The translations under genes were made by a program, and so were the position numbers. A stretch of DNA of 60,085 bases, taken from NCBI GenBank assembly GCA_021325515.1, contig JAJPHC010000021.1:1-60085 (forward strand), given 5' to 3'. This stretch comes from Acidobacteriota bacterium (GTDB taxonomy: Bacteria > Acidobacteriota > Thermoanaerobaculia > Gp7-AA8). The notes under the pieces are model-generated. The model was not told where the DNA came from, did not search any database, and worked only from the letters and a program-made list of their open reading frames with translations. The first letter of the stretch is position 1. The number at the start of each line of letters is the position of its first letter. Below, piece by piece: positions 1 to 60,085 of the stretch.

Positions 1-44
1 AGAAGGTGAACTCTGCGCCGGGCTCGACGAAGAAGCCTTGAGGG

Positions 45-130
45 GATGGGACCTATGGGAGGAAGTGAGACCCGCTCGCTCCACCTATAGGTCCCATAGG
101 TCCTATAGGTCCCATCCTCCCATCCTCCCA
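45..130. repeat. ACCTATAGG-type hairpin repeat, copy 1
   Basis: A short GGGACCTATGGG arm is followed, after a variable loop, by several CCTATAGGTCC / CCCATAGGTCC submotifs and then CATCCTCCCAT. The arms are complementary, so the DNA can form a long imperfect hairpin. The same submotifs recur at 8442-8521 and 42171-42378. It lies directly beyond the 3' end of the minus-strand gene ending at 131. Confidence 0.85.
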
Positions 131-562
131 TCACACCCTGCGCGACACATCCCGCAGTCTCTCCACCAGCAGTTCGCACATCGCGACGGAGAACTTCGCC
201 AGCAACTGGGGCTCGAATGCCAGGGCTTCGGTCAGCGTTCGGTTGTCCCAGGCGCGCACGGCGGATCCTTCGCCGGCGCGCACCGACACCGTGCGCGGCG
301 AATCGTCGATGAACGACACTTCGCCGAGGACGTCGCCGGGGCCGACGGTGGCCACGACGACTTCTTTGCCATCGCGATCCGCGACGATGTCGAGGTGCCC
401 GTCTTCGATCGCGAACAGCGTCGAGTCGCTCTCTCGCGCCCGGATCAGATAGTCGCCCTCGCTGAGATAGCGCATCTTGCCGAGCTTTTCGACACGCGCA
501 CGCTCCTCGCCGGTCAGATAGCGAAAGAGTGGATGATCGGACTGCGGCGGAAAGACGTTCAT
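131..562 (-). CDS. cyclic nucleotide-binding domain protein (no HTH)
   Basis: 143 aa. Residues about 12-115 form a Crp-type beta-roll cNMP-binding domain: GDYLIRA, then LFAIEDGHLDIV, then the phosphate-binding-cassette-like GEVSFIDDSPRTVSVRA with its Arg. The ORF stops after one C-terminal helix and has no DNA-binding helix-turn-helix, so it is a stand-alone sensor domain rather than a Crp regulator. Its start lies 10 nt after the stop of the 573-1151 gene with an AGAGGA purine run between, so the two are probably co-transcribed. Whether it binds a nucleotide cannot be told from sequence alone. The partner it modulates is unknown. Confidence 0.8.
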   Translation of the reverse strand: MNVFPPQSDHPLFRYLTGEERARVEKLGKMRYLSEGDYLIRARESDSTLFAIEDGHLDIVADRDGKEVVVATVGPGDVLGEVSFIDDSPRTVSVRAGEGSAVRAWDNRTLTEALAFEPQLLAKFSVAMCELLVERLRDVSRRV

Positions 563-572
563 GTCCTCTTCA

Positions 573-1151
573 TCATGACCACTTCAGGAACCACTCGCAA
601 TGCGGCTGTCCCTTCGCGAAGCAGGTCGTCTGTTCCACCGTGATGTCCTTGGCGCCGGTGAGCTCCGTCATCCGCTCGATCCAGCCGGTGACACGGGCAC
701 AGCCGGCGGCCTCAGACGGAAAGTTGATGAGCCGGAGACGCGCGCTCTTGTCGGTCGGCTGTTCGATCTTGATCTCGCCGCGGTTGTAGAGCGAGCTCCA
801 CATCTGCGTCGCTTTTCCCAGCAGCGCCTGCGGCGTCATCACGAGCGCGAAGAACCGGTAGATCCCTTTGATCGCATCGCCCGCCGCGGCTCGTCCTGCG
901 CGCCGCGCGAATGCTTCGACCGGCTCGCCTTTCGCTCTCGCCGCCTCTTCCGTGAGGCGGTTCAGCATGTGGACCGGAACGGTCTCCGTCGCCAGAAACG
1001 GCGTCCGGAAGCGCGCTGCGAATTCGGGAGGGAGATTGCCGAGCGCGCGCTCGCGTTGCTCGGCCGTCAGATCCGTCTCGATGAACTTCTGCAGGCTCCG
1101 GACCGGGGAGCCCTTCACGGTGACGGTTGCTTCGTCGATTGCGGCTGCCAT
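573..1151 (-). CDS. DUF2378/V4R-like conserved hypothetical protein
   Basis: 192 aa starting at an ATG preceded by GGAGG (minus strand, plus-strand positions 1158-1162, 6 nt spacing); the open frame extends further upstream but would run through the promoter of the divergent transketolase. The C-terminal stretch (ARVTGWIERMTELTG ... TTCFAKGQPHCEWFLKW) has the C-x(6)-C pattern and terminal aromatic strand seen in V4R-like and myxobacterial DUF2378 (TIGR02265) proteins; the mid part is helical with an FARRAGRAAAGDAIKGIYRFF segment. Family placement is by resemblance only. It sits upstream of and is probably co-transcribed with the cNMP-binding protein, which suggests a small signalling pair. 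Confidence 0.6.
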   Translation of the reverse strand: MAAAIDEATVTVKGSPVRSLQKFIETDLTAEQRERALGNLPPEFAARFRTPFLATETVPVHMLNRLTEEAARAKGEPVEAFARRAGRAAAGDAIKGIYRFFALVMTPQALLGKATQMWSSLYNRGEIKIEQPTDKSARLRLINFPSEAAGCARVTGWIERMTELTGAKDITVEQTTCFAKGQPHCEWFLKWS

Positions 1152-1192
1152 GGTTTTCCTCCACGCACGTCCGATGGCCGCGAGATGCGATG

Positions 1193-1200
1193 AGTATAAT
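1193..1200. promoter_or_regulatory. overlapping divergent -10 elements
   Basis: The plus strand reads TATAAT at 1195-1200 and the minus strand reads TATACT over 1198-1193, so the two divergent genes appear to share one AT island as -10 box. Neither direction has a TTGACA-like -35 at 17 bp. Both genes have a normal Shine-Dalgarno downstream. Confidence 0.6.
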
Positions 1201-1221
1201 GCCGATCCTTCCGGAGGGCAC

Positions 1222-3321
1222 ATGGACGAGCAGAACAGCGCCGCAACCGCGATTGAGGTTGCCGAAGAGAGCAATCAACCAAAATTCGGTCACAAGGACA
1301 AGCTCGAAGAGCTCTGCGTCAACACGATTCGATTTCTTGCCGTCGATGCCGTCGAGAAGGCGAAGTCGGGTCATCCCGGTACGCCGATGGGGATGGCCGA
1401 CATGGCGTTCGTCCTCTGGACGGAGTTTCTGCGCCACGATCCGGCGGCGCCGAAATGGACGAATCGCGATCGCTTCGTCCTCTCCGCCGGCCACGCGTCG
1501 ATGCTGCTGTACTCGCTGCTGCATCTCACCGGCTACTCCGACATGACGATGGAGCAGCTCGAGAATTTCCGGCAGTGGGGCTCGAAGACCGCGGGGCATC
1601 CGGAGTACGGTCACGCCACCGGCATCGAAGTCACGACCGGGCCTCTCGGCCAGGGCATCGCGCACGCCACGGGCATGGCGCTCGGCGAGAAGATGCTCGC
1701 GGCGCGGTTCAACGGCAGCGATGCATTCAAGCCGGTCGATCACTACATCTACGGCATCTGTTCCGACGGCGATCTGGAGGAAGGCATCAGCCATGAGGCC
1801 GCGTCGATCGCCGGTCATCTCGGCCTCGGCAATCTGATCTTCTTCTACGACGACAACAACATCTCGATCGAAGGAGAGACGCGTCTCTCGTTCTCCGAGG
1901 ATGTGAAGAAGCGCTTCGAGTCGTACGGGTGGCACGTGCTGAAGATCGACGGACACGATCGCGATGCGATCCGCAAGGCGCTGCGCCGCGCGCAGAAGGA
2001 GACGTCGAAGCCGTCGCTCATCATCGCCAAAACGATCATCGGCTGGGGCTCGCCGAAGTATCACGGCACGGCGCGTGCGCATGGCGAGCCGCTCGGCGCG
2101 GATGAGGTGAAGGCGACGAAGCAGGCGCTCGGCTGGCCGGTCGAGCCGGCGTTCTACGTGCCCGATGAAGTGCGGGCCGAGTTCGCGCGGAAGACGAAGA
2201 AGCAGGCACGCTCGCGCAAGGTGTGGGAGAAGGGCTTCAAGGAATGGCGCGAGCGCAATCCGCAAATGGCGGAGGAGTGGGACCGCTACTGGAATCACAC
2301 GCTGCCGGAAGGCTTCGAGATGCAGCTCGTCGAGGCGGGCAAATCGGATAAGGCGCTCGCGACGCGCGCGCTCTCCGGACAAGTCATTCAGAAACTCGCG
2401 GCGATTGCGCCATTCGTCGTCGGCGGTTCCGCGGATCTCGCGCCGTCGACGAACACGTTGATCAAGGACGCGACGTCCATCGAGCGTCCGAAAGGGGAGG
2501 AGTCGCACGCCCCGAACGCGGACATCTTCAAAGGCCGCAATCTTCATTTCGGGATTCGCGAGCACGGCATGGGGGCGATTCTCAACGGCCTCACGCTGTA
2601 CGGCGCGTGGCGTGCGTACGGCGCGACGTTCCTCATCTTCTCCGACTACATGCGTGCCTCGGTCCGGCTCGCGTGCCTGATGAACATCCCTTCGATCTTC
2701 ATCTACACGCACGATTCCGTCTTCCTCGGCGAGGACGGCCCGACGCATCAGCCGATCGAGCATCTCTGGGCCCTGCGCTACATCCCCAACATGACGCTGT
2801 TCCGTCCGTCGGATGGCGCGGAGACGGCGATGGCGTGGGCGTGGGCCGTGGCAAAGGCGCAGGGGCCGACCGTGATCGTGCTGACGCGGCAGAAGCTCGA
2901 GCCGCTGCCGCATGGCGATGGATTCGACGCGCATCAGATCTGGCGCGGCGCGTACGTCCTCGACCGGTACACCGAGGGCGACATCACGCTGATCGCCACC
3001 GGGTCGGAGACGCCGCTGGCCGTCAAGACGGCGGATCTGCTGAAGGAGCAGGGTGTCCGGGCGCGCGTGGTCTCGGCGCCATGTCTCGATCTCTTCGATC
3101 GTCAACCAGTTGACTATCAGAACGAAGTCCTCGGTGACCGCTCGAAGGTCGTCGCGATCGAAGCCGGGCGCTCCAACGGCTGGTATCAGTACGTGAACCA
3201 CGATGCGCTGGTGATCGGCATCGACACGTTCGGCCATTCCGCCCCGTACGAGCAGATTGCCGAGCATCTCGGCTTCACGCCGGAGAAGATCGCGGCGAGG
3301 ATCAGGGAGTGGCGCAGCTGA
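1222..3321 (+). CDS. tkt: transketolase
   Basis: 699 aa. Transfers two-carbon ketol units in the non-oxidative pentose phosphate pathway, using thiamine diphosphate. The TPP motif is present (SDGDLEEG at residues 181-188 through DNN at 211-213), as are the N-terminal KAKSGHPGTPMGMAD, LSAGHASMLLYSLL and the transketolase-specific HPEYGHATGIEVTTGPLGQG. The Pyr domain follows (GGSADLAPSTNT, FGIREHGMGAI, THDSVFLGEDGPTHQPIEHL) and the C-terminal domain is complete. The ATG at 1222 has GGAGGG 5-10 nt upstream; the open frame continues upstream only as antisense to the divergent gene. Length is normal for bacterial TktA. A cytosolic, monocistronic or leading gene with its own TATAAT promoter. Confidence 0.97.
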   Translation: MDEQNSAATAIEVAEESNQPKFGHKDKLEELCVNTIRFLAVDAVEKAKSGHPGTPMGMADMAFVLWTEFLRHDPAAPKWTNRDRFVLSAGHASMLLYSLLHLTGYSDMTMEQLENFRQWGSKTAGHPEYGHATGIEVTTGPLGQGIAHATGMALGEKMLAARFNGSDAFKPVDHYIYGICSDGDLEEGISHEAASIAGHLGLGNLIFFYDDNNISIEGETRLSFSEDVKKRFESYGWHVLKIDGHDRDAIRKALRRAQKETSKPSLIIAKTIIGWGSPKYHGTARAHGEPLGADEVKATKQALGWPVEPAFYVPDEVRAEFARKTKKQARSRKVWEKGFKEWRERNPQMAEEWDRYWNHTLPEGFEMQLVEAGKSDKALATRALSGQVIQKLAAIAPFVVGGSADLAPSTNTLIKDATSIERPKGEESHAPNADIFKGRNLHFGIREHGMGAILNGLTLYGAWRAYGATFLIFSDYMRASVRLACLMNIPSIFIYTHDSVFLGEDGPTHQPIEHLWALRYIPNMTLFRPSDGAETAMAWAWAVAKAQGPTVIVLTRQKLEPLPHGDGFDAHQIWRGAYVLDRYTEGDITLIATGSETPLAVKTADLLKEQGVRARVVSAPCLDLFDRQPVDYQNEVLGDRSKVVAIEAGRSNGWYQYVNHDALVIGIDTFGHSAPYEQIAEHLGFTPEKIAARIREWRS

Positions 3322-3363
3322 TCCTTACGGTGCCGGGCACGCGTTGCGCAGGGGATTCGAGGC

Positions 3364-3585
3364 ATGGCTCGAGGATGGGAAAGCAAGTCCGTTGAGTCGC
3401 AGCAGGAAGAGCGCGGTGCGCTCGCGCGCGGTGAGGTCGATCTCAGGCAGAAAAAGCGCGAGAGCATCGAGATGTCGCGGCGCCGTGTGATGAACGAGCT
3501 GAGCAACGCACGCTCGGACGTGCATCGCACGGCGCTGCAGAATGCGCTGAGGCATCTCGATGACGAGTTGAGCAGGCTGGGCTAG
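3364..3585 (+). CDS. small charged hypothetical protein
   Basis: 73 aa, highly charged and predicted mostly helical (RQKKRESIEMSRRRVMNEL and ALQNALRHLDDELSRLG), compatible with a short coiled coil. No recognised family. Starts 42 nt after transketolase; no good Shine-Dalgarno. Its last codons overlap the stop of the convergent patatin gene in a CTAG palindrome. It could be a real small protein or a chance frame; the heptad-like pattern and position argue mildly for real. Confidence 0.4.
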   Translation: MARGWESKSVESQQEERGALARGEVDLRQKKRESIEMSRRRVMNELSNARSDVHRTALQNALRHLDDELSRLG

Positions 3586-4436
3586 CCGGCGCCCGCTCGG
3601 CGAAAGAGCTCCCTGACCGCGACGAGATGCGCGGAGAACGCGCGTCGTTTTGCTGCGAGATCGCATTCGGAATGCCGCTCGCCCAGCAGCACTTCGCGCG
3701 TGCGCAGTGCGCCGAGGTTTGCGATTGGCGCGAGCCGTTCCCAGCGGCGCTCCAGGAACCCGAGCGGCAGCCGGTGCCGCGGACGGATGACGATGACGCG
3801 GTCGCGGTACTCCGCGGCGATCTCATGCTCATAGTCCTCGGGGTGCCTGTAGAGGCCTCCCTCGCTCTCGCCTTTCATCGTGATCAGCACGACCGCATCG
3901 CAGCCGCGCGCGAAGAGAAATTCGTAGGGGATGTTGTTCGTCCAGCCGCCGTCGCCGTACGGCTCGCCATCGATGTCCAGAGGATGCGTGTAGAACGGGC
4001 GCAGATAGTTGCTCGCGAGGAGCAGACGGAACGGATCGCTGGTCTCGCGCAGATCGAAGATCACGTTCTGCCGGTCGCGAAGCCGAGTCAGGGCGATGTA
4101 CACCGGCATCCTGAATCGCGGTCCGATGTAGCGTGCGAATCCGCGCTCGTGCAGCCGCGACCAGATGAACGGCGAGTGTTCGCGGAACAGATTGCGGAGA
4201 TCGATGTACGGCATGCGGCAGAAGAAGCGCCAGTAGTAGCGAAGGCGATCGGCGTTTCCGGCCGCGACCGCCGCCGCGTTCCACGCCCCGGCGGAGACGC
4301 CGAGGGTCATGGCCGGAGTGACACCGAGCTTCATCAGCTCTTCGACGGCGCCCACCTGGAAGATGCAGCGCGCCGAGCCGCCCGAGAAGAGGAAGCCGGG
4401 CGTTTTCGCAGATCGGAGGAGCTCGAGCGGCGTCAC
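3582..4436 (-). CDS. patatin-like phospholipase / acyl hydrolase
   Basis: 284 aa from the GTG at 4436. The patatin hallmarks are present: oxyanion-loop FLFSGGSARCIFQVGAVEEL, nucleophile elbow GVSAG, and the catalytic Asp in YGDGGWTNNIPYEFL, giving the Ser-Asp dyad of patatin-like lipid acyl hydrolases. LLLASNYLRPFYTHPLDIDGEPYGDGG is typical of bacterial patatins. An ATG at 4475 in the same frame would overlap the divergent beta-lactamase start; I prefer the GTG because TATTCT (plus positions 4443-4448) lies 6 nt before it. No signal peptide, so probably cytosolic or membrane-associated. Substrate unknown. Confidence 0.88.
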   Translation of the reverse strand: MTPLELLRSAKTPGFLFSGGSARCIFQVGAVEELMKLGVTPAMTLGVSAGAWNAAAVAAGNADRLRYYWRFFCRMPYIDLRNLFREHSPFIWSRLHERGFARYIGPRFRMPVYIALTRLRDRQNVIFDLRETSDPFRLLLASNYLRPFYTHPLDIDGEPYGDGGWTNNIPYEFLFARGCDAVVLITMKGESEGGLYRHPEDYEHEIAAEYRDRVIVIRPRHRLPLGFLERRWERLAPIANLGALRTREVLLGERHSECDLAAKRRAFSAHLVAVRELFRRAGAG

Positions 4437-4442
4437 GCGCGA

Positions 4443-4459
4443 AGAATACCCAATAGAAT
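4443..4459. promoter_or_regulatory. back-to-back -10 hexamers for patatin and beta-lactamase-like genes
   Basis: Minus-strand TATTCT (4448-4443) lies 6 nt before the patatin GTG; plus-strand TAGAAT (4454-4459) lies 8 nt before the ATG at 4468. Both imply start sites at or very near the first codon. Confidence 0.5.
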
Positions 4460-4467
4460 CCTCTTCG

Positions 4468-5373
4468 ATGCGCATTCGTCTCGTGGTCCTTCTTCTCCTC
4501 GCCGCCGCCGCCCGCGCCGACTATCGCGAATTCAAGGAGTTCCCGGTCGATCCGTCGATCGAGACGAAGCTTCGCCACGTCGCCGACGCCACGGTCAAAG
4601 AGTTCCCGAAGCTGAAGCCCGAGGATCTGTCGATGACCGTCATCGACATGACGACGATGTCGACGATCTCGCGCGGCGATTACCGCGGTGACGCAGCGTT
4701 CTATCCGGCCTCCGTCGTCAAGCTCTTCTTCATGGCCGAGGCGTTTCATCAGAAAGTGCAGTCGCAGCCGGACATGCCGCGCGCGCTGGGGGAGATGATG
4801 CGGATCTCCGACAACGACGCCGCGGCGTTCATCATGGATGTCATCAGCGACACCGCGGCTGGTCCCGAGCTGGATGGGCGCGCGCTGAAGAAGTTCATCG
4901 ACAAGCGCTCGGTGATCAATCGCTGGCTCACGCCTCTCGGCTACGACATCAGCGCGATGGCGAAGCCGTGGAGCTTCAGTCCCTACGGCCGCGAGATGCA
5001 GCTCCTCGGCGCCAACCGTGAGAACCGCAATCGCGCGACGACGAACGCGATCGCGTCCCTCATGCTCTGGATCGTTCGCGGCCGCGCGGTATCGCCGGAG
5101 GCGAGCAAGGCGATGATGGAGCTGCTGGCGCGGCCGCTCGATCCGCCTCGCAGCGATGAGAATCAGGTGAAGGAATTCATCGGCGAGTCGCTGCCGAAGG
5201 GCTCGAAGCTCTGGTCCAAGGCGGGATGGACGAGCGAGGTGCGCCACGACGCCGCGTATGTCGAGCTCCCTTCCGGGAGGAAGTACATCGTCGTGATCTT
5301 CACGCGAGGCGTCGCCGATGACGTGAAGCTGGTTCCGTCGATTGCAGCGAAGATTTTCGCGGAGATGGAGTAG
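4468..5373 (+). CDS. class A beta-lactamase-like serine hydrolase, exported
   Basis: 301 aa with a signal peptide (MRIRLVVLLLLAAAARA). Serine beta-lactamase/PBP fold motifs appear in order: SxxK as S82-VV-K85, SDN at 114-116, and a KTG-box equivalent KAG at 251-253. The YRGDAAFYPASVVKLFF region matches the class A beta-lactamase superfamily. The KTG Thr is Ala, and the omega-loop ExxLN motif is not obvious, so it may be a beta-lactamase-related esterase or peptidase instead of a resistance enzyme. The upstream frame is antisense to patatin, so I start at 4468. The next gene overlaps its stop by 1 nt (TAGTG). Confidence 0.8.
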   Translation: MRIRLVVLLLLAAAARADYREFKEFPVDPSIETKLRHVADATVKEFPKLKPEDLSMTVIDMTTMSTISRGDYRGDAAFYPASVVKLFFMAEAFHQKVQSQPDMPRALGEMMRISDNDAAAFIMDVISDTAAGPELDGRALKKFIDKRSVINRWLTPLGYDISAMAKPWSFSPYGREMQLLGANRENRNRATTNAIASLMLWIVRGRAVSPEASKAMMELLARPLDPPRSDENQVKEFIGESLPKGSKLWSKAGWTSEVRHDAAYVELPSGRKYIVVIFTRGVADDVKLVPSIAAKIFAEME

Positions 5374-5702
5374 TGCAGGATTACATGGCCGCGGTCTGCG
5401 TCGTGTTGCCGCAGCCAACGCGAGTGAGAATCGCGCCGCGCGCGGCAATCGTCCTGGCCGAGATGTCGGCGACCGGCGCGCACGAGCCGGACGAGATCAT
5501 GGCGATCGGCTACTACCGCAACGTGGCCCTGCGCGCCGAAGCGGATCATGTGAAGCATGTGCTCGAGAGCTTCGTGCGCGATGGCGAGATCCATTGGGGC
5601 GAGACCGCATGGCACGAGATGGAGCCGCACGAGATTCCTCCGACGGCGCGAGAAGGCGTCTGGTTCGCCGGCAGTCCCGACTATTTCAGTCACTGGACGT
5701 GA
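5373..5702 (+). CDS. hypothetical protein coupled to the beta-lactamase-like gene
   Basis: 109 aa; GTG start overlaps the upstream TAG (TAGTG), which suggests translational coupling. Contains HVKHVLESFVRDGEIHWGETAWHEMEPHEIPPT and ends SPDYFSHWT. No signal peptide or membrane segment; acidic and His-rich in the C-terminal half. I do not recognise the family. Confidence 0.6.
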   Translation: MQDYMAAVCVVLPQPTRVRIAPRAAIVLAEMSATGAHEPDEIMAIGYYRNVALRAEADHVKHVLESFVRDGEIHWGETAWHEMEPHEIPPTAREGVWFAGSPDYFSHWT

Positions 5703-5792
5703 TGGGGGGCGAAGAGCGAAATTCAGAGTTGCACGGCGGGAGCGGGAAGCTCGTGTGGTGGGGCGATCGGGTGATTCTTTCGCGGTGCTTTG

Positions 5793-5888
5793 AAAAGCGA
5801 AATGCAGAACGCAGAACGCAGAATGAAGAATTGAGAAAGAGCGACGCGCGAAGCGCCACATCAAGTCTGAATTCTGAATTTCGCTTTT
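5793..5888. repeat. GAATTCAG-type inverted repeat, copy 1
   Basis: Begins AAAAGCGAAAT (5793-5803) and ends with the exact complement ATTTCGCTTTT (5878-5888). Inside each terminus are degenerate CAGAACG / CTGAATT units. Related to 23337-23469, where the two half-units are arranged the other way round. It fills most of the 5703-5941 intergenic region; nothing else is visible there. Confidence 0.8.
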
Positions 5889-5941
5889 GACTCTCGTCAG
5901 AGCGGCGAATCCGGAACCCTCGCACATCCGTATTGGAGGGC

Positions 5942-6352
5942 ATGGAAACGAACAAGCACATCGTTCGCCGCCTCGTCAGCGAGGCTCAGCAGGGGAGAGA
6001 CGTCAGCGTCGTCGACGAATTGCTCTCGCCGAATTTCGTCGATCATTCGCCGATGCCCGGCGTGGAGCCGACACGCGATGGGGTGAAGATTCTCTTCGGC
6101 GCGCTGCACGCGGCGTTCCCCGATCTGACCGTGACGATTCACGATCAGATTGCGGAGGGCGACAAGGTCGTCACGCACAAGACCTTCACCGGCACGCACC
6201 GCGGCGACTTCCTCGGCATTCCCGCGAGCGGCAATGCGATCGACTTCGAAGTGATCGACATCCTGCGCGTGCGTGGCGAGAAGATCACGGACCATTGGGC
6301 GGTCATCGACAAGCTCACGCTGATGAAGCAGCTCGGCGCGGTGCAGAGCTGA
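5942..6352 (+). CDS. SnoaL-like / ester cyclase family protein
   Basis: 136 aa. The NTF2-like SnoaL fold signature is clear: RRLVSEAQQGRDVSVVDELLSPNFVDHSPMPGVEPTRDG, FPDLTVTIHDQIAEGDKVVTHKTFTGTHRGDFLGIPASG, and the C-terminal ITDHWAVIDKLTLMKQLG. Such proteins are small alpha+beta barrels acting as cyclases, isomerases or binding proteins. A TTG nine bases upstream is a possible alternative start. GGAGGG sits only one base before the ATG, too close for normal Shine-Dalgarno use. Substrate unknown. Confidence 0.85.
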   Translation: METNKHIVRRLVSEAQQGRDVSVVDELLSPNFVDHSPMPGVEPTRDGVKILFGALHAAFPDLTVTIHDQIAEGDKVVTHKTFTGTHRGDFLGIPASGNAIDFEVIDILRVRGEKITDHWAVIDKLTLMKQLGAVQS

Positions 6353-6365
6353 AGCCGATTCAGCG

Positions 6366-7001
6366 CTAACGCTCGGGATGAGCTCCGAGGAAGATCAGCT
6401 CCACGCCGGGAATGTCGAGCATGTCGCGCTCCAGCGGGATGTAGCGCCGGCCGCGGAAGCGATCGGCGAAGAGCGGGCGCGGCACTTCCACATGGACCTC
6501 GTATTCGGGGAAGAGCTCTTCCTGCAGCGGCGGCACCTCGGCGAGTCCCCACGCCGCCGGATCAGGGTTGGCGGCCATCACGATGAAATCGCCGGAGCTC
6601 TCGACGTCGACGTCGCGCTCATCGCGCAGCGCAGCGTTGAATGCGAAATGCGTGTGGCCTTCATGCGACGTCAATGAATACATCCCTTCCGCCGCGACGC
6701 GCGCGGCAGGGAGATAGCGAGCGCCGCGCGTCTTCGTCAGATACGTGTGGGCGTCGAGCGCCGCGGCGACGTGCAGCGGATCGCTGACGAGATCGACGAA
6801 TCCCCAGAAGCGGTCGCGCAGATGCTTGCGTCCGGCAGCGATGATGCGCTGCTGCTGCCCGTCCGACGGCGCGAGCACGATCAGCAGCCGCTGCACATCG
6901 GCGAGCGATTCCACCTCTTCGTGCTCGACCCGCGGGCGATAGAGAATCGAAATGTTCCCCTGCTCCAGGATCTCCACCCGTTGCTCGACGGCGCGCCCCA
7001 T
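6366..7001 (-). CDS. conserved hypothetical protein
   Basis: 211 aa from the ATG at 7001; the frame is open further upstream but there it is antisense to the plus-strand acyltransferase. Contains VQRLLIVLAPSDGQQQRIIAAGRKHLRDRFWGFVDLVSDP, HTYLTKTRGARYLPAARVAAEGMYSL, and HTHFAFNAAL, and ends with LERDMLDIPGVELIFLGAHPER. No signal peptide or transmembrane segment. I do not recognise the family. Divergent from the acyltransferase with 28 bp between starts; a minus-strand GATTCT lies 10 nt before the ATG. Confidence 0.65.
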   Translation of the reverse strand: MGRAVEQRVEILEQGNISILYRPRVEHEEVESLADVQRLLIVLAPSDGQQQRIIAAGRKHLRDRFWGFVDLVSDPLHVAAALDAHTYLTKTRGARYLPAARVAAEGMYSLTSHEGHTHFAFNAALRDERDVDVESSGDFIVMAANPDPAAWGLAEVPPLQEELFPEYEVHVEVPRPLFADRFRGRRYIPLERDMLDIPGVELIFLGAHPER

Positions 7002-7010
7002 ACCCTGGGC

Positions 7011-7016
7011 TAGAAT
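7011..7016 (+). promoter_or_regulatory. -10 hexamer TAGAAT
   Basis: Ends 13 nt before the ATG at 7030, implying a leader of only a few nucleotides. No Shine-Dalgarno is present in that space. Confidence 0.45.
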
Positions 7017-7029
7017 CAAAAACACGGCC

Positions 7030-8454
7030 ATGCTGCGAATCGTCCTCGGGCTCGGTGCGGTCACGGTTCTGACCGTCATCCTTCTGATGCTCGGCAAGCG
7101 CCATGCGCGGCGGCTGCAGCGGGCGCGCCGGATCCGCATCGATCGATTCAAGCTCAAGCGTCAGCACGCCGACATCGAGCTCCAGGTGTTCGGCCATCGC
7201 GAGGTCGTCCATGCGATCCAGCGCTATGCGCGCGAGAATCGCGTCTCGACCGATCAGGCGACGAAGGTCGCCAGGACCTATCTGCGCGAGATCGTTCCGA
7301 AGTTCAACCTGCTGGCCTACTACCGTTTCGGCGCGCCCATCGCCCGCGCGATCATGCACTTCCTCTACCGTCCCGTGGTCGAGCGGACACCGATCCGCGA
7401 TTTCAATCAGGTCGCAGCCAAAGGGACGGTCGTCGTCTACTGCATCAACCACCGCTCGAACGCCGACTACGTGCTCGTCGCGCACATGCTCTTCAAGTTC
7501 ATCTCGCTGTCCTACGCGGTCGGAGAGTGGGCGCGCGTCTGGCCGTTGAATCATCTCTTCAAGTGGTTCGGCGCCTACTTCATCCGCCGCCGCTATCGCG
7601 AGCCGCTCTATCACGCAGTCCTTTCGAGCTTCGTGCAGACGATCACCAGCAATGGCGTGACGCAGGGCATCTTTCTCGAAGGCGGCCTCACGCGCGACGG
7701 CGCATTCCAGAAGCCGAAGCTCGGGATGCTCGACTACATCGTCGGCTCCAAACGCGATCCGGAGTTCGACTCGCTGCTCGTGCTGATGCCGACGGCGATC
7801 AATTACGACCGCGTGCTCGAGGATCGCAATCTCACCGAAGAGCTCGTCGGGAAAGAAGATCGCTCGACGAAGATCGAGAAGCTCAACACGACGCTCGAGT
7901 TTCTCTTCAAGAATCTCGTGCGCAGCTTCGTGAAGCGATTCAAGCGGTACGGCTATGCGGTCGTGACGTTCGGCACGCCGATCATCGTCGATGACTTCAT
8001 CCACGAGCATCCGTCGATCCTCGCGCCCACGTTCGAGGAGCGGAAAGGTCCATTGACGGAGCTCGCCGAGAAGGTGATGCACGAGATCTCGAACGTGCTC
8101 CCGCTGACGCCGGTGACGCTCGTCGCGCGTGTCTTCACGAAGCTCGAGTCCTGCACGGAAGCCGAGATGGCGGCGGCTCTCGATGCCGAGCGCAAGGCGT
8201 TCGCCGATCGCGTCTGGCTCACCCGCGAGCACAACGGCGCCGAGATCTGGGAATCCGCGCGCGCGATCCTGCAGCTCCGCCATCTCGTGGACGAACGCGA
8301 TGGACGATGGAGCTGGAACCCGGAAGAGCGCCTGCTGCGCGACTACTACGCGAACTCGCTGCTGACGTTCGAGGAAGTGAAGGCGAGAGGGTGGCCGGAG
8401 CGGAGGCGGGATGAAAAGGTCGTGGCCGCAGTCAAAGAGGCGATGGGAGGATAG
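7030..8454 (+). CDS. glycerol-3-phosphate / phospholipid acyltransferase (PlsB-like)
   Basis: 474 aa. N-terminal membrane anchor (residues about 4-22). Acyltransferase motif I is H141-RSNA-D146 (HX4D), followed by RRYREPLYHAV (motif II-like), GIFLEGGLTRDG (motif III) and LMPTAINYDRV (motif IV), as in the PlsB/GPAT branch of the glycerolipid acyltransferases. A C-terminal helical domain of about 170 residues follows. It would acylate glycerol-3-phosphate at the inner membrane in phospholipid synthesis; it is shorter than E. coli PlsB (about 800 aa). The last codons and the TAG stop are formed by the dispersed repeat at 8442-8521. Confidence 0.85.
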   Translation: MLRIVLGLGAVTVLTVILLMLGKRHARRLQRARRIRIDRFKLKRQHADIELQVFGHREVVHAIQRYARENRVSTDQATKVARTYLREIVPKFNLLAYYRFGAPIARAIMHFLYRPVVERTPIRDFNQVAAKGTVVVYCINHRSNADYVLVAHMLFKFISLSYAVGEWARVWPLNHLFKWFGAYFIRRRYREPLYHAVLSSFVQTITSNGVTQGIFLEGGLTRDGAFQKPKLGMLDYIVGSKRDPEFDSLLVLMPTAINYDRVLEDRNLTEELVGKEDRSTKIEKLNTTLEFLFKNLVRSFVKRFKRYGYAVVTFGTPIIVDDFIHEHPSILAPTFEERKGPLTELAEKVMHEISNVLPLTPVTLVARVFTKLESCTEAEMAAALDAERKAFADRVWLTREHNGAEIWESARAILQLRHLVDERDGRWSWNPEERLLRDYYANSLLTFEEVKARGWPERRRDEKVVAAVKEAMGG

Positions 8455-8521
8455 GACCTATGGGACCTATACGACCTATGGGGAGCCACCCATAGGTCCT
8501 ATAGGTCCCATAGGTCCCATT
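8442..8521. repeat. ACCTATAGG-type hairpin repeat, copy 2
   Basis: GATGGGAGGATAGGACC, then repeated ACCTATGGG units, a short GAGCCA loop and complementary CCCATAGGTCC units. It overlaps the end of the acyltransferase gene, whose stop TAG (8452-8454) lies inside the repeat. Located between convergent genes, so a role as bidirectional transcript 3' end is possible; there is no T-tract. Confidence 0.85.
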
Positions 8522-8525
8522 TGTC

Positions 8526-9167
8526 CTACGCCGTCACCGAATCCAGAAACCCGTACAGCCGATCGAGCACCATGCCGGTCGCCTTCTCTGCCTGCGCCTT
8601 CTTCGCGTCGTCATCGCAAAGGCGTGCGAGCAGCTCGCGCGACGTCGCCGAGTGGTGCACATCCGCTTCCTCGTGCACGCTGAAGAACGCCGGGGCGCTC
8701 ATGCCGTAGTGCTGTGCGAGGCCGGCGATCTTCGCCTTTGCCACCGCAGGGATCTGCGACTCGTAGGCGTAGAGCGCCGCGAGTCCCTCGTGGAGCGCAC
8801 CTTCGCGCGCGAGTGACTGCATGCAGGCGATCAGCGACCGCGTGGCGTCGTTCGGCGAGCCGGCCTTCACCTCATCGCGCGAGAGGCCGAGGGATTCGCA
8901 GAAGCGGAGCCAGAGCTCGGGATGATTTTCGGGACCGCGCTCTTCCTCGATCAGATTCTCGAGCAGCAACTGGCGGACCGCAATGTCGTCGGTGTGCGCG
9001 TGGATGCCGCTGAGAAACGTGGGGAAGGCGAGCGCGTAATGCCAGTACTGCCGCGCGTACTCCTTCAGCTCGTCACGAGTGAGCGTGCCGCAGGTCCAGC
9101 GCTGATAGAACGGGTGGTCGAGAAGATGTTTGGATGCAATCCGGGCGTCGAGAGTGTCCAACGTCAT
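8526..9167 (-). CDS. CADD-family putative folate metabolism protein
   Basis: 213 aa with the heme-oxygenase-like TenA/PqqC fold. Signature: LLDHPFYQRWTCGTLTRDELKEYARQYWHY, LLENLIEEERG, YAYESQIPAVAKAKIAGL, and FSVHEEADVHHS, matching TIGR04305 (CADD). Characterised members (chlamydial CADD, NE1434) are metal-dependent enzymes that make para-aminobenzoate from their own Tyr for folate synthesis; E and H metal ligands in EEERG, YES and HEEADVHH are retained. The window contains no pabABC. Minus-strand TACACT lies upstream (9199-9194); GGAGGT abuts the ATG directly. Confidence 0.85.
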   Translation of the reverse strand: MTLDTLDARIASKHLLDHPFYQRWTCGTLTRDELKEYARQYWHYALAFPTFLSGIHAHTDDIAVRQLLLENLIEEERGPENHPELWLRFCESLGLSRDEVKAGSPNDATRSLIACMQSLAREGALHEGLAALYAYESQIPAVAKAKIAGLAQHYGMSAPAFFSVHEEADVHHSATSRELLARLCDDDAKKAQAEKATGMVLDRLYGFLDSVTA

Positions 9168-9268
9168 ACCTCCATGTGATTCGGGATTCGCGGAGTGTAA
9201 CTCATCAGACGGTGTTCACCGTCACCTCCCGCTGTCTGCTGCCTGCTGTCGGCTGCCTGACCGTTTGA

Positions 9269-9274
9269 TATGCT
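9269..9274 (+). promoter_or_regulatory. -10 hexamer TATGCT
   Basis: Ends 6 nt before the aconitase ATG, so transcription would begin at or next to the start codon. No Shine-Dalgarno precedes the gene. Confidence 0.5.
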
Positions 9275-9280
9275 CCAGCC

Positions 9281-12112
<2,832 letters not shown>

Positions 12113-12126
12113 TTGGTTCCGCGGTT

Positions 12127-12188
12127 GCGCGGGCTCGCGGGCTCGGAGGTGGAGTCCACCGCGAGCCCGCGTGACCGCGAGCCCGCGC
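12127..12188. repeat. GC-rich inverted repeat between aconitase and peptidase genes
   Basis: GCGCGGGCTCGCGG (12127-12140) is matched exactly by its complement at 12175-12188, with a second copy of most of that arm at 12159-12171. Could act as a transcript-end hairpin; no T-tract follows. Confidence 0.7.
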
Positions 12189-12195
12189 GACCTTG

Positions 12196-12201
12196 TATTC
12201 T
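12196..12201 (+). promoter_or_regulatory. -10 hexamer TATTCT
   Basis: Ends 10 nt before the ATG at 12212; no Shine-Dalgarno between. Confidence 0.45.
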
Positions 12202-12211
12202 TCCGCGCGCA

Positions 12212-14386
12212 ATGAGACGCGCACTGATCCTGCTCCTCCTCGCACTCCCTCTCTTCGCTCAGAAAAAAGAGCTGACTCTCGAATCACTCTACAGTTCCTC
12301 GGGGAAGGTCTATTACAGCGGTGCGGTCCAGAGCGGCTTTCAGTGGATCGACGACTCGTCGTTCTTCTGGCCGCGTACGGATGAGAAGGGGAAGCTCGTC
12401 GAATGGCAGCGCTTCGATGTGAAGAGCGGGAAGGTCTCGCGCTTCTTCGATACCGCTGCGATGCAGAAGGCGCTGGTGGAGGCGGGACTCGCCGAGGATG
12501 CTGCGATGGCCGCATCGAAATCGAGGGCGCAGAACTTCGACGCGAAGAAGGATGCGATCCTCGTCGAGGCGGCGAACGATCTCTTCCTCTACTCACTCGT
12601 GAAGCAGACGGCGACGCGGCTGACGTCGTCTCCGGCGCGCGAAGAGATCGCGACGTTCAGCCCTGACGGCCAGCGCGTCGCGTTCGTGCGCGACAACAAT
12701 CTCTGGGTCGTCGACATCGCGGGGCAGCGCGAGCGGCAGCTCACGACCGATGGCGGCGCGCTGATCCTCAACGGCATCCTCGACTGGATGTACGACGAGG
12801 AGGTCTACGGCCGCGGTACACAGCGCGGTTACTGGTGGAGCCCCGACTCGAAGCACATCGCCTTCCTGCATTTCGATGAGCGCGATGTGCCGGTGTATCC
12901 GGCGCTCGAGCAGCTCGAGTATCACCCGGCCGTCTCGCCGCAGTTCTACCCGAAGGCGGGCGATCCGAATCCCCACGTGCAGCTGATGATCGCCTCGGCA
13001 GCGGGCGGCGATCCCGTCACGGTGGACAACCATCGCTACACGAGCGGCGACTTTCTGATCGTGCGCGCCGGCTGGAACGGCGACGGCTCACAGCTCACGT
13101 ATCAGATTCAGAATCGCGAGCAGACCTGGCTCGATCTCGACATCGTCGGGCTCGATGGCGAGGGGAGCCGGACGATTCTCCGCGAGACGACGAAGGCGTG
13201 GGTCGATCCGATCGACAATCCGTCGTTCCTCGCCGACGGCTCGTTCCTCTGGCTGAGCACGCGCGACGGCTATCAGCACCTCTATCACTACAAGACCGAC
13301 GGCACGTTGATCGGACAGGTGACGAAAGGCGAGTGGGAAGTCGCCGAACTGCAGGGCGTCGACGAGAAGAACGGCTGGATCTATTTCACTGCGAACGAAC
13401 GCGCGAACATCGATGTCGATGTCTACCGGACGACTGTAGGACAAGCGCCCTCGCCTGTCCGTCTCTCGGACAAGGCCGGCAGGCATTCACCGAAATTCAA
13501 CCCATCCTTCACGCACTTCATCGACAGTTGGAACGACGTCATCACACCGACACAGGTGCGCCTCCATCGTGCGGACGGCCAGCTCGTGAAGGTGATCGAT
13601 GAGAATCCGGTTCTGGCGCTCACGCATCCGGAGTTCCTGCAGGTGAAGACGCGCGACGGCGTCACGCTCGACGCGCTGATGATCAAGCCGGCGAACTTCG
13701 ATCCGGCGAAGAAGTATCCGGTCTTCGAGTATCACTACGGAGGACCGCATGCGCCAGAAGTCCGCAACGCATGGCGTGGGACGAACACGCTGTTCCTGCA
13801 GTTGATCGCGAATCAGGGCGTCGTGGTCTGGCTCTGCGACAACCGCGCTGCCAGCGGCCGCAGCGCCGCTTCCGCATGGACGCTCTACAAGCATCTCGGC
13901 GAAGTCGAGCTGCGCGACATGGAGGATGGTCTCAAGTGGCTCGCGTCGCAGCCGTACATCGACGGCTCGCGGATGATGACGTACGGCTGGAGCTACGGCG
14001 GCTTCATGACCGCGTATGCCATGACGCACAGCAAGCTCTTCGTGGCCGGCATCGCGGGCGGCAGCGTCACCGACTGGCGCGACTACGACACCGTCTACAC
14101 CGAGCGCCTCATGCTGATGCCGCAGAACAATCCCGAGGGGTACAGGAACAGCTCACCGCGATTCGCGGCGAAGAATCTGCACGGCCATCTGCTGCTGATC
14201 CATGGCACGGTCGACGACAATGTCCATCCGCAGAACGCGATTCAGTTCATCTACGAGCTGGAAAAGGCGCAGATCCCGTTCGAGATGAAGCTCTATCCGG
14301 CGAGCGCGCATGGGGTGAGGAATCCTCTGCTCGTGTTCGATCTCCAGAAGACGATTCTGGAGTTCGTGAGGAAACAACTGCTGTAG
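12212..14386 (+). CDS. DPP-IV family exported serine peptidase (S9B)
   Basis: 724 aa with a signal peptide (MRRALILLLLALPLFA). An N-terminal beta-propeller (LDWMYDEEVYGRG and WSPDSKHIAFLHFDERDVP are DPP-IV hallmarks; DEEVYG carries the EE motif that anchors the substrate N-terminus) precedes an alpha/beta hydrolase domain with Ser594 (GWSYGGF), Asp668 (HGTVDDNVHPQ) and His700 (SAHGV). It would cleave X-Pro dipeptides in the periplasm. Residues 409-416 (VGQAPSPV) are encoded by a dispersed genomic repeat found also at 54488. The preceding 99-bp intergenic region holds a GC-rich hairpin. Confidence 0.95.
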   Translation: MRRALILLLLALPLFAQKKELTLESLYSSSGKVYYSGAVQSGFQWIDDSSFFWPRTDEKGKLVEWQRFDVKSGKVSRFFDTAAMQKALVEAGLAEDAAMAASKSRAQNFDAKKDAILVEAANDLFLYSLVKQTATRLTSSPAREEIATFSPDGQRVAFVRDNNLWVVDIAGQRERQLTTDGGALILNGILDWMYDEEVYGRGTQRGYWWSPDSKHIAFLHFDERDVPVYPALEQLEYHPAVSPQFYPKAGDPNPHVQLMIASAAGGDPVTVDNHRYTSGDFLIVRAGWNGDGSQLTYQIQNREQTWLDLDIVGLDGEGSRTILRETTKAWVDPIDNPSFLADGSFLWLSTRDGYQHLYHYKTDGTLIGQVTKGEWEVAELQGVDEKNGWIYFTANERANIDVDVYRTTVGQAPSPVRLSDKAGRHSPKFNPSFTHFIDSWNDVITPTQVRLHRADGQLVKVIDENPVLALTHPEFLQVKTRDGVTLDALMIKPANFDPAKKYPVFEYHYGGPHAPEVRNAWRGTNTLFLQLIANQGVVVWLCDNRAASGRSAASAWTLYKHLGEVELRDMEDGLKWLASQPYIDGSRMMTYGWSYGGFMTAYAMTHSKLFVAGIAGGSVTDWRDYDTVYTERLMLMPQNNPEGYRNSSPRFAAKNLHGHLLLIHGTVDDNVHPQNAIQFIYELEKAQIPFEMKLYPASAHGVRNPLLVFDLQKTILEFVRKQLL
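13436..13459 (+). repeat. dispersed GTAGGACARGCG hairpin repeat inside a gene
   Basis: 24 bp: GTAGGACAAGCG, then CCCTCGCCTGTC. The intergenic copy at 54488-54511 differs by one base (ACAGGC). GACARGCG pairs with CGCCTGTC around a CCCT loop. Here it is translated in frame as eight residues in the peptidase propeller. Confidence 0.8.
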
Positions 14387-14457
14387 CGACCCCGCCCGGC
14401 ATACCGTTCGCACACGCCGGGAATATGAGCAGTCCCGGCAGTGTCGATTGAAAACCA

Positions 14458-15684
14458 ATGACGACGATTGACGAACCGACGACGCACACCGGGAAGGCGT
14501 TCGAGCTTTCCCGTCGCGCCACCCTCATGCCCGCATCGCCGATCCGGCGCCTCGCGCCGCTCGCCGATGCCGCGAAGGCGCGCGGCACGCGCGTCTATCA
14601 CCTGAACATCGGCCAGCCGGACATCGAGACGCCGGCCTGCATGCGCGAGCGTCTGCGCCAGCTCGACGAGCGCGTGCTCGAATACTCGCCGTCGACCGGC
14701 ACTCCCGATTTTCTCCGCTCGCTGCAGCATTACTACGAGCACCGCGTCGGCGTGTCGCTCTCGACGTCGCAGATTCTCGCGACGACGGGCGGCAGCGAAG
14801 CGCTGCTCTTCGCGTTCATGGCCTGCGCCAATCCTGGCGATGACGTGATGATGCTCGAGCCGTTCTACGCGAATTACCGCTCGTTCACGACGATGGCCGG
14901 GCTGGAGATCGTCCCGGTGACGAGCCGCGGCCGCGACGGGTTTCACATCCCCGCGCGCGAAGCGTGGGAGCGTGCGCTGACTCCGCGCACGCGCATCGTC
15001 GCGCTCTGCAATCCGAACAATCCGACCGGCACCGTGTACGGGCCGGACGAGCTGCGCATGATCGCCGACTTCTGCCGCGAGCATGGACTCTTCCTCATCT
15101 CAGACGAGGTCTATCGCGAGTTCGTCTACGACGGAAAGAAGGCGATGTCGGCGCTCGAGCTCGAAAACGCGGAAGAGTTCGTGATCGTCGTCGACAGTCT
15201 CTCCAAGCGTTACTCCGCCTGCGGCATTCGCCTCGGCTCGCTCGTCACGCGCAACCGCGAGATCTACGACGCCTGCTGGAGAATGGCGCAGGGGCGCCTT
15301 TCACCTCCCGGCATCGCGCAGTTCATCGCGGTCGGTGCGATGGAGCTCGGCGAGGAGTACACGCGCGAAGTCGTGGCGGAGTACCAGCGCCGCCGCGACG
15401 TTCTCTACGAAGGATTGACCTCGATCCCCGGCGTCTTCCTCGCGAAGCCGGAAGGTGCGTTCTACTGCGTAGCGAAGCTCCCGGTCGACGACGCAAACGA
15501 GTTCGCCTCATGGCTGCTCTCCGATTTTCAGCACGAGGGAGCAACCGTAATGGTCGCCCCCGCCTCCGGCTTCTACGCCTCCGACCTCGGCCGCAACGAA
15601 GTCCGGATCGCCTACGTGCTGAACGAAACGGACCTAAGGGCGGCGGTGGAAGTATTGAGGAACAGTCTTTCCGCGTACAAATGA
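14458..15684 (+). CDS. PLP-dependent aminotransferase, class I/II
   Basis: 408 aa of fold-type I. Landmarks: NIGQPDIETP near the N-terminus, TTGGSEALLFAFMAC (phosphate cup), NPNNPTGTVYG, SDEVYREFVYDG, and the PLP lysine Lys250 in SLSKRYSACGIRLGS; Arg in the C-terminal RIAYV binds the substrate carboxylate. This arrangement is that of aspartate/aromatic aminotransferases of subgroup I-gamma, so an aspartate aminotransferase-like role is likely but the amino donor cannot be fixed. The terminal TGA is followed within 6 nt by a dispersed repeat. Confidence 0.9.
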   Translation: MTTIDEPTTHTGKAFELSRRATLMPASPIRRLAPLADAAKARGTRVYHLNIGQPDIETPACMRERLRQLDERVLEYSPSTGTPDFLRSLQHYYEHRVGVSLSTSQILATTGGSEALLFAFMACANPGDDVMMLEPFYANYRSFTTMAGLEIVPVTSRGRDGFHIPAREAWERALTPRTRIVALCNPNNPTGTVYGPDELRMIADFCREHGLFLISDEVYREFVYDGKKAMSALELENAEEFVIVVDSLSKRYSACGIRLGSLVTRNREIYDACWRMAQGRLSPPGIAQFIAVGAMELGEEYTREVVAEYQRRRDVLYEGLTSIPGVFLAKPEGAFYCVAKLPVDDANEFASWLLSDFQHEGATVMVAPASGFYASDLGRNEVRIAYVLNETDLRAAVEVLRNSLSAYK

Positions 15685-15689
15685 AACGA

Positions 15690-15791
15690 GCGATGAACTT
15701 AACGATGAACGATGAACGATGAACGATGAACGGGGACGACGGGGAGCAGGAAACTTCGTCCCATGTTCATCGTTCATCGTTCATCGTTTCA
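15690..15791. repeat. GATGAAC-type hairpin repeat, copy 1
   Basis: Several tandem ACGATGA units, a core containing ACGACGGGGAGCAGG and CTTCGTCCCATG, then the complementary TCATCGT units. The second copy (59958 to the window end) has the same core in the opposite orientation. Confidence 0.85.
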
Positions 15792-15793
15792 GT

Positions 15794-15799
15794 TAGAGT
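15794..15799 (+). promoter_or_regulatory. -10 hexamer TAGAGT
   Basis: Ends 7 nt before the EVE-domain gene ATG, immediately after the repeat. Short-leader or leaderless start is implied. Confidence 0.45.
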
Positions 15800-15806
15800 T
15801 CCTCCC

Positions 15807-16229
15807 ATGAACTACTGGCTGATGAAGGTCGAGCCCTCGGCGTACAGCATCGATGATCTGAAGCGCGACGGTACTACGAGTTGGGAAGGCGTTCGCAATT
15901 ATCAGGCGCGCAATTTCATGCGCGACGAGATGAAGGCCGGCGACAAGGTGTTGTTCTATGCGTCGAACGCCGATCCGTCCGGCGTGACCGGTCTCGCTGA
16001 AGTGAGCAGGGAAGCGAGGCCTGAGCCGAAGGACCCGACGTGGTGCATGGTCGACATCCGCTACGTCGACAAGTTCGCCGAGGTGGTGTCGCTCGAGACG
16101 TTGAAGAAGACGAAGGGGCTGGAGAACATGCTCGTCACGAAAAAGGGGACGCGCCTGTCGATTCAGCCGGTCACGAAGAGCGAATACGACATCGTGGTCA
16201 AGCTGGGAAAGCGCAGGACGAGCGCTTAG
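15807..16229 (+). CDS. EVE domain-containing protein
   Basis: 140 aa, the entire length being one EVE (PUA-like) domain: NYWLMKVEPSAYSIDDLKRDG at the N-terminus, WEGVRNYQARNFMRDEMKAGDKVLFYASN, GVTGLAEVSREA. These proteins bind modified bases in DNA or RNA through an aromatic cage. In-frame codons upstream fall in the dispersed repeat and are unlikely to be translated. Its partner is unknown; the next gene, a macrodomain hydrolase, is 24 nt downstream. Confidence 0.92.
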   Translation: MNYWLMKVEPSAYSIDDLKRDGTTSWEGVRNYQARNFMRDEMKAGDKVLFYASNADPSGVTGLAEVSREARPEPKDPTWCMVDIRYVDKFAEVVSLETLKKTKGLENMLVTKKGTRLSIQPVTKSEYDIVVKLGKRRTSA

Positions 16230-16253
16230 CTTGACTGCCCTTGTGACCACACA

Positions 16254-16805
16254 ATGATCGAGGTCATCAAAGGCGACATCACGCGGCTCGAGGTCGACGC
16301 GATCGTCAATGCCGCGAACTCCTCCCTCCTCGGCGGTGGGGGAGTGGATGGCGCGATCCATCGCGCCGCCGGTCCGCAGTTGCTCGAGGAATGCCGGACG
16401 CTCGGCGGTTGTCCGGCCGGTGAGGCGCGTCTGACGCGCGGCTACAGACTCCCCGCGAAGTACGTGATTCACACAGTGGGCCCTGTATGGCGCGGCGGAA
16501 CGCACAATGAGCCGGAGATTCTTGCGTCGTGCTATCGCAACAGCCTCGCGCTTGCCGTGAAGCATGGTGTGAAGACGATTGCGTTCCCGGCGATCAGTTG
16601 TGGTGTCTATGGCTATCCGGTCGCGGATGCTTGTGCACTCTCTGTCCGTGTGACCGCCGAATTTCTATCGGCGCACAATGGCATTGAGCGCGTACTGTTC
16701 GTTGCGTTCGGCGACGACGTGTTCCAGTCATGGCACAACGCGCTGGTCCATCTGACCAATCTCACTGTTCGCAGGTCACCTGACACAGGTCCGGGTGATC
16801 ACTGA
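16254..16805 (+). CDS. macrodomain protein, O-acetyl-ADP-ribose deacetylase-like
   Basis: 183 aa. AVNAANSS-type loop is present as [26 protein letters not shown], followed by [25 protein letters not shown] and [13 protein letters not shown], all diagnostic of the MacroD/YmdB branch. Such enzymes remove acetyl from O-acetyl-ADP-ribose or ADP-ribose from proteins. The C-terminal 15 residues ([13 protein letters not shown]) are not conserved-looking. The stop codon is part of a hairpin leading into the cytochrome leader. Confidence 0.95.
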
Positions 16806-16850
16806 CGCGACGAAGCGTCAGCAACAGGATGGCTCCCGTTCAACAGGGAG
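16802..16850 (+). promoter_or_regulatory. two-hairpin leader ahead of a multiheme cytochrome gene
   Basis: CTGACGC (16802-16808) pairs with GCGTCAG (16815-16821). Then CTCCC (16833-16837) pairs with GGGAG (16846-16850), which is the Shine-Dalgarno of the gene at 16860. The second stem could hide the ribosome site; the first could be the macrodomain gene terminator. Confidence 0.5.
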
Positions 16851-16859
16851 GAGTCATCG

Positions 16860-18593
16860 ATGAGAAAAATCGTGTTGTTTCTGGTCATGGCCGCGTTGAT
16901 CTGCGCGACAGCTCTTGCGCAGCCGGCAACGCGAGCCCGTGCTGCCGGCTCACCCGCGAAAATCGATTCCCTCGCGCTGACCGCAGCGAAGTCGGCTCTG
17001 CTCGCGAAGTATTCGCAGGCCGAACTGGAGAAAGGAGTCTTTGTCGGGTCGAGCTTCTGTCTCGCCTGCCATACGTCCAAGGCCTCTTACAGAGATACGA
17101 ATCACGCCAGCTTCATTCGCCGTCCATTGGAGCAGTTCTCGCTGGTTCCTGGTAAAGGTGTCATTGCCGATTACGACGGCAACAAGACCGACGATTTCCG
17201 CCAGGGACTCGATTTCAACACCATCAGCTCGCCGTTCGATGCGTACAAGCCGAATGCGCCGAAGCTGTCCGTCGAGAGCGGCACGTACTATGTGACGATC
17301 GGCTCGCTGAAGATGCCGGTCGTATTCACGCTCGCCGGTCAACGCAACGGCAGCGCGCAGCGCTTTGTCGTCAAAGTTCCCGTGACGGATACGCAGAGCA
17401 AACTATCGGTCGATAATTACTTTGCACCGATTCAGTACACGCCCGCGACGGGCTGGTCTGCATACAATCCGACGCGGTGGTATGACTCCTCCAATGCGCC
17501 CAAATTCGCAGCAGGGATCGGCGCCGCATCGCTTGTCGCATCGAACGGCCCTTCCAGCCATGGTGGTGGCTGCATCGGCTGCCATTCGCAGGGACTGAGA
17601 GGGGAAGCCAAAACGGCAGCCGGTGAGTTTGCACCGAACATCACTCCCGCTGTCCTCTACAACAACGACGACCCCGGTGTGGTCGACTATGAGGCGGACG
17701 GCGAGATGGAGCTCATGAACATCGGCTGCGAGAGCTGCCATGGTCCGGGCTCGCTGCACATCATGGCCGGCGGCGACGCATCGAAGATCGTCAATCCGGC
17801 GACGCTGACCAAGCAGCAGCAGACCGATGTCTGCGCACAGTGCCACCTGAACTCGACGTCGGTTCCCACCGGCTCGTTCAACTGGCCGTTCAACGACGCG
17901 ACCAATACGCGCTGGACCCCGCAGGATGCGAAGAACGGTCTCGCACTGTCGACCTTCTACAAGATGGGCGGCACGCTGTGGCCGGACGGGAAGCACTACA
18001 ACGGCGGACGTCCGTTCAATGCCTACTCCACATCCGCGCATGCGAATTTCGCTGCGCATACGCTGAGCTGCCCCGACTGCCACAATCCGCATGCGGAAGG
18101 CGACGGCATGCTGCTCCGCCAGACCGTCGTTGCCGACGGCTATACGATCAAGACTTCGGCCGAGGACAACACGCTCTGCCTGTCGTGCCATGCGAAGTAC
18201 GGCCCGTTCGCCGGCTTTACACGCGGCGACGTCTATGACGCGCAGCAGGGCAAGCTCGAGGCACAGGACAAGATCGCGAAGACCGTCGAAGCGCACACGC
18301 ACCATCCGTATGCGCCGGAGCGCATCATGGGGCTGTCGCGCTGCATCGGCTGCCATATGACGTCGGCAAGCGGCCACAATTTCGAAGCCCTCTCTCCCGA
18401 ACTGACGATCAAGTACGCGGACAAGGGCATGGCCAATTCGTGCGCCAATGGCTGCCATAACACCAACGTGAACATCTTCAACCTCGGCATCAAGACTTCG
18501 ACGACGTACAACGCGCCGTTCGATCTCTCGCTGGCCAGGGCCCTCAAGCCGTACTTCGGCGAGGGCGGCACGTGGTGGAACACGAAGCCGTAA
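16860..18593 (+). CDS. secreted multiheme cytochrome c (8 heme-binding sites)
   Basis: 577 aa with a signal peptide (MRKIVLFLVMAALICATALA). Seven CXXCH motifs (CLACH, CIGCH, CESCH, CAQCH, CPDCH, CLSCH, CIGCH) and one CX3CH (CANGCH) near the C-terminus. Distal His residues follow several sites (NPHAEGD, HTHHPY, TNHASF). The layout resembles cytochrome c554/NrfA-related multiheme proteins of periplasmic electron transfer; no membrane anchor is visible. GGGAGGAG precedes the ATG by 8 nt, one of the strongest ribosome sites in the window. Electron donor and acceptor cannot be deduced. Confidence 0.92.
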   Translation: MRKIVLFLVMAALICATALAQPATRARAAGSPAKIDSLALTAAKSALLAKYSQAELEKGVFVGSSFCLACHTSKASYRDTNHASFIRRPLEQFSLVPGKGVIADYDGNKTDDFRQGLDFNTISSPFDAYKPNAPKLSVESGTYYVTIGSLKMPVVFTLAGQRNGSAQRFVVKVPVTDTQSKLSVDNYFAPIQYTPATGWSAYNPTRWYDSSNAPKFAAGIGAASLVASNGPSSHGGGCIGCHSQGLRGEAKTAAGEFAPNITPAVLYNNDDPGVVDYEADGEMELMNIGCESCHGPGSLHIMAGGDASKIVNPATLTKQQQTDVCAQCHLNSTSVPTGSFNWPFNDATNTRWTPQDAKNGLALSTFYKMGGTLWPDGKHYNGGRPFNAYSTSAHANFAAHTLSCPDCHNPHAEGDGMLLRQTVVADGYTIKTSAEDNTLCLSCHAKYGPFAGFTRGDVYDAQQGKLEAQDKIAKTVEAHTHHPYAPERIMGLSRCIGCHMTSASGHNFEALSPELTIKYADKGMANSCANGCHNTNVNIFNLGIKTSTTYNAPFDLSLARALKPYFGEGGTWWNTKP

Positions 18594-18602
18594 TGACGAC
18601 TC

Positions 18603-20771
18603 TCATCGCAACGCGCGGCGTCTTACGCCGCGCGTTGCTGTCGTCGTATACGTCCGCCCGCCATTGGACGGAATCTCGATCATCGACGGGTTGAAGCCCG
18701 GCAGCGACAGCCGGATCGTGCCGCTGCTCGCACAGGCGGGATCCGCCGCGGAGATCGTGAGGCGATATCCGTCGTCGGTCAGATAGACGACGAGCGGCGC
18801 GCTTGCCGTGATCCCATTGAAGGATCCGGCGCGCCAGAAAGCGATGCCCGTTGCATTCGTCCGGCGGTCGCGCGCCGCCGAGACCAGCGCGTCGTTCTGC
18901 AGGACGGCAATCGGATTCGCCGCAGCCCAACTCTGCATTGCACCCGCACTCACATTCGGCACGATCACGTATTCGTCATGCCCGCCGGCGACATAAGAGC
19001 CGTGATCGAGCGAGAGTGTGAGGAACGATCGGGTCACCGTTGTCGAATCGGCCGAGCCGCCGAGCGAGGACCAGGTGCCGGTGCGCGTGGGGCGGGCAAT
19101 CGTGACCGCATCGCGGCCGGGGAAGTAGTAGCCGATGTTCTCGCACCAGTACCAGCCGTTGCCCGTGACGAGAGGCGATGACGGATCGTGCAGCGGCCAT
19201 TGATTGACGACCGTCTCGACGTGATTGGCCGTCGGACAATTGATGGAGCTCGTCAGGAACGCGATCGCGTCGTCGAAGAAGAACCAGGCCTTGTTGGCCG
19301 TCAGCGGCGAATTCAGCGGCGCGAGCTGCATTGCGGAAACACCATTGCGGCCGTCGCCGGTCCCGCCGGCGAGCGCGCGCGATCCGAAGCCATAAGTCGC
19401 ATCGGCAGCATCCGGCTTGATCTCGACCGTGATTCCCGGCAGCCGCGCCCAGTCGAGCGCAGGCCATACATCGCGGCCGAAATAGTCATCGTCATGGAGC
19501 ACGAGGTAGAGACGGCCATCCGACTGCCGTGAGCCGAGAAGGTTCTCGTTGTTCGTCTTCTCGCCCGACTTCGTGCGCGATGAGAACATCTTGATCGACG
19601 CGTACCAGCCATCCCGCCTGTGAACCGTGTAGTCGCTCGACCAGTAGTGCCTGTGTTCGTACAGAGACCCCGGCGCCCAGTTGCGCTCCGCAACGGTCGC
19701 GAGACCGGCGAGCTCCGGCGGGAGTGTCCACTGCCACGACTGCAGCATGCGGGCCGCGGCGCCGCGAATCTCGTCGCGGCGGGGGGAGTCGAATCCTGCG
19801 GCCTCGATCAGCGCCGCGAGTCCTGAGTAGCCGGTGGTGCTCGGCCGCACGACCTCCCGTCCTGTCACCGAGGCATCGAAGTAATTTCCATAGAGGGTCC
19901 ATGCGATGCCGTCGGCGATGTAGCTCGCCACCGCGTTCAACGACTCCTGCGGATAGGTGAACGAAGTGCCGCGTGTCATGAGCGCGTAGCGTGCGATCTC
20001 GTCCGCGAACGCAGCGCCATAAGCGCCGTTGTAGAGCTGAGGCCCGTGCTGCTGAAACGCGTAGTCGGGCTTGATGCCGTCCCCGCTGACGACAGGCATC
20101 GCTACGGATGCCATGGCGTCGCGCACGGCATTGAGGATGTTCGGGTCATCGCGCAGGAGCGCGAGCGCGAGATGGGTGTCGCATGACGCGACCAGATTTT
20201 CGCCGGTGGGCAGCGGGCCGGCGAGCGCACGCGCGGTCGGTGAGAGTCCGATGTGAATCGTCAGCGTCGCGACGGCGTCGTCATAGACCTTCTGGCTGAT
20301 GTCGCCGCGCATCAGCACCAGCGTGGGACCGAGGTCGAGGGGAATGCCGATGGACCAGAACCACCAGTTGCCGTTTGGCGGTGTCGTGAGGCCGTAGAAC
20401 TTCGGCACGTAGGCGATCGCCGCCTCGAGTGCAGCGCGTAGTTGGGGATCGTTGTAGAGCGCATTGCCGGGGGTGCGGTAGGCCTTCGCCATCGCCGCCA
20501 GACGCCGGACATGATCCCAGGGCGACCAAGTACCGGACGGCGTCTCGTTGTAATTGATGTCGCTCCAGCTCCCGTCGGAACGAAGGTAACCGGGCGCGAT
20601 GTAGCCGCGAACCGCATCGGCGGCCGCAGCGAGCGCCGCCTGCATGCGTGGCGAGCTGCGGTCCGCACCCGCCGCGGTGTAGAAGCCGGTGTATTGCTGC
20701 CGCACAGTGTCGAGGTCGGCAGCGCACAGAGGAGTGGCGAACAGCGCGAGGAGGACGAGGAACCGGCGCAC
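18603..20771 (-). CDS. polysaccharide lyase family 8, secreted
   Basis: 722 aa with a signal peptide (MRRFLVLLALFATPLCA). Family 8 hallmarks: alpha/alpha-toroid N-terminal half with NWWFWSIGIP (135-144) and GENLVASCDTHL (Asn192 region), then DGIKPDYAFQQHGPQLYNGAYG with catalytic His242 and Tyr251. A beta-sandwich C-terminal half follows (SGEKTNNENLLGSRQSDGRLYL). Members cleave hyaluronan, chondroitin or xanthan by beta-elimination; the substrate cannot be told here. No SusCD, sulfatase or glycuronyl hydrolase lies nearby. The last nine residues are encoded by a perfect hairpin at 18608-18638. Confidence 0.92.
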   Translation of the reverse strand: MRRFLVLLALFATPLCAADLDTVRQQYTGFYTAAGADRSSPRMQAALAAAADAVRGYIAPGYLRSDGSWSDINYNETPSGTWSPWDHVRRLAAMAKAYRTPGNALYNDPQLRAALEAAIAYVPKFYGLTTPPNGNWWFWSIGIPLDLGPTLVLMRGDISQKVYDDAVATLTIHIGLSPTARALAGPLPTGENLVASCDTHLALALLRDDPNILNAVRDAMASVAMPVVSGDGIKPDYAFQQHGPQLYNGAYGAAFADEIARYALMTRGTSFTYPQESLNAVASYIADGIAWTLYGNYFDASVTGREVVRPSTTGYSGLAALIEAAGFDSPRRDEIRGAAARMLQSWQWTLPPELAGLATVAERNWAPGSLYEHRHYWSSDYTVHRRDGWYASIKMFSSRTKSGEKTNNENLLGSRQSDGRLYLVLHDDDYFGRDVWPALDWARLPGITVEIKPDAADATYGFGSRALAGGTGDGRNGVSAMQLAPLNSPLTANKAWFFFDDAIAFLTSSINCPTANHVETVVNQWPLHDPSSPLVTGNGWYWCENIGYYFPGRDAVTIARPTRTGTWSSLGGSADSTTVTRSFLTLSLDHGSYVAGGHDEYVIVPNVSAGAMQSWAAANPIAVLQNDALVSAARDRRTNATGIAFWRAGSFNGITASAPLVVYLTDDGYRLTISAADPACASSGTIRLSLPGFNPSMIEIPSNGGRTYTTTATRGVRRRALR
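18608..18638. terminator. perfect 13-bp hairpin between convergent genes
   Basis: GCAACGCGCGGCG (18608-18620) and its exact complement (18626-18638) enclose the 5-nt loop TCTTA. It lies 15 nt past the cytochrome stop and inside the 3' coding end of the lyase gene. No T-tract on either strand, so termination would not be classical. Confidence 0.5.
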
Positions 20772-20821
20772 GTTGCCCGTTCAACGCGTCCGCGAAGGAG
20801 ATTAGTTCCGGCGTTTCCGCG

Positions 20822-22474
20822 TCACGACAGAACGCGATCCAGCTCGGTCGTCGCGTCGAAGCCTTCGAAGTAGCTCCCCATCAGCTTCACCGCGAGCCAC
20901 AACTCGGCGACGATCACTGCCACGGATGGAATCGTCGCGATCGCCAGAAAACCGGGACTGCCCGCGAAGAAACGATTGGCGATGAAGAACGCCGGTATGA
21001 ACACGATGGCAGCAGGGATGACGGAGATCGCGAGGACGATGAGATTCACGATCGCCATCACGAGCCGCTGGCCGACGACGACGGCGCCGCGCGGCTCTTC
21101 CTTCGATCGGAGCGCCCATGCAGGGAACAGCAGCATCCCCGCATTGCGCAGCGTGATCAGCATGGCGCAGAGCGGGATGATGAAGATGAAGGCGATGACG
21201 AGATGCTGTGCCGTCACATAACGCGTGAACGGCCCGCCCGCGCCGCGCGTGTTGAGGAAGACGGCTGTGATCGTCATGAAGAGCAGTTCGAGAAGTCCGA
21301 TGACGATCACCGGCGCCGCGAGCTCTGCCGCGACGAGCCGCTCCCCTTGCAGCGGAAACGTCTTCAGCGCGTCGATGCGCTGGATGTCGAGGCGCAGATC
21401 CATGCCGATCGCGTTGGCACCGACGAGCGGCACGAGCGCGCAGAGGAAGAGCATCATCATCGCGGTCACCTTCGCCGCGGCCTCTTCCGGAATCAGAAAG
21501 CTCTCGCCCACGACGAAGGCCATCCCCCCGCACAGCACGAGGATCGGCATCATGCCGATGCGCAGCGAAGCGATGAGGTTCTTCCAGATGATGGCGATTT
21601 CCGGCGCGCCTGTCTCCGCCAGACGGAATGGGGGAGGGAGGCGCTTGAACGCAATCCACTGTCCGGACTGCTGGCTGCGCGAGCGCGCGATCGCGTTCGC
21701 CTTGCGCTGCGTCAGCTCGATGGAGCCCTCGCGGAAATTCACATCGACGGTTGCCGCCACGATGAACGAGACGAAGCCGAACAGCGTGAGGACGGCGTAG
21801 GCGGCGAGGCGCGACTGCAGCGGAATGCCGGGCAGCGCCGCGAGCGCGAAGAATCGCGGGAAGTACAGCAACGCGTGCATCCATGGCGTGTTGAACGTTC
21901 CCGCCTCTTTCGCCATCCAGGAAACGCCGCCGAGGATGGCGAGGACGGTGAGGAGCCGGACGGTGAACCCGATGTGCAATGCGCGAAGGCGCGCGCGGAC
22001 CTGCTCCATCATCATCATGTAGAGCGAGAGCGACCCGAAGATGAACCACATCCCGACGAAGTTCCTCGAGCGCACGGCGAAGAACGCGGCGATCGCGGAG
22101 CTGAAGGCAATCTGCAGTTGCGAGCGGAGAAACTTGTAGAGCAGGACATCGCGCCGCCGCAGCGGACCGGCGAAGAGAAACTGAATCTCGGCCTCACTCA
22201 GCTCCACGCCGCCGCGGGACGAAGGCCAGGCGAGCACCGCGACGAGAATCACGAACATGATGCCCGCCGTGATGTTCACGGCGAGCTCGCTCGTTCCGAA
22301 CATCCTTTGAAACTGGGTCGAGTTTCTCCCCATGCCACGCCCCAGAAACAGATAGAAGTAGGCGAAGCCGGCGGCCGCCGAGATCAGATAGCGCGGATTG
22401 CGCAGCTTGCGCACCGCGAGCAGGAGGCGGTTCTTCGCGGAGACCAGGGCGATGTACGCGAGTGCTCCGGTCAC
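20822..22474 (-). CDS. ABC exporter membrane subunit (ABC_export-like)
   Basis: 550 aa from a GTG that overlaps the stop of the ATPase gene (GTGA), so the two are translationally coupled. Multiple hydrophobic segments (AAAGFAYFYLFLG, ITAGIMFVILVAVLAWP, LSLYMMMMEQV, IVIGLLELLFMTITAVFL, HLVIAFIFIIPLCAMLI, LIVLAISVIPAAIVFIPAFF) and the phrase LSEAEIQFLFAGPLRRRDVLLYKFLRSQ, typical of the putative ABC exporter family PF16962. Partner of the ATPase at 22471-23214. Substrate unknown. Confidence 0.85.
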   Translation of the reverse strand: MTGALAYIALVSAKNRLLLAVRKLRNPRYLISAAAGFAYFYLFLGRGMGRNSTQFQRMFGTSELAVNITAGIMFVILVAVLAWPSSRGGVELSEAEIQFLFAGPLRRRDVLLYKFLRSQLQIAFSSAIAAFFAVRSRNFVGMWFIFGSLSLYMMMMEQVRARLRALHIGFTVRLLTVLAILGGVSWMAKEAGTFNTPWMHALLYFPRFFALAALPGIPLQSRLAAYAVLTLFGFVSFIVAATVDVNFREGSIELTQRKANAIARSRSQQSGQWIAFKRLPPPFRLAETGAPEIAIIWKNLIASLRIGMMPILVLCGGMAFVVGESFLIPEEAAAKVTAMMMLFLCALVPLVGANAIGMDLRLDIQRIDALKTFPLQGERLVAAELAAPVIVIGLLELLFMTITAVFLNTRGAGGPFTRYVTAQHLVIAFIFIIPLCAMLITLRNAGMLLFPAWALRSKEEPRGAVVVGQRLVMAIVNLIVLAISVIPAAIVFIPAFFIANRFFAGSPGFLAIATIPSVAVIVAELWLAVKLMGSYFEGFDATTELDRVLS

Positions 22475-23214
22475 TTCGCAGCGACCTCGTCGTTCGTAAT
22501 CCTGAGAAACGCCTCTTCGAGTGAGACATCGCCGCGGCCCTGCGCGATGCGCCACTTCAGTTCCTCGATCGGACCGTAGGCGACCGACGCTCCGTTCTGA
22601 ATCACCAGCACCGAGTCGCACAGCTCCTCGACGAGATGGAGGAGGTGCGAGGAGAGGATGATCGATGCGCCGGCCTTCGCGCGGTTGGAGATCGACTCCT
22701 TCATCCTGCGGATGCCGAGCGGATCGAGTCCGGTGAGCGGCTCGTCGAAGATCATCACCGACGGCTGATGGAGAAAGCCGCAGGCGATCATCAGTTTCTG
22801 TTTCATGCCGCGCGAGAGCTCGGCGGGCATCGCTTTCCGCTTGTCCTGCAGATCGAACTCGGCGAGCAGCGGCTCCATGCCTGCGCGGAAATCACGCGTG
22901 CCGTAGAGGCGCCCGATGAACTGCAGATGCTCCTCGACGCTGAGGTAGTCGAAGAGCCGCGGCTCGTCGGGGAAGAAGGCGAGCCGGCGTTTCGCTTCGA
23001 CGCCGTCTTCGCGCACGTCGAATCCGCTGATGCGAATCTGGCCGGAGGAAGGCGGATGAATGCCGGCGATCGCGCGGAGCGTGGTGGTCTTCCCGGCGCC
23101 GTTCGGGCCGACGAGCCCGAGGATCTCTCCTTCCTTGACGGAGAAGGAGAGCTCCCTGACGGCAGCAAAGTCGCCATAGCTCTTCGAGAGAGAGACTACT
23201 TCGATGGGGTGCAT
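22471..23214 (-). CDS. ABC transporter ATP-binding subunit
   Basis: 247 aa. Walker A GPNGAGKTTT, Q-loop region FPDEPRLFDYLS, signature LSRGMKQKL, Walker B VMIFDEPLTGLDP, H-loop SSHLLHL. The CcmA/NatA-type exporter ATPase length and C-terminal tail fit. The open frame runs further upstream into the G-rich repeats; MHPIEVVSLSKSYGD at 23214 is the sensible start and has minus-strand TATCAT 7 nt before it. Confidence 0.95.
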   Translation of the reverse strand: MHPIEVVSLSKSYGDFAAVRELSFSVKEGEILGLVGPNGAGKTTTLRAIAGIHPPSSGQIRISGFDVREDGVEAKRRLAFFPDEPRLFDYLSVEEHLQFIGRLYGTRDFRAGMEPLLAEFDLQDKRKAMPAELSRGMKQKLMIACGFLHQPSVMIFDEPLTGLDPLGIRRMKESISNRAKAGASIILSSHLLHLVEELCDSVLVIQNGASVAYGPIEELKWRIAQGRGDVSLEEAFLRITNDEVAAK

Positions 23215-23221
23215 GCTGGTG

Positions 23222-23227
23222 ATGATA
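23222..23227 (-). promoter_or_regulatory. -10 hexamer TATCAT
   Basis: Ends 7 nt before the ABC ATPase ATG; no Shine-Dalgarno. Same hexamer and spacing as at 38700-38705. Confidence 0.5.
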
Positions 23228-23240
23228 CGGAAAAGCGGTG

Positions 23241-23296
23241 GCGGGGTTATGGGGTTGGGGGGCGCTGGGGTGCTGGGGCGCTGGGGCGCTGGGTGA
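23241..23296. repeat. G-rich GCGCTGGG array
   Basis: Tandem GGTTATGGGGTTGGGG and GCGCTGGGG units. The complementary array lies at 24544-24585 on the other side of the putative lipoprotein gene, in inverted orientation; a related run is at 54519-54551. Confidence 0.75.
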
Positions 23297-23336
23297 ATGA
23301 TTTGAAATTCGCGATTGAAGCCGCAGGCCCGTCTTG

Positions 23337-23469
23337 CATTCTTCATTCTGAATTCTGTGATTCTGAATTCTGAATTTCGCTTTTTGAACTCTCGTTGACG
23401 AAGACACGGGGAGAGAGGACGAAAAGCGAAATTCAGAATTCAGAATTCAGAATTCAGAATGAAGAATGG
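23337..23469. repeat. GAATTCAG-type inverted repeat, copy 2
   Basis: Left arm carries CATTCTTCATTCTGAATTCT and ends ATTTCGCTTTTT; right arm begins AAAAGCGAAATTCAG, continues with tandem AATTCAG units and ends AATGAAGAATG. Arms are near-perfect complements around a 35-nt loop. Half-units point inward, opposite to the copy at 5793-5888. Confidence 0.85.
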
Positions 23470-23509
23470 CCTTCCGTCCCTTTCCTCTTTTCCCGGGCAT
23501 CCTTTATGA

Positions 23510-24535
23510 ATGATCACTCCGCTTCCTTGGAAGCCGATCGCGATCGTCACGACTACGGCGGCGATCCTGCTCTCGCTTCTTCTCCTTCCTGCCTGCTGTT
23601 GTGTTCGTGGCGTCGCGCCGGCCGCGGGGCCCCCGCCGGTGACGCACATTCCGCCGATCGGCACGGAGCCGATTCCGACTCCGAAGGAGGCCGAGGCGAA
23701 GGCGGCGACCGAGGCGGAGATGGTGAACGTCGACTTTCATTTCGACGAGGTGATGTTTCTCCGCATTCATCATCTGCGCGGGCAGATGCAATCGAAGCAG
23801 CCGGGCGCTCCGCTCAATTTCGATGACAAGACGAGCTTCGTCATGCGCATCGACACCGCGGAAGTCGGGATGCTCACGCCGGCTCTCGACCGCCTGATGA
23901 ACAGCTACGTCTTCAACTATCCCAACCCTCCGCTGCGCAATCTCCACATCACCATGCAGGGAAAGCAGCTCGTGCAGTCGGGCATCATTCACAAAGTCGT
24001 CGACATCCCTTTCACGATGTGGGCGGACGTCTCCGCGAGCGATGGCAGGATCCGCCTGCATCCGACGAAGATCTCGATCTGCGGCATCAATGGCATCGGG
24101 CTCCTCAAGGCGGTGGGAATGTCGCTGCAGAAGATGCTGAAGCTGCCGAAAGATCGCGGTGTCACGGCGGTGGGGAACGACATGCTGCTCGATCCGCAGA
24201 AGCTGCTGCCGCCGCCTGACATCGAGCTGCACCTCGCCGCCGTGCGCGTCGACGGCGACGAGCTCGTGCAGGTCTTCGACGCCGGCCGCCACCTTCCTCC
24301 TCTGACACCTCGCCATACGGAACAGAAGAACTGGATGTATTACCGCCATGGCACGCTGCGGATGGGCAAGCTGCTGATGGTCGACGCCGACATGCAGGTG
24401 GCCGACATGGATCCCAAAGACCCATTCGACTTCTTCATCGATCGCTACAACGATCAACTCGTCGCCGGCTACACGAAGAACCAGGCGGACTACGGATTGC
24501 TCGTGTTCATGAAGGATTTCGATGATCTGAAGTGA
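23510..24535 (+). CDS. putative lipoprotein of unknown function
   Basis: 341 aa. N-terminal hydrophobic stretch TTTAAILLSLLLLPAC ends in an LPAC lipobox-like motif, followed by a Pro-rich linker (PPPVTHIPPIGTEPIPTPKEAEAK). The mature part has a beta-rich region (VDFHFDEVMFLRIHHLRGQM; KTSFVMRIDTAEVGM) and repeated His/Met residues, somewhat like periplasmic lipid-binding DUF2993/LmeA-type proteins, but that is a weak impression. Flanked on both sides by the same G-rich repeat in opposite orientation and preceded by the GAATTCAG repeat. I cannot assign a function. Confidence 0.7.
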   Translation: MITPLPWKPIAIVTTTAAILLSLLLLPACCCVRGVAPAAGPPPVTHIPPIGTEPIPTPKEAEAKAATEAEMVNVDFHFDEVMFLRIHHLRGQMQSKQPGAPLNFDDKTSFVMRIDTAEVGMLTPALDRLMNSYVFNYPNPPLRNLHITMQGKQLVQSGIIHKVVDIPFTMWADVSASDGRIRLHPTKISICGINGIGLLKAVGMSLQKMLKLPKDRGVTAVGNDMLLDPQKLLPPPDIELHLAAVRVDGDELVQVFDAGRHLPPLTPRHTEQKNWMYYRHGTLRMGKLLMVDADMQVADMDPKDPFDFFIDRYNDQLVAGYTKNQADYGLLVFMKDFDDLK

Positions 24536-24543
24536 AGGGTCGC

Positions 24544-24585
24544 TCAACCACTCAGCGCCCCAGCGCCCCAGTAACCCAGTGACCC
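24544..24585. repeat. C-rich CCCAGCGC array
   Basis: CTCAGCGCCCCAGCGCCCCAG, then TAACCCAGTGACCCAATC: the reverse complement of the family at 23241-23296, so the 1-kb gene between lies in an inverted-repeat setting. Confidence 0.75.
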
Positions 24586-24594
24586 AATCAACCA

Positions 24595-24611
24595 TCACAC
24601 CCCATATGTGA
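24595..24611. promoter_or_regulatory. TCAC-N9-GTGA dyad, site 1
   Basis: TCAC at 24595-24598 and GTGA at 24608-24611. Overlaps the annotated GTG start of the FNR-like regulator gene, as expected for autoregulation (or the true start is the GTG at 24656). Same spacing as sites at 25391, 26171 and 27026. Confidence 0.55.
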
Positions 24612-25384
24612 CAACCCCGCTACCATTCAAATCAGCACGGCGCGCACCATCGGGCGTGGTACTGAGAACGCCGCCTTACGGCTTCGAGCTGTTCGATGAC
24701 TGCGGCGCGTGCAAGTGGCGCAACGAGTCATTCTTCTGCAACTTCGACGCGGAGACGCTGAAGGTATTCGAGAACCTCACCTTCACGAATGTCTATCCCG
24801 AAGGGGCGGTGCTGTATGCGGAAGGGCAGCCGTCGCGCGGTGTTTTTCTCGTCTGCCACGGCAGCGCAAAGCTCAGCATCTCGTCGGGCGACGGGAAGAC
24901 GCTCATCACCAAGATCACTGCGCCGGGCGAGTTGCTTGGACTCAGCAGCGCGTTGTCGGGACATGCGTACAAGGCGACTGCGGAGACGATCGAGCCCGCG
25001 CAGGTGAACTTCGTCCGCCGCGAAGACCTTCTCCGTTTCATCTCCGAGCATCACTCGGCGTGTCCTAACATCGCGCGGCAGCTCACGAACGACTGCGAAA
25101 TGGATGAGGATCACATCCGCGCGATCGGCCTCTCGCACTCCGCCGCCGAGAAGCTGGCGAATCTGATTCTCTCCTGGTGCAGCGAGCATGGAAAACCGGG
25201 CGACAACGGCGTTCGCGTTCAGATGCTCATGACGCACGAGGACATCTCGCAATTGATCGGCACCTCGCGCGAGACCGTGACCCGTCTGCTCAAGGAGTTC
25301 CGCGAGAAGAAGCTGATCTCGATCAAGGGCTCGACGCTCATCGTCCACAATCGAGCGGCGTTGGAGGCCCTGGTCCTCCTGTGA
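24608..25384 (+). CDS. Crp/Fnr family transcriptional regulator with N-terminal cysteines
   Basis: 258 aa. N-terminal Cys32-x2-Cys35-x8-Cys44 (DCGACKWRNESFFC), a beta-roll sensor (residues about 45-140), dimer helix, and a C-terminal winged helix with recognition segment ISQLIGTSRETVTRLLKEF, close to the R-E-T-V-x-R of CRP/FNR. E. coli FNR uses four Cys; the fourth, in the beta-roll, has no counterpart here (that position reads AQVNF), although Cys83, Cys152 and Cys163 exist. A redox or Fe-S sensor is likely but unproven. The gene leads the RIC/RIC/cytochrome island and probably controls it. Start is GTG; a later in-frame GTG (24656) is possible. Confidence 0.9.
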   Translation: MTTPLPFKSARRAPSGVVLRTPPYGFELFDDCGACKWRNESFFCNFDAETLKVFENLTFTNVYPEGAVLYAEGQPSRGVFLVCHGSAKLSISSGDGKTLITKITAPGELLGLSSALSGHAYKATAETIEPAQVNFVRREDLLRFISEHHSACPNIARQLTNDCEMDEDHIRAIGLSHSAAEKLANLILSWCSEHGKPGDNGVRVQMLMTHEDISQLIGTSRETVTRLLKEFREKKLISIKGSTLIVHNRAALEALVLL

Positions 25385-25390
25385 TGCGGC

Positions 25391-25407
25391 TCACGAGCGG
25401 GCCGTGA
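25391..25407. promoter_or_regulatory. TCAC-N9-GTGA dyad, site 2
   Basis: TCAC at 25391-25394, GTGA at 25404-25407; the symmetry extends to GCTCACG-N7-CGTGAGC. It lies 45 bp before the first RIC gene and 7 bp after the regulator stop, so it might also serve as a hairpin. Confidence 0.55.
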
Positions 25408-25451
25408 GCGCTGGCCCTGCAACGGATCGCTGCTGCGACTACCTTCTCATC

Positions 25452-26150
25452 ATGACACTCGAATGCGAAGTCGTCCCTCTTGCAGAGCGCTCTCTGTCCG
25501 TCCTCCTGCAGATGTTCCCTCAGGCCGCGGGCGTGCTGGAGGAAGCAGGCATTCTCTTCTGCTGCTACGGCGCGCGAGCGCTTCAGGAGGCGGCGGCCGC
25601 TGCGGGCTACAAGACGGATGACCTGATCGCGATGATCACCGCGCGGCCGGCGGGCAGGAATTTCATCGACTGGATGCAGCGTCCGCTCGCTGATCTCACC
25701 GAATATCTGACGGCGGATCACAAGAGGATCGCGCTGGAGGCGGTACCGGCTCTTCGCGAGCGCATCGACCGCGAGGTGCGCCGCAACCCCGAGGTCTCGG
25801 AATTGAAGCGGATGAAGATCATCTTCGACGACATGGCGTCGAAGCTGACGCCGCACATGGCGCATGAAGAACGCGATCTCTTCCCCTGGATCGCGACGGC
25901 GGAGAACCGGGGCATGCGCGGCATCCGCTTCGCGCAGCGCGTTCTGCGCGAGCACGTCGAGCACAAGGCGACCTGCGATCATCTGCGCACCCTCGGCGAG
26001 CTCGCAGGCCGCGTCCGCATCGACGACGGCCAGCTCTATGCCGCGGTCGAGCAGTTCGCACGCCCCCTCCGCCATCACATTCACCTCGAGAACAACGTGC
26101 TCTATCCGCGCGTGATCGAGGTGGAGAACCGGATGCGCCGCGCGGGATGA
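25452..26150 (+). CDS. RIC family di-iron protein (YtfE/ScdA-like), paralogue 1
   Basis: 232 aa. ScdA_N (DUF542) domain with Cys37-Cys38 (AGILFCCYGARALQEAA) followed by a hemerythrin-like four-helix bundle. RIC proteins protect and repair Fe-S centres and scavenge NO after nitrosative or oxidative stress. Mapping on E. coli YtfE: His90 (H84), His135 and Glu139 (H129, E133), His168 (H160), His209 and Glu213 (H204, E208) are present; the YtfE His105 position falls in REVRRNPE and is not His. An ATG at 25452 is chosen over the longer frame because the upstream residues are not ScdA-like. Confidence 0.9.
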   Translation: MTLECEVVPLAERSLSVLLQMFPQAAGVLEEAGILFCCYGARALQEAAAAAGYKTDDLIAMITARPAGRNFIDWMQRPLADLTEYLTADHKRIALEAVPALRERIDREVRRNPEVSELKRMKIIFDDMASKLTPHMAHEERDLFPWIATAENRGMRGIRFAQRVLREHVEHKATCDHLRTLGELAGRVRIDDGQLYAAVEQFARPLRHHIHLENNVLYPRVIEVENRMRRAG

Positions 26151-26170
26151 CGAGGCCGCGGGGTCATCCG

Positions 26171-26187
26171 TCACACCCGCGCTGTGC
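26171..26187. promoter_or_regulatory. TCAC-N9-GTGC dyad, site 3 (7 of 8)
   Basis: TCAC at 26171-26174 and GTGC at 26184-26187, same spacing as the exact sites, 45 bp before the second RIC gene start. Confidence 0.4.
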
Positions 26188-26231
26188 CGCGCTTCCTGTC
26201 ATCGCAGCAGCGCCGGTCTTATCAATGAGCC

Positions 26232-26942
26232 GTGACTCGTGTACTGACACGCGACCAAATCGGAATTGCCGCGGCGCGGCACCGGGGAATGCGCGAGCTG
26301 TTTGAGGATCTGGGCCTCGATTACTACTGCGAGGGGAATCTCTCGATCGACGAGGCCATCGAAGGCGCCGGTCTCGATTCCCGCGCCCTTCGTTCGCGCA
26401 TCGAGCGGCTCTCCGCCGCCGACGCTGGTCCTGACTGGCCTGATCTGCCGCTCTCCAGTCTGCTCGATTACCTGGAGGGGAAGGACCACGAGGCGGTGCG
26501 GATGGCGATGTTCCGCGCGGCGCTCCTGTTCGGCGAAGTCTGCCACGCCGGTGGCGATCGCCGCCTGATGACCATGCGCATGATCTTTCGCGATTTCAGC
26601 TCCGAAGTGATCGTGCACATGGAGCTCGAGGAGCACACGCTTTTCCCCGCCATCCTGGCGCTGGAGGAGGCGTGGATTCGTGGAGGGGAGCCACCGAGGA
26701 AGATCGAAGGTGGCGTCCGCGCCGCGGCAGCCCGGTTCATGAAGGAACACGCGGTCATCGCCGCCGATCTGCGGACGCTTCGCCGTCAACGCCTCGGCAC
26801 CGAGGCCAATACGGCGGCGGCGGTGGAGCTGTTCGCGCAGTTCGAGGGCCTCGAGCGCGCGCTGCACGAGTCGATGAATCTCGAGAACTGCGTCGCGTTT
26901 CCCCGCGCGCTCGCGCTCGAAGCGGCGATGCGAAATCACTGA
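26232..26942 (+). CDS. RIC family di-iron protein, paralogue 2
   Basis: 236 aa from a GTG. ScdA_N domain with a single Cys33 (LGLDYYCEGNLSIDEAIE) instead of the usual Cys pair, then a hemerythrin-like bundle. Ligand mapping on YtfE: His86 (H84), His105 (H105, in GEVCHAGGD), His129 and Glu133 (H129, E133), His173 (H160), Glu218 (E208); the H204 position is Ser214 (HESMNLENCVAFP). It therefore lacks a different ligand from paralogue 1. Same strand, 81 bp after paralogue 1, with its own dyad motif. Could be a specialised partner, a heterodimer subunit, or on its way to losing iron. Confidence 0.85.
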   Translation: MTRVLTRDQIGIAAARHRGMRELFEDLGLDYYCEGNLSIDEAIEGAGLDSRALRSRIERLSAADAGPDWPDLPLSSLLDYLEGKDHEAVRMAMFRAALLFGEVCHAGGDRRLMTMRMIFRDFSSEVIVHMELEEHTLFPAILALEEAWIRGGEPPRKIEGGVRAAAARFMKEHAVIAADLRTLRRQRLGTEANTAAAVELFAQFEGLERALHESMNLENCVAFPRALALEAAMRNH

Positions 26943-27025
26943 AGGGACAACCGGAGAGCTCGTCCTGGGCCAGTGCGTGCGACAAGCTTCGTCATCGTGC
27001 CGGACACCGATGGACGTACACCTCG

Positions 27026-27042
27026 TCACCCTGCATGCGTGA
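27026..27042. promoter_or_regulatory. TCAC-N9-GTGA dyad, site 4
   Basis: TCAC at 27026-27029, GTGA at 27039-27042, extended to GTCAC/GTGAC; 58 bp before the c/b cytochrome start. Nothing else recognisable in 26943-27100. Confidence 0.55.
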
Positions 27043-27100
27043 CCACCTCGCTACTAAACGCTCTGCTGCAACGCTACGTTAGCGGCGGGGGACCCATGCT

Positions 27101-28945
27101 ATGCGTGCCGCAATCCGGCTCATCCTCGCTGCTGCAGTTCTGCTGATTGGCGGCGCCGTCCGCGCGGAAGTACTCGACAACGCCACATGTCTCGGCTGCC
27201 ACGACAAGGTGGACGCCGCGAAGTTCGCGAATTCCGTTCATGGACCGCTGCAGTGTGCCGACTGTCACGCCGACATCACGTCGGCTCCTCACGACACGCC
27301 CCCGAAAAAAGTCGACTGCAGTCCCTGCCACAGTGAGGTCGTCTCCGCCTGGATGAACAGCGTTCATGCGGCGAGTCAGACGGGGAAGGCGCCCCATTGC
27401 CTCGATTGCCACGGATCGCCGCACGAGATTCTGCCGTCGGCCGACAAGGCGTCGAAGACGAATCACGCGAATATCCCTGCGACCTGTGCGAGCTGTCACG
27501 GGCAGAAGTTCGTCGTCCAGAAGGCCGGACTGACCACGCAGCCGGCCGCTTCGTATCAGGACAGTGTGCATGGCCGCGCGGTGTACAACGGCTCTACGAA
27601 AGCTGCTGTCTGCACCGATTGCCATGATGCCCATCAGGTGCTGCCCGGCAACAATCCGCAATCGGGAATCTTCAAGTTCAATGTGCCGCGCACATGCGGC
27701 AGGTGCCATGCCGCGATCGCCACAGCGTATGGAAAGGGAGTGCACGGGCGGGCGCTGCAGCACGGCAACTGGAGCGCGCCTGTCTGCACGGACTGCCACG
27801 GCATTCATGCGATCTCGAAGACGTCGGACCTGAGCCGCGGGCCGCGGGCGAGCTGCCAGCATTGTCATGACGGCGTGCGTCTGACGCGCGAGTTCGCGGT
27901 GCCGGCCGACCGCGCCGAGAGCTATGCCGCGAGCTATCACGGCATGGCGCGCAAGGTCGGGTCGACGGTGGCCGCCGATTGCGCGAGCTGTCATGGCGCG
28001 CACGACATCTTCCCGTCCAACGATCCGCGCTCCTCGATCAATCCGGCGAACCTGCCGAAGACCTGCGGCAAGTGCCATCAGGGTGCGCAGGCGAATTTCG
28101 GGCAGGGCAAGGTTCACCTCATGGCCAACGACGTGAGCGACGCGCCGTCGAAGGCGCTGACGTGGATCCGCTGGATCTACATCGTGCTGATCGTCCTGAC
28201 CATCGGCGGCATGGCGCTGCACAACATCGTGATCTGGGTGCACAAGGCGCGGTTGAAGAGGCAGGCGCGCCACGGCCGGCTCGTGACGCGGATGAACCTC
28301 AACCAGCGGCTGCAGCACGGGACGATGGTCATCAGCTTCACCGTGCTGGTCGTCAGCGGCTTCGCACTGATCTGGCCCGAGTCGTGGCTCGGCCAGGCGT
28401 TCTTCACGGAGATGATCCGCCGCTGCGTACACCGCACCGCCGCAGTCGTCATGATCCTTCTCGGCCTCTATCACATGGCGTATATGGCAGGGACGAAGGA
28501 AGGAAGAAAGGGCTTGCGCGATTTCTGGTTCCGCGCAAGAGACATCGGCGATGCGTTCCGCACCATGCGCTACTACCTCGGGCTGTCGGACACGAAGCCG
28601 GAGTTCGGGCGCTTCACGTATGCGGAGAAGGCGGAGTACTGGGCGGGGATGTGGGGCACGGTGGTCATGGCGATCACGGGACTGCTGATCTGGTTCAACG
28701 TGACGACGACGGCGCTGATGCCGCGCTGGTGGATCGACATCGCCACGACGATTCACTTCTTCGAAGGAATTCTGGCCACGCTGGCCATCATCGTCTGGCA
28801 CTTCTATCACGTGATCTTCGACCCCGACACCTATCCGATGAACTGGGCGTGGTTCGACGGCCAGATGACCGAGGAGCATTACAGAGAGGAGCACGGACTC
28901 GACGGGGAGACGCTGAAAACGGATTCAGAGCCGGCGGAGAAGTAG
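27101..28945 (+). CDS. fused undecaheme cytochrome c / membrane cytochrome b
   Basis: 614 aa. Signal peptide, then eleven CXXCH motifs in residues about 30-340 (CLGCH, CADCH, CSPCH, CLDCH, CASCH, CTDCH, CGRCH, CTDCH, CQHCH, CASCH, CGKCH), then a C-terminal membrane part from about residue 350 with several helices and conserved His (GGMALHNIVIW, NQRLQHGTMVISFTVLVVSG, RTAAVVMILLGLYHMAYM, HFFEGILATLAIIVWHFYHVIF), like FdnI/NarI-type diheme cytochrome b. The order c-hemes then b-domain is that of Geobacter CbcL, an inner-membrane quinol oxidase used in extracellular or low-potential respiration. A quinol-to-periplasm electron route is the most reasonable role. Confidence 0.92.
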   Translation: MRAAIRLILAAAVLLIGGAVRAEVLDNATCLGCHDKVDAAKFANSVHGPLQCADCHADITSAPHDTPPKKVDCSPCHSEVVSAWMNSVHAASQTGKAPHCLDCHGSPHEILPSADKASKTNHANIPATCASCHGQKFVVQKAGLTTQPAASYQDSVHGRAVYNGSTKAAVCTDCHDAHQVLPGNNPQSGIFKFNVPRTCGRCHAAIATAYGKGVHGRALQHGNWSAPVCTDCHGIHAISKTSDLSRGPRASCQHCHDGVRLTREFAVPADRAESYAASYHGMARKVGSTVAADCASCHGAHDIFPSNDPRSSINPANLPKTCGKCHQGAQANFGQGKVHLMANDVSDAPSKALTWIRWIYIVLIVLTIGGMALHNIVIWVHKARLKRQARHGRLVTRMNLNQRLQHGTMVISFTVLVVSGFALIWPESWLGQAFFTEMIRRCVHRTAAVVMILLGLYHMAYMAGTKEGRKGLRDFWFRARDIGDAFRTMRYYLGLSDTKPEFGRFTYAEKAEYWAGMWGTVVMAITGLLIWFNVTTTALMPRWWIDIATTIHFFEGILATLAIIVWHFYHVIFDPDTYPMNWAWFDGQMTEEHYREEHGLDGETLKTDSEPAEK

Positions 28946-29133
28946 CGTCGCGCGGGGAGAGCTTCGTGACCGTGGCTCTGGACCTGGTGTGCGGGCGATA
29001 TTGGTCGCTGGTACTCCTCGATCAGCGTTCAGATGTCCGTCTCTCCCCGTAACCCTGCTCACTCCCTCGGGTGACCTCCGTCCTCCTTTCGTTTCACGAA
29101 TGAGCGTATCGATGGGTGCAGGAGGTCGTCGTC

Positions 29134-30021
29134 ATGACCTACGACATCCGCCACATCCTCGTTCCCATCGACATGAGCAGCTCCGGCGCGGCGTCGCTGC
29201 AGTACGCGGCGCACTTCTCCTGCCGGCTCCTCGCGCCGGTCACCGTCATGTACGCCGATCCGCTCGTCTATCCGGCGGACATCCTCCCGGCCGAGGCTGT
29301 GGCGCTCACGGCGACGCCTGAATACGACTCGCGGCTGCATCAGGAGATTCGCGACTTCGCCCGCGTCTCGATGCGCGACTGGCCCTTCGATGTCGACATC
29401 CGCTACGGCCCGCCCGCGCCCGCAATCCTTCGCGCCGCACGCGAGGCCGATGCGCGGCTCATCGTCATGGGCTCGCATCTCCATCGCGGCTGGCGCAGTG
29501 CGCTCGTCGGCTCCGTCACCTCCGCCGTCATCCACGGCGCGAGCTGTCCCGTGATGACCGTCGGCGGCCGGCTCGATGGCGACAAGCCGCACATCACGCG
29601 CGTTCTCTGCCCGATCAACTTCACCGATGTCGCGCGCCAGTCGCTCCGCTTCGCGTCGATGCTCGCCGATGTCTTCGCCGCGGAGCTCGTCGTCGTACAC
29701 GTCGCGGAGCCGGGCCAGCCGCTGATCGCCGAGTCGCACGTGCGCGACTGGATCGAGCCGGAGATGCGCCAGAACGCGAAGTATCGCGAAGTCGTCATGC
29801 GCGGCGGTCCCGCCGAGCGCGTCCTCGACTGCGCCGAAGACCTCGGCGCCGACCTGCTCGTGGTCGGCGCTCAGCACAAGCTGTTCCGCGACGCGACCGT
29901 CATCGGCTCGACGACCGAACGCCTGATCCGCTTCGCCGATTGCCCGGTCATCACCTTCCCGGTCACGCTGCAAAGGCTGAAGACCGTCGCCGTCGAGAAG
30001 GAGGAGGTGACCGTCTCATGA
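29134..30021 (+). CDS. tandem-domain universal stress protein
   Basis: 295 aa; two UspA domains. Domain 1 (ILVPIDMSSSGAASLQYAAHF ... IVMGSHLHRGWRSALVGSVTSAVIHGASCPVMTV) has the G-x2-G-x9-G(S/T) ATP-binding pattern; domain 2 (RVLCPINFTDVARQSLRFA ... LLVVGAQHKLFRDATVIGSTTERLIRFADCPVITF) likewise. ATG at 29134 has GGAGGT 7 nt upstream. Its stop overlaps the next start (ATGA), so it is coupled to the two ATPase-like genes. The 188 bp upstream hold no other gene; an imperfect TCAC-N8-GTGA at 29059-29074 is one base short of the island motif. Confidence 0.92.
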   Translation: MTYDIRHILVPIDMSSSGAASLQYAAHFSCRLLAPVTVMYADPLVYPADILPAEAVALTATPEYDSRLHQEIRDFARVSMRDWPFDVDIRYGPPAPAILRAAREADARLIVMGSHLHRGWRSALVGSVTSAVIHGASCPVMTVGGRLDGDKPHITRVLCPINFTDVARQSLRFASMLADVFAAELVVVHVAEPGQPLIAESHVRDWIEPEMRQNAKYREVVMRGGPAERVLDCAEDLGADLLVVGAQHKLFRDATVIGSTTERLIRFADCPVITFPVTLQRLKTVAVEKEEVTVS

Positions 30022-30656
30022 TCTCCGTGGCCGTCACCGCCAGACGCGCGGTCCTCGCGCGGCTCATGGCGCTTTACCGCGCGGCGATCGAGTTGTATCC
30101 GGAGCATCGGGACCTCTTCCTCGCGATGCTGCGCTTGCATGAGCTGGAGAATGTGAAGCTGCTGTGGCGTGCGGTGATGCGGCAGAGTCCGCGCGAAGAG
30201 TGGATGGAGCATTGGCGCGATGTGGAGTCCGCAGCGGGGAGTCCGGCCCTCCCATGTCCTCGGTCGACGCCTGATTCGCTGCACGACCTCGCCCGGTTCC
30301 TCGAGCACACTGCCTACGCCGGTCTCGCGCGGCGCGTCGTTGCGGAGCATGGCGGCGATCGCGCGGCGGCGGAGCTCGCGTTCGATCAATGGGGGACATC
30401 GATGCTGCTCCGCGCCGCGCACGCGCTTCCCGCGAAGGAGCGTCTCGCGCGGCAGTTGCTCGACTCACTCGCCGCCTCGCGCAACGCAGAGCTCTACGGC
30501 GTCTCCGATGCCGCGCTGAGCGCGATCATCGACAACGTCTCTTCCGCGCCGGTCCCGCTCGTGATCGACCGCGCGCTTGAGCTCGCGCCCGCCATCGATC
30601 TCCTCCTTCATGCCGAGGAGGAGTTGCGCGATGCGAATCGCATCGAGGAGATGTGA
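30018..30656 (+). CDS. V/A-type ATPase subunit C (AC39)-like protein, short
   Basis: 212 aa, mostly helical. DLFLAMLRLHELENVKLLWRAVMR and the C-terminal DLLLHAEEELRDANRIEEM resemble the paired E-x-x-N-L-x-x-L-L-R motifs of V-ATPase subunit C/d (AC39), but the protein is about 120 residues shorter than usual. Two further points support it: the next gene, coupled by TGATG, is a c-ring-type proteolipid, and C next to K is a normal neighbour pair in bacterial V-ATPase operons. No A, B, D, E or I subunit is in the window. It could instead be an unrelated helical protein. Confidence 0.5.
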   Translation: MISVAVTARRAVLARLMALYRAAIELYPEHRDLFLAMLRLHELENVKLLWRAVMRQSPREEWMEHWRDVESAAGSPALPCPRSTPDSLHDLARFLEHTAYAGLARRVVAEHGGDRAAAELAFDQWGTSMLLRAAHALPAKERLARQLLDSLAASRNAELYGVSDAALSAIIDNVSSAPVPLVIDRALELAPAIDLLLHAEEELRDANRIEEM

Positions 30657-30841
30657 TGCTGCTGCTCGCCGCAGCGATCGCCGGAGCGGGCGCAGCGTAC
30701 GCGGCAGCGACCGTCGCCGCCGCCGCGATGGGGATGATCGAGGGGAAGCCGGAGCGCGCCGGCCGCGCGCTGATCGTGCTCGGCGTCGCGGAGAGCCTCG
30801 CGATCTACGGCGTCCTGCTCGCGATCATGACAGAGCACTAG
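30656..30841 (+). CDS. c-ring proteolipid subunit-like protein (F/V-type ATPase)
   Basis: 61 aa, two membrane helices with a polar loop: helix 1 AAAIAGAGAAYAAATVAAAA (small-residue GxGxA-like packing), loop EGKPERAGRALI, helix 2 VLGVAESLAIYGVLLAI with a central Glu in the ion-binding position (the AESLAIYG phrase is typical of c subunits). Slightly shorter than usual c subunits. ATG overlaps the upstream TGA (TGATG). Its stop codon is at the centre of a 22-bp perfect palindrome. Probably inserts in the inner membrane; partner subunits are not in the window. Confidence 0.75.
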   Translation: MLLLAAAIAGAGAAYAAATVAAAAMGMIEGKPERAGRALIVLGVAESLAIYGVLLAIMTEH

Positions 30842-30850
30842 TGCTCTGTC
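30829..30850. promoter_or_regulatory. 22-bp perfect palindrome upstream of the GNAT gene
   Basis: GACAGAGCACT followed immediately by its reverse complement, centred on the stop codon of the c-subunit-like gene and ending 1 nt before a TACACT -10 box. Position fits an operator covering the -35 to -15 region, or alternatively a transcript-end hairpin. Confidence 0.6.
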
Positions 30851-30851
30851 C

Positions 30852-30857
30852 TACACT
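30852..30857 (+). promoter_or_regulatory. -10 hexamer TACACT
   Basis: Ends 6 nt before the ATG at 30864, giving an apparently leaderless start for the GNAT gene. Confidence 0.5.
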
Positions 30858-30863
30858 TCGCGG

Positions 30864-31694
30864 ATGGATGTCCGGCGGATGACTCGCGAGGACGTTGCGG
30901 TCGCGATCGAATGGGCTGCGCGTGAAGGATGGAACCCCGGCCTGCATGATGCCGAGTGCTTCCATGCCGCGGATCCCGATGGATTCCTGATCGGATTCGT
31001 CGACGGCGAGCCGGCCGCGGTCATCTCGATCGTGAAGTACGGCCAGGCTTTTTCGTTTCTCGGCCTCTACATCGTGAAGCCTGCGTTTCGCGGCAAAGGT
31101 CACGGAATCGCCCTCTGGAACGCTGCGATCGAAAGCGCAGGATCGCGTGCGATCGGACTCGATGGTGTCGTCGCGCAGCAGGACAACTATCGGAAGTCGG
31201 GCTTCGTCCTCGCGCATCGCAACGTCCGTTACGAGGGCAGGGGCGGCGGAGGGATCGCGAGCGATCCGTCGATCGTGAGGCTGACGGCGGACGAGCTGGC
31301 GATGGTCTCTTCCTATGACCGCCGCTTCTTTCTGTTCGAGCGCGATGCGTTTCTCTCCGCATGGCTCGCGCATGGAACGGCGATGGGTGTGCTGCAGGAT
31401 GGACGGCTTGCCGGCTACGGCGTGATTCGCGCATGCCGCGAAGGGATGAAGATCGGGCCGCTGTTCGCCGATTCTCCTGCGATCGCGGAACGGCTGTTTC
31501 TCGCGCTGCGCGCTTCAGCACCCGGCAACACGCCGGTCTATCTCGATGTCCCCGCGGTGAATCCCGAGGCGGTCGTGCTGGCGGAACGGCATGGGATGAC
31601 GGTCGTATTCGAAACTGCGCGGATGTACAAGGGCGATGCGCCGGCGTTGCCGCTGCCGCGCATTTTCGGGATCACGACGTTCGAACTGGGTTGA
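30864..31694 (+). CDS. GNAT family N-acetyltransferase (double GNAT-like)
   Basis: 276 aa. N-terminal GNAT domain with LGLYIVKPAFRGKGHGIALWNAAIE, whose R-G-K-G-H-G is the acetyl-CoA pyrophosphate loop, then a second, partial acyltransferase-like half (DGRLAGYGVIRACREGMKIGPLFADS; PVYLDVPAVNPEAVVLAERHGM) as in the YitH/DUF1248-containing family. Substrate unknown. It ends 20 nt before the ABC exporter gene, whose -10 hexamer lies just after this stop. Confidence 0.9.
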   Translation: MDVRRMTREDVAVAIEWAAREGWNPGLHDAECFHAADPDGFLIGFVDGEPAAVISIVKYGQAFSFLGLYIVKPAFRGKGHGIALWNAAIESAGSRAIGLDGVVAQQDNYRKSGFVLAHRNVRYEGRGGGGIASDPSIVRLTADELAMVSSYDRRFFLFERDAFLSAWLAHGTAMGVLQDGRLAGYGVIRACREGMKIGPLFADSPAIAERLFLALRASAPGNTPVYLDVPAVNPEAVVLAERHGMTVVFETARMYKGDAPALPLPRIFGITTFELG

Positions 31695-31700
31695 AGAGGA

Positions 31701-31706
31701 CATAAT
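31701..31706 (+). promoter_or_regulatory. -10 hexamer CATAAT
   Basis: Lies 6 nt after the GNAT stop and 8 nt before the exporter ATG. Confidence 0.4.
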
Positions 31707-31714
31707 CCGCCGCG

Positions 31715-33448
31715 ATGCGGCTTCTCCTCCGGTATTCGCTGCGGCATCGCCGGGCGCTCCTCGGCGCCTTTGCGCTCGCGACCTTTCATCACCTGATGAT
31801 CCTCGCCGATCCGCAGATCCTGCGGATGATCGTCGATCGCTACGTGCTCCGCCTCGACAAACTGCCGCGCGAAGTCTTTCTGCGCGGCGTGATCCAGCTC
31901 GTGATTCTCTCCGTCGTGCTCATGGCCCTCGCGCGGCTCGCGCGAACGCTGCAGGAATATCGCATCGGCGTCATCGCCCGGCGCATCGGCGCACAGCTCT
32001 ACGCATCGAGCGTCGCGCATTCCCTCCTCCTGCCGTTCCAGGTGTACGAAGACCGCCGCTCGGGCGAGCTCCTGCACACGATGCAGCGCGCACGTCACGA
32101 CGCCGAACAGTCGATCCTCTCCGCCGTCCGTCTCTACCTCGGAGTGCTGGCGATGGTGGCGATCACCGCCTATGCCTTCTACGTCCACCCTCTTCTCGGC
32201 GCGGTGCAGGTCGCGATCATCCTTCTGCTCGCGGCGTTCCTCCTGCTCATCTCCAGGCCGATTCATCGACATCAGTACCGCATTGCCTCGGAGCTGGTCG
32301 CGGAGGCGGGAGCGACGACGGAGACGATGCGGAACGTCGAGCTCGTGAAGAGCCTCGGCATCGAGGATCAGGAGATCGGCCGGCTGGAGCGTTTGAACGA
32401 TCAGATTCTCGATCTCGAGGAGCGAAGGCTCCGGCTCATCCGCGCGGTGGCGTTCATCGAAGGGACGGCGATGAGTCTCGCGCGCGCCATCGTGATGATC
32501 ACGATGCTGTGGCTCGTCTATCGCCATCAGATCACCGCCGGCGAGTTCATGACGATGTTTCTCTACCTGCTGACCAATGCCTTTGCACCGCTCGTCGACC
32601 TCGGCGCGGTCATCGTGCGGTATCAGCAGGCGCGCGCGACGTTCGGACAGCTCGACGAAGTGATGAGCATTCCGATCGAACCGGTCCGCTCGACGTCGAT
32701 CGGCATCGGACCGCTGGAGAGCGTGCGCTTCGATCGGGTCAGCCTCACCTACGCGACCGGCAACGCGGCTCTGCGCGATGTCAGTTTCGACATCAGAGCG
32801 GGCGAGACCGTCGCGTTCGTGGGACCTTCCGGTTCGGGGAAGTCGACGATCGTGAAGCTGCTGGTGAAACTCTATCCGCCCGGCGGCGGCACCATCGCGT
32901 TCAACGGCATCGACAGCGAGCTTCTCGATCGCGACGATCTGCGCGCGCGCGTCGGTCTCGTCACGCACGATCCGCATCTCTTCTCGGGCACGATTCGCGA
33001 CAACCTGCAGATCGGGACGCCCGATGCCAGCGATGCCGAGTGTCTGAAGGCGATCGAGAGCGCGGCGGCGGCCTCGATCCTCGAGCGGGGAGGCAAAGGG
33101 CTCGACACGCGCATCGGTGAAGGCGGCCTGAAGCTCTCCGGCGGAGAGCGCCAGCGCATCGCGATCGCGCGTGCCCTGCTGCGCAATCCGGAGATGCTCA
33201 TCTTCGACGAGGCGACGAGCAATCTCGACTCGATCACCGAGCGCGCCGTGAGCGACACGATTCACGGTCTTGCGGCGCGCGCGCGCATCACGCTGCTCAT
33301 CGCGCATCGCCTCGGCACGGTCGCCGGCGCCGATCGAATTCATGTGCTCGAGCGCGGAGAGATCGTCGAGAGCGGAACACATGAAGAGCTTCTCGCGCGC
33401 GGGGGGCTGTACGCGCGGATGTGGCGGGAGCAGAGCGAGTCTTTCTGA
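31715..33448 (+). CDS. ABC exporter, fused permease-ATPase (MsbA-like)
   Basis: 577 aa half-transporter. Six-helix type I exporter domain (residues about 15-310), then a nucleotide-binding domain: Walker A GPSGSGKST near residue 370, signature LSGGERQRIA, Walker B EMLIFDEATSNLD, H-loop LLIAHRLGTV, C-terminal ESGTHEELLARGGLYARMW. It should act as a homodimer, exporting a lipid, glycolipid or drug. Position directly before glycosyltransferase, methyltransferase and sulfotransferase genes suggests a glycolipid or glycan precursor as cargo; that is inference. Confidence 0.93.
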   Translation: MRLLLRYSLRHRRALLGAFALATFHHLMILADPQILRMIVDRYVLRLDKLPREVFLRGVIQLVILSVVLMALARLARTLQEYRIGVIARRIGAQLYASSVAHSLLLPFQVYEDRRSGELLHTMQRARHDAEQSILSAVRLYLGVLAMVAITAYAFYVHPLLGAVQVAIILLLAAFLLLISRPIHRHQYRIASELVAEAGATTETMRNVELVKSLGIEDQEIGRLERLNDQILDLEERRLRLIRAVAFIEGTAMSLARAIVMITMLWLVYRHQITAGEFMTMFLYLLTNAFAPLVDLGAVIVRYQQARATFGQLDEVMSIPIEPVRSTSIGIGPLESVRFDRVSLTYATGNAALRDVSFDIRAGETVAFVGPSGSGKSTIVKLLVKLYPPGGGTIAFNGIDSELLDRDDLRARVGLVTHDPHLFSGTIRDNLQIGTPDASDAECLKAIESAAAASILERGGKGLDTRIGEGGLKLSGGERQRIAIARALLRNPEMLIFDEATSNLDSITERAVSDTIHGLAARARITLLIAHRLGTVAGADRIHVLERGEIVESGTHEELLARGGLYARMWREQSESF

Positions 33449-33486
33449 GGACAAGCTCTCAGCTTCAGCACGCCGGCACGTCGACG

Positions 33487-33594
33487 CTGATAGCCGTTCG
33501 CGCCGCCGATTTCCAGAATGTACAGGCCGCAGGGGAAGTATTGTTTGCAGCGCTCGATCTCGGCGCGGCGAATCCACTGTCGCAACGTGGTCAA
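33487..33594 (-). pseudogene. 5' remnant of a SAM-dependent methyltransferase gene
   Basis: Minus strand, TTG start at 33594 with TAGACT 6 nt before it (plus 33601-33606). The 36 residues read LRQWIRRAEIERC ... YILEIGGANGYQ, a convincing N-terminus with methyltransferase motif I (ExGGxNG). Beyond GYQ the frame becomes unrelated Arg-rich sequence and runs into the ABC exporter gene, so the enzyme is truncated. The gap 33449-33605 holds nothing else. Confidence 0.5.
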
Positions 33595-33605
33595 GATCCC
33601 AGTCT

Positions 33606-34583
33606 ATGAATCCGAAGGTCACGGTCCTCATCCCGGTGTTCAACCGCGCGCAGTTCGTCGATGAGGCGATCCGCAGCGTCATGGAACAGGACTTCGCCGA
33701 TTTCGAGATCGTGCTCGCCGATGACGGCTCGACCGACGCAACACCTCGTGTGCTCGAGAGCTGGAGGCAGCGCGATCCTCGCGTCGTGGTCGTGACGTCG
33801 CCTGTGAACCGCGGGATTCCCGCCGCGCTGAATCTCGGGCTCGCTCATGCGCGGGGGAAGTACATCGCGCGTCTCGACAGCGATGATCTGATGATGCCGC
33901 GGCGCCTTGCGGAGGAAGCCGCGCTGCTCGACGCGCGTCCCGACGTCGCGGTGGCCTCCTGCTATTTCGAAGTCGTCGATCTGGAAGGGAGACACGTCCG
34001 GATCTGGCGCGGCGACGAACCGCATGAAGTCACGTTGCTGCTGCTGAATTTTTTCAATAGCGTCGGAGGGCCACAGACGATGTTCCGGCGCGACGACGTG
34101 ATCGCGGAAGGGGGGTATTCGCTCGATTGCCCCGTGAGCGAGGACTACGAGATGTTCGTTCGCCTGCTGCGGCGCGGACGTCTCGAGACGCTGCCATTCG
34201 TCGGAGTCAGAAAGCGCACCCATGCGGATCAGTCGATTTTGCGCTGGGCCGGCGAGAGGCGCGTGATCTGGAGCCGCGTGATGCGCTCTTCACTCGAGCC
34301 GTATCTGATGCGGCCGGTGTGCGACGAGGAGATCGACGCGCTCATCACCGTCTGGCGCGATGACGGAATCCCCGGCCGCGCCGCGCTCGCGGACTCGGTG
34401 ATGCGCGAGGCCTTCGCCCGATTCTGCGCCGCTGTGCCCGATCGCGCGCTGCGGGTGATTGCACGAAAGAAGATCGCGCATCGCTGGTTCATCGCCGGAC
34501 GCATCTTCCGGTCGCGCGGCCACCCGGCCGAGGCGGCGAAGTATCTCGCGCGTGCCGCGCGCTGGCTTCTCACTCCACGATGA
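33606..34583 (+). CDS. family 2 glycosyltransferase
   Basis: 325 aa. GT-A fold: VTVLIPVFNRAQFVDEAIRSVMEQ, ADDGSTDATPRVLE, and the metal-binding DxD-type ARLDSDDLMMPRRLAEE, then VSEDYEMFVRLLRRG with the catalytic-base region ED. Cytosolic, transfers a sugar from an NDP-sugar; acceptor unknown. Convergent with and overlapping by 14 bp the methyltransferase on the other strand. Part of the glycan cluster 33.6-38.7 kb. Confidence 0.93.
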   Translation: MNPKVTVLIPVFNRAQFVDEAIRSVMEQDFADFEIVLADDGSTDATPRVLESWRQRDPRVVVVTSPVNRGIPAALNLGLAHARGKYIARLDSDDLMMPRRLAEEAALLDARPDVAVASCYFEVVDLEGRHVRIWRGDEPHEVTLLLLNFFNSVGGPQTMFRRDDVIAEGGYSLDCPVSEDYEMFVRLLRRGRLETLPFVGVRKRTHADQSILRWAGERRVIWSRVMRSSLEPYLMRPVCDEEIDALITVWRDDGIPGRAALADSVMREAFARFCAAVPDRALRVIARKKIAHRWFIAGRIFRSRGHPAEAAKYLARAARWLLTPR

Positions 34584-35175
34584 GGCGCCACTGATGATCG
34601 GACCACGGCTTCGCGTCCGGCAGGATCTCGCTGACCGTTGCGACGACTTCGGGCCACTTCACCGCATCGTAGTCATCGCCGGAGAGCCAGCCGCCGCGTT
34701 GGATCTTCGGCAGCCACGCGTGAATGTCGGCGGTCAGATGTTCGCGATCGTGCCGCGCGTCGAGGTGTACCCAGGCCGTGGAGCCGTCGGCGAAGAAGCT
34801 CGCCGCGGTGATTGAGTCCGCGACGATCAGTGAGACGGTGTTCGCGAGACCGCAGCGGATGATGTGGCGGTGCAACGTTCCCGCGAACGTGCCGCCGCCT
34901 TCGCGCACCGCTGCCTGATGGTAGTCGCGCTGCTTGCGGCCCTCGATGCCGCTGCCGCGGCAGGTGTCGACGCCGATCACGACGAAGTGCCTGTTGCTCT
35001 GCTGCACGAGCTCGCCCAGCGAGCAGAGGCTGCGGCCCAGGAAGTTGCCGACTTCGATGAAGCGGCTTCCGGCGGGGAAGTGGCGGACCGCTTCCTCCTG
35101 CCCCGATCGCCACTGAAACCAGCCTGTGATCTCGCTCCAATGCGAAGGAGGTTTTCGCCGCCAGCGACCGAACAT
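34570..35175 (-). CDS. class I SAM-dependent methyltransferase (Methyltransf_24-like)
   Basis: 201 aa from the ATG at 35175. Motif I RFIEVGNFLGRSLCSLGEL, motif II-like HFVVIGVDTCRGSG, and the acidic loop VHLDARHDREHLTADIHAWLPKIQRGGWLSGDDYD of the Methyltransf_24/cephalosporin hydroxylase group. N-terminal extension in the same frame (to 35265) lies in the divergent promoter region. TACACT on the minus strand is 8 nt before the ATG. Probably modifies a sugar or lipid product of the neighbouring glycosyltransferases. Confidence 0.85.
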   Translation of the reverse strand: MFGRWRRKPPSHWSEITGWFQWRSGQEEAVRHFPAGSRFIEVGNFLGRSLCSLGELVQQSNRHFVVIGVDTCRGSGIEGRKQRDYHQAAVREGGGTFAGTLHRHIIRCGLANTVSLIVADSITAASFFADGSTAWVHLDARHDREHLTADIHAWLPKIQRGGWLSGDDYDAVKWPEVVATVSEILPDAKPWSDHQWRLIVE

Positions 35176-35183
35176 GAGCGCGC

Positions 35184-35189
35184 AGTGTA
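35184..35189 (-). promoter_or_regulatory. -10 hexamer TACACT
   Basis: Ends 8 nt before the methyltransferase ATG. Confidence 0.45.
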
Positions 35190-35242
35190 ACAAGCGTTTG
35201 CTCGTGGTAGTCTCGTGAACGGTTCGTCGCCCGGACTGCCCC

Positions 35243-36145
35243 ATGCCCCTGACAAGCATCATCATTCCGACTCACGACAGGCCTGATCTTCTTCCACGCG
35301 CGATTGCCAGTGCGCGTCTCGCCGGAAGCGAGATTGAGATCGTCGTCGTCGATGACGCATCGACCGACGAGACCAGCGCGGTCTGCGCGGCCTTCGATGA
35401 CATCGTCTACGTTCGTCTTCGCGAGCGCGCCGGTGTCGGTGGTGCGCGCGCGGCCGGCATTGCGGCGAGCTCGGGCACGTTCATCTCGTTTCTGGATGAC
35501 GACGACGCGAGGCTGCCGGGCTCGATCGACCGCCAGCTCGCGGTCATGGAAGCGACGCCCGGCGCGGCCGTCGTCTACGGACAGGCTCATCGCGCGACGC
35601 AGAACTTTGCGATCAACGGGCGCGGGCCGATTCCGAAAGTCTGTCCGGATGGCGACGTCTTCTGGCTTCTCGTCGCGAGAAATTTCATCCCTTCGTGTGC
35701 GGCGATCGTCAGGCGAAGCGTGATCGATGATGTCGGCGGCCATTGTTCCGAAGCAGCGCCGGCGGATGACTGGGATCTCTGGCTGCGCATCGCGGAGCAT
35801 CATCCGATCGCCGTGCTGCCCGAGCCGGTGTCGATCTACCGCGAGCCGACGCTGTGGTCGAAGCAGGGATCATCGCGTCTCGCGGAGGGTCTGCTGAACG
35901 CGGAAGTGCGCGTGCTCGAGCGGTGTGCGCGGCTGGTTCGCGCGATGGAGAATCCGCGCGCGTATCGAACCGCGGCGCGGCGGATGAAGAACGAGATCTT
36001 TCTCCAACTGCTGGCCGAAACCGTCGAAGCGGCGCGAAGCGGCGACCCCTACGCGTTCACTGCGATTCGCCATGTCATCGCTGCGCCAGCATCGTTTTTC
36101 TCTCCGCAGGTGTGGCGGAGGTTTCGGGAGCGCGTCGCATCGTGA
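35243..36145 (+). CDS. family 2 glycosyltransferase
   Basis: 300 aa GT-A enzyme: TSIIIPTHDRPDLLPRAIASA, VDDASTDETSAV, FISFLDDDDARLPGSIDRQ (metal-binding acidic cluster), and ADDWDLWLRIAEHHP. The C-terminal region is helical. The stop overlaps the sulfotransferase start (GTGA), so the two are coupled and may act on the same glycan. Confidence 0.93.
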   Translation: MPLTSIIIPTHDRPDLLPRAIASARLAGSEIEIVVVDDASTDETSAVCAAFDDIVYVRLRERAGVGGARAAGIAASSGTFISFLDDDDARLPGSIDRQLAVMEATPGAAVVYGQAHRATQNFAINGRGPIPKVCPDGDVFWLLVARNFIPSCAAIVRRSVIDDVGGHCSEAAPADDWDLWLRIAEHHPIAVLPEPVSIYREPTLWSKQGSSRLAEGLLNAEVRVLERCARLVRAMENPRAYRTAARRMKNEIFLQLLAETVEAARSGDPYAFTAIRHVIAAPASFFSPQVWRRFRERVAS

Positions 36146-37005
36146 TCTGCATCGCCGGAATGCCGCGTTCCGGAACGTCTCTGGCCGCTCAACTGCTTCA
36201 TCGCTGCGGCGTCGAGATCGGTCCGGCGGACCAACTGATGCCGCCGAGCAGCAACAACTCGGACGGATTCTGGGAGAACCTGCGATTCGTCGATCTCAAC
36301 GAGCGATTGCTGCGCGCGAGTGGTGCGACGTGGTTCGCGCCGCCGCGAACGCTTCGCCCGGCTCCTGCATTGGCGAAGGAAGCGGCTGCGATCATCGCGC
36401 AGTTCGACGGGAAGGAGCCGTGGCTCTGGAAGGATCCTCGCAACGCGATCACGCTTCCCTTCTGGAAAGCGCTGCTCCCTCCGATGAAGGTCGTCCTCTG
36501 CATTCGCCATCCGGCCGAGACTGCCGCGTCGCTGGTCGCGAGCTCGCTGATTCCTCCGATGCGGTCGTTCTATTGGCGGATCACGCGTGCGGATTCGCTG
36601 ATCCGGTTGCGCGAAGGGGAGGCGCGGCTGGATCGGCGTCTGATGGGCATCGTGCATACGTCGATCTCGCAGGAGAAGCGTCGCGCGGTGATCTACGAGG
36701 CCGGGCTGCAGTTGTGGCGCATCTACAACACGCGCGCGCTCGAGGAGACGAATCCGGCGGACCGCATCGTGACGCACTACGAGGATGTGCTGGCGAATCC
36801 GCGCGATGAGCTCGCGCGCATCCTCGACTTCGCCGGCGTCCGCGTCTCACCCGACGTGCTTGCCGAGGCAGTGCGTGCGGTATCGCCGGTCCTTCGGCAT
36901 CAACATGCCGGCGCGGCGCAGCTCGATCCCGGCGTCGAAGCGCTCTACGCCGGTTTGCTGCGCGAGGCGCGCGCGCCGAGGACTTCCGCGAACATTTCCG
37001 CGTAG
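36142..37005 (+). CDS. sulfotransferase family protein
   Basis: 287 aa from a GTG overlapping the upstream TGA. The PAPS 5'-phosphosulfate loop is at the N-terminus (ICIAGMPRSGTSLAAQLL), LWKDPRN and LCIRHPAETAASL give the 3'-phosphate-binding R-x(7)-S-like region, and RIVTHYEDVLANPRDELARILDFAGV is the typical C-terminal strand-helix. It would transfer sulfate from PAPS to a glycan or lipid acceptor. A longer frame upstream overlaps the GT2 gene and is not needed. Its last 61 bp overlap the convergent GT4 gene. Confidence 0.9.
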   Translation: MICIAGMPRSGTSLAAQLLHRCGVEIGPADQLMPPSSNNSDGFWENLRFVDLNERLLRASGATWFAPPRTLRPAPALAKEAAAIIAQFDGKEPWLWKDPRNAITLPFWKALLPPMKVVLCIRHPAETAASLVASSLIPPMRSFYWRITRADSLIRLREGEARLDRRLMGIVHTSISQEKRRAVIYEAGLQLWRIYNTRALEETNPADRIVTHYEDVLANPRDELARILDFAGVRVSPDVLAEAVRAVSPVLRHQHAGAAQLDPGVEALYAGLLREARAPRTSANISA

Positions 37006-37904
37006 CGAGGTGCCTGGTAGCGCCAGTCCCACGCCTCCGCGGTCGCTCGTGCGGCGCGCCCGAGCCGCATGCGCAACTCCGGATCGTCGCGCAGTCGGCG
37101 CAGCTTCGGCGCGAGGTCCTCGACATCGCGCGCGAAGAACAGACCGTTCTCGCCATCGCGAATGAACTCCGGCATGTTGCCGACGCGTGTGGTGAGAATC
37201 GCCAGTCCGCACGCTGCGGCTTCGAGGCAGGGATTCGGCGTGCCTTCGCTGCGGCTCGCGCAGACGTAGACGTGCAGCGAGTGATAGAACTCGCGCATCT
37301 CGTCGGAGTTTCGCCAGCGCTGTTCACGCGCGGCGAGCGAGAGCTCGACGCCCTCGACGGTGCCGGCGGCGGGAACGATGATCTCGTGAACGCCGCGATG
37401 ACCGCCGGCGGTCTGATTCGTCAGACTGCCCGCCCAGCCGAAGCGCAGCGGCGCGTTAGGGATGGATGCAGGCGCGGGGCGGAAGAAGTTCGTGTCGACA
37501 CCGTTCGGCGTGTAGAACACCTTGCGCTTCAACTCCGCTTCGAGCCGCGTCGCGAGCGCGAGATTGTTCGCGAACACTGCGCGTGGCAGCGATGACAGCA
37601 TCGCCAGCCCCGGCCTGCGCCACGAGCGCTCCAGCTCGTACTCGCTGCAGGCGCCGATCAACAGCCGGTCGCGCACGCGCCTGAACGCATGTTTGAGCCG
37701 CCGGAGCTGCTCGATCTGCAGCCAGAAGTAGACGAGCACGAGATCCGCCTCGTCGATGTCGTCCTCGTTCACCTCGGCCTGATAGCGCGTCACGAGCTCG
37801 TACTGGCCCGCCAGTGCGGCTGTGAGCGCCCGGGTTTTGAGGTCATGAGCCCAGCCGGGACGGCCGACGATGCAGAGCACGCGAGGCGCGCGATCGGTCA
37901 CCAT
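36945..37904 (-). CDS. family 4 glycosyltransferase (GT-B)
   Basis: 319 aa. GT-B fold: PRVLCIVGRPGWAHDLKTRAL, then SLPRAVFANNLALATRLEAEL, FYTPNGVDTNFFRPA, LRFGWAGSLTN, and the donor-site E-x7-E as SRSEGTPNPCLEAAACGLAILTTRVGNMPEFIRDGENGLFF. ATG at 37904 overlaps the upstream GT2 stop (ATGGTGA), so both minus-strand transferases are coupled. C-terminus runs 61 bp into the sulfotransferase gene on the other strand. Confidence 0.9.
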   Translation of the reverse strand: MVTDRAPRVLCIVGRPGWAHDLKTRALTAALAGQYELVTRYQAEVNEDDIDEADLVLVYFWLQIEQLRRLKHAFRRVRDRLLIGACSEYELERSWRRPGLAMLSSLPRAVFANNLALATRLEAELKRKVFYTPNGVDTNFFRPAPASIPNAPLRFGWAGSLTNQTAGGHRGVHEIIVPAAGTVEGVELSLAAREQRWRNSDEMREFYHSLHVYVCASRSEGTPNPCLEAAACGLAILTTRVGNMPEFIRDGENGLFFARDVEDLAPKLRRLRDDPELRMRLGRAARATAEAWDWRYQAPRYAEMFAEVLGARASRSKPA

Positions 37905-38692
37905 TCGATGAAGTGTTTGCGCCGCGGCGAGGAGGCGTCGAGATCGGCGTCGGTGGCTGTGAAGCGGAGGTCGCGCTGGCGCGGAAGACGGAGGTTCTTC
38001 GCTTTGAATCGCGCGCGCCAGCCATGCCATCCGTTGCGCACTTCGGCCTCGTCATACCGGCGCAGTTCATATTTGCGCCGCATCTGATCGCCGCTGAGAA
38101 CCATGTAGTGGCGGAGGTACATCGCGTCGGGCGAGATGAGGCGTCCGGGAAAGATCGCCTGATGTCCTCCCGTCGACACCAGATCGACGCGGGGCTGGCG
38201 CTTCCATGCGATGACGTGGTGCAGCGGCCGCGGTGCGAACGGGTAGTACCAGCGCATCGTTTCGCGGAAGCGGGGATGATCGTGATCGGGATCTTCGCGC
38301 GTCGGGACGAACGTCAGCTCGTGGAACTCGATCGCGGAGTAGCCTGCGCCGTCGGCCGCGGTGATTGCGGCGGCCAGAGTTTCCCCGGGACGCGGCGACT
38401 GCAGAATCTCATCGGGATCGACATGAAGGAACCAGTCTGCGTTCAGCGTCGCCGCGAGTTGCTCCTTCCGCATCAGGATCTGCTTCCAGCGATAGGTGCC
38501 GTCGCGCGGGATCGTCTCGATGCCGCGCAACCCATGTCCGAGGTACGCCTGCGCGATCGCGACGGTGCGATCGGTCGATTCGTTGTCGCAGAGGTAGGCC
38601 TCGAGACCGTTGGCGAAAAGATTTTCGAGACACCCGGCGATGAATCGCTCTTCGTTATACGCGGCGAGGATGGCGACGATCGTCGGAGGCAC
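37898..38692 (-). CDS. family 2 glycosyltransferase
   Basis: 264 aa from GTG 38692 (VPPTIVAILAAYNEERFIAGCLENLF). GT2 motifs: CDNESTDRTVAIAQAYL, then ADWFLHVDPDEILQSPRPGETL, where DPDE is the metal site, and GYSAIEFHELTFVPTREDP as in Glyco_tranf_2_4. The open frame extends 800 bp upstream only because the 90-bp repeats there are a multiple of three; TATCAT 7 nt before the GTG supports this start. Leads a two-gene minus-strand unit with the GT4. Confidence 0.88.
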   Translation of the reverse strand: MPPTIVAILAAYNEERFIAGCLENLFANGLEAYLCDNESTDRTVAIAQAYLGHGLRGIETIPRDGTYRWKQILMRKEQLAATLNADWFLHVDPDEILQSPRPGETLAAAITAADGAGYSAIEFHELTFVPTREDPDHDHPRFRETMRWYYPFAPRPLHHVIAWKRQPRVDLVSTGGHQAIFPGRLISPDAMYLRHYMVLSGDQMRRKYELRRYDEAEVRNGWHGWRARFKAKNLRLPRQRDLRFTATDADLDASSPRRKHFIEW

Positions 38693-38699
38693 GATCGAG

Positions 38700-38705
38700 A
38701 TGATA
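38700..38705 (-). promoter_or_regulatory. -10 hexamer TATCAT
   Basis: Ends 7 nt before the GTG at 38692 and directly abuts the 90-bp tandem array, so any -35 contact would fall inside the array. Confidence 0.45.
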
Positions 38706-39121
38706 CGGGATGCAAAGTGCGGACGAGACGTCCGCACCCCACGTGGAGCGCGGACGCCCTCGTCCGCGAGCGTTGCTCTTGCGAATTCCAAGTGTGCGGA
38801 GAACGAGGTGGGGCGCGGACGTCTCGTCCGCGAGCGGCTGCTCTGCAAATTCAAAGTGTGCGGACGAGGCGTCCGCACTCCACTTGGGAGAACGAGGTGG
38901 AGAGCGGACGCCCTCGTCCGCGAGCGGTGCTCTTGCAAATTCCATGTGTGCGGACGAGACGTCCGCACTCCACTTGGGAGAACGAGGTGGAGCGCGGACG
39001 CCCTCGTCCGCGAGCGGTGCTCTTGCAAATTCAAAGTGTGCGGACGAGGCGTCCGCACTCCACTTGGGAGAACGAGGTGGGGCGCGGACGTCCTCGTCCG
39101 CGAGCGGTGCTCATGCAAATA
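38706..39121. repeat. 90-bp tandem repeat array, about 4.6 copies
   Basis: CACTTGGGAGAACGAGGTGG recurs at 38881, 38971 and 39061, exactly 90 bp apart, with more divergent units before and after. Each unit holds two palindromes, TGCGGACGAGACGTCCGCA-like and GCGGACGCCCTCGTCCGC-like, and the linker GAGCGGTGCTCTTGCAAATT. Because 90 is a multiple of three, long repetitive ORFs run through it; I see no real gene. This accounts for the 487-bp gap between the GT2 and cold-shock genes. Confidence 0.92.
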
Positions 39122-39125
39122 CAAT

Positions 39126-39151
39126 AAAAAAGGACGGCCGCAAGGCCGTCC
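39126..39151 (-). terminator. intrinsic terminator of the cold-shock gene
   Basis: On the minus strand: GGACGGCC, loop TTGC, GGCCGTCC, then TTTTTT. Perfect 8-bp GC stem plus T-run, 28 nt beyond the csp stop. The only textbook rho-independent terminator seen in the window. Confidence 0.9.
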
Positions 39152-39179
39152 CTCTCTCTCTGATGCGATCGTTCGTGAA

Positions 39180-39383
39180 TTAACGGGGCGTGACGTTCGA
39201 CGCCTGCAGACCCTTCGGGCCCTGCACCAGGTCGAACTCGACGGTCGAACCCTCAGCCAGCGAACGGAACCCCTTCGCCTGGATTGCCGAGAAGTGGACG
39301 AAGACGTCCTCTCCGCCTTCCGTCGTGATGAAGCCAAAGCCCTTCGCATCGTTGAACCACTTGACTGTGCCGGTCGTACGCAT
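39180..39383 (-). CDS. cold-shock protein (CspA family)
   Basis: 67 aa single cold-shock domain: [15 protein letters not shown] (RNP1) and DVFVHFSAI (RNP2), ending [20 protein letters not shown]. Binds single-stranded nucleic acid as an RNA chaperone. AAGGAG lies 11 nt before the ATG, and a leader of up to about 100 nt separates it from the next gene, as is common for cold-shock mRNAs. Monocistronic with its own terminator. Confidence 0.97.
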
Positions 39384-39483
39384 TTGCTACTGATCTCCTT
39401 TTGCTTGTTCCCCTGAGTCGGTGTTGCTGTCACGAACGGTATCGCACAGACACACGCGATTTGGTGTTCGAAATGGCAACGCC

Positions 39484-41556
39484 TCACTCTACCCGATAAT
39501 TTCCAGAAACGCGTGGTCGGCCATGAAGGAAAATTCCGGCCGGGACCAGCAACACGAGTAGCGAAATCAGCAGCGCCGCCGGCACATGCCGCCGCAGCGT
39601 GCGCTGCGCTTTCGTCAGCAGCGGCGCATCGCGCTGCGGATCGATCGACAACGCGAGGCTGTCGTTCACATCATTCAGCTTGATGAGGTGATCGGCGACC
39701 GCCGCTGCCGGCACGCCGTCGCGCAAGGCAACGAGGTGATAGAGGGCGATGATCGCGTTGCCATCGCTCTTCACCTTCGACGTGAAGCGGAAAGCGCTCG
39801 TTTCCACCTCGTCGTGATCCTCGTCGATCGCGAGATGATCCGGCAGCCGCAGCGTCACGCGCTCGGTGACATCGAGCGGATAGTCGAACGCGAGCGGCAT
39901 CGTGCGGATGCGGCGCTCGGGCAACTGCAGGTGCGCCGCGATCGCCCGCGCGGTGTACGACCACTCGCCGTTCTTCCACAGCTCGCGGATGCGGTAGCGC
40001 TCGCGCATCGTGATGACGTTGCGATCGCGATCGTCCGTGATCTGCGGCAGGCCCATCGCATCGATCTTCGGATGATCTGCGGCGTACCGGTTGAGACGGT
40101 CGCGCGCGATGTCGCTGATCGAGTCGCTCACGAGCGACGCGCGGAAGGCATCGGCATCGCCGCCGCGATACTCCGTCACGACCTCGAGCGTGACGGGCGA
40201 GACATAATCCCTGACCGTGTAGATCTGCTCGATCCGCGTCGTCGCGTGCGGATCGATGTCGATGTTCGTCAGAGCATGCACGCCATCGCGCACGACGAGC
40301 GCGCGCTCATCGCTCGGTGTGTCGATCGTCTCCAGCGTTCCGCCCTGATCGCTCAGCGTGCCGTCGATCCATCGCGTCCTCCCTTTCGCGATCACCTGCG
40401 TGATCACGTGATCGAAGAGAAACGGCGAGGGGAGCTGCGAGTCGAGCTCGTGGTGCAGCCGCGTGCTGACGAGTGCCGGATACGCCTCCACGCCGAGCTC
40501 GCGCAGCAGCGCGGAGAGGAGGAACGACTTGTCCTTGCAGTCGCCCCAACGCTGCTCCAGCACTTCGGCCGGCTGGTGCGGCTCGTGCGAATTGCGGCCC
40601 ATCTCGATGCCGAGATAGCGGATGTCGTCCTGAACGAAACGGATGGCGGCCGTGATCGGGTCGCGCGGATTCGAGGCGCGGATCGTCTGCGCGAGCCGGT
40701 GGACTGCAGCCCGCGATGCGTCATCGAGCTGGAACATCGCCGTCGCCCACTGCCCGACATCCGTCCACGACGCGAACTCGCTCAGTTGCACGTGCGTGTA
40801 GGGATCGAACCAGTCGGGGAGGTGATCCTCGACATCGATGGGAGGGATGTCGTGCTGCTCCCAAACGTAGACGCGTTCGTCGCCGCGCGTCTCGATCCTC
40901 GGCTCGAAGTTGCGGTAGTGCAGCGTGCGCGATGCCGGCCAGAGGAGGCGATGGCGCACCACATGCGTCGGCGTCGACGTCGTCAGGTCGAAGGTGTCGG
41001 CGTACTTGCCGCCGAGGATCGGATTGGCGCCTTCGCGCGAGAAGTCGTAGTCGATGATGTCGCCGGGGCGGACGTCGCTGAGGATGATGAGCGCGCTGCG
41101 CGTGCCGTCGTAGATGCGATCGGCGGATTCGTCTTCCTTGTCGATGACGCGGATTCCTGCATGCGGAAGCTCGTCGATCCTCTTTCCGCCGCGCAGCAGC
41201 TCGACGTGGTGGACGATGACGTTCTGATACGAAGGATCGAAGTCGATCGAGAGCTCGGAGGCGTTTTGCACTCCGCCCGAGGTGAGGACGCGGCGAACCT
41301 TGCGCTGGTAGTCGACGACCGTATCGGTGACGCGGACCTGATGGTCATCGAGCAGCGTGAAGATGCCGTAGCGGATGTCGTTGTTCGGTACGGTCGTGTT
41401 CGTGTCGGCCGCGATGCGATCGACCCACGAGGGCGCAGGGCGGATGAGGACTTCGTCGGCGTGCGCGGTTGCCGCTGCGAAGAGGAGTGCGAGCGCGAGT
41501 TTCTTCAACCGCTGGTACGACAGAGCGCGCCGGGCTTCTATTTCAAGCGCCGCCAT
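39484..41556 (-). CDS. DUF3857/transglutaminase-like domain protein, exported and anchored
   Basis: 690 aa. Start ATG overlaps the endonuclease III stop (TGATG). Hydrophobic signal near residues 18-34 (LKKLALALLFAAATAHA), then DUF3857 (about 40-230; VVDYQRKVRRVLTSGGVQNASELSIDFDPS), a transglutaminase-like core with Cys340 in QRWGDCKDKSFLLSALL, His in FLFDHVITQV and Asp in RTRWIDGTLSDQGG, and a C-terminal membrane helix (AALLISLLVLLVPAGIFL). Periplasmic cysteine-protease-like fold; substrate not known. Coupling to nth is probably incidental. Confidence 0.88.
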   Translation of the reverse strand: MAALEIEARRALSYQRLKKLALALLFAAATAHADEVLIRPAPSWVDRIAADTNTTVPNNDIRYGIFTLLDDHQVRVTDTVVDYQRKVRRVLTSGGVQNASELSIDFDPSYQNVIVHHVELLRGGKRIDELPHAGIRVIDKEDESADRIYDGTRSALIILSDVRPGDIIDYDFSREGANPILGGKYADTFDLTTSTPTHVVRHRLLWPASRTLHYRNFEPRIETRGDERVYVWEQHDIPPIDVEDHLPDWFDPYTHVQLSEFASWTDVGQWATAMFQLDDASRAAVHRLAQTIRASNPRDPITAAIRFVQDDIRYLGIEMGRNSHEPHQPAEVLEQRWGDCKDKSFLLSALLRELGVEAYPALVSTRLHHELDSQLPSPFLFDHVITQVIAKGRTRWIDGTLSDQGGTLETIDTPSDERALVVRDGVHALTNIDIDPHATTRIEQIYTVRDYVSPVTLEVVTEYRGGDADAFRASLVSDSISDIARDRLNRYAADHPKIDAMGLPQITDDRDRNVITMRERYRIRELWKNGEWSYTARAIAAHLQLPERRIRTMPLAFDYPLDVTERVTLRLPDHLAIDEDHDEVETSAFRFTSKVKSDGNAIIALYHLVALRDGVPAAAVADHLIKLNDVNDSLALSIDPQRDAPLLTKAQRTLRRHVPAALLISLLVLLVPAGIFLHGRPRVSGNYRVE

Positions 41557-42170
41557 CAAATCCACGAGCAGATGGGACACGCACTCGCCTCATGTCCGCG
41601 CGCCGGACAATGCTCGCGTCCAAAGTAGATGATCTGCAGATGCCTCCTGCCCCAGCTCTCGGGAGGGAAGAGGCGTTTGAGATCGCGCTCGGTCTGTTCC
41701 ACCGACTTGCCGTTCGACAACTTCCACCGGTGGGCGAGGCGATGAATGTGCGTGTCGACGGGAAACGCGGGGAGGCCGAACGCCTGCGACATCACTACGC
41801 TCGCGGTTTTGTGTCCGACGCCCGGCAGTTTCTCGAGCGCTTCCATGTCGGCGGGAACGTTGCCGCCATGCTCTTCGACGAGGATCTCGGAGAGCCGCTT
41901 GATGTTCCTCGCTTTTCCCGGCGCGAGTCCGCAGCTCCTGATGGCGCCGAGGATCTGATCGACGGTGAGCTGCGCCATCGCGCGCGGAGTCTTCGCCAGC
42001 CTGAAGAGCGCAGGCGTGACCTTGTTCACCTGCGCGTCCGTCGTCTGCGCCGAAAGCAGAACCGCGACGAGAAGCGTGAAGGGATCTTCATGCGTGAGCG
42101 GAATGGGAGGAAGAGGATAGAGGCGGTCCAGAATTTCCGCGATTTTTTGGGCTTTTTCGAGCTTTTTCAT
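41556..42170 (-). CDS. nth: endonuclease III
   Basis: 204 aa. Helix-hairpin-helix LPGVGHKTA with catalytic Lys121, and catalytic Asp139 (FPVDTHIHRLAHR), matching E. coli K120 and D138. It is a DNA glycosylase/AP lyase for oxidised pyrimidines. The C-terminal Fe-S region has only three Cys (188, 198, 201) with C-x9-C-x2-C and ends three residues later, so the usual C-x6-C-x2-C-x5-C pattern is altered and the fourth ligand is absent. The ATG begins directly at the end of the hairpin repeat. Confidence 0.95.
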   Translation of the reverse strand: MKKLEKAQKIAEILDRLYPLPPIPLTHEDPFTLLVAVLLSAQTTDAQVNKVTPALFRLAKTPRAMAQLTVDQILGAIRSCGLAPGKARNIKRLSEILVEEHGGNVPADMEALEKLPGVGHKTASVVMSQAFGLPAFPVDTHIHRLAHRWKLSNGKSVEQTERDLKRLFPPESWGRRHLQIIYFGREHCPARGHEASACPICSWI

Positions 42171-42378
42171 GATGGGAGGAATGGGACTATGGGACCTATG
42201 GGACCTATGGGGAGAAACCGTACTCCGCCTATAGGTCCCATAGGTTGGGACCCATGGGGAGAAACCGTACTTGGGCCTATAAATCCCATAGGTCCTATAG
42301 GTTGGGACCTATGGGGAGAAACCGTACTCCGCCTATAGGTCCCATAGGTCCTATAGGTCCCATTCGTCCCATCCCATC
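42171..42378. repeat. ACCTATAGG-type hairpin repeat, triple copy
   Basis: Three successive hairpin units, each with an ACCTATGGGGAGAAACCGTA-type left arm and loop and a complementary CCTATAGGTCCCATAGG right arm; left arms start near 42200, 42248 and 42304. Flanking GATGGGAGGA and CCCATTCGTCCCATCC match copies 1 and 2. Separates nth from the pirin gene. Confidence 0.9.
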
Positions 42379-42379
42379 T

Positions 42380-43069
42380 TCAATTCAGATCGAACAACAG
42401 CACCTCGCCCTCTCCCGAGATTCTGATCTCCTTTTCCTCCGAGATCGCGAGGCCGTCGCCTTCGCCGAGCTCGAGGCCGTTTACGGTCACTCGTCCGCGG
42501 GCGACGTGCAGCCAGCCGTGGCGATCGTTCGAGAACGTGTGGGTTACTTCCTCGCCATCGAGCAGCGTGGCGTAGAGGCGGACGTCCTGATGGATCGTGA
42601 CGGAACCCTCGGCGCCGTCCGGCGAGGCGACGAGCCGCAACCTTCCCTGGCGCTCGCTCTTGTCGAACATCTTCTGTTCATAGCTCGGCGTGATGCCGCC
42701 TCGGTCCGGGAGAATCCAGATCTGCAGCAGATGCAGCCATTGCGCGGGCGAGGGATTCGCTTCGCTGTGGCGCACGCCGGTGCCGGCGCTCATCCGCTGC
42801 ACTTCGCCCGGGCGAATCGTCGAGCCATTGCCCATGCTGTCCTTGTGCGCGAGCTCGCCGTCGAGGACGTACGTGATGATCTCCATGTCGCGGTGCGGAT
42901 GCGTGCCGAACCCCATGCCGGGCGCGACGCGATCGTCATTGATCACGCGCAGCGCACGAAAGCCCATCTGCTCCGGATCTTAGTAATCGGCGAACGAGAA
43001 CGTATGAAAGGTATCCAGCCATCCATGATTGAAATGGCCGCGGTCTCCGGCTTTGCGAATGGTGATCAT
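42380..43069 (-). pseudogene. pirin family protein interrupted by an in-frame stop
   Basis: Reading from the ATG at 43069 gives MITIRKAGDRGHFNHGWLDT, then FHTFSFADY, then TAA (42982-42980), then [21 protein letters not shown] and a full cupin. Both parts are in the same frame and together make a normal 229-codon pirin. Metal ligands are intact ([14 protein letters not shown]). One substitution (TAC or TAT to TAA at codon 30) explains the break. A shorter product from the internal ATG at 42967 would lack the first strands. Confidence 0.8.
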
Positions 43070-43123
43070 GCGATGCTCCTGACTCCGTTAACAACGAGGC
43101 ATTCCCTGAAACGCCTGCCTGTC

Positions 43124-43129
43124 TATAAT
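43124..43129 (+). promoter_or_regulatory. -10 hexamer TATAAT
   Basis: Consensus -10 ending 9 nt before the ATG at 43139; promoter of the EPS operon with an almost absent leader. Confidence 0.55.
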
Positions 43130-43138
43130 CCCCCTCAC

Positions 43139-43315
43139 ATGGACGATCCTCCCCGCAATATGAACGAGCGCACCGGCAAGCACCGGTGCATTCGCTGCCT
43201 CGCTGACGTGGGGGCGGAGGAGTATTTCGGGAACGATCATCTGTGCGACAAGTGTGCGGCGGATGGCGATTATCCGCTGGCCTCCACGCCGGAGCCGAAG
43301 AAGAACGGCAGATGA
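43139..43315 (+). CDS. small zinc-ribbon protein
   Basis: 58 aa with Cys17-x2-Cys20 and Cys36-x2-Cys39 (HRCIRCLADVGAEEYFGNDHLCDKCA), a likely zinc knuckle. No other domain. Its stop overlaps the GT4 start (ATGA), so it is the first cistron of the EPS operon. Function unknown; could be a regulator or simply an upstream coupled ORF. The open frame upstream is shadow of the repeat and pirin gene. Confidence 0.7.
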   Translation: MDDPPRNMNERTGKHRCIRCLADVGAEEYFGNDHLCDKCAADGDYPLASTPEPKKNGR

Positions 43316-44400
43316 GCCGCGTTGCCGTCGTGCACGACTGGCTCACCGGCATGCGCGGCGGCGAGGCCGTCCTCGAGGCCATCCTCGGCCTCTTTCCGGA
43401 CGCCGAGCTCTTCACCCTCTTTCATTTTCCCGGCGCGATGTCGCCGGCGATCGAGTCGAGAACGATCCATACGTCGTACCTGCAGGGTCTCGCGCGGAAG
43501 GTGCGCGACTACCGCGAACTGCTGCCGCTCTTCCCGGGTGCAGCGCGTAGTTGGGATTTGTCGCGCTTCGATCTCGTCATCTCGTCGAGTCATTGCGTGG
43601 CGAAGGGAGCCGACGCGAAAGGGCGGCCGCACATCTCGTACTGCCATACGCCGATGCGCTACATGTGGGATCGCTTCGACGACTACTTTTCCCGGCCGCT
43701 TCAGCGTATTGCGGCAGGTGCCTTGCGGCCCTGGCTGCAGCGGTGGGATGTGAAGACGAGCAGGGGAGTCACGGAGTTCGTCGCGAATTCGGAGTTCGTC
43801 CGGGAGCGCATCCGGAAGTATTACGGCCGCGATGCGGTAGTCGTACATCCGTTTGTCGCCGATGCGTTTCTGAACGCGGCGCTGGCCGGCGAGAGATCGA
43901 ATGAGCACCTGATGGTCAGCGCACTTGTGCCCTACAAAAAGGTCGAGCTCGCAATCGAGGCGTTTCGCCAGGCACGCGAGACCACGCTCACGATCATCGG
44001 TACCGGCCCGCTCTACGAGAAACTGAAACGGAGCCTCCCCCCCAACGTCCAACTGCTGGGCTACGTAGAGAGGGAGGAGATCGTGAAGCGGCTGGCGCGC
44101 GCGCGGAGCTTGATTCTGCCTGGTATCGAAGACTTCGGCATCACTCCGCTGGAGGCGATGGCGCTCGGGACGCCTGTCGTCGCGCTGCGCGCCGGCGGCG
44201 TGCTCGATTCAGTCGTGGAAGGGCAGACCGGAATTTTTTTCAGCGAGCCGGCGGTAGATGCGCTCAGCCGGGCGCTCGATGAAGTCGAGTCGCGTTCGTG
44301 GGATCGCGCCGCGATCCGCGCGCATGCGGCCGCCTTCAGCCGCGCGCGGTTCGAGCGGCAATTCCTTCGTGTGATCGGGCAATACGGCAGCGGGCGATGA
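43312..44400 (+). CDS. family 4 glycosyltransferase
   Basis: 362 aa GT-B enzyme: VAVVHDWLTGMRGGEAVLEAIL (nucleotide-sugar-binding N-terminus), YCHTPMRYMWDRFDDYF, FVANSEFVRERIRKYYG, then LMVSALVPYKKVELAIEAF, and the donor site LPGIEDFGITPLEAMALGTPVVALRAGGVLDSV (E-x7-E). Often found as the mannosyl or glucosyl transferase of exopolysaccharide operons. Overlaps both neighbours by ATGA. Confidence 0.94.
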   Translation: MSRVAVVHDWLTGMRGGEAVLEAILGLFPDAELFTLFHFPGAMSPAIESRTIHTSYLQGLARKVRDYRELLPLFPGAARSWDLSRFDLVISSSHCVAKGADAKGRPHISYCHTPMRYMWDRFDDYFSRPLQRIAAGALRPWLQRWDVKTSRGVTEFVANSEFVRERIRKYYGRDAVVVHPFVADAFLNAALAGERSNEHLMVSALVPYKKVELAIEAFRQARETTLTIIGTGPLYEKLKRSLPPNVQLLGYVEREEIVKRLARARSLILPGIEDFGITPLEAMALGTPVVALRAGGVLDSVVEGQTGIFFSEPAVDALSRALDEVESRSWDRAAIRAHAAAFSRARFERQFLRVIGQYGSGR

Positions 44401-45806
44401 TCGAAACGAAACATAGAACGCTCGCGTCGGTCTATCTGGTCATCGATGCCCTCGCGTCCAACCTGGCGATGCTCTTCGCCTGGTTCCTCCGTTTTCATCT
44501 CGCCGTCATCCCCGTCACGAAGGGCATGCAGGACTTCGCGACGTACATGCATCTGCTCCCGATCGTCACGATCGTCTTTCCGCTCGCGTTCGGCGTGCAG
44601 GGCCTCTATCGCATACGGCCGGCGCGCGGCCGCACGGAGGAATGGCTCTCGGTGGCGATCGGATCCGTCGTCGCGACCGTCGTCCTCTCCGGTGTGCTGC
44701 TCTGGGTGCGGCCCGGAAATCCCGACGTTCTCTACTCGCGCGCCACGCTGCTGATCTTTCTCGTCTGTGTGATCGCGTTCGCGATCGTCGGCCGCACGCT
44801 GGTCCGCTACGCGGTCGAGCGACGCCACCGGCGCGGCAAGGATCTCGATCGCGTGCTGATCGCGGGCAATGGAGAGCTCGCCCGCGCGGTCGCGCGCCGC
44901 ATCAACAACCATCGCGATGGTCTCGGCTTCCACATCGCGGGGTATCTGCGGAACGGCGACGACACCGTCCTCGAAGGTCTTCCGTGCCTCGGCACGATCG
45001 ATGACGCGGAGCAGGTGGTGAAGGAACAGCGCATCGATCACGTCTTCGTCGCGCTGCCGCATGCCTCCTCGCAGGCGATGATGTCGCTGCTCGACAGGCT
45101 GGTGCGCGTGATCGTCTCGATTCACGTCGTGCCCGACCTCCTGCAGTTCATGGTGCTCCGTTCGCGCGTTGAAGACATCGACGGATTGCCGACGATCAAT
45201 CTGTCGGAGACTCCGCTCGAAGGATGGAGCCGCTTCGTGAAGCGCGCGTTCGATCTGGTGGTCGGCCTCATGGCGCTGATCGTCTTCTCGCCGGTGATGA
45301 TCGCGATCGCGATTGCGATCTGGCTCGAGGACCGCGGCCCGGTCTTCTATCGCCAGGAGCGGATGGGGCTCGACGGCAAGCCGTTCGAGATCGTGAAGTT
45401 CCGCTCGATGCGCGTCGGCGCGGAGAAGGAGACCGGCGCCGTGTGGGCCGATAAGGACGATCCGCGCCGGACGCGCGTGGGACGCTGGATTCGCGCCTGG
45501 TCGCTCGACGAGCTGCCGCAGTTGATCAACGTGCTCAAAGGCGAGATGAGCGTCGTCGGACCGCGTCCCGAGCGGCCGCAGTTCGTCGAGCAGTTCCGCG
45601 CCGAGTTCCCGCACTACATGCTGCGCCACAAAGTGCGCGCCGGGATGACGGGGTGGGCACAGGTGCACGGCTGGCGCGGCAACACGTCCATCCGCATGCG
45701 CATCGAACATGACCTCTACTACATCGAGAACTGGTCGCTGATGCTCGATCTGAAGATCCTCTTCATGACCGTCGTGCACGGATTGCGGCACGAGAACGCT
45801 TATTAG
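44397..45806 (+). CDS. polyprenyl-phosphate sugar phosphotransferase (WcaJ/WbaP-like)
   Basis: 469 aa. Four N-terminal membrane helices (YLVIDALASNLAMLFAWFLRFHLAV; TIVFPLAFGVQGLYRI; VVATVVLSGVLLWV; LLIFLVCVIAFAIVG), a CoA-binding-like middle (RVLIAGNGELARAVARRI), a reentrant helix and the transferase core: RAFDLVVGLMALIVFSPVMIAIAI, GPVFYRQERMG, VKFRSMRVGAE, DELPQLINVLKGEMSVVGPRPERP, KVRAGMTGWAQVHGWRG. It links the first sugar phosphate to undecaprenyl phosphate at the inner membrane, starting EPS repeat-unit assembly. No Wzx, Wzy or chain-length gene is in the window. Confidence 0.95.
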   Translation: MIETKHRTLASVYLVIDALASNLAMLFAWFLRFHLAVIPVTKGMQDFATYMHLLPIVTIVFPLAFGVQGLYRIRPARGRTEEWLSVAIGSVVATVVLSGVLLWVRPGNPDVLYSRATLLIFLVCVIAFAIVGRTLVRYAVERRHRRGKDLDRVLIAGNGELARAVARRINNHRDGLGFHIAGYLRNGDDTVLEGLPCLGTIDDAEQVVKEQRIDHVFVALPHASSQAMMSLLDRLVRVIVSIHVVPDLLQFMVLRSRVEDIDGLPTINLSETPLEGWSRFVKRAFDLVVGLMALIVFSPVMIAIAIAIWLEDRGPVFYRQERMGLDGKPFEIVKFRSMRVGAEKETGAVWADKDDPRRTRVGRWIRAWSLDELPQLINVLKGEMSVVGPRPERPQFVEQFRAEFPHYMLRHKVRAGMTGWAQVHGWRGNTSIRMRIEHDLYYIENWSLMLDLKILFMTVVHGLRHENAY

Positions 45807-45840
45807 CCGGCAGCGGCAGGCAGCAGGTGGACGTCACTCA

Positions 45841-46230
45841 ATGAAGACTCGCATTCTTTTGACAGCAAGCGCGGTTGTGCTGGCGATTGCCGGCGGCGCG
45901 TGTCTCTTCGCGCCGGATGAGATCATCCGGACGATGCACGCCGGCGGATTGCCGATCGTCGTGCAACTCCTCGGCGCGCTGCTCTTCGCGTTCGCGATGG
46001 TGAACTGGACCGCGAAGGACAGTCTGATCGGCGGCATCTACAACCGGCCCGTGGCCATCGGGAATCTGACGCACTTCACGATCGGTGCGATCAGCATCGT
46101 GAAGCTCGTCATCGCCGGCTCGCTGCCGCAAGCGGCATGGATGATCGCGGTCGTCTATGTGCTCTTCGCCGCGGCGTTCGCACGCGTGTTCGTCACGAGC
46201 CCCGTGTCCGAGGAAGCGGGGACGCGTTGA
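45841..46230 (+). CDS. four-helix membrane protein, hypothetical
   Basis: 129 aa with hydrophobic segments at about 5-22, 38-55, 74-92 and 97-118 (ILLTASAVVLAIAGGACLF; IVVQLLGALLFAFAMV; FTIGAISIVKLVIAG; WMIAVVYVLFAAAFARVFV). No characterised motif. Its TGA overlaps the TTG start of the next gene, so they are coupled and may work together. Confidence 0.75.
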   Translation: MKTRILLTASAVVLAIAGGACLFAPDEIIRTMHAGGLPIVVQLLGALLFAFAMVNWTAKDSLIGGIYNRPVAIGNLTHFTIGAISIVKLVIAGSLPQAAWMIAVVYVLFAAAFARVFVTSPVSEEAGTR

Positions 46231-46796
46231 CGAAGAGCCGCCTCGAGGCATTCAGCGATGGCGTGATCGCGATTCTCATCACGATTATGGTGCTCGAGCT
46301 CAAGGTGCCGCACGGCACCACGTGGGATGTGCTCGTGCCTGTGCTTCCGTCGTTTCTCACGTACATCCTGAGCTACATCTACCTCGGCATCTACTGGAAC
46401 AATCATCACCACATGTTCCATGCGGCGGAGCGGGTGAGCGGCGGCGTGCTGTGGGCCAACCTGCATCTGCTGTTCTGGCTTTCGCTGGTGCCGTTCGTCA
46501 CGGGATGGATGGGCGAGAACCACAACGCGCCGCTGCCGACCGCGGTCTATGGCGCGGTGCTCATCATGGCGGCGGTGTCCTACACGATTCTGCAGGCGAC
46601 GATCATCCGGCGGCAGGGGAGCGAGTCGATCCTGGCTCGCGCGGTCGGCAAGGACATCAAGGGAAAGATCTCGCTGATTCTCTACGCCATCGCGATTCCA
46701 GCGGCGTTCGTGCATCAGGGGATCTCGGACGCCATCTATGCGATCGTGGCGCTGATCTGGCTGGTCCCCGATCGGCGGATCGAAGCGATGTACTGA
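46227..46796 (+). CDS. TMEM175/DUF1211 family membrane protein (potassium channel-like)
   Basis: 189 aa starting at a TTG overlapping the upstream TGA. The family signature RLEAFSDGVIAILITIMVLELKVP (R-x3-F-S-D) is at the N-terminus of helix 1; further helices follow (LTYILSYIYLGIYWNNHHHMFH, WANLHLLFWLSLVPFVTGWMG, GAVLIMAAVSYTILQ, AIAIPAAFV). Bacterial TMEM175 proteins are K+-selective channels built from this six-helix unit. Start choice: the FSD motif must sit close to the N-terminus, which the TTG provides. Confidence 0.9.
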   Translation: MTKSRLEAFSDGVIAILITIMVLELKVPHGTTWDVLVPVLPSFLTYILSYIYLGIYWNNHHHMFHAAERVSGGVLWANLHLLFWLSLVPFVTGWMGENHNAPLPTAVYGAVLIMAAVSYTILQATIIRRQGSESILARAVGKDIKGKISLILYAIAIPAAFVHQGISDAIYAIVALIWLVPDRRIEAMY

Positions 46797-46825
46797 ACGC
46801 TCCTCTCTCTTCCGCCTTCTGACTT

Positions 46826-47488
46826 TCAATACGGATGCTCGAAGCTCACGTACAGGTACGTCGAGCGCTGATGCGTCTTCGTGTCGATCGGAATCGCGAT
46901 GCCGGGGACGATCTGCAGTCCGTGCGGCAGGTCGTGCGCCCAGCGGATGCCGGGGCTGACGAGCGTGTTGCGCTGGCGCAGCGCCTCAACCATCAGATGC
47001 ACCTTCGGGAGTGCGGCGATGATCACGCTGCCGCCGCCGGACCATTCCGTGCGGCCGCGCGAGACCGTCGTTCCCGCGTTCCAGTGCGTCACGACGCGCG
47101 ACGAGACCGCGAATGAGACGGGCAGGTTGAGCTGGACTGCGCGGTCGCCGGCCAGGTACGACACGCGAGGCGAGATGGCTAACCGGGCGTTGCCGTCGCC
47201 GATGAGCTGGTAGCGGTAGTTGACCGCGAGGTCGTTGACGCGGCGGCCGGTGTAGGGAACGGTGTAGCTGAGCTGGTGGCGGAGGCCGAGGGCGGGCCAT
47301 TCCTGGGTGAAGGAGGAGGCGAAGGAGCCGTCGCGCTCGCGCTGCCAGGTGAAGATGTGCTGGACGACGCGGTTTTCCTGGTTGTAGGCCTCTTCGATGA
47401 GGAAGCTGTTGTCCTGGATGGGGAGGGGCTCGACGGCGGCGGCGGCGGTGGCGAGGAGCAGAAGCGGAATGAGACTCAATCTCAACAT
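46826..47488 (-). CDS. outer-membrane beta-barrel-like exported protein
   Basis: 220 aa, signal peptide MLRLSLIPLLLLATAAAA, then alternating strands with aromatic ends (HIFTWQRERDGSFASSFTQEW, QLSYTVPYTGRR, AVNYRYQLIGDGNARLAISPRVSYLAGD, LVSPGIRWAHDLPHGLQIVPGIAIPI, STYLYVSFEHPY) and a terminal aromatic residue. Resembles the small barrels of the MetA/phenol-degradation transporter group. Divergent from the secreted protein at 47584. Confidence 0.75.
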   Translation of the reverse strand: MLRLSLIPLLLLATAAAAVEPLPIQDNSFLIEEAYNQENRVVQHIFTWQRERDGSFASSFTQEWPALGLRHQLSYTVPYTGRRVNDLAVNYRYQLIGDGNARLAISPRVSYLAGDRAVQLNLPVSFAVSSRVVTHWNAGTTVSRGRTEWSGGGSVIIAALPKVHLMVEALRQRNTLVSPGIRWAHDLPHGLQIVPGIAIPIDTKTHQRSTYLYVSFEHPY

Positions 47489-47514
47489 GGTGCGGTGAGG
47501 TTCGCACTGCCGGC

Positions 47515-47565
47515 CGTGACGTTCCGGTGTCATTTGTCACCGCTCCGCGTGACGTTTCGCCGGTG
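47515..47565. promoter_or_regulatory. direct repeat CGTGACGTTYCGCCGGTG, 33 bp apart
   Basis: CGTGACGTTCCGGTG (47515-47529) and CGTGACGTTTCGCCGGTG (47548-47565) begin 33 bp apart, three helical turns, in the 95-bp region between two divergent exported-protein genes. A candidate regulator site. Confidence 0.35.
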
Positions 47566-47583
47566 CAATCCGTAGTTAGGAGC

Positions 47584-48360
47584 ATGAAGAACCACGTCAT
47601 ACGCCTTGCCGCTCTTCTTCTTCTCGCCTTGACGGCGGCCGCCAATCCCTTCGGAGTCGGCGTCCTGCTCGTGCCGGTCAACCCCGGCACCCTGAACGGT
47701 GCCAACGGCGCTCAGTGGGTGACGCGCCTCTGGATCCACAATCCCAGCGACTCGATCGTGAGAATCGAGAACGACGATGTCACCATCCTGCCGGCCGGCG
47801 TGCTGCTGTCGCCTCACACGACCGTCACGCTCGGCGTCCCTTACTCGAACATCCCGCACCCCGGCTTCTTTCTCCACACGCGTACCGAAAACGGATTCTT
47901 CTCGCCTGCGGATGTCATGGCGGAACTGCGAACGCTCGACAGCGCGAACGCGTCACACAGCGCCGGCACGTCGATTCCGATGCCGGCACTGGATGACTTC
48001 CGCACCGGCACGACGGCCCTTCCGAACATTCCGGCGAACGGTCATTCCCGCATCCGTCTGCGGCTTTACGGCGTGTCGAATACGACCACCCAGGTCCGCA
48101 CTTACGACGGCGCGCAACTCCTCCGCACCGACACGGTCGCACTGACTGGCGAGGACCCGGCGGGCGGCCGCGCGCCTCGCTATCCGTCGTATGCGGAGCT
48201 GGAGATCACCGTGCCGGCTGCGACCGATTCGCTGCGCGTCGAATTCGACTCCGTCACGACGCCTGTGTGGGGATTCATCAGCGTCACTGATGACGTCACG
48301 AACGAATTCACGGTCGTTGCGCCGCACGTACCGCACGTCGTCGTGTTGTCCGTGGCCTGA
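47584..48360 (+). CDS. secreted hypothetical protein
   Basis: 258 aa with signal peptide (IRLAALLLLALTAAA). Beta-rich, with RLWIHNPSDSIVRI, PGVLLSPHTTVTLGVP-like strands and ELEITVPAATDSLRVEFDSVTTPVWGFISVTDDVTNEFTVV, suggesting two immunoglobulin-like sandwiches. No catalytic motif. The family is not recognised; related proteins are often numerous in Acidobacteriota secretomes. Confidence 0.7.
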   Translation: MKNHVIRLAALLLLALTAAANPFGVGVLLVPVNPGTLNGANGAQWVTRLWIHNPSDSIVRIENDDVTILPAGVLLSPHTTVTLGVPYSNIPHPGFFLHTRTENGFFSPADVMAELRTLDSANASHSAGTSIPMPALDDFRTGTTALPNIPANGHSRIRLRLYGVSNTTTQVRTYDGAQLLRTDTVALTGEDPAGGRAPRYPSYAELEITVPAATDSLRVEFDSVTTPVWGFISVTDDVTNEFTVVAPHVPHVVVLSVA

Positions 48361-48422
48361 TGCTGTGCCCGTCGTCACGCAACGACGTTTGCGCTTCCCG
48401 TGCGACGCGGAGTTTCGTCGGC

Positions 48423-48428
48423 TAGAAT
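48423..48428 (+). promoter_or_regulatory. -10 hexamer TAGAAT
   Basis: Ends 9 nt before the hemL ATG; no Shine-Dalgarno between. Confidence 0.5.
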
Positions 48429-48437
48429 CCGCGCCGC

Positions 48438-49727
48438 ATGGGTAAGCAATCAGACGCTCTCTTTCAACGCGCGCAGGAACTGATCCCGGGCGGTGTCAAT
48501 TCGCCGGTCCGCGCCTTTCGTGGTGTCGGCGGTACGCCGCCCTTCATCGAGCAGGCGCAGGGCTCGCGCATCTTCGACGCCGACAATCTCCAGTACATCG
48601 ACTGTGTCGGTTCCTGGGGTCCGATGATCCTCGGCCACGGCCATCGCTACGTCGTGGAGGCGGTGAAGAAGGCGTCGACGCGCGGCTTCTCGTTCGGTGC
48701 GCCGACCGCGGGAGAAATCGAGCTTGCCGAGATGGTCGTTCAGGCGATTCCCTCGATCGAGATGCTGCGCCTCGTCAACTCGGGCACCGAGGCGACGATG
48801 AGCGCGCTGAGGCTGGCGAGAGCGGCGACGGGGCGCAACAAGATCATGAAGTTCGACGGCGGCTATCACGGCCACGTCGACTCGCTTCTCGTGAAGGCCG
48901 GATCCGGCGGCGCGACCTTCAACGTGCCCGACTCCGCAGGCGTGCCGGCGGAAGTCACGAAGCTGACGATCAGCGTGCCGTACAACGATCTCGAGGCGGT
49001 GCGGAAAGCGGTGGACGGCGATCTCGCCGCGATCATCGTCGAGCCGGTCGCCGGCAACATGGGATGCGTGCCTCCTGCCGAAGGATTCCTGCAGGGACTC
49101 CGCGAGATCTGTGACAGCAACAAGTCGCTGTTGATTTTCGACGAAGTGATGACCGGCTTCCGTGTCGCATACAGCGGCGCGCAATCGCTCTATGGTGTGA
49201 AGCCCGACATCACGACGCTGGGCAAAGTGATCGGCGGCGGCATGCCGATCGGCGCCTACGGCGCAAGCGCGGAGCTGATGAAGATGGTGTCGCCGCTCGG
49301 CCCGGTGTATCAGGCCGGCACGCTCTCCGGAAATCCGATCGCGGTCGCGGCAGGGAAGTCGACGCTGTCCGTGCTCAAGAACTCATCGATCTACGCCGAT
49401 CTCGAAGAGCGAAGCGCGGAGTTCGCAGCGGGTGTCACGGCCGCGGCAGCGAAGCATGGCGTGCCGGTGACGCTGAATCGCGTCGGCTCGATGTGGACGC
49501 TGTTCTTCAATGAAGGGCCGGTGACGGATTTCGAATCGGCAAACAAATCGAACCGCGAGAAGTTCGCGCGCTTCTTCCATCTGATGCTCGCCGACGGCGT
49601 CTATCTGCCGCCCTCCCAACTGGAGGCTGCATTCTTCTCCGCCGCGCACGCGAAGAAGGACATCCTGCAGTTGATCGAGCGCTCGGACCGGGTGCTTAAG
49701 AAGATCGCGTGGGAGTTCGAGAAGTAG
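48438..49727 (+). CDS. hemL: glutamate-1-semialdehyde 2,1-aminomutase
   Basis: 429 aa PLP enzyme making 5-aminolevulinate in the C5 heme/tetrapyrrole pathway. N-terminal LIPGGVNSPVRAFRGVGGTPPF, VNSGTEATMSALRLARAATGR, KFDGGYHGHVDSLLV, IVEPVAGNMG, IFDEVMTGFR and Lys263 in TLGKVIGGGMPIGAYG. Length and motifs are typical. It indicates that this organism uses glutamate instead of glycine for heme, consistent with the heme demand of the multiheme cytochromes. Monocistronic. Confidence 0.97.
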   Translation: MGKQSDALFQRAQELIPGGVNSPVRAFRGVGGTPPFIEQAQGSRIFDADNLQYIDCVGSWGPMILGHGHRYVVEAVKKASTRGFSFGAPTAGEIELAEMVVQAIPSIEMLRLVNSGTEATMSALRLARAATGRNKIMKFDGGYHGHVDSLLVKAGSGGATFNVPDSAGVPAEVTKLTISVPYNDLEAVRKAVDGDLAAIIVEPVAGNMGCVPPAEGFLQGLREICDSNKSLLIFDEVMTGFRVAYSGAQSLYGVKPDITTLGKVIGGGMPIGAYGASAELMKMVSPLGPVYQAGTLSGNPIAVAAGKSTLSVLKNSSIYADLEERSAEFAAGVTAAAAKHGVPVTLNRVGSMWTLFFNEGPVTDFESANKSNREKFARFFHLMLADGVYLPPSQLEAAFFSAAHAKKDILQLIERSDRVLKKIAWEFEK

Positions 49728-49730
49728 CCC

Positions 49731-50146
49731 CCCCGAGCGAAGTCGAGGGGGCAGCGTCCACACCGCGTAGATGCGGACTACATGCGAAGAACGTCCGCCC
49801 ATGTCACCGCGAGGTCACGCCAATTGGGGTTCACGCGCTGAATCAAGGCGATCTTCTTTTCGCGGCGCCAGCGTTTGAGCTGCGCTTCTCGACGTAAGGC
49901 CGCGGCGCGCGACTCGTGGATCTCGAAGTAAACGAGCCGCTTGAATGTGTACCTCGCGGTGAAGGCGTCGATGTAGGTGTTGTTCCGATGTTGAACGACG
50001 CGCCGCATCAGATCCACGGTTTCGCCGACGTAGAGCCGATGCGTGCGGTTGCTCATGATGTACACGAACCACTGCATCACCCCACGAGTATCCCTCGGTC
50101 CACAATCCGTGCGGCGCCGTCGCCGGCCCCTCGACTTCGCTCGGGG
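49731..50146. mobile_element. GIY-YIG gene bracketed by 20-bp inverted repeats
   Basis: CCCCGAGCGAAGTCGAGGGG at 49731-49750 and its exact reverse complement at 50127-50146 enclose the GIY-YIG gene. The left repeat starts 3 nt after the hemL stop and the right one ends 3 nt before the ftcD stop codon. No target-site duplication is obvious. Could be a small mobile cassette or just dispersed repeats that happen to flank the gene. Confidence 0.45.
49778..50080 (-). CDS. GIY-YIG nuclease family protein
   Basis: 100 aa, single GIY-YIG (URI/UvrC-N-like) domain: FVYIMSNRTHRLYVGETVDLMRRVVQHRNN with the YIM/LYVG core, catalytic Arg, then TARYTFKRLVYFEIHESRAAALRREAQLKRWRREKKIALI with the Glu of the active site. 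These small stand-alone proteins are common in multicopy in many bacteria; function is not established. Located between convergent-ended hemL and ftcD. Confidence 0.9.
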   Translation of the reverse strand: MMQWFVYIMSNRTHRLYVGETVDLMRRVVQHRNNTYIDAFTARYTFKRLVYFEIHESRAAALRREAQLKRWRREKKIALIQRVNPNWRDLAVTWADVLRM

Positions 50147-50149
50147 CTT

Positions 50150-51823
50150 CTATGCGCGGGAGCGGAGGCCTTTCAGGATTTCCTCTTCGGCTGCAACGTG
50201 CAGCTCCTTGCTTTGCGCCCATGCGGCATCCGCTCGCGCCAGCAGCTCCGTCTTCCGCGCATCGGCCACGGATGCCAGATTGATGCAGACGTTCTGATAG
50301 GCGCCGGCGGCTGCGGCGCGGCCCATCTGTGCGCCGACGCCGGCGTCGGACAGCGATGCCTGCAATCCGATCCTTGCGATCTCGAGACAGAGCGAGATCA
50401 CCTCGGGGCACATCTCGAGGACTCCCAGCGGCACTTCGGCGGCGGCGATCGTCGCATCGAGGATCGCGTTGTCGCGCACGGCGGATTCTTCCGGCGTCGA
50501 TTTCGGCAGCCGCATCGCGTCGAGCAGCAGATCGAACGCCGCGGTGTCTAGATCGACGGCGGCGAGCAGCCCATCCTTCAGTTCCTGCGCGCGCACTGCG
50601 ATCCGGTCGAGTTGCTCCTGCTTCGATTCGAATCCTTTTTTCGTATGCGAGAGGACGGCAACCATCGCCGCGAGGCCAGCAGCCATCGAGCCGGCGAGTG
50701 CGGAGACGGATCCGCCGCCCGGCGCCGGCGACTCGCTCGACAACTCATCGATGAACGCGCGAATCGACATCGATGCGAGCGGCGCCGTCTTCGCGAGCCG
50801 GTACTCGATCACGCGCTCCTTCGGGTCGAACGGCTTCACCTCGCTCAGGCCGAGCGTCCGGATCGCCGTATGGATGATCGCCGCCTCAGGCACTCCCGTC
50901 GGGCGTCCCATCCGCCGGAGGTAATGGCGTCCGGCATCGAGCAGCACCTGCCGCGGCAGGAGGCCGACGATTTCCGAGCCGGTGACGCGCAGCCCGCGCT
51001 CGCGCGCGCGCTCGTCGCACGTATCGAATGCGACGTGCAGCGGCGTGATGTCGAGATCCGTGAGGTTGATGGAGATCTGCGCACAGCCGAACTCCGGAAT
51101 CACCCAGCCAACCGCCTTCACCGACTTGAGCAGGCCCGGCTCCCACAGCGGCTCGCCCTTCTCATCGAGGATGGGGTTGTTCTCCGCGTCGCGCTTCATC
51201 CGTCCGCGCTCGCGCACGTCGAATGCGACGCGCGTCGCGAGCCGCTTGTCGAGCGTGTTGATGTTCACGTTGTACGCGACGAGGAACTTGCGCGCGCCGA
51301 TCACCGTCGCGCCGCATCGCGGATTGAAGGAGGCCGGGCCGAAGTCCGGCTGCCAGTCCATGTGTGTGATCTTCCGCGCCAGTCCTTCGTATTCGCCTTC
51401 GCGAATGTCTGCGAGGTTGCGCCGGTGCGGTGCGCTCGCCGCGAACTCGTAGAGATAGACCGGAAGGTCGAGCTCCCTGCCGGCGCGTTCTCCAAGCCGC
51501 CGCGCGAGCTCTGCGCATTCCTCCATCGTGATGCTGGAGACGGGGATGAACGGGACGACATCGACGGCGCCGATCCGGGGATGCGCGCCGCGGTGCGCCG
51601 ACATGTCGATCAGCTCAACTCCGCGCTGCACCAGGCGGAACGCCGCCTCCAGCACCGGCTCCGGCTCGCCGACGAAGGTGATGACCGTGCGATTCGTGTC
51701 CGCGCCGGGATCGATGTTGAGCACGGTGACGCCGGTGACGGATGCCGCGGCCGCCGCCACTGCTTCGTAGATTTCCGGACGCCGGCCTTCAGAGATGTTC
51801 GGTACGCATTCGACGAGTTGCAT
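50150..51823 (-). CDS. ftcD: glutamate formimidoyltransferase / formimidoyl-THF cyclodeaminase fusion
   Basis: 557 aa bifunctional enzyme. Formiminotransferase domain (LVECVPNISEGRRPEIYEAV, DMSAHRGAHPRIGAVDVVPF, NINTLDKRLATRVAFDVRERG) at about 1-300, then cyclodeaminase (SSESPAPGGGSVSALAGSMAAGLAAMVA ... LLDAMRLPKST ... GLQASLSDAGVGAQMGRAAAAGAYQNVCINL) at about 355-550. It passes the formimino group of formiminoglutamate to tetrahydrofolate and releases ammonia, in histidine breakdown. Upstream is a ureohydrolase gene. Confidence 0.96.
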   Translation of the reverse strand: MQLVECVPNISEGRRPEIYEAVAAAAASVTGVTVLNIDPGADTNRTVITFVGEPEPVLEAAFRLVQRGVELIDMSAHRGAHPRIGAVDVVPFIPVSSITMEECAELARRLGERAGRELDLPVYLYEFAASAPHRRNLADIREGEYEGLARKITHMDWQPDFGPASFNPRCGATVIGARKFLVAYNVNINTLDKRLATRVAFDVRERGRMKRDAENNPILDEKGEPLWEPGLLKSVKAVGWVIPEFGCAQISINLTDLDITPLHVAFDTCDERARERGLRVTGSEIVGLLPRQVLLDAGRHYLRRMGRPTGVPEAAIIHTAIRTLGLSEVKPFDPKERVIEYRLAKTAPLASMSIRAFIDELSSESPAPGGGSVSALAGSMAAGLAAMVAVLSHTKKGFESKQEQLDRIAVRAQELKDGLLAAVDLDTAAFDLLLDAMRLPKSTPEESAVRDNAILDATIAAAEVPLGVLEMCPEVISLCLEIARIGLQASLSDAGVGAQMGRAAAAGAYQNVCINLASVADARKTELLARADAAWAQSKELHVAAEEEILKGLRSRA

Positions 51824-51832
51824 GCGGCCCGA

Positions 51833-51838
51833 ATGCTA
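51833..51838 (-). promoter_or_regulatory. -10 hexamer TAGCAT
   Basis: Ends 9 nt before the ftcD ATG, inside the short gap after the ureohydrolase gene, so ftcD may have its own promoter. Confidence 0.35.
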
Positions 51839-51856
51839 GCAGACGGGCTCAGGCTG

Positions 51857-52771
51857 CTACCTGCTGTCGACCGCGGCGAACACTTCGAGGAAGAGACGCG
51901 CCGCGAGCTTCGCGGTCATCCCGCCGACATCCCACGGCGGCGACAACTCCGTGAGATCGCAGCCGATCACTTTCGGCGAGCGCGCGAGCTCGCGGACGAG
52001 CGCGATCGTTTCGCGCGACTGCAAGCCGCCCGGTGCGGCTGCCGAGGATCCCGGCATCTCGACGGCGTCGATGTCGATCGAGAGGAAGATCGCATCGCAC
52101 ATCGTCTCGAGCTTCGCGCGGATCTCGCGGCCGATGTCGGCTGCCCGCTTCTGATCGAATGCCTCGACCGGCACGACGTTGATCTTCTGCTCGCGCACCC
52201 AGCGGTCGTAATAGGACGAATTGGCGAAGTCGCGCGCGCCGATGAGGAACGTCCGCTCGCCGGTGACCACGGAGGTCTCGAGCGCCCGGCGGTAGGGCGT
52301 GCCGCTCAGCAGCGACTCGTCGTCGTCGTACTCGCGCACGTCGTAGTGCGAGTCGATCGCGGCGACGCCGAGGCGGAGGTCCGGCTGCGCGTCGGCAAGG
52401 CCGCGGAAGAGAGCACCGGTGAGGCCGTTGTCGCCGCCGATGAAGAACGGCTTCGCTCCTTTGGCGAAGATCTCGCGCGCGACGGACTGCACACGTTCGT
52501 GTGCAACCTTGACGGAGGTCGGCGGCAGGTCGATGTCGCCGAGATCGCGGCAGACGCGTCCCGCGAGCTCGACGCCGCGGCCGAACGTCGTCAGCGACGG
52601 CAGCGCCTCGCGAAACGCGCGCGGTCCCATGCGTGCGCCCGGCCGCGACGGGATCGAGCTGTCGAACGGCAGGCCGACGAGCACGAAGTCCCCCGCATCG
52701 AACGATTCCGACGGGAGGAGCAGGGACGATGCGCGTGGATCGCGCGGGTCGAGCGTTTTCCTGGGAAACAT
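51857..52771 (-). CDS. arginase/agmatinase/formimidoylglutamase family ureohydrolase
   Basis: 304 aa. Binuclear-metal ureohydrolase fold: GRGARMG-like RPGARMGPRAFREAL, FIGGDNGLTGALFRG (the common GGDHS with Asn in place of His), AAIDSHYDVREY (DxHxD), and FLSIDIDAVEMPGSSA (SxDxD). The neighbour ftcD suggests a formiminoglutamate hydrolase (HutG) role, but the same residues also fit guanidino hydrolases, so I give no symbol. Only 13 nt after ftsX; probably co-transcribed with ftsEX. Confidence 0.85.
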   Translation of the reverse strand: MFPRKTLDPRDPRASSLLLPSESFDAGDFVLVGLPFDSSIPSRPGARMGPRAFREALPSLTTFGRGVELAGRVCRDLGDIDLPPTSVKVAHERVQSVAREIFAKGAKPFFIGGDNGLTGALFRGLADAQPDLRLGVAAIDSHYDVREYDDDESLLSGTPYRRALETSVVTGERTFLIGARDFANSSYYDRWVREQKINVVPVEAFDQKRAADIGREIRAKLETMCDAIFLSIDIDAVEMPGSSAAAPGGLQSRETIALVRELARSPKVIGCDLTELSPPWDVGGMTAKLAARLFLEVFAAVDSR

Positions 52772-52784
52772 CGGGATTGAGATC

Positions 52785-53726
52785 TTACTCTTCGGCGCGC
52801 TCGTGCACGGAGAGCCAGCTGCCGAACCATCCCGCCGCGGTGCCGCCTAGGATGAGGACGAGAATCTTCTGCCAGGGGAGGAACGAACCGAAGAGAAAGC
52901 CCCACAACAATGATGACGATGGCGCGAGCGTTTTCTGTCCGGCGAAGAAGCCTGCGGCGAGAATCGCCACGGCCACGCAGCCCCCGATCGTTCCCTGCAG
53001 CACTCCTTCGATGAAGAACGGGCCGCGGATCATCCGCTCCGTCGCTCCCACGAGCCGCATGATCTCGATTTCCTCGTGATAGAGCATCATCGTGAGGCGG
53101 ATGACGTTGGCGATCGTGAAGGCCGCGGCGATGGCCAGTACGCCGCCGGCGGCGATGCCGATGACATTGAGCAGATCGATGATGTGCCGCAGCCGCCGCG
53201 TCCACTCCCAGTCGAGCTGCACCTGATCGACGCCCGGCACTTTGCGCAGGTCATCCATCTCTGCGTCGAACGCGCGGGTCTGCGCGATCTCCGGCCTCAC
53301 CTCGATCTCCCACGACGGCGGGAAGGGATTCTCCTCGAGATTCCCCGTCACTTCCGCGAGGTTCGTGAAGTACGTCGTGAAGCGCTGCAGCGCCTCGTCA
53401 CGCCCGACGAAGTGCCGCGAGGAGAGATCGGGATGCGCAGCGAGAAACGCATTCACTCCCTTCAGCTCGTCGTTCGTCACTTCGGCGCTGAGATAGACGG
53501 TCACGCGTGAGCGGCCCTGCCACTGCTCGACCGCGCGCTGCAGATTCTCGGAGAGCAGCAGGAACGAGCCGAGGACGCAGAGCGAGATGGAGATCATGGT
53601 GACGGCGACGAAGCTGGTGCGCTTCGCCGTCCAGATGCGGCGCAGCGCTTCCTTGAAAAAGTAGGTGAGGGTGTTCGAGGGAACGTTCGGTTCGTGCCGG
53701 CCCTGTGTGTTGAAGTCGCGGGCCAT
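52785..53726 (-). CDS. ftsX: cell-division permease-like protein FtsX
   Basis: 313 aa. One N-terminal helix (SFVAVTMISISLCVLGSFLLL), a periplasmic domain with VTVYLSAEVTNDELKGVNAFLAAHPDLS and NPFPPSWEIEV, then three C-terminal helices around AIAAAFTIANVIRLTMMLYHEEIEIMRLVGATERMIRGPFFIEG, the FtsX signature. With FtsE it couples ATP hydrolysis to activation of septal murein hydrolases. Translated after ftsE. Confidence 0.95.
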   Translation of the reverse strand: MARDFNTQGRHEPNVPSNTLTYFFKEALRRIWTAKRTSFVAVTMISISLCVLGSFLLLSENLQRAVEQWQGRSRVTVYLSAEVTNDELKGVNAFLAAHPDLSSRHFVGRDEALQRFTTYFTNLAEVTGNLEENPFPPSWEIEVRPEIAQTRAFDAEMDDLRKVPGVDQVQLDWEWTRRLRHIIDLLNVIGIAAGGVLAIAAAFTIANVIRLTMMLYHEEIEIMRLVGATERMIRGPFFIEGVLQGTIGGCVAVAILAAGFFAGQKTLAPSSSLLWGFLFGSFLPWQKILVLILGGTAAGWFGSWLSVHERAEE

Positions 53727-53749
53727 GGATCAGTTGTCTGCTGCCTGTT

Positions 53750-54466
53750 TCATTGCGCCATCCCGAACACATGCTCGCTGCGCGGCGCTGCGCGCTCGGC
53801 GATCTGCATCTTCTCTTCGCTGATGCGGCCGTGCTCGAGGGTGATGACGCGGCGGCCGCTCTCGCGGATCAGCTCGCGATCGTGCGTGGCGAGCAGGACG
53901 GTCGAGCCGCGGAGGTTCGCATCGGCGAAGATGCGGATGATGTCGCGCGACATGTCCGGATCGAGATTGCCGGTCGGCTCGTCGGCGACGAGGACCAGGG
54001 GATCGTTGATGAGCGCACGCGCAATCGCGACGCGCTGCTGCTCGCCGCCCGAAAGCTGCAGCGGGTAGGCATTGAGCTTGTGGTGGAGATCGACGGCGCG
54101 GAGCGCGGCGTACGCCTTCCTCTTGTGCTCCTTCGGCGGGACGTTGAGCACCGTGAGGATGAACGAGAGATTCTCGAACACCGTCATCCGCTCGATCAGC
54201 TTGAAATCCTGAAACACCATACCGATTTCCCTGCGGAAATAGGGGAGGAGGGAGTGCTTCATCGTGTTCAGGTTGCGGCCGTTGACCACGACCTGTCCCT
54301 CGGTCGGCGTGATCTGCCGGAGGATCAGCTTCAGCAGCGTCGATTTCCCCGCGCCGCTCGGTCCCGTGAGAAACACGAACTCACCCTTGTCGATCTGAAA
54401 GGTGAGGTCGTGCAAAGCGGTCGAGTAGCGGTCGAACCGTTTTGTGACGTGGTAGAAGTTGATCAT
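53750..54466 (-). CDS. ftsE: cell-division ATP-binding protein FtsE
   Basis: 238 aa. Walker A GPSGAGKSTLLK, Q-loop FQDFKLIERMTVFENL, signature LSGGEQQRV, Walker B LVLVADEPTGNLDP, H-loop LLATHDRELI. The TSS-like minus-strand TACACT (54490-54485) is formed at the edge of the dispersed hairpin repeat 18 nt upstream. First gene of ftsE-ftsX-ureohydrolase-ftcD. Confidence 0.95.
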   Translation of the reverse strand: MINFYHVTKRFDRYSTALHDLTFQIDKGEFVFLTGPSGAGKSTLLKLILRQITPTEGQVVVNGRNLNTMKHSLLPYFRREIGMVFQDFKLIERMTVFENLSFILTVLNVPPKEHKRKAYAALRAVDLHHKLNAYPLQLSGGEQQRVAIARALINDPLVLVADEPTGNLDPDMSRDIIRIFADANLRGSTVLLATHDRELIRESGRRVITLEHGRISEEKMQIAERAAPRSEHVFGMAQ

Positions 54467-54487
54467 GGGAGGAGAAGCCGATTCAGT

Positions 54488-54551
54488 GTAGGACAGGCGC
54501 CCTCGCCTGTCTATTCGGGGCGCTGGGCGCTGGGCGCGGGGCGCTGCAGCG
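54488..54551. repeat. GTAGGACAGGCG hairpin repeat plus G-rich array
   Basis: GTAGGACAGGCG, then CCCTCGCCTGTC (54488-54511): perfect 8-bp stem GACAGGCG/CGCCTGTC. Followed by tandem GCGCTGG units (54519-54551). Same hairpin as at 13436-13459 in the peptidase gene. Lies between the divergent ftsE and DUF5916 genes. Confidence 0.75.
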
Positions 54552-54611
54552 CTCCAACAGCGCCTCGCGCCTGGCGCCTCGCGCCGCGCCAGAGCGCGCT
54601 GTCACCTCCCG

Positions 54612-54646
54612 TTCACACCTCGTAACTTCTTTTCACATCGCGTAAC
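54612..54646 (+). promoter_or_regulatory. direct repeat TTCACA-N3-CGTAAC, 20 bp apart
   Basis: TTCACACCTCGTAAC (54612-54626) and TTCACATCGCGTAAC (54632-54646), start to start 20 bp, two helical turns. It lies 46 bp before the operon that encodes its own OmpR-type response regulator, whose family binds tandem direct repeats. A hairpin GCACTC-GCGA-GAGTGC follows at 54664-54679. Confidence 0.45.
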
Positions 54647-54691
54647 CGCGCCGCGAAGACTTCGCACTCGCGAGAGTGCAGATTGCGCGTC

Positions 54692-56833
54692 ATGCGATGC
54701 ATGCCGCTTCTCCTTCTGCTTGTGGCCGGTCCGCTCTGCGCCGCTTCGTCGATTCCGCGCATCGATGCGCCGATCGTGATCGACGGCGACCTCTCCGATG
54801 CCGGCTGGGCGCATGCGCAGCGCGTCGATCATTTCATCGAGTACATGCAGTCGAACAACGGCGCGGCGCCGGTCACGACCGTCGCGCGCATCGCGTACGA
54901 CTCGGCGAACGTCTATGTCGCCTTCGAATCGCACGACCCTCATCCCGCCGCCGTCCGCGCGCCGTTCATCGACCGCGACAAGGTGACCGACGATCAGGAT
55001 TGGGTCGAGGTGTTGATCGATGCGCGTGATGAGCATCGCGCTGCGCTGGGATTCCGCGTCAACGCACGCGGGATTCAGGCCGACAGCCTCTCCGACGACA
55101 CCACGCAGAACGAAGATTTCTCGCCCGACTACTTCTTCGAGTCCGCCGCGCAACTCACTCCGGACGGCTGGAGCGCGGAGCTGCGCATTCCTCTCTCCAC
55201 GCTTCGCTATCCCGCGCGCGATCCGCAGACCTGGGGCGTGATCTTTCTCCGCAACTATCCGCGCGACTTCCGCTACGTGATGGCCAACGTGGAGATCCCG
55301 AAGTCGAGCAACTGCTTCGTCTGTCATGAAGAGGAATTCGGAGGGATCAGCGGACTGCCGTCCGGCAGCCACATGACGTTCGCTCCTTACTCGAGCGCGC
55401 AGCGTGTCGAGAGCCGCAATCTCGCCTCGCGCATCCAGGCCGAGCCGCTGCGCGGCGACAGCGGCGGCGATCTGAAGTGGAGTCCATCGACCGCGCTCAC
55501 GTTCGATGCGACGCTGAATCCGGACTTCTCGCAGATCGAGTCCGATGTGCCGAACATCAGCGCGAACAGCCGCTTCGCGTTCGACTATCCGGAGAAGCGG
55601 CCGTTCTTTCTCGAAGGTGGCGATCTGCTGACCACGCCGATTCGCGCGGTCTACACGCGCGCGATCGAGTCGCCGGCGTGGGGCGTGCGCGCCACCGGGC
55701 AGTCGGGTGCGACCGCCTACACCGCCCTGCTCGCGAGCGATCGCGCAGGCGGAACGACGATCCTGCCCGGCGCGCTCTCCTCCGGCAGCATCACGCGGCC
55801 CGATCGCACGCTCGCCGGCGTCGGCAGATTGCGGAGAACGATCGGACAGTCGTTCGTCGGTGTGCTCGCCACCATTCGCGAAGGCAGCGGCGGGCACAAC
55901 CGCATCCTCGGTCCCGATTTCGCCTGGAAGCCGAACGAGACCGACCGGCTCGTCGCCCAGTTGCTGCTGAGCGACACGACGGGATCGGGCAGCGGACACG
56001 CGATGCGCATCTACGCCGCGCGCGATGCGAAGCTCTACGATCTCTTCGCGAACTTCAAGCACTCCTCCGATTCCTTCCGCGCGGACAACGGGTTCGTGCC
56101 GCAGACCGGCGTGCAGGTGTTCTACGCCGAGGCGGGGTGGCACTTCTATCCGAAAACGCATGTCTCGTACGTGCGGCCGTACATCGGCGTCGAGCGCGAC
56201 ACGCGGACACGCGATCACGGTCTCGTTCACGATGGCGTTTATCCCGGCATCTATTACGAAGGGGGAAAGTTCGCGAGCCGCGGATGGATCACGTTCCATC
56301 CTGCCGATCGCGATGCGGTGAAGGTCGGCGAAGAGATCCCGGTGCGCCGCTATTCGATGATCGAGTTCGACTGGCGTGCGGTGCCGTCGCGCTATCTCAC
56401 CTCCGTCACGCTGCACGGAACGGCCGGCGGGAAGCTCGACTACACGAATGCGAATGAAGGGCGCGGCGCGGCGCTCGCGCTCACGGGCGCGATTCGTCCG
56501 GCGGATCATCTCGATCTGCAGCTCACGATGAATCGCGAGTGGCTGCATCTGCTGGATGGCACACGCGTGTTCGCGGCGAACATCGAGAGGCTGAAGGCGA
56601 CATACACGATTTCGGCGCGCAGTCTCGTGCGGGCGATCGCGCAATACGACTCATGCGATCAGCTCGTGCGCAGCGGCGGGCTCACGACGTCGCTGCTCTA
56701 CGGCTATCGCCTGAACTGGCAGACCGTCTTCTACGCGGGATATGGGGATGAGCGGCTTCTCGACGAGTCGGCGCGCCTGCGCCGCAGCGGGAGCACCCTC
56801 TTCGCCAAGGTGTCGTACGCTTGGCAGCGTTGA
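54692..56833 (+). CDS. DUF5916 outer-membrane barrel with CBM9-like domain and one CXXCH
   Basis: 713 aa. Signal peptide, N-terminal CBM9-type domain ([53 protein letters not shown]), then DUF5916 with [17 protein letters not shown] and a terminal barrel ending KVSYAWQR. Between them is [12 protein letters not shown]: Cys208, Cys211, His212, a heme c attachment motif not expected in this family. Coupled to the kinase gene (TGATG). It probably binds or passes an extracellular ligand; a redox role is conceivable. Confidence 0.85.
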
Positions 56834-58428
56834 TGAGGAGATTCGTCCGGAACTCGATTGCGTGGGTGGCTGCGATCGCCCTCGTGCCGCTGGCCGTGCT
56901 GCTGGTGATGCAGTACCGCTTTCTCCGCCGGCTCGAGGAGACGACGGCGCAGGCCGAGCGCAACTGGCTGCGCAATACCGTGAGCGATGTCGTCAACGAT
57001 GTCGACCAGCAGTTCCGCTCGTCGGTGGAGTTCGCGCTCAACGTCCCGCCGCAGGCACTCGGCGATGCGGATCTGCTGGCCTGTCACTACCGCATGTCGC
57101 ACGTGCCGGGAGCGAAGACGTACTTCGTGGTCCGCTTCGGGAACGAGATGTGGGACGTCTCGAGCTTCGATCCGGCGGGAAAGGCGAAGACGGTTCCGCT
57201 TGCGGAAGGGCAGGCGATGAAAGTCGCCGTGGCTTCCTGGAGCGTCGTGCACCATCTCGGCACCGTGCTGCCGGCGCGCACGCTGAGCATCGACGATGCC
57301 GATCGCGCGAACCGGATCATCGTGAAGCCGTTCACCGATGCCGCGCTGCACGTCGCGGGAGTCACAGGCGTCATCCTCGACAACGAGAGTGCGCGTGCCG
57401 CGCTGTCGTCGATCGGCGAGTTGTCGGCGAAACGCCGGCGCCACGACAACGATCTGACGATCCGCATCGGCGATCCGAAGATGTTCGAGGCGCGCGCGAC
57501 CGGCCGCCGCGAGTTCATCACCGAGCCTCTCAAATTCGCCTACATGGACTGGCTCCTCGGCATCCGCGATGTCTGCGCGACGCCGGAAGAGCTGGCGCAC
57601 ATCAATTTCCGCTTCAACGCGTTCTGGACTGCGGGCGTCGCGCTGGCCCTCATCGGCGCGATCTTTCTCGCGGTGCAGGCGACTGCGCGGCAGATGAAGC
57701 TGTCGCAGATGAAAAGCGATTTCGTCTCCAACGTGTCGCACGAGCTGCGCACGCCGCTCTCGTCGATCCGCGTCTTCGGCGAATACATGCGGCTGGGGCG
57801 CGTTGAGAAGCCGGAGAAGATTCGCGAGTACGGCGAGTACATCGAGGCCGAGAGCCGCCGGCTGACGCAGCTCATCAACAACATCCTCGACTTCTCGCGC
57901 ATCGAGTCGGCGGAGAAGAAATATCAGTTCGCCGAGTGCGATCCGGGCTGCATCATCCGCGACATCCTCTCCGCATTCGAGGTGCCACTGCGCGAGCGCG
58001 GCTTCACGATCCGGACGGAGATCGCGGCGCCGCTGCCGCAGGTGCGGCTCGACCGCGATTCGATCGCGCAGGCGCTCGTCAATCTGCTCGACAACGCCGT
58101 GAAGTATTCCGGCGAGCGGAAGGAGATCGAGGTGCGCGCGTATGTGGAAGATGGCGCGCTGCGCATCGCGGTCGCCGACCACGGCATCGGGATCGAGCCG
58201 GGCGAGCAGAAGAAGATCTTCGAGAAGTTCTATCGCGTCGGCAGCGGTCTCGTTCACGACATCAAAGGCTCGGGGCTCGGTCTGGCCATCGTGTCGCACA
58301 TCGTGAAGGCCCACGGCGGCCGCGTCGAAGTGACGAGCCGGCCGGGCGACGGCGCGACATTCACGCTGATCATCCCCATCGCCGGCGAAACACAACCGAA
58401 TCTCAGCCCCACACTGGAGAACGCATGA
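56833..58428 (+). CDS. sensor histidine kinase
   Basis: 531 aa. Helix at about 9-30, a large periplasmic sensor (about 31-260) with no family I recognise, second helix ([22 protein letters not shown]), HisKA with His303 in [12 protein letters not shown], then HATPase_c: N box [13 protein letters not shown]1 [19 protein letters not shown]2 GSGLGLAIV. Start ATG overlaps the barrel stop (TGATG) and the regulator start overlaps its stop (ATGA), so the three are one translational unit. Confidence 0.95.
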
Positions 58429-59099
58429 CCCGCATCCTCATCGTCGAAGACGATCCCGCGATGTCCGTCGCGCTGCGCGATGGCTTCGAGTACGAGCGCT
58501 ACGAAGTCGAGATGGCGAACGATGGCGAAGATGCATTGCGCCGCGCGACGGGAGGCGACTTCGATCTCATCGTGCTCGATGTGATGCTGCCGAAGATGAG
58601 CGGCCTCGATGTCTGCAGGGAACTGCGGCGCAACGGCAGCGTCACGCCGGTGATCATGCTCACCGCGCGCGGGCAGGAGATCGACAAGATCGTCGGACTG
58701 CGCGTGGGCGCCGACGACTACGTCACCAAGCCGTTCAGCTTCATGGAACTGCTGGCGCGCGTCGAAGCCGTGCTGCGCCGCACGTCGAAGAAGGCCGATG
58801 CGGAAGTCGTGTTCGGCGACGTGATGCTCGACTTCAAGTGCTACAAGGCGACGCGCAGCGGCGAGCCGATCGAACTGACGCCGCGCGAGTTCACGATCCT
58901 TCGCTATCTCGCCGATCACGCCAACGAAGTCGTCAGCCGCGAAGCGCTCCTCGATCACGTGTGGGGCTACGACACCGGCGCGATGTCACGCACCGTCGAC
59001 ACGCACATCGCGAGGCTGAGGCAGAAGATCGAGCACGTCCCCGCCGAGCCGCGGCATCTCATCACGGTGCACCGCGTGGGCTACCGGCTCGTGATGTGA
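58425..59099 (+). CDS. OmpR/PhoB-family response regulator
   Basis: 224 aa. Receiver domain with acidic pocket EDD (8-10), phospho-acceptor Asp52 ([11 protein letters not shown]), Thr in MLTARG and Lys in VTKPFS; winged-helix effector with [34 protein letters not shown] and [16 protein letters not shown]. Cognate of the upstream kinase. The direct repeat at 54612-54646 is a candidate binding site, giving autoregulation. Confidence 0.96.
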
Positions 59100-59107
59100 A
59101 ATGCAGT

Positions 59108-59920
59108 CTAGATTCTCTTGAGCACTCCCAGCACCAGCTCCGTGAACTGCTTCTGCACGCGCATCGTCGTGTCGATCACTTCCTGATGCGTGAGCTTCTG
59201 CTTGAGGATTCCTGCGGCCATGTTCGTGATGCAGGAGATGCCGAGGACGGGAATGTTCATGTGACTCATGGCGATGACTTCGGGGACGGTCGACATGCCG
59301 ACGGCGTCGGCGCCGAGGGTGCGGAAGGCGCGGATTTCGGCGGGCGTCTCGTAGGTCGGACCTGAGAGCGCGAGGTAGACGCCTTCCTTGATGTCGATGC
59401 CGATCTCCTTTGCGACGGCGCGCGCGATCGCGCGCAGGGACTCCGGATAGGCTTCGGTCATGTCGGGGAAGCGGACGCCCAGCGCTTCGAGGTTCGGGCC
59501 GCGCAGCGGATTGATGCCCATGAAATTGATGTGATCGGAGATCAGCATCAGATCGCCGGCGACGTACGAGGTGTTCACACCGCCGGCGGCGTTGGTCACG
59601 ACCAGTTGATTGATGCCGAGCCGCCCGATGACGCGCGAGAGGAACATGACTTCGTTCATCTCGTAGCCTTCGTAGTAGTGGACGCGTCCCTGCATGACGA
59701 CGACGCGGCGGCCGGCGGCACGGCCGAAGATCATGCGGCCCTGGTGGCCGAGAACCGTCGACGCTTTGGCGCCGGGGATCTCGCCGTAGGGGATGGCGAC
59801 ATCGACCTCGACGGCGTCCACGACGTCTCCGAGCCCTGAGCCGAGGATGACCCCAACCTCAGGCTGCACCTTCGAACGTTCCCGGATGTAGCGGACTGCC
59901 TCGTCAATCTTCTCGATCAT
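59108..59920 (-). CDS. purine nucleoside phosphorylase (trimeric type)
   Basis: 270 aa. GVILGSGLGD (phosphate loop), LGHQGRMIFG, GRVHYYEGY, VTNAAGGVN, HINFMGINPLRGPN, YLALSGPTYETPAEIRAFRTLGADAVGMSTVPE and ISCITNMAAG are signatures of the PNP/MTAP trimeric family; Glu in TYETPAE and Asn in ITNMAAG hold the purine. It splits inosine and guanosine with phosphate in purine salvage. Convergent with the response regulator, 8 bp between stops. Standard gene names for this type are punA or deoD; I leave it open. Confidence 0.95.
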   Translation of the reverse strand: MIEKIDEAVRYIRERSKVQPEVGVILGSGLGDVVDAVEVDVAIPYGEIPGAKASTVLGHQGRMIFGRAAGRRVVVMQGRVHYYEGYEMNEVMFLSRVIGRLGINQLVVTNAAGGVNTSYVAGDLMLISDHINFMGINPLRGPNLEALGVRFPDMTEAYPESLRAIARAVAKEIGIDIKEGVYLALSGPTYETPAEIRAFRTLGADAVGMSTVPEVIAMSHMNIPVLGISCITNMAAGILKQKLTHQEVIDTTMRVQKQFTELVLGVLKRI

Positions 59921-59927
59921 TCGCGAA

Positions 59928-59933
59928 AGGGTA
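59928..59933 (-). promoter_or_regulatory. -10 hexamer TACCCT
   Basis: Ends 7 nt before the PNP ATG on the minus strand; no Shine-Dalgarno. Confidence 0.35.
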
Positions 59934-59957
59934 AACCAGAACGGAGAGGATGAGAAC

Positions 59958-60085
59958 GAGGAACGATGATGAAGTTCGAACGATGAACGATGAACGATGA
60001 ACGATGAACATGGGACGAAGTGCTCCGTTTCTCCTCGTTCTCGTGCCTGTTCCCGTCGTTCAGGATGGAAACGATGAACGATGAA
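59958..60085. repeat. GATGAAC-type hairpin repeat, copy 2 (runs off the window)
   Basis: Tandem ACGATGA units, core ACATGGGACGAAGT and CCTGTTCCCGTCGTTC, then AACGATGA units again. The core is the reverse complement of that at 15690-15791. The end of the element is outside the window. Confidence 0.8.

Follow-up and report, generated by a model that had tools for sequence, protein, structure and literature searches.

Outward-facing dyads of the form TCAC-N8/9-GTGA precede a run of five redox and stress genes in the window (the whole stretch of 60,085 nucleotides that was analysed), and their presence there is real and beyond chance. From sequence comparison, we consider it probable (about 0.77) that the dyad is the junction of two tandem canonical CRP/FNR boxes, where tandem Crp/Fnr dimers would activate redox genes and genes for iron-sulfur repair proteins (RIC). 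In the proposed operator, [GTGA-N6-TCAC]-N8/N9-[GTGA-N6-TCAC]-N22-TANNNT, TCAC would form the right-hand half-site of an upstream box with its centre near -63.5/-64.5, and the GTGA that follows 8 or 9 bp later would form the left-hand half-site of a class II box near -41.5. The preliminary description saw in the dyads a shared regulatory element of the island, which is borne out. Its reading of them as a non-canonical site with wrong-facing half-sites is not, as the dyad appears to consist of the inner half-sites of a pair of canonical GTGA-N6-TCAC boxes lying side by side; nor does the "new local regulon" hold, since the same promoter architecture recurs in most family genomes having this regulator group.

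The four dyads described previously were all recovered, each ahead of the gene named for it (Table 1). Two elements had been missed: an exact canonical box overlapping the RIC1 dyad, and a fifth island member, with an N8 linker, ahead of the universal stress protein (USP) gene. The distance from the second half-site to the start codon is 45 nt at the regulator, RIC1 and RIC2, with the GTG and ATG starts as assigned here. Exact TCAC-N9-GTGA occurs only three times in the window (at 24595, 25391 and 27026), against 0.91 ± 1.06 in shuffled windows. The whole 5.38-Mb genome has 60 matches; 38 of the 50 examined fall within coding sequence, and about 60 kb of sampled non-coding DNA, as assigned by a simple home-made gene finder, contains one N9 dyad outside the window. 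The decisive test is the clustering: three dyads within 2.45 kb have a Poisson probability of about 3e-6 (uncorrected for the choice of motif).

Table 1. Features of the redox-stress island (positions in the window).
Feature	Position	Strand	Remarks
Dispersed (CAGCGCCC)n repeat copy	24553..24571	+	directly upstream of the regulator dyad
Regulator dyad TCAC-N9-GTGA	24595..24611	+	TCACACCCCATATGTGA, exact; outer halves unrecognisable (CAAT 24585-24588, CGCT 24618-24621)
Crp/Fnr-family regulator	24656..25384	+	GTG 24656 start proposed from ortholog N-termini; RETVTR; four invariant Cys
Canonical CRP/FNR box, upstream box of RIC1	25381..25394	+	GTGATGCGGCTCAC, exact; predicted centre -64.5
RIC1 dyad TCAC-N9-GTGA	25391..25407	+	TCACGAGCGGGCCGTGA, exact; TCAC is the right half of box 25381..25394
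RIC1 predicted -10, TACCTT	25440..25445	+	32 nt after GTGA; TATCGT at same spacing in G013
RIC1, ScdA_N-hemerythrin iron-sulfur repair protein	25452..26150	+	ATG, predicted leaderless
RIC2 tandem site, GGGT-N6-TCAC-N9-GTGC-N6-TCCT	26161..26197	+	dyad TCACACCCGCGCTGTGC at 26171-26187, 7/8
RIC2 predicted -10, TATCAA	26220..26225	+	32 nt after second half-site
RIC2, ScdA_N-hemerythrin protein	26232..26942	+	domain search
Cytochrome tandem site, GTAC-N6-TCAC-N9-GTGA-N6-CGCT	27016..27052	+	dyad TCACCCTGCATGCGTGA at 27026-27042, exact
Cytochrome predicted -10, TACGTT	27075..27080	+	32 nt after GTGA
Multihaem cytochrome c / b561-type membrane cytochrome fusion	27101..28945	+	domain search, orthologs
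USP tandem site, GTAA-N6-TCAC-N8-GTGA-N6-TCCT	29049..29084	+	dyad 29059-29074
USP predicted -10, TATCGA	29107..29112	+	32 nt after GTGA
Double-domain universal stress protein	29134..30021	+	ATG 29134, AGGAGG upstream

The spacers of cytochrome orthologs (63-66% identity; genomes G013, G017, G005, G004 and G008) keep the exact TCAC-N9-GTGA in five out of five, preceded by the upstream canonical box with 8/8 bases in two and 7/8 in three. For this gene, the loss of the dyad from orthologous spacers that the preliminary description named as its refutation is therefore not seen. Ahead of RIC1, the dyad is present with 7/8 bases in G013 and G004, while the canonical box has all eight bases in G000, G004 and G013, the latter two being the orthologs that retain it exactly, and matches 7/8 in G003 and G012. 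That eight fixed bases simply recurred by chance in GC-rich spacers is very hard to credit. The motif was picked after the data were seen, and 5 of 100 window shuffles reach at least three matches, but chance would have to account as well for the conservation in five cytochrome orthologs, for the TA found at N32 in four of the five island promoters, and for an enrichment across the family at a single spacing.

Upstream of 80 homologous regulators, GTGA-N6-TCAC forms a peak (65 sites in 43 loci), the canonical sites being TGTGAy-N4-rTCACA, and TCAC-N8-GTGA forms another (42 sites in 34 loci; other spacings 0-6). A further half-site peaks at exactly N6 on either side of TCAC-N8-GTGA, with a match of at least 3/4 in 16 of 36 cases on the right and in 8 of 36, seven of them exact, on the left. 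Near-canonical boxes peak 22 bp from exact boxes (44 versus a mean of 4), and k is 8 in 63 of 150 instances of TCAC-Nk-GTGA-N6-TCAC among the matches listed for relatives. Linker 8 dominates in these relatives and linker 9 is the minority form; complete tandems with an N9 linker are found at two loci of G005 and one of G014. Among de-replicated TCAC-N8-GTGA sites with TA at N32, the outer halves match in 70% and 78% of promoters against a background of 21-27%. In the N9 class the left outer half stands out (61% versus 25%) and the right one is not enriched (36% versus 27%, n = 7). In the genome studied here, the regulator, cytochrome and RIC2 promoters have very weak outer half-sites, and such degeneracy in several promoters would explain why only the inner, outward-facing pair is visible.

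The inner pair alone is indeed strong at these three genes, and the regulator and cytochrome promoters share a 29-bp pattern, TCAC-N9-GTGAC-N-ACC-N-CGCTAC, that occurs nowhere else in the genome. Both observations would fit TCAC-N8/9-GTGA being itself the operator of one dimer, either of another family or of a Crp/Fnr protein bound in an unusual way, centred near -53. We consider this improbable, as the outer half-sites show enrichment at precisely N6 to the left and to the right, complete canonical tandems exist, the upstream box is kept in the cytochrome orthologs, and a linker of either 8 or 9 should be poorly tolerated by one rigid dimer.

Further support for tandem boxes comes from their distance to the predicted -10 element. 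TA lies exactly 32 nt past the second half-site in four of the five island promoters (p about 2e-5 after 55 offsets tried), which would place the dimers at about -41.5 and -63.5/-64.5; the class II position of the downstream box at these four genes is thus a prediction from the N32 distance to the TA hexamer. Across the family, TANNNT peaks at N32 from 275 de-replicated TCAC-N8-GTGA sites (20 versus a mean of 1.5), and at N22 (17) and N44 (30), versus 2.3, from de-replicated GTGA-N6-TCAC. The CTACCAT and CTACTAA sequences just past the dyad (regulator, cytochrome) were considered as -10 elements and dropped, because the cytochrome orthologs have TAYTGT at N32-33. Two dimers bound 22-23 bp apart would lie on about the same helix face and might bind co-operatively, the downstream dimer standing in for a -35 element in the contact with RNA polymerase and the upstream dimer supplying binding energy or an alpha-CTD contact. 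The predicted outcome is that both RIC proteins, the cytochrome and the stress protein are switched on. Control in the opposite direction, with the tandem boxes serving as repressor operators, would suit some homologous regulator promoters (such as L168 and L181) in which the dyad lies on or just after a TATAGT hexamer; it seems unlikely, given that the downstream box occupies the predicted -41.5 activator position within the island as well as in many of the de-replicated promoters.

The gene at the head of the island encodes a protein of Crp/Fnr type with predicted CRP-type TGTGA specificity, as judged from its domains and helix residues. Pfam PF00027 and PF13545 (cNMP-like beta-barrel and HTH_Crp) score above cut-off, and the NCBIfam CRP model gives 57 bits against a cut-off of 266. 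A structure prediction from 49 sequences (pLDDT 86), which replaced a poor one from 10 sequences (pLDDT 59), has CRP and GlxR as its best structural matches. The recognition helix RETVTR, at residue 205 and present in 47 of the 49 homologs, gives the equivalents of R180/E181/R185, which in CRP-type proteins go with TGTGA recognition (PMC1274295). Four cysteines are invariant in the 49 homologs (C16, C19, C28 and C67, the last in the beta-barrel), which suggests a redox- or NO-sensitive metal site, and the signal may be of that kind.

Autoregulation, as proposed earlier, is possible but the weakest case, since the regulator promoter has no recognisable partner half-site and, in the spacing check of the five island promoters, no TA at N32 after GTGA. 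The 8-bp (CAGCGCCC)n repeat, with 27 matches at about 15 genomic places, abuts the dyad here and may have displaced the upstream half-site.

Enrichment of the tandem pattern is confined to genomes with this regulator group: the full pattern has 113 sites versus 19 for the control in 13 family genomes with the group, 4 versus 4 in five family genomes without it, and 14 versus 20 in 43 other genomes of the class. In G015, which has a regulator homolog, the pattern scan found no full-pattern sites. The earlier proposal that a local-type Crp/Fnr regulator reads the motif is very probable, and the protein that binds is likely the island regulator or else a paralog sharing its RETVTR helix. The genome has at least two such paralogs (contigs C2 and C61), and the boxes might serve these, or all three proteins, with no dedicated local regulon, a possibility we take seriously while not favouring it. 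Canonical boxes of this genome also precede the C61 paralog, PFOR and radical-SAM genes, and G005 and G017 keep the cytochrome N9 dyad without a close (at least 55% identity) ortholog of the island regulator. Against this, five genomes have RIC next to the regulator, with the RIC box conserved there, and in G013 a neighbouring rhodanese-like gene likewise shows an N9 dyad and a TA at N32. More speculatively, the linker could act as an address code, the 22- or 23-bp dimer spacing separating co-resident paralogs with the same helix (N9 for the RIC/cytochrome regulator, N8 for the paralogs), though we think this doubtful.

Both RIC proteins belong to RIC/YtfE by their ScdA_N and hemerythrin HHE domains. 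RIC2 passes both Pfam cut-offs, RIC1 passes that for hemerythrin with ScdA_N just under (32.1 versus 32.5), and the TIGR03652 match is below the equivalog cut-off. RIC homologs that are more distant and lie at other places in the genomes are mostly without boxes, so the regulon is not defined simply by the presence of a RIC gene.

E. coli FNR and the Aliivibrio FNR structures share with the island regulator the Crp/Fnr fold and the control of redox genes, as well as N-terminal CxxC...C cysteines plus one further invariant cysteine. FNR reads TTGAT-N4-ATCAA via E209/S212/R213, whereas RETVTR predicts TGTGA, and in our reading of the alignment C67, the fourth of the invariant cysteines, falls in the beta-barrel and not at the position of FNR C122. 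An operator of FNR sensu stricto was rejected: the sites are TGTGAy-N4-rTCACA, and no exact TTGA-N6-TCAA core was found upstream of 29 RIC homologs. Desulfovibrio HcpR, a Crp/Fnr regulator of nitrosative-stress genes, recognizes wTGTGAnnnnnnTCACAw and lacks the FNR-type cysteine motif (PMC1274295), and P. gingivalis HcpR is reported to bind haem (PMC12750200). In contrast, the island regulator has four invariant cysteines, with RIC, a cytochrome and USP as its putative targets. Stress-responsive control of RIC/YtfE/ScdA genes is likewise exerted by NsrR, DnrD or NorR; control by an adjacent Crp/Fnr regulator via tandem TGTGA boxes is not among the RIC cases found in PMC9268430.

The promoter architecture resembles that of E. 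coli tandem CRP promoters (class II at -41.5 plus an upstream box; class III), with two boxes in line, dimers that would share roughly one face of the helix, a downstream box whose predicted position of -41.5 overlaps the -35 region, and a TANNNT-like -10. CRP motifs of E. coli are concentrated at -41.5, -61.5 and -93.5 (PMC5957442). Here, in contrast to E. coli, many genes in many genomes have one fixed spacing of 22-23 bp (predicted positions -41.5 and -63.5/-64.5), and decay of the outer halves often leaves the inner pair alone obvious. Literature searches, with partial coverage, found no closer case of FNR/CRP sites in tandem at 22-23 bp and no description of an acidobacterial Fnr-type regulon.

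What appeared to be a new operator may thus be a promoter grammar that can be read as a box, a linker of fixed length, a second box and a set distance to the -10, and searches for outward-facing dyads can pick up tandem canonical boxes. The grammar could be scanned for across Acidobacteriota, where its predicted targets are RIC, cytochromes, CcmC-like and rhodanese-like proteins, radical-SAM genes and the regulators themselves; it also predicts transcription starts and several leaderless mRNAs.

The four TCAC-N9-GTGA dyads of the preliminary description were re-found in the sequence, at the positions and ahead of the genes it gave, and a fifth, with an N8 linker, precedes the next gene of the redox-stress island, encoding a universal stress protein (USP). 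In the whole genome (5.38 Mb, 63 contigs) the exact N9 form occurs 60 times. As 38 of the 50 genomic sites examined lie in coding sequence, and the three exact island sites fall within 2.4 kb, all in spacers, the island cluster is not background.

Features of the island and its upstream flank (hexamer: TA exactly 32 nt past the second half-site)
Feature	Position	Gene or setting	Hexamer
(CAGCGCCC)n repeat	23265-23291		
Inverted (GAATTCA)n arrays	23340-23470	Between ABC transporter gene and 341-aa gene (23510)	
(CAGCGCCC)n repeat	24553-24571	Adjoins regulator dyad	
N9 dyad, exact	24595-24611	Crp/Fnr regulator (GTG 24656)	
29-bp element	24595-24623	Regulator spacer	
Exact canonical box	25381-25394	RIC1 spacer, overlaps dyad	
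N9 dyad, exact	25391-25407	RIC1	TACCTT
N9 dyad, 7/8	26171-26187	RIC2	TATCAA
N9 dyad, exact	27026-27042	c/b cytochrome	TACGTT
29-bp element	27026-27054	Cytochrome spacer	
N8 dyad	29059-29074	USP	TATCGA

The dyads were rightly seen as a shared control element; their reading as an inverted, non-canonical site was mistaken, and they are best explained as the junctions of tandem canonical boxes (GTGA-N6-TCAC) with decayed outer halves. The exact box in the spacer of RIC1, an iron-sulfur repair gene, is GTGATGCGGCTCAC; the two closest orthologous loci have an exact counterpart in the same position (TGTGACGTCGCTCACA in genome G004, CGTGACGGCGCTCACC in G013), and those of G003 and G012 match at 7/8 bases. 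Upstream of 80 homologous regulators drawn from GTDB genomes, only GTGA-N6-TCAC (65 sites) and TCAC-N8-GTGA (42 sites) were strongly enriched, the latter because the boxes stand in tandem and the space between them forms the inverted arrangement. On either side, matches to the outer partner half-site concentrate at precisely N6, and near-canonical boxes stand most often 22 bp from an exact one (44 cases vs. a mean of 4). When 61 whole genomes were searched for TCAC-N5..12-GTGA-N6-TCAC, N8 accounted for 63 of 150 among the matches listed; some complete tandems have N9 as their linker, e.g. GTGAGCTGCATCACAGGGCTGAAGTGACAGGGGTCAC in G005.

The tandem is placed at a fixed distance from the predicted -10 element. 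Given that TA has a frequency of 1.7% in non-coding DNA, four of five island promoters would have it at this spacing by chance with a probability of 4e-7, or 2e-5 after the 55 offsets tried; cytochrome orthologs carry TAYTGT at N32 or N33. Across all loci collected, after grouping at 60% identity, TANNNT is sharply over-represented at N32 downstream of TCAC-N8-GTGA (20 vs. a mean of 1.5) and of TCAC-N9-GTGA (4 vs. 0.2), and at N22 (17) and N44 (30) downstream of GTGA-N6-TCAC (vs. 2.3); two control spacings gave no peak. The N32 promoters share the consensus tGTGAcg...GTCACa....cccGTGAC.....TCACtGc...ccTAt..T, their outer halves matching in 70% and 78% (21-27% in the surroundings). With this spacing, one box would sit at the class II position, -41.5, and its partner near -63.5 with an N8 linker or -64.5 with N9.

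Boxes and spacing are evident at the sequence level; we infer binding, sign, co-operativity and signal at the tandem operator. Two Crp/Fnr dimers, 22-23 bp apart, would occupy the boxes, the downstream one as a class II activator substituting for the -35 element, the upstream one stabilizing it or touching the polymerase alpha subunit. Given the degenerate outer halves, occupancy in this genome would depend on co-operativity. The proposed start codons of the regulator, RIC1 and RIC2 each follow the second half-site by 45 nt, so that transcripts would start at or adjoining the start codon; these mRNAs are predicted to be leaderless, a prediction also made for ~13% of the genes of three Acidobacteria (PMC3160421).

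The preliminary description took the regulon to be local, but the promoter spacing is stereotyped over the whole acidobacterial family. In 13 family genomes that carry the island regulator's group, TCAC-N8/9-GTGA-N32/33-TANNNT occurs 113 times, vs. 19 matches to the control; the counts were 4 vs. 4 in five family genomes lacking the group and 14 vs. 20 in 43 genomes from elsewhere in the class. The Mann-Whitney p values, 0.003 for the family alone and 2.5e-8 for the full set, are indicative, as the genomes are not independent lineages. Tandem Crp-family promoters are already known; new are the stereotyped 22/23-bp box spacing across this family, the frequent decay of outer halves that disguises the tandem as an inverted site, and the tie to a four-cysteine regulator group, of which we found no description in the literature.

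Among related genomes (Acidobacteriota, Thermoanaerobaculia MAGs), the exact N9 dyad is present at all five cytochrome orthologs of 63-66% identity (G013, G017, G005, G004, G008) and absent at the more distant ones (G016, G009, G011, G002). The canonical box upstream is intact in G005 and G008 (8/8), has one mismatch in G013, G017 and G004 (7/8) and has decayed to 6/8 here (GTAC-N6-TCAC). The RIC1 dyad is 7/8 in G013 (TCAC-N9-GTGC) and G004 (TCAC-N9-GTTA). Least conserved is the regulator's own promoter, with TCAC-N8-GTGA in G013 and two 7/8 boxes 22 bp apart in G004. The adjoining copy of (CAGCGCCC)n, a dispersed 8-bp-unit repeat at ~15 genomic places, often in short arrays, may have displaced its upstream half-site. 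The tandem boxes alone do not explain the 29-bp element TCAC-N9-GTGAC-N-ACC-N-CGCTAC common to the regulator and cytochrome spacers, of which the whole genome holds no third copy at up to two mismatches. The (GAATTCA)n arrays look like a dispersed palindromic repeat.

The island regulator is a Crp/Fnr protein whose recognition helix, RETVTR, is kept in 47 of 49 homologs; TGTGA goes with R180/E181 of CRP (PMC1274295). C16, C19, C28 and C67 (numbered from the GTG) are invariant in 49/49, in an arrangement that differs from E. coli FNR; their invariance suggests a metal or redox site similar to that of FNR but with the fourth ligand placed elsewhere. Because the genome also encodes two paralogs with an identical helix, the binder is likely, rather than certainly, the regulator of the island itself.

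Several paralogous Crp/Fnr genes (loci L025, L026, L041-L044) are preceded by palindromes CCCACCCC-N-GGGGTGGG, which we take to resemble CsoR-type copper operators; a copper link is possible. At locus L083 (6500-7930) a Crp/Fnr paralog lies near a pyruvate:ferredoxin oxidoreductase gene, with canonical boxes at both, a pairing also seen in G009 and G011. Ahead of the G004 RIC gene (L075, ~10095-10125), a perfect inverted repeat, TGTGTTA-N12-TAACACA, lies downstream of a canonical box and is possibly a second operator.
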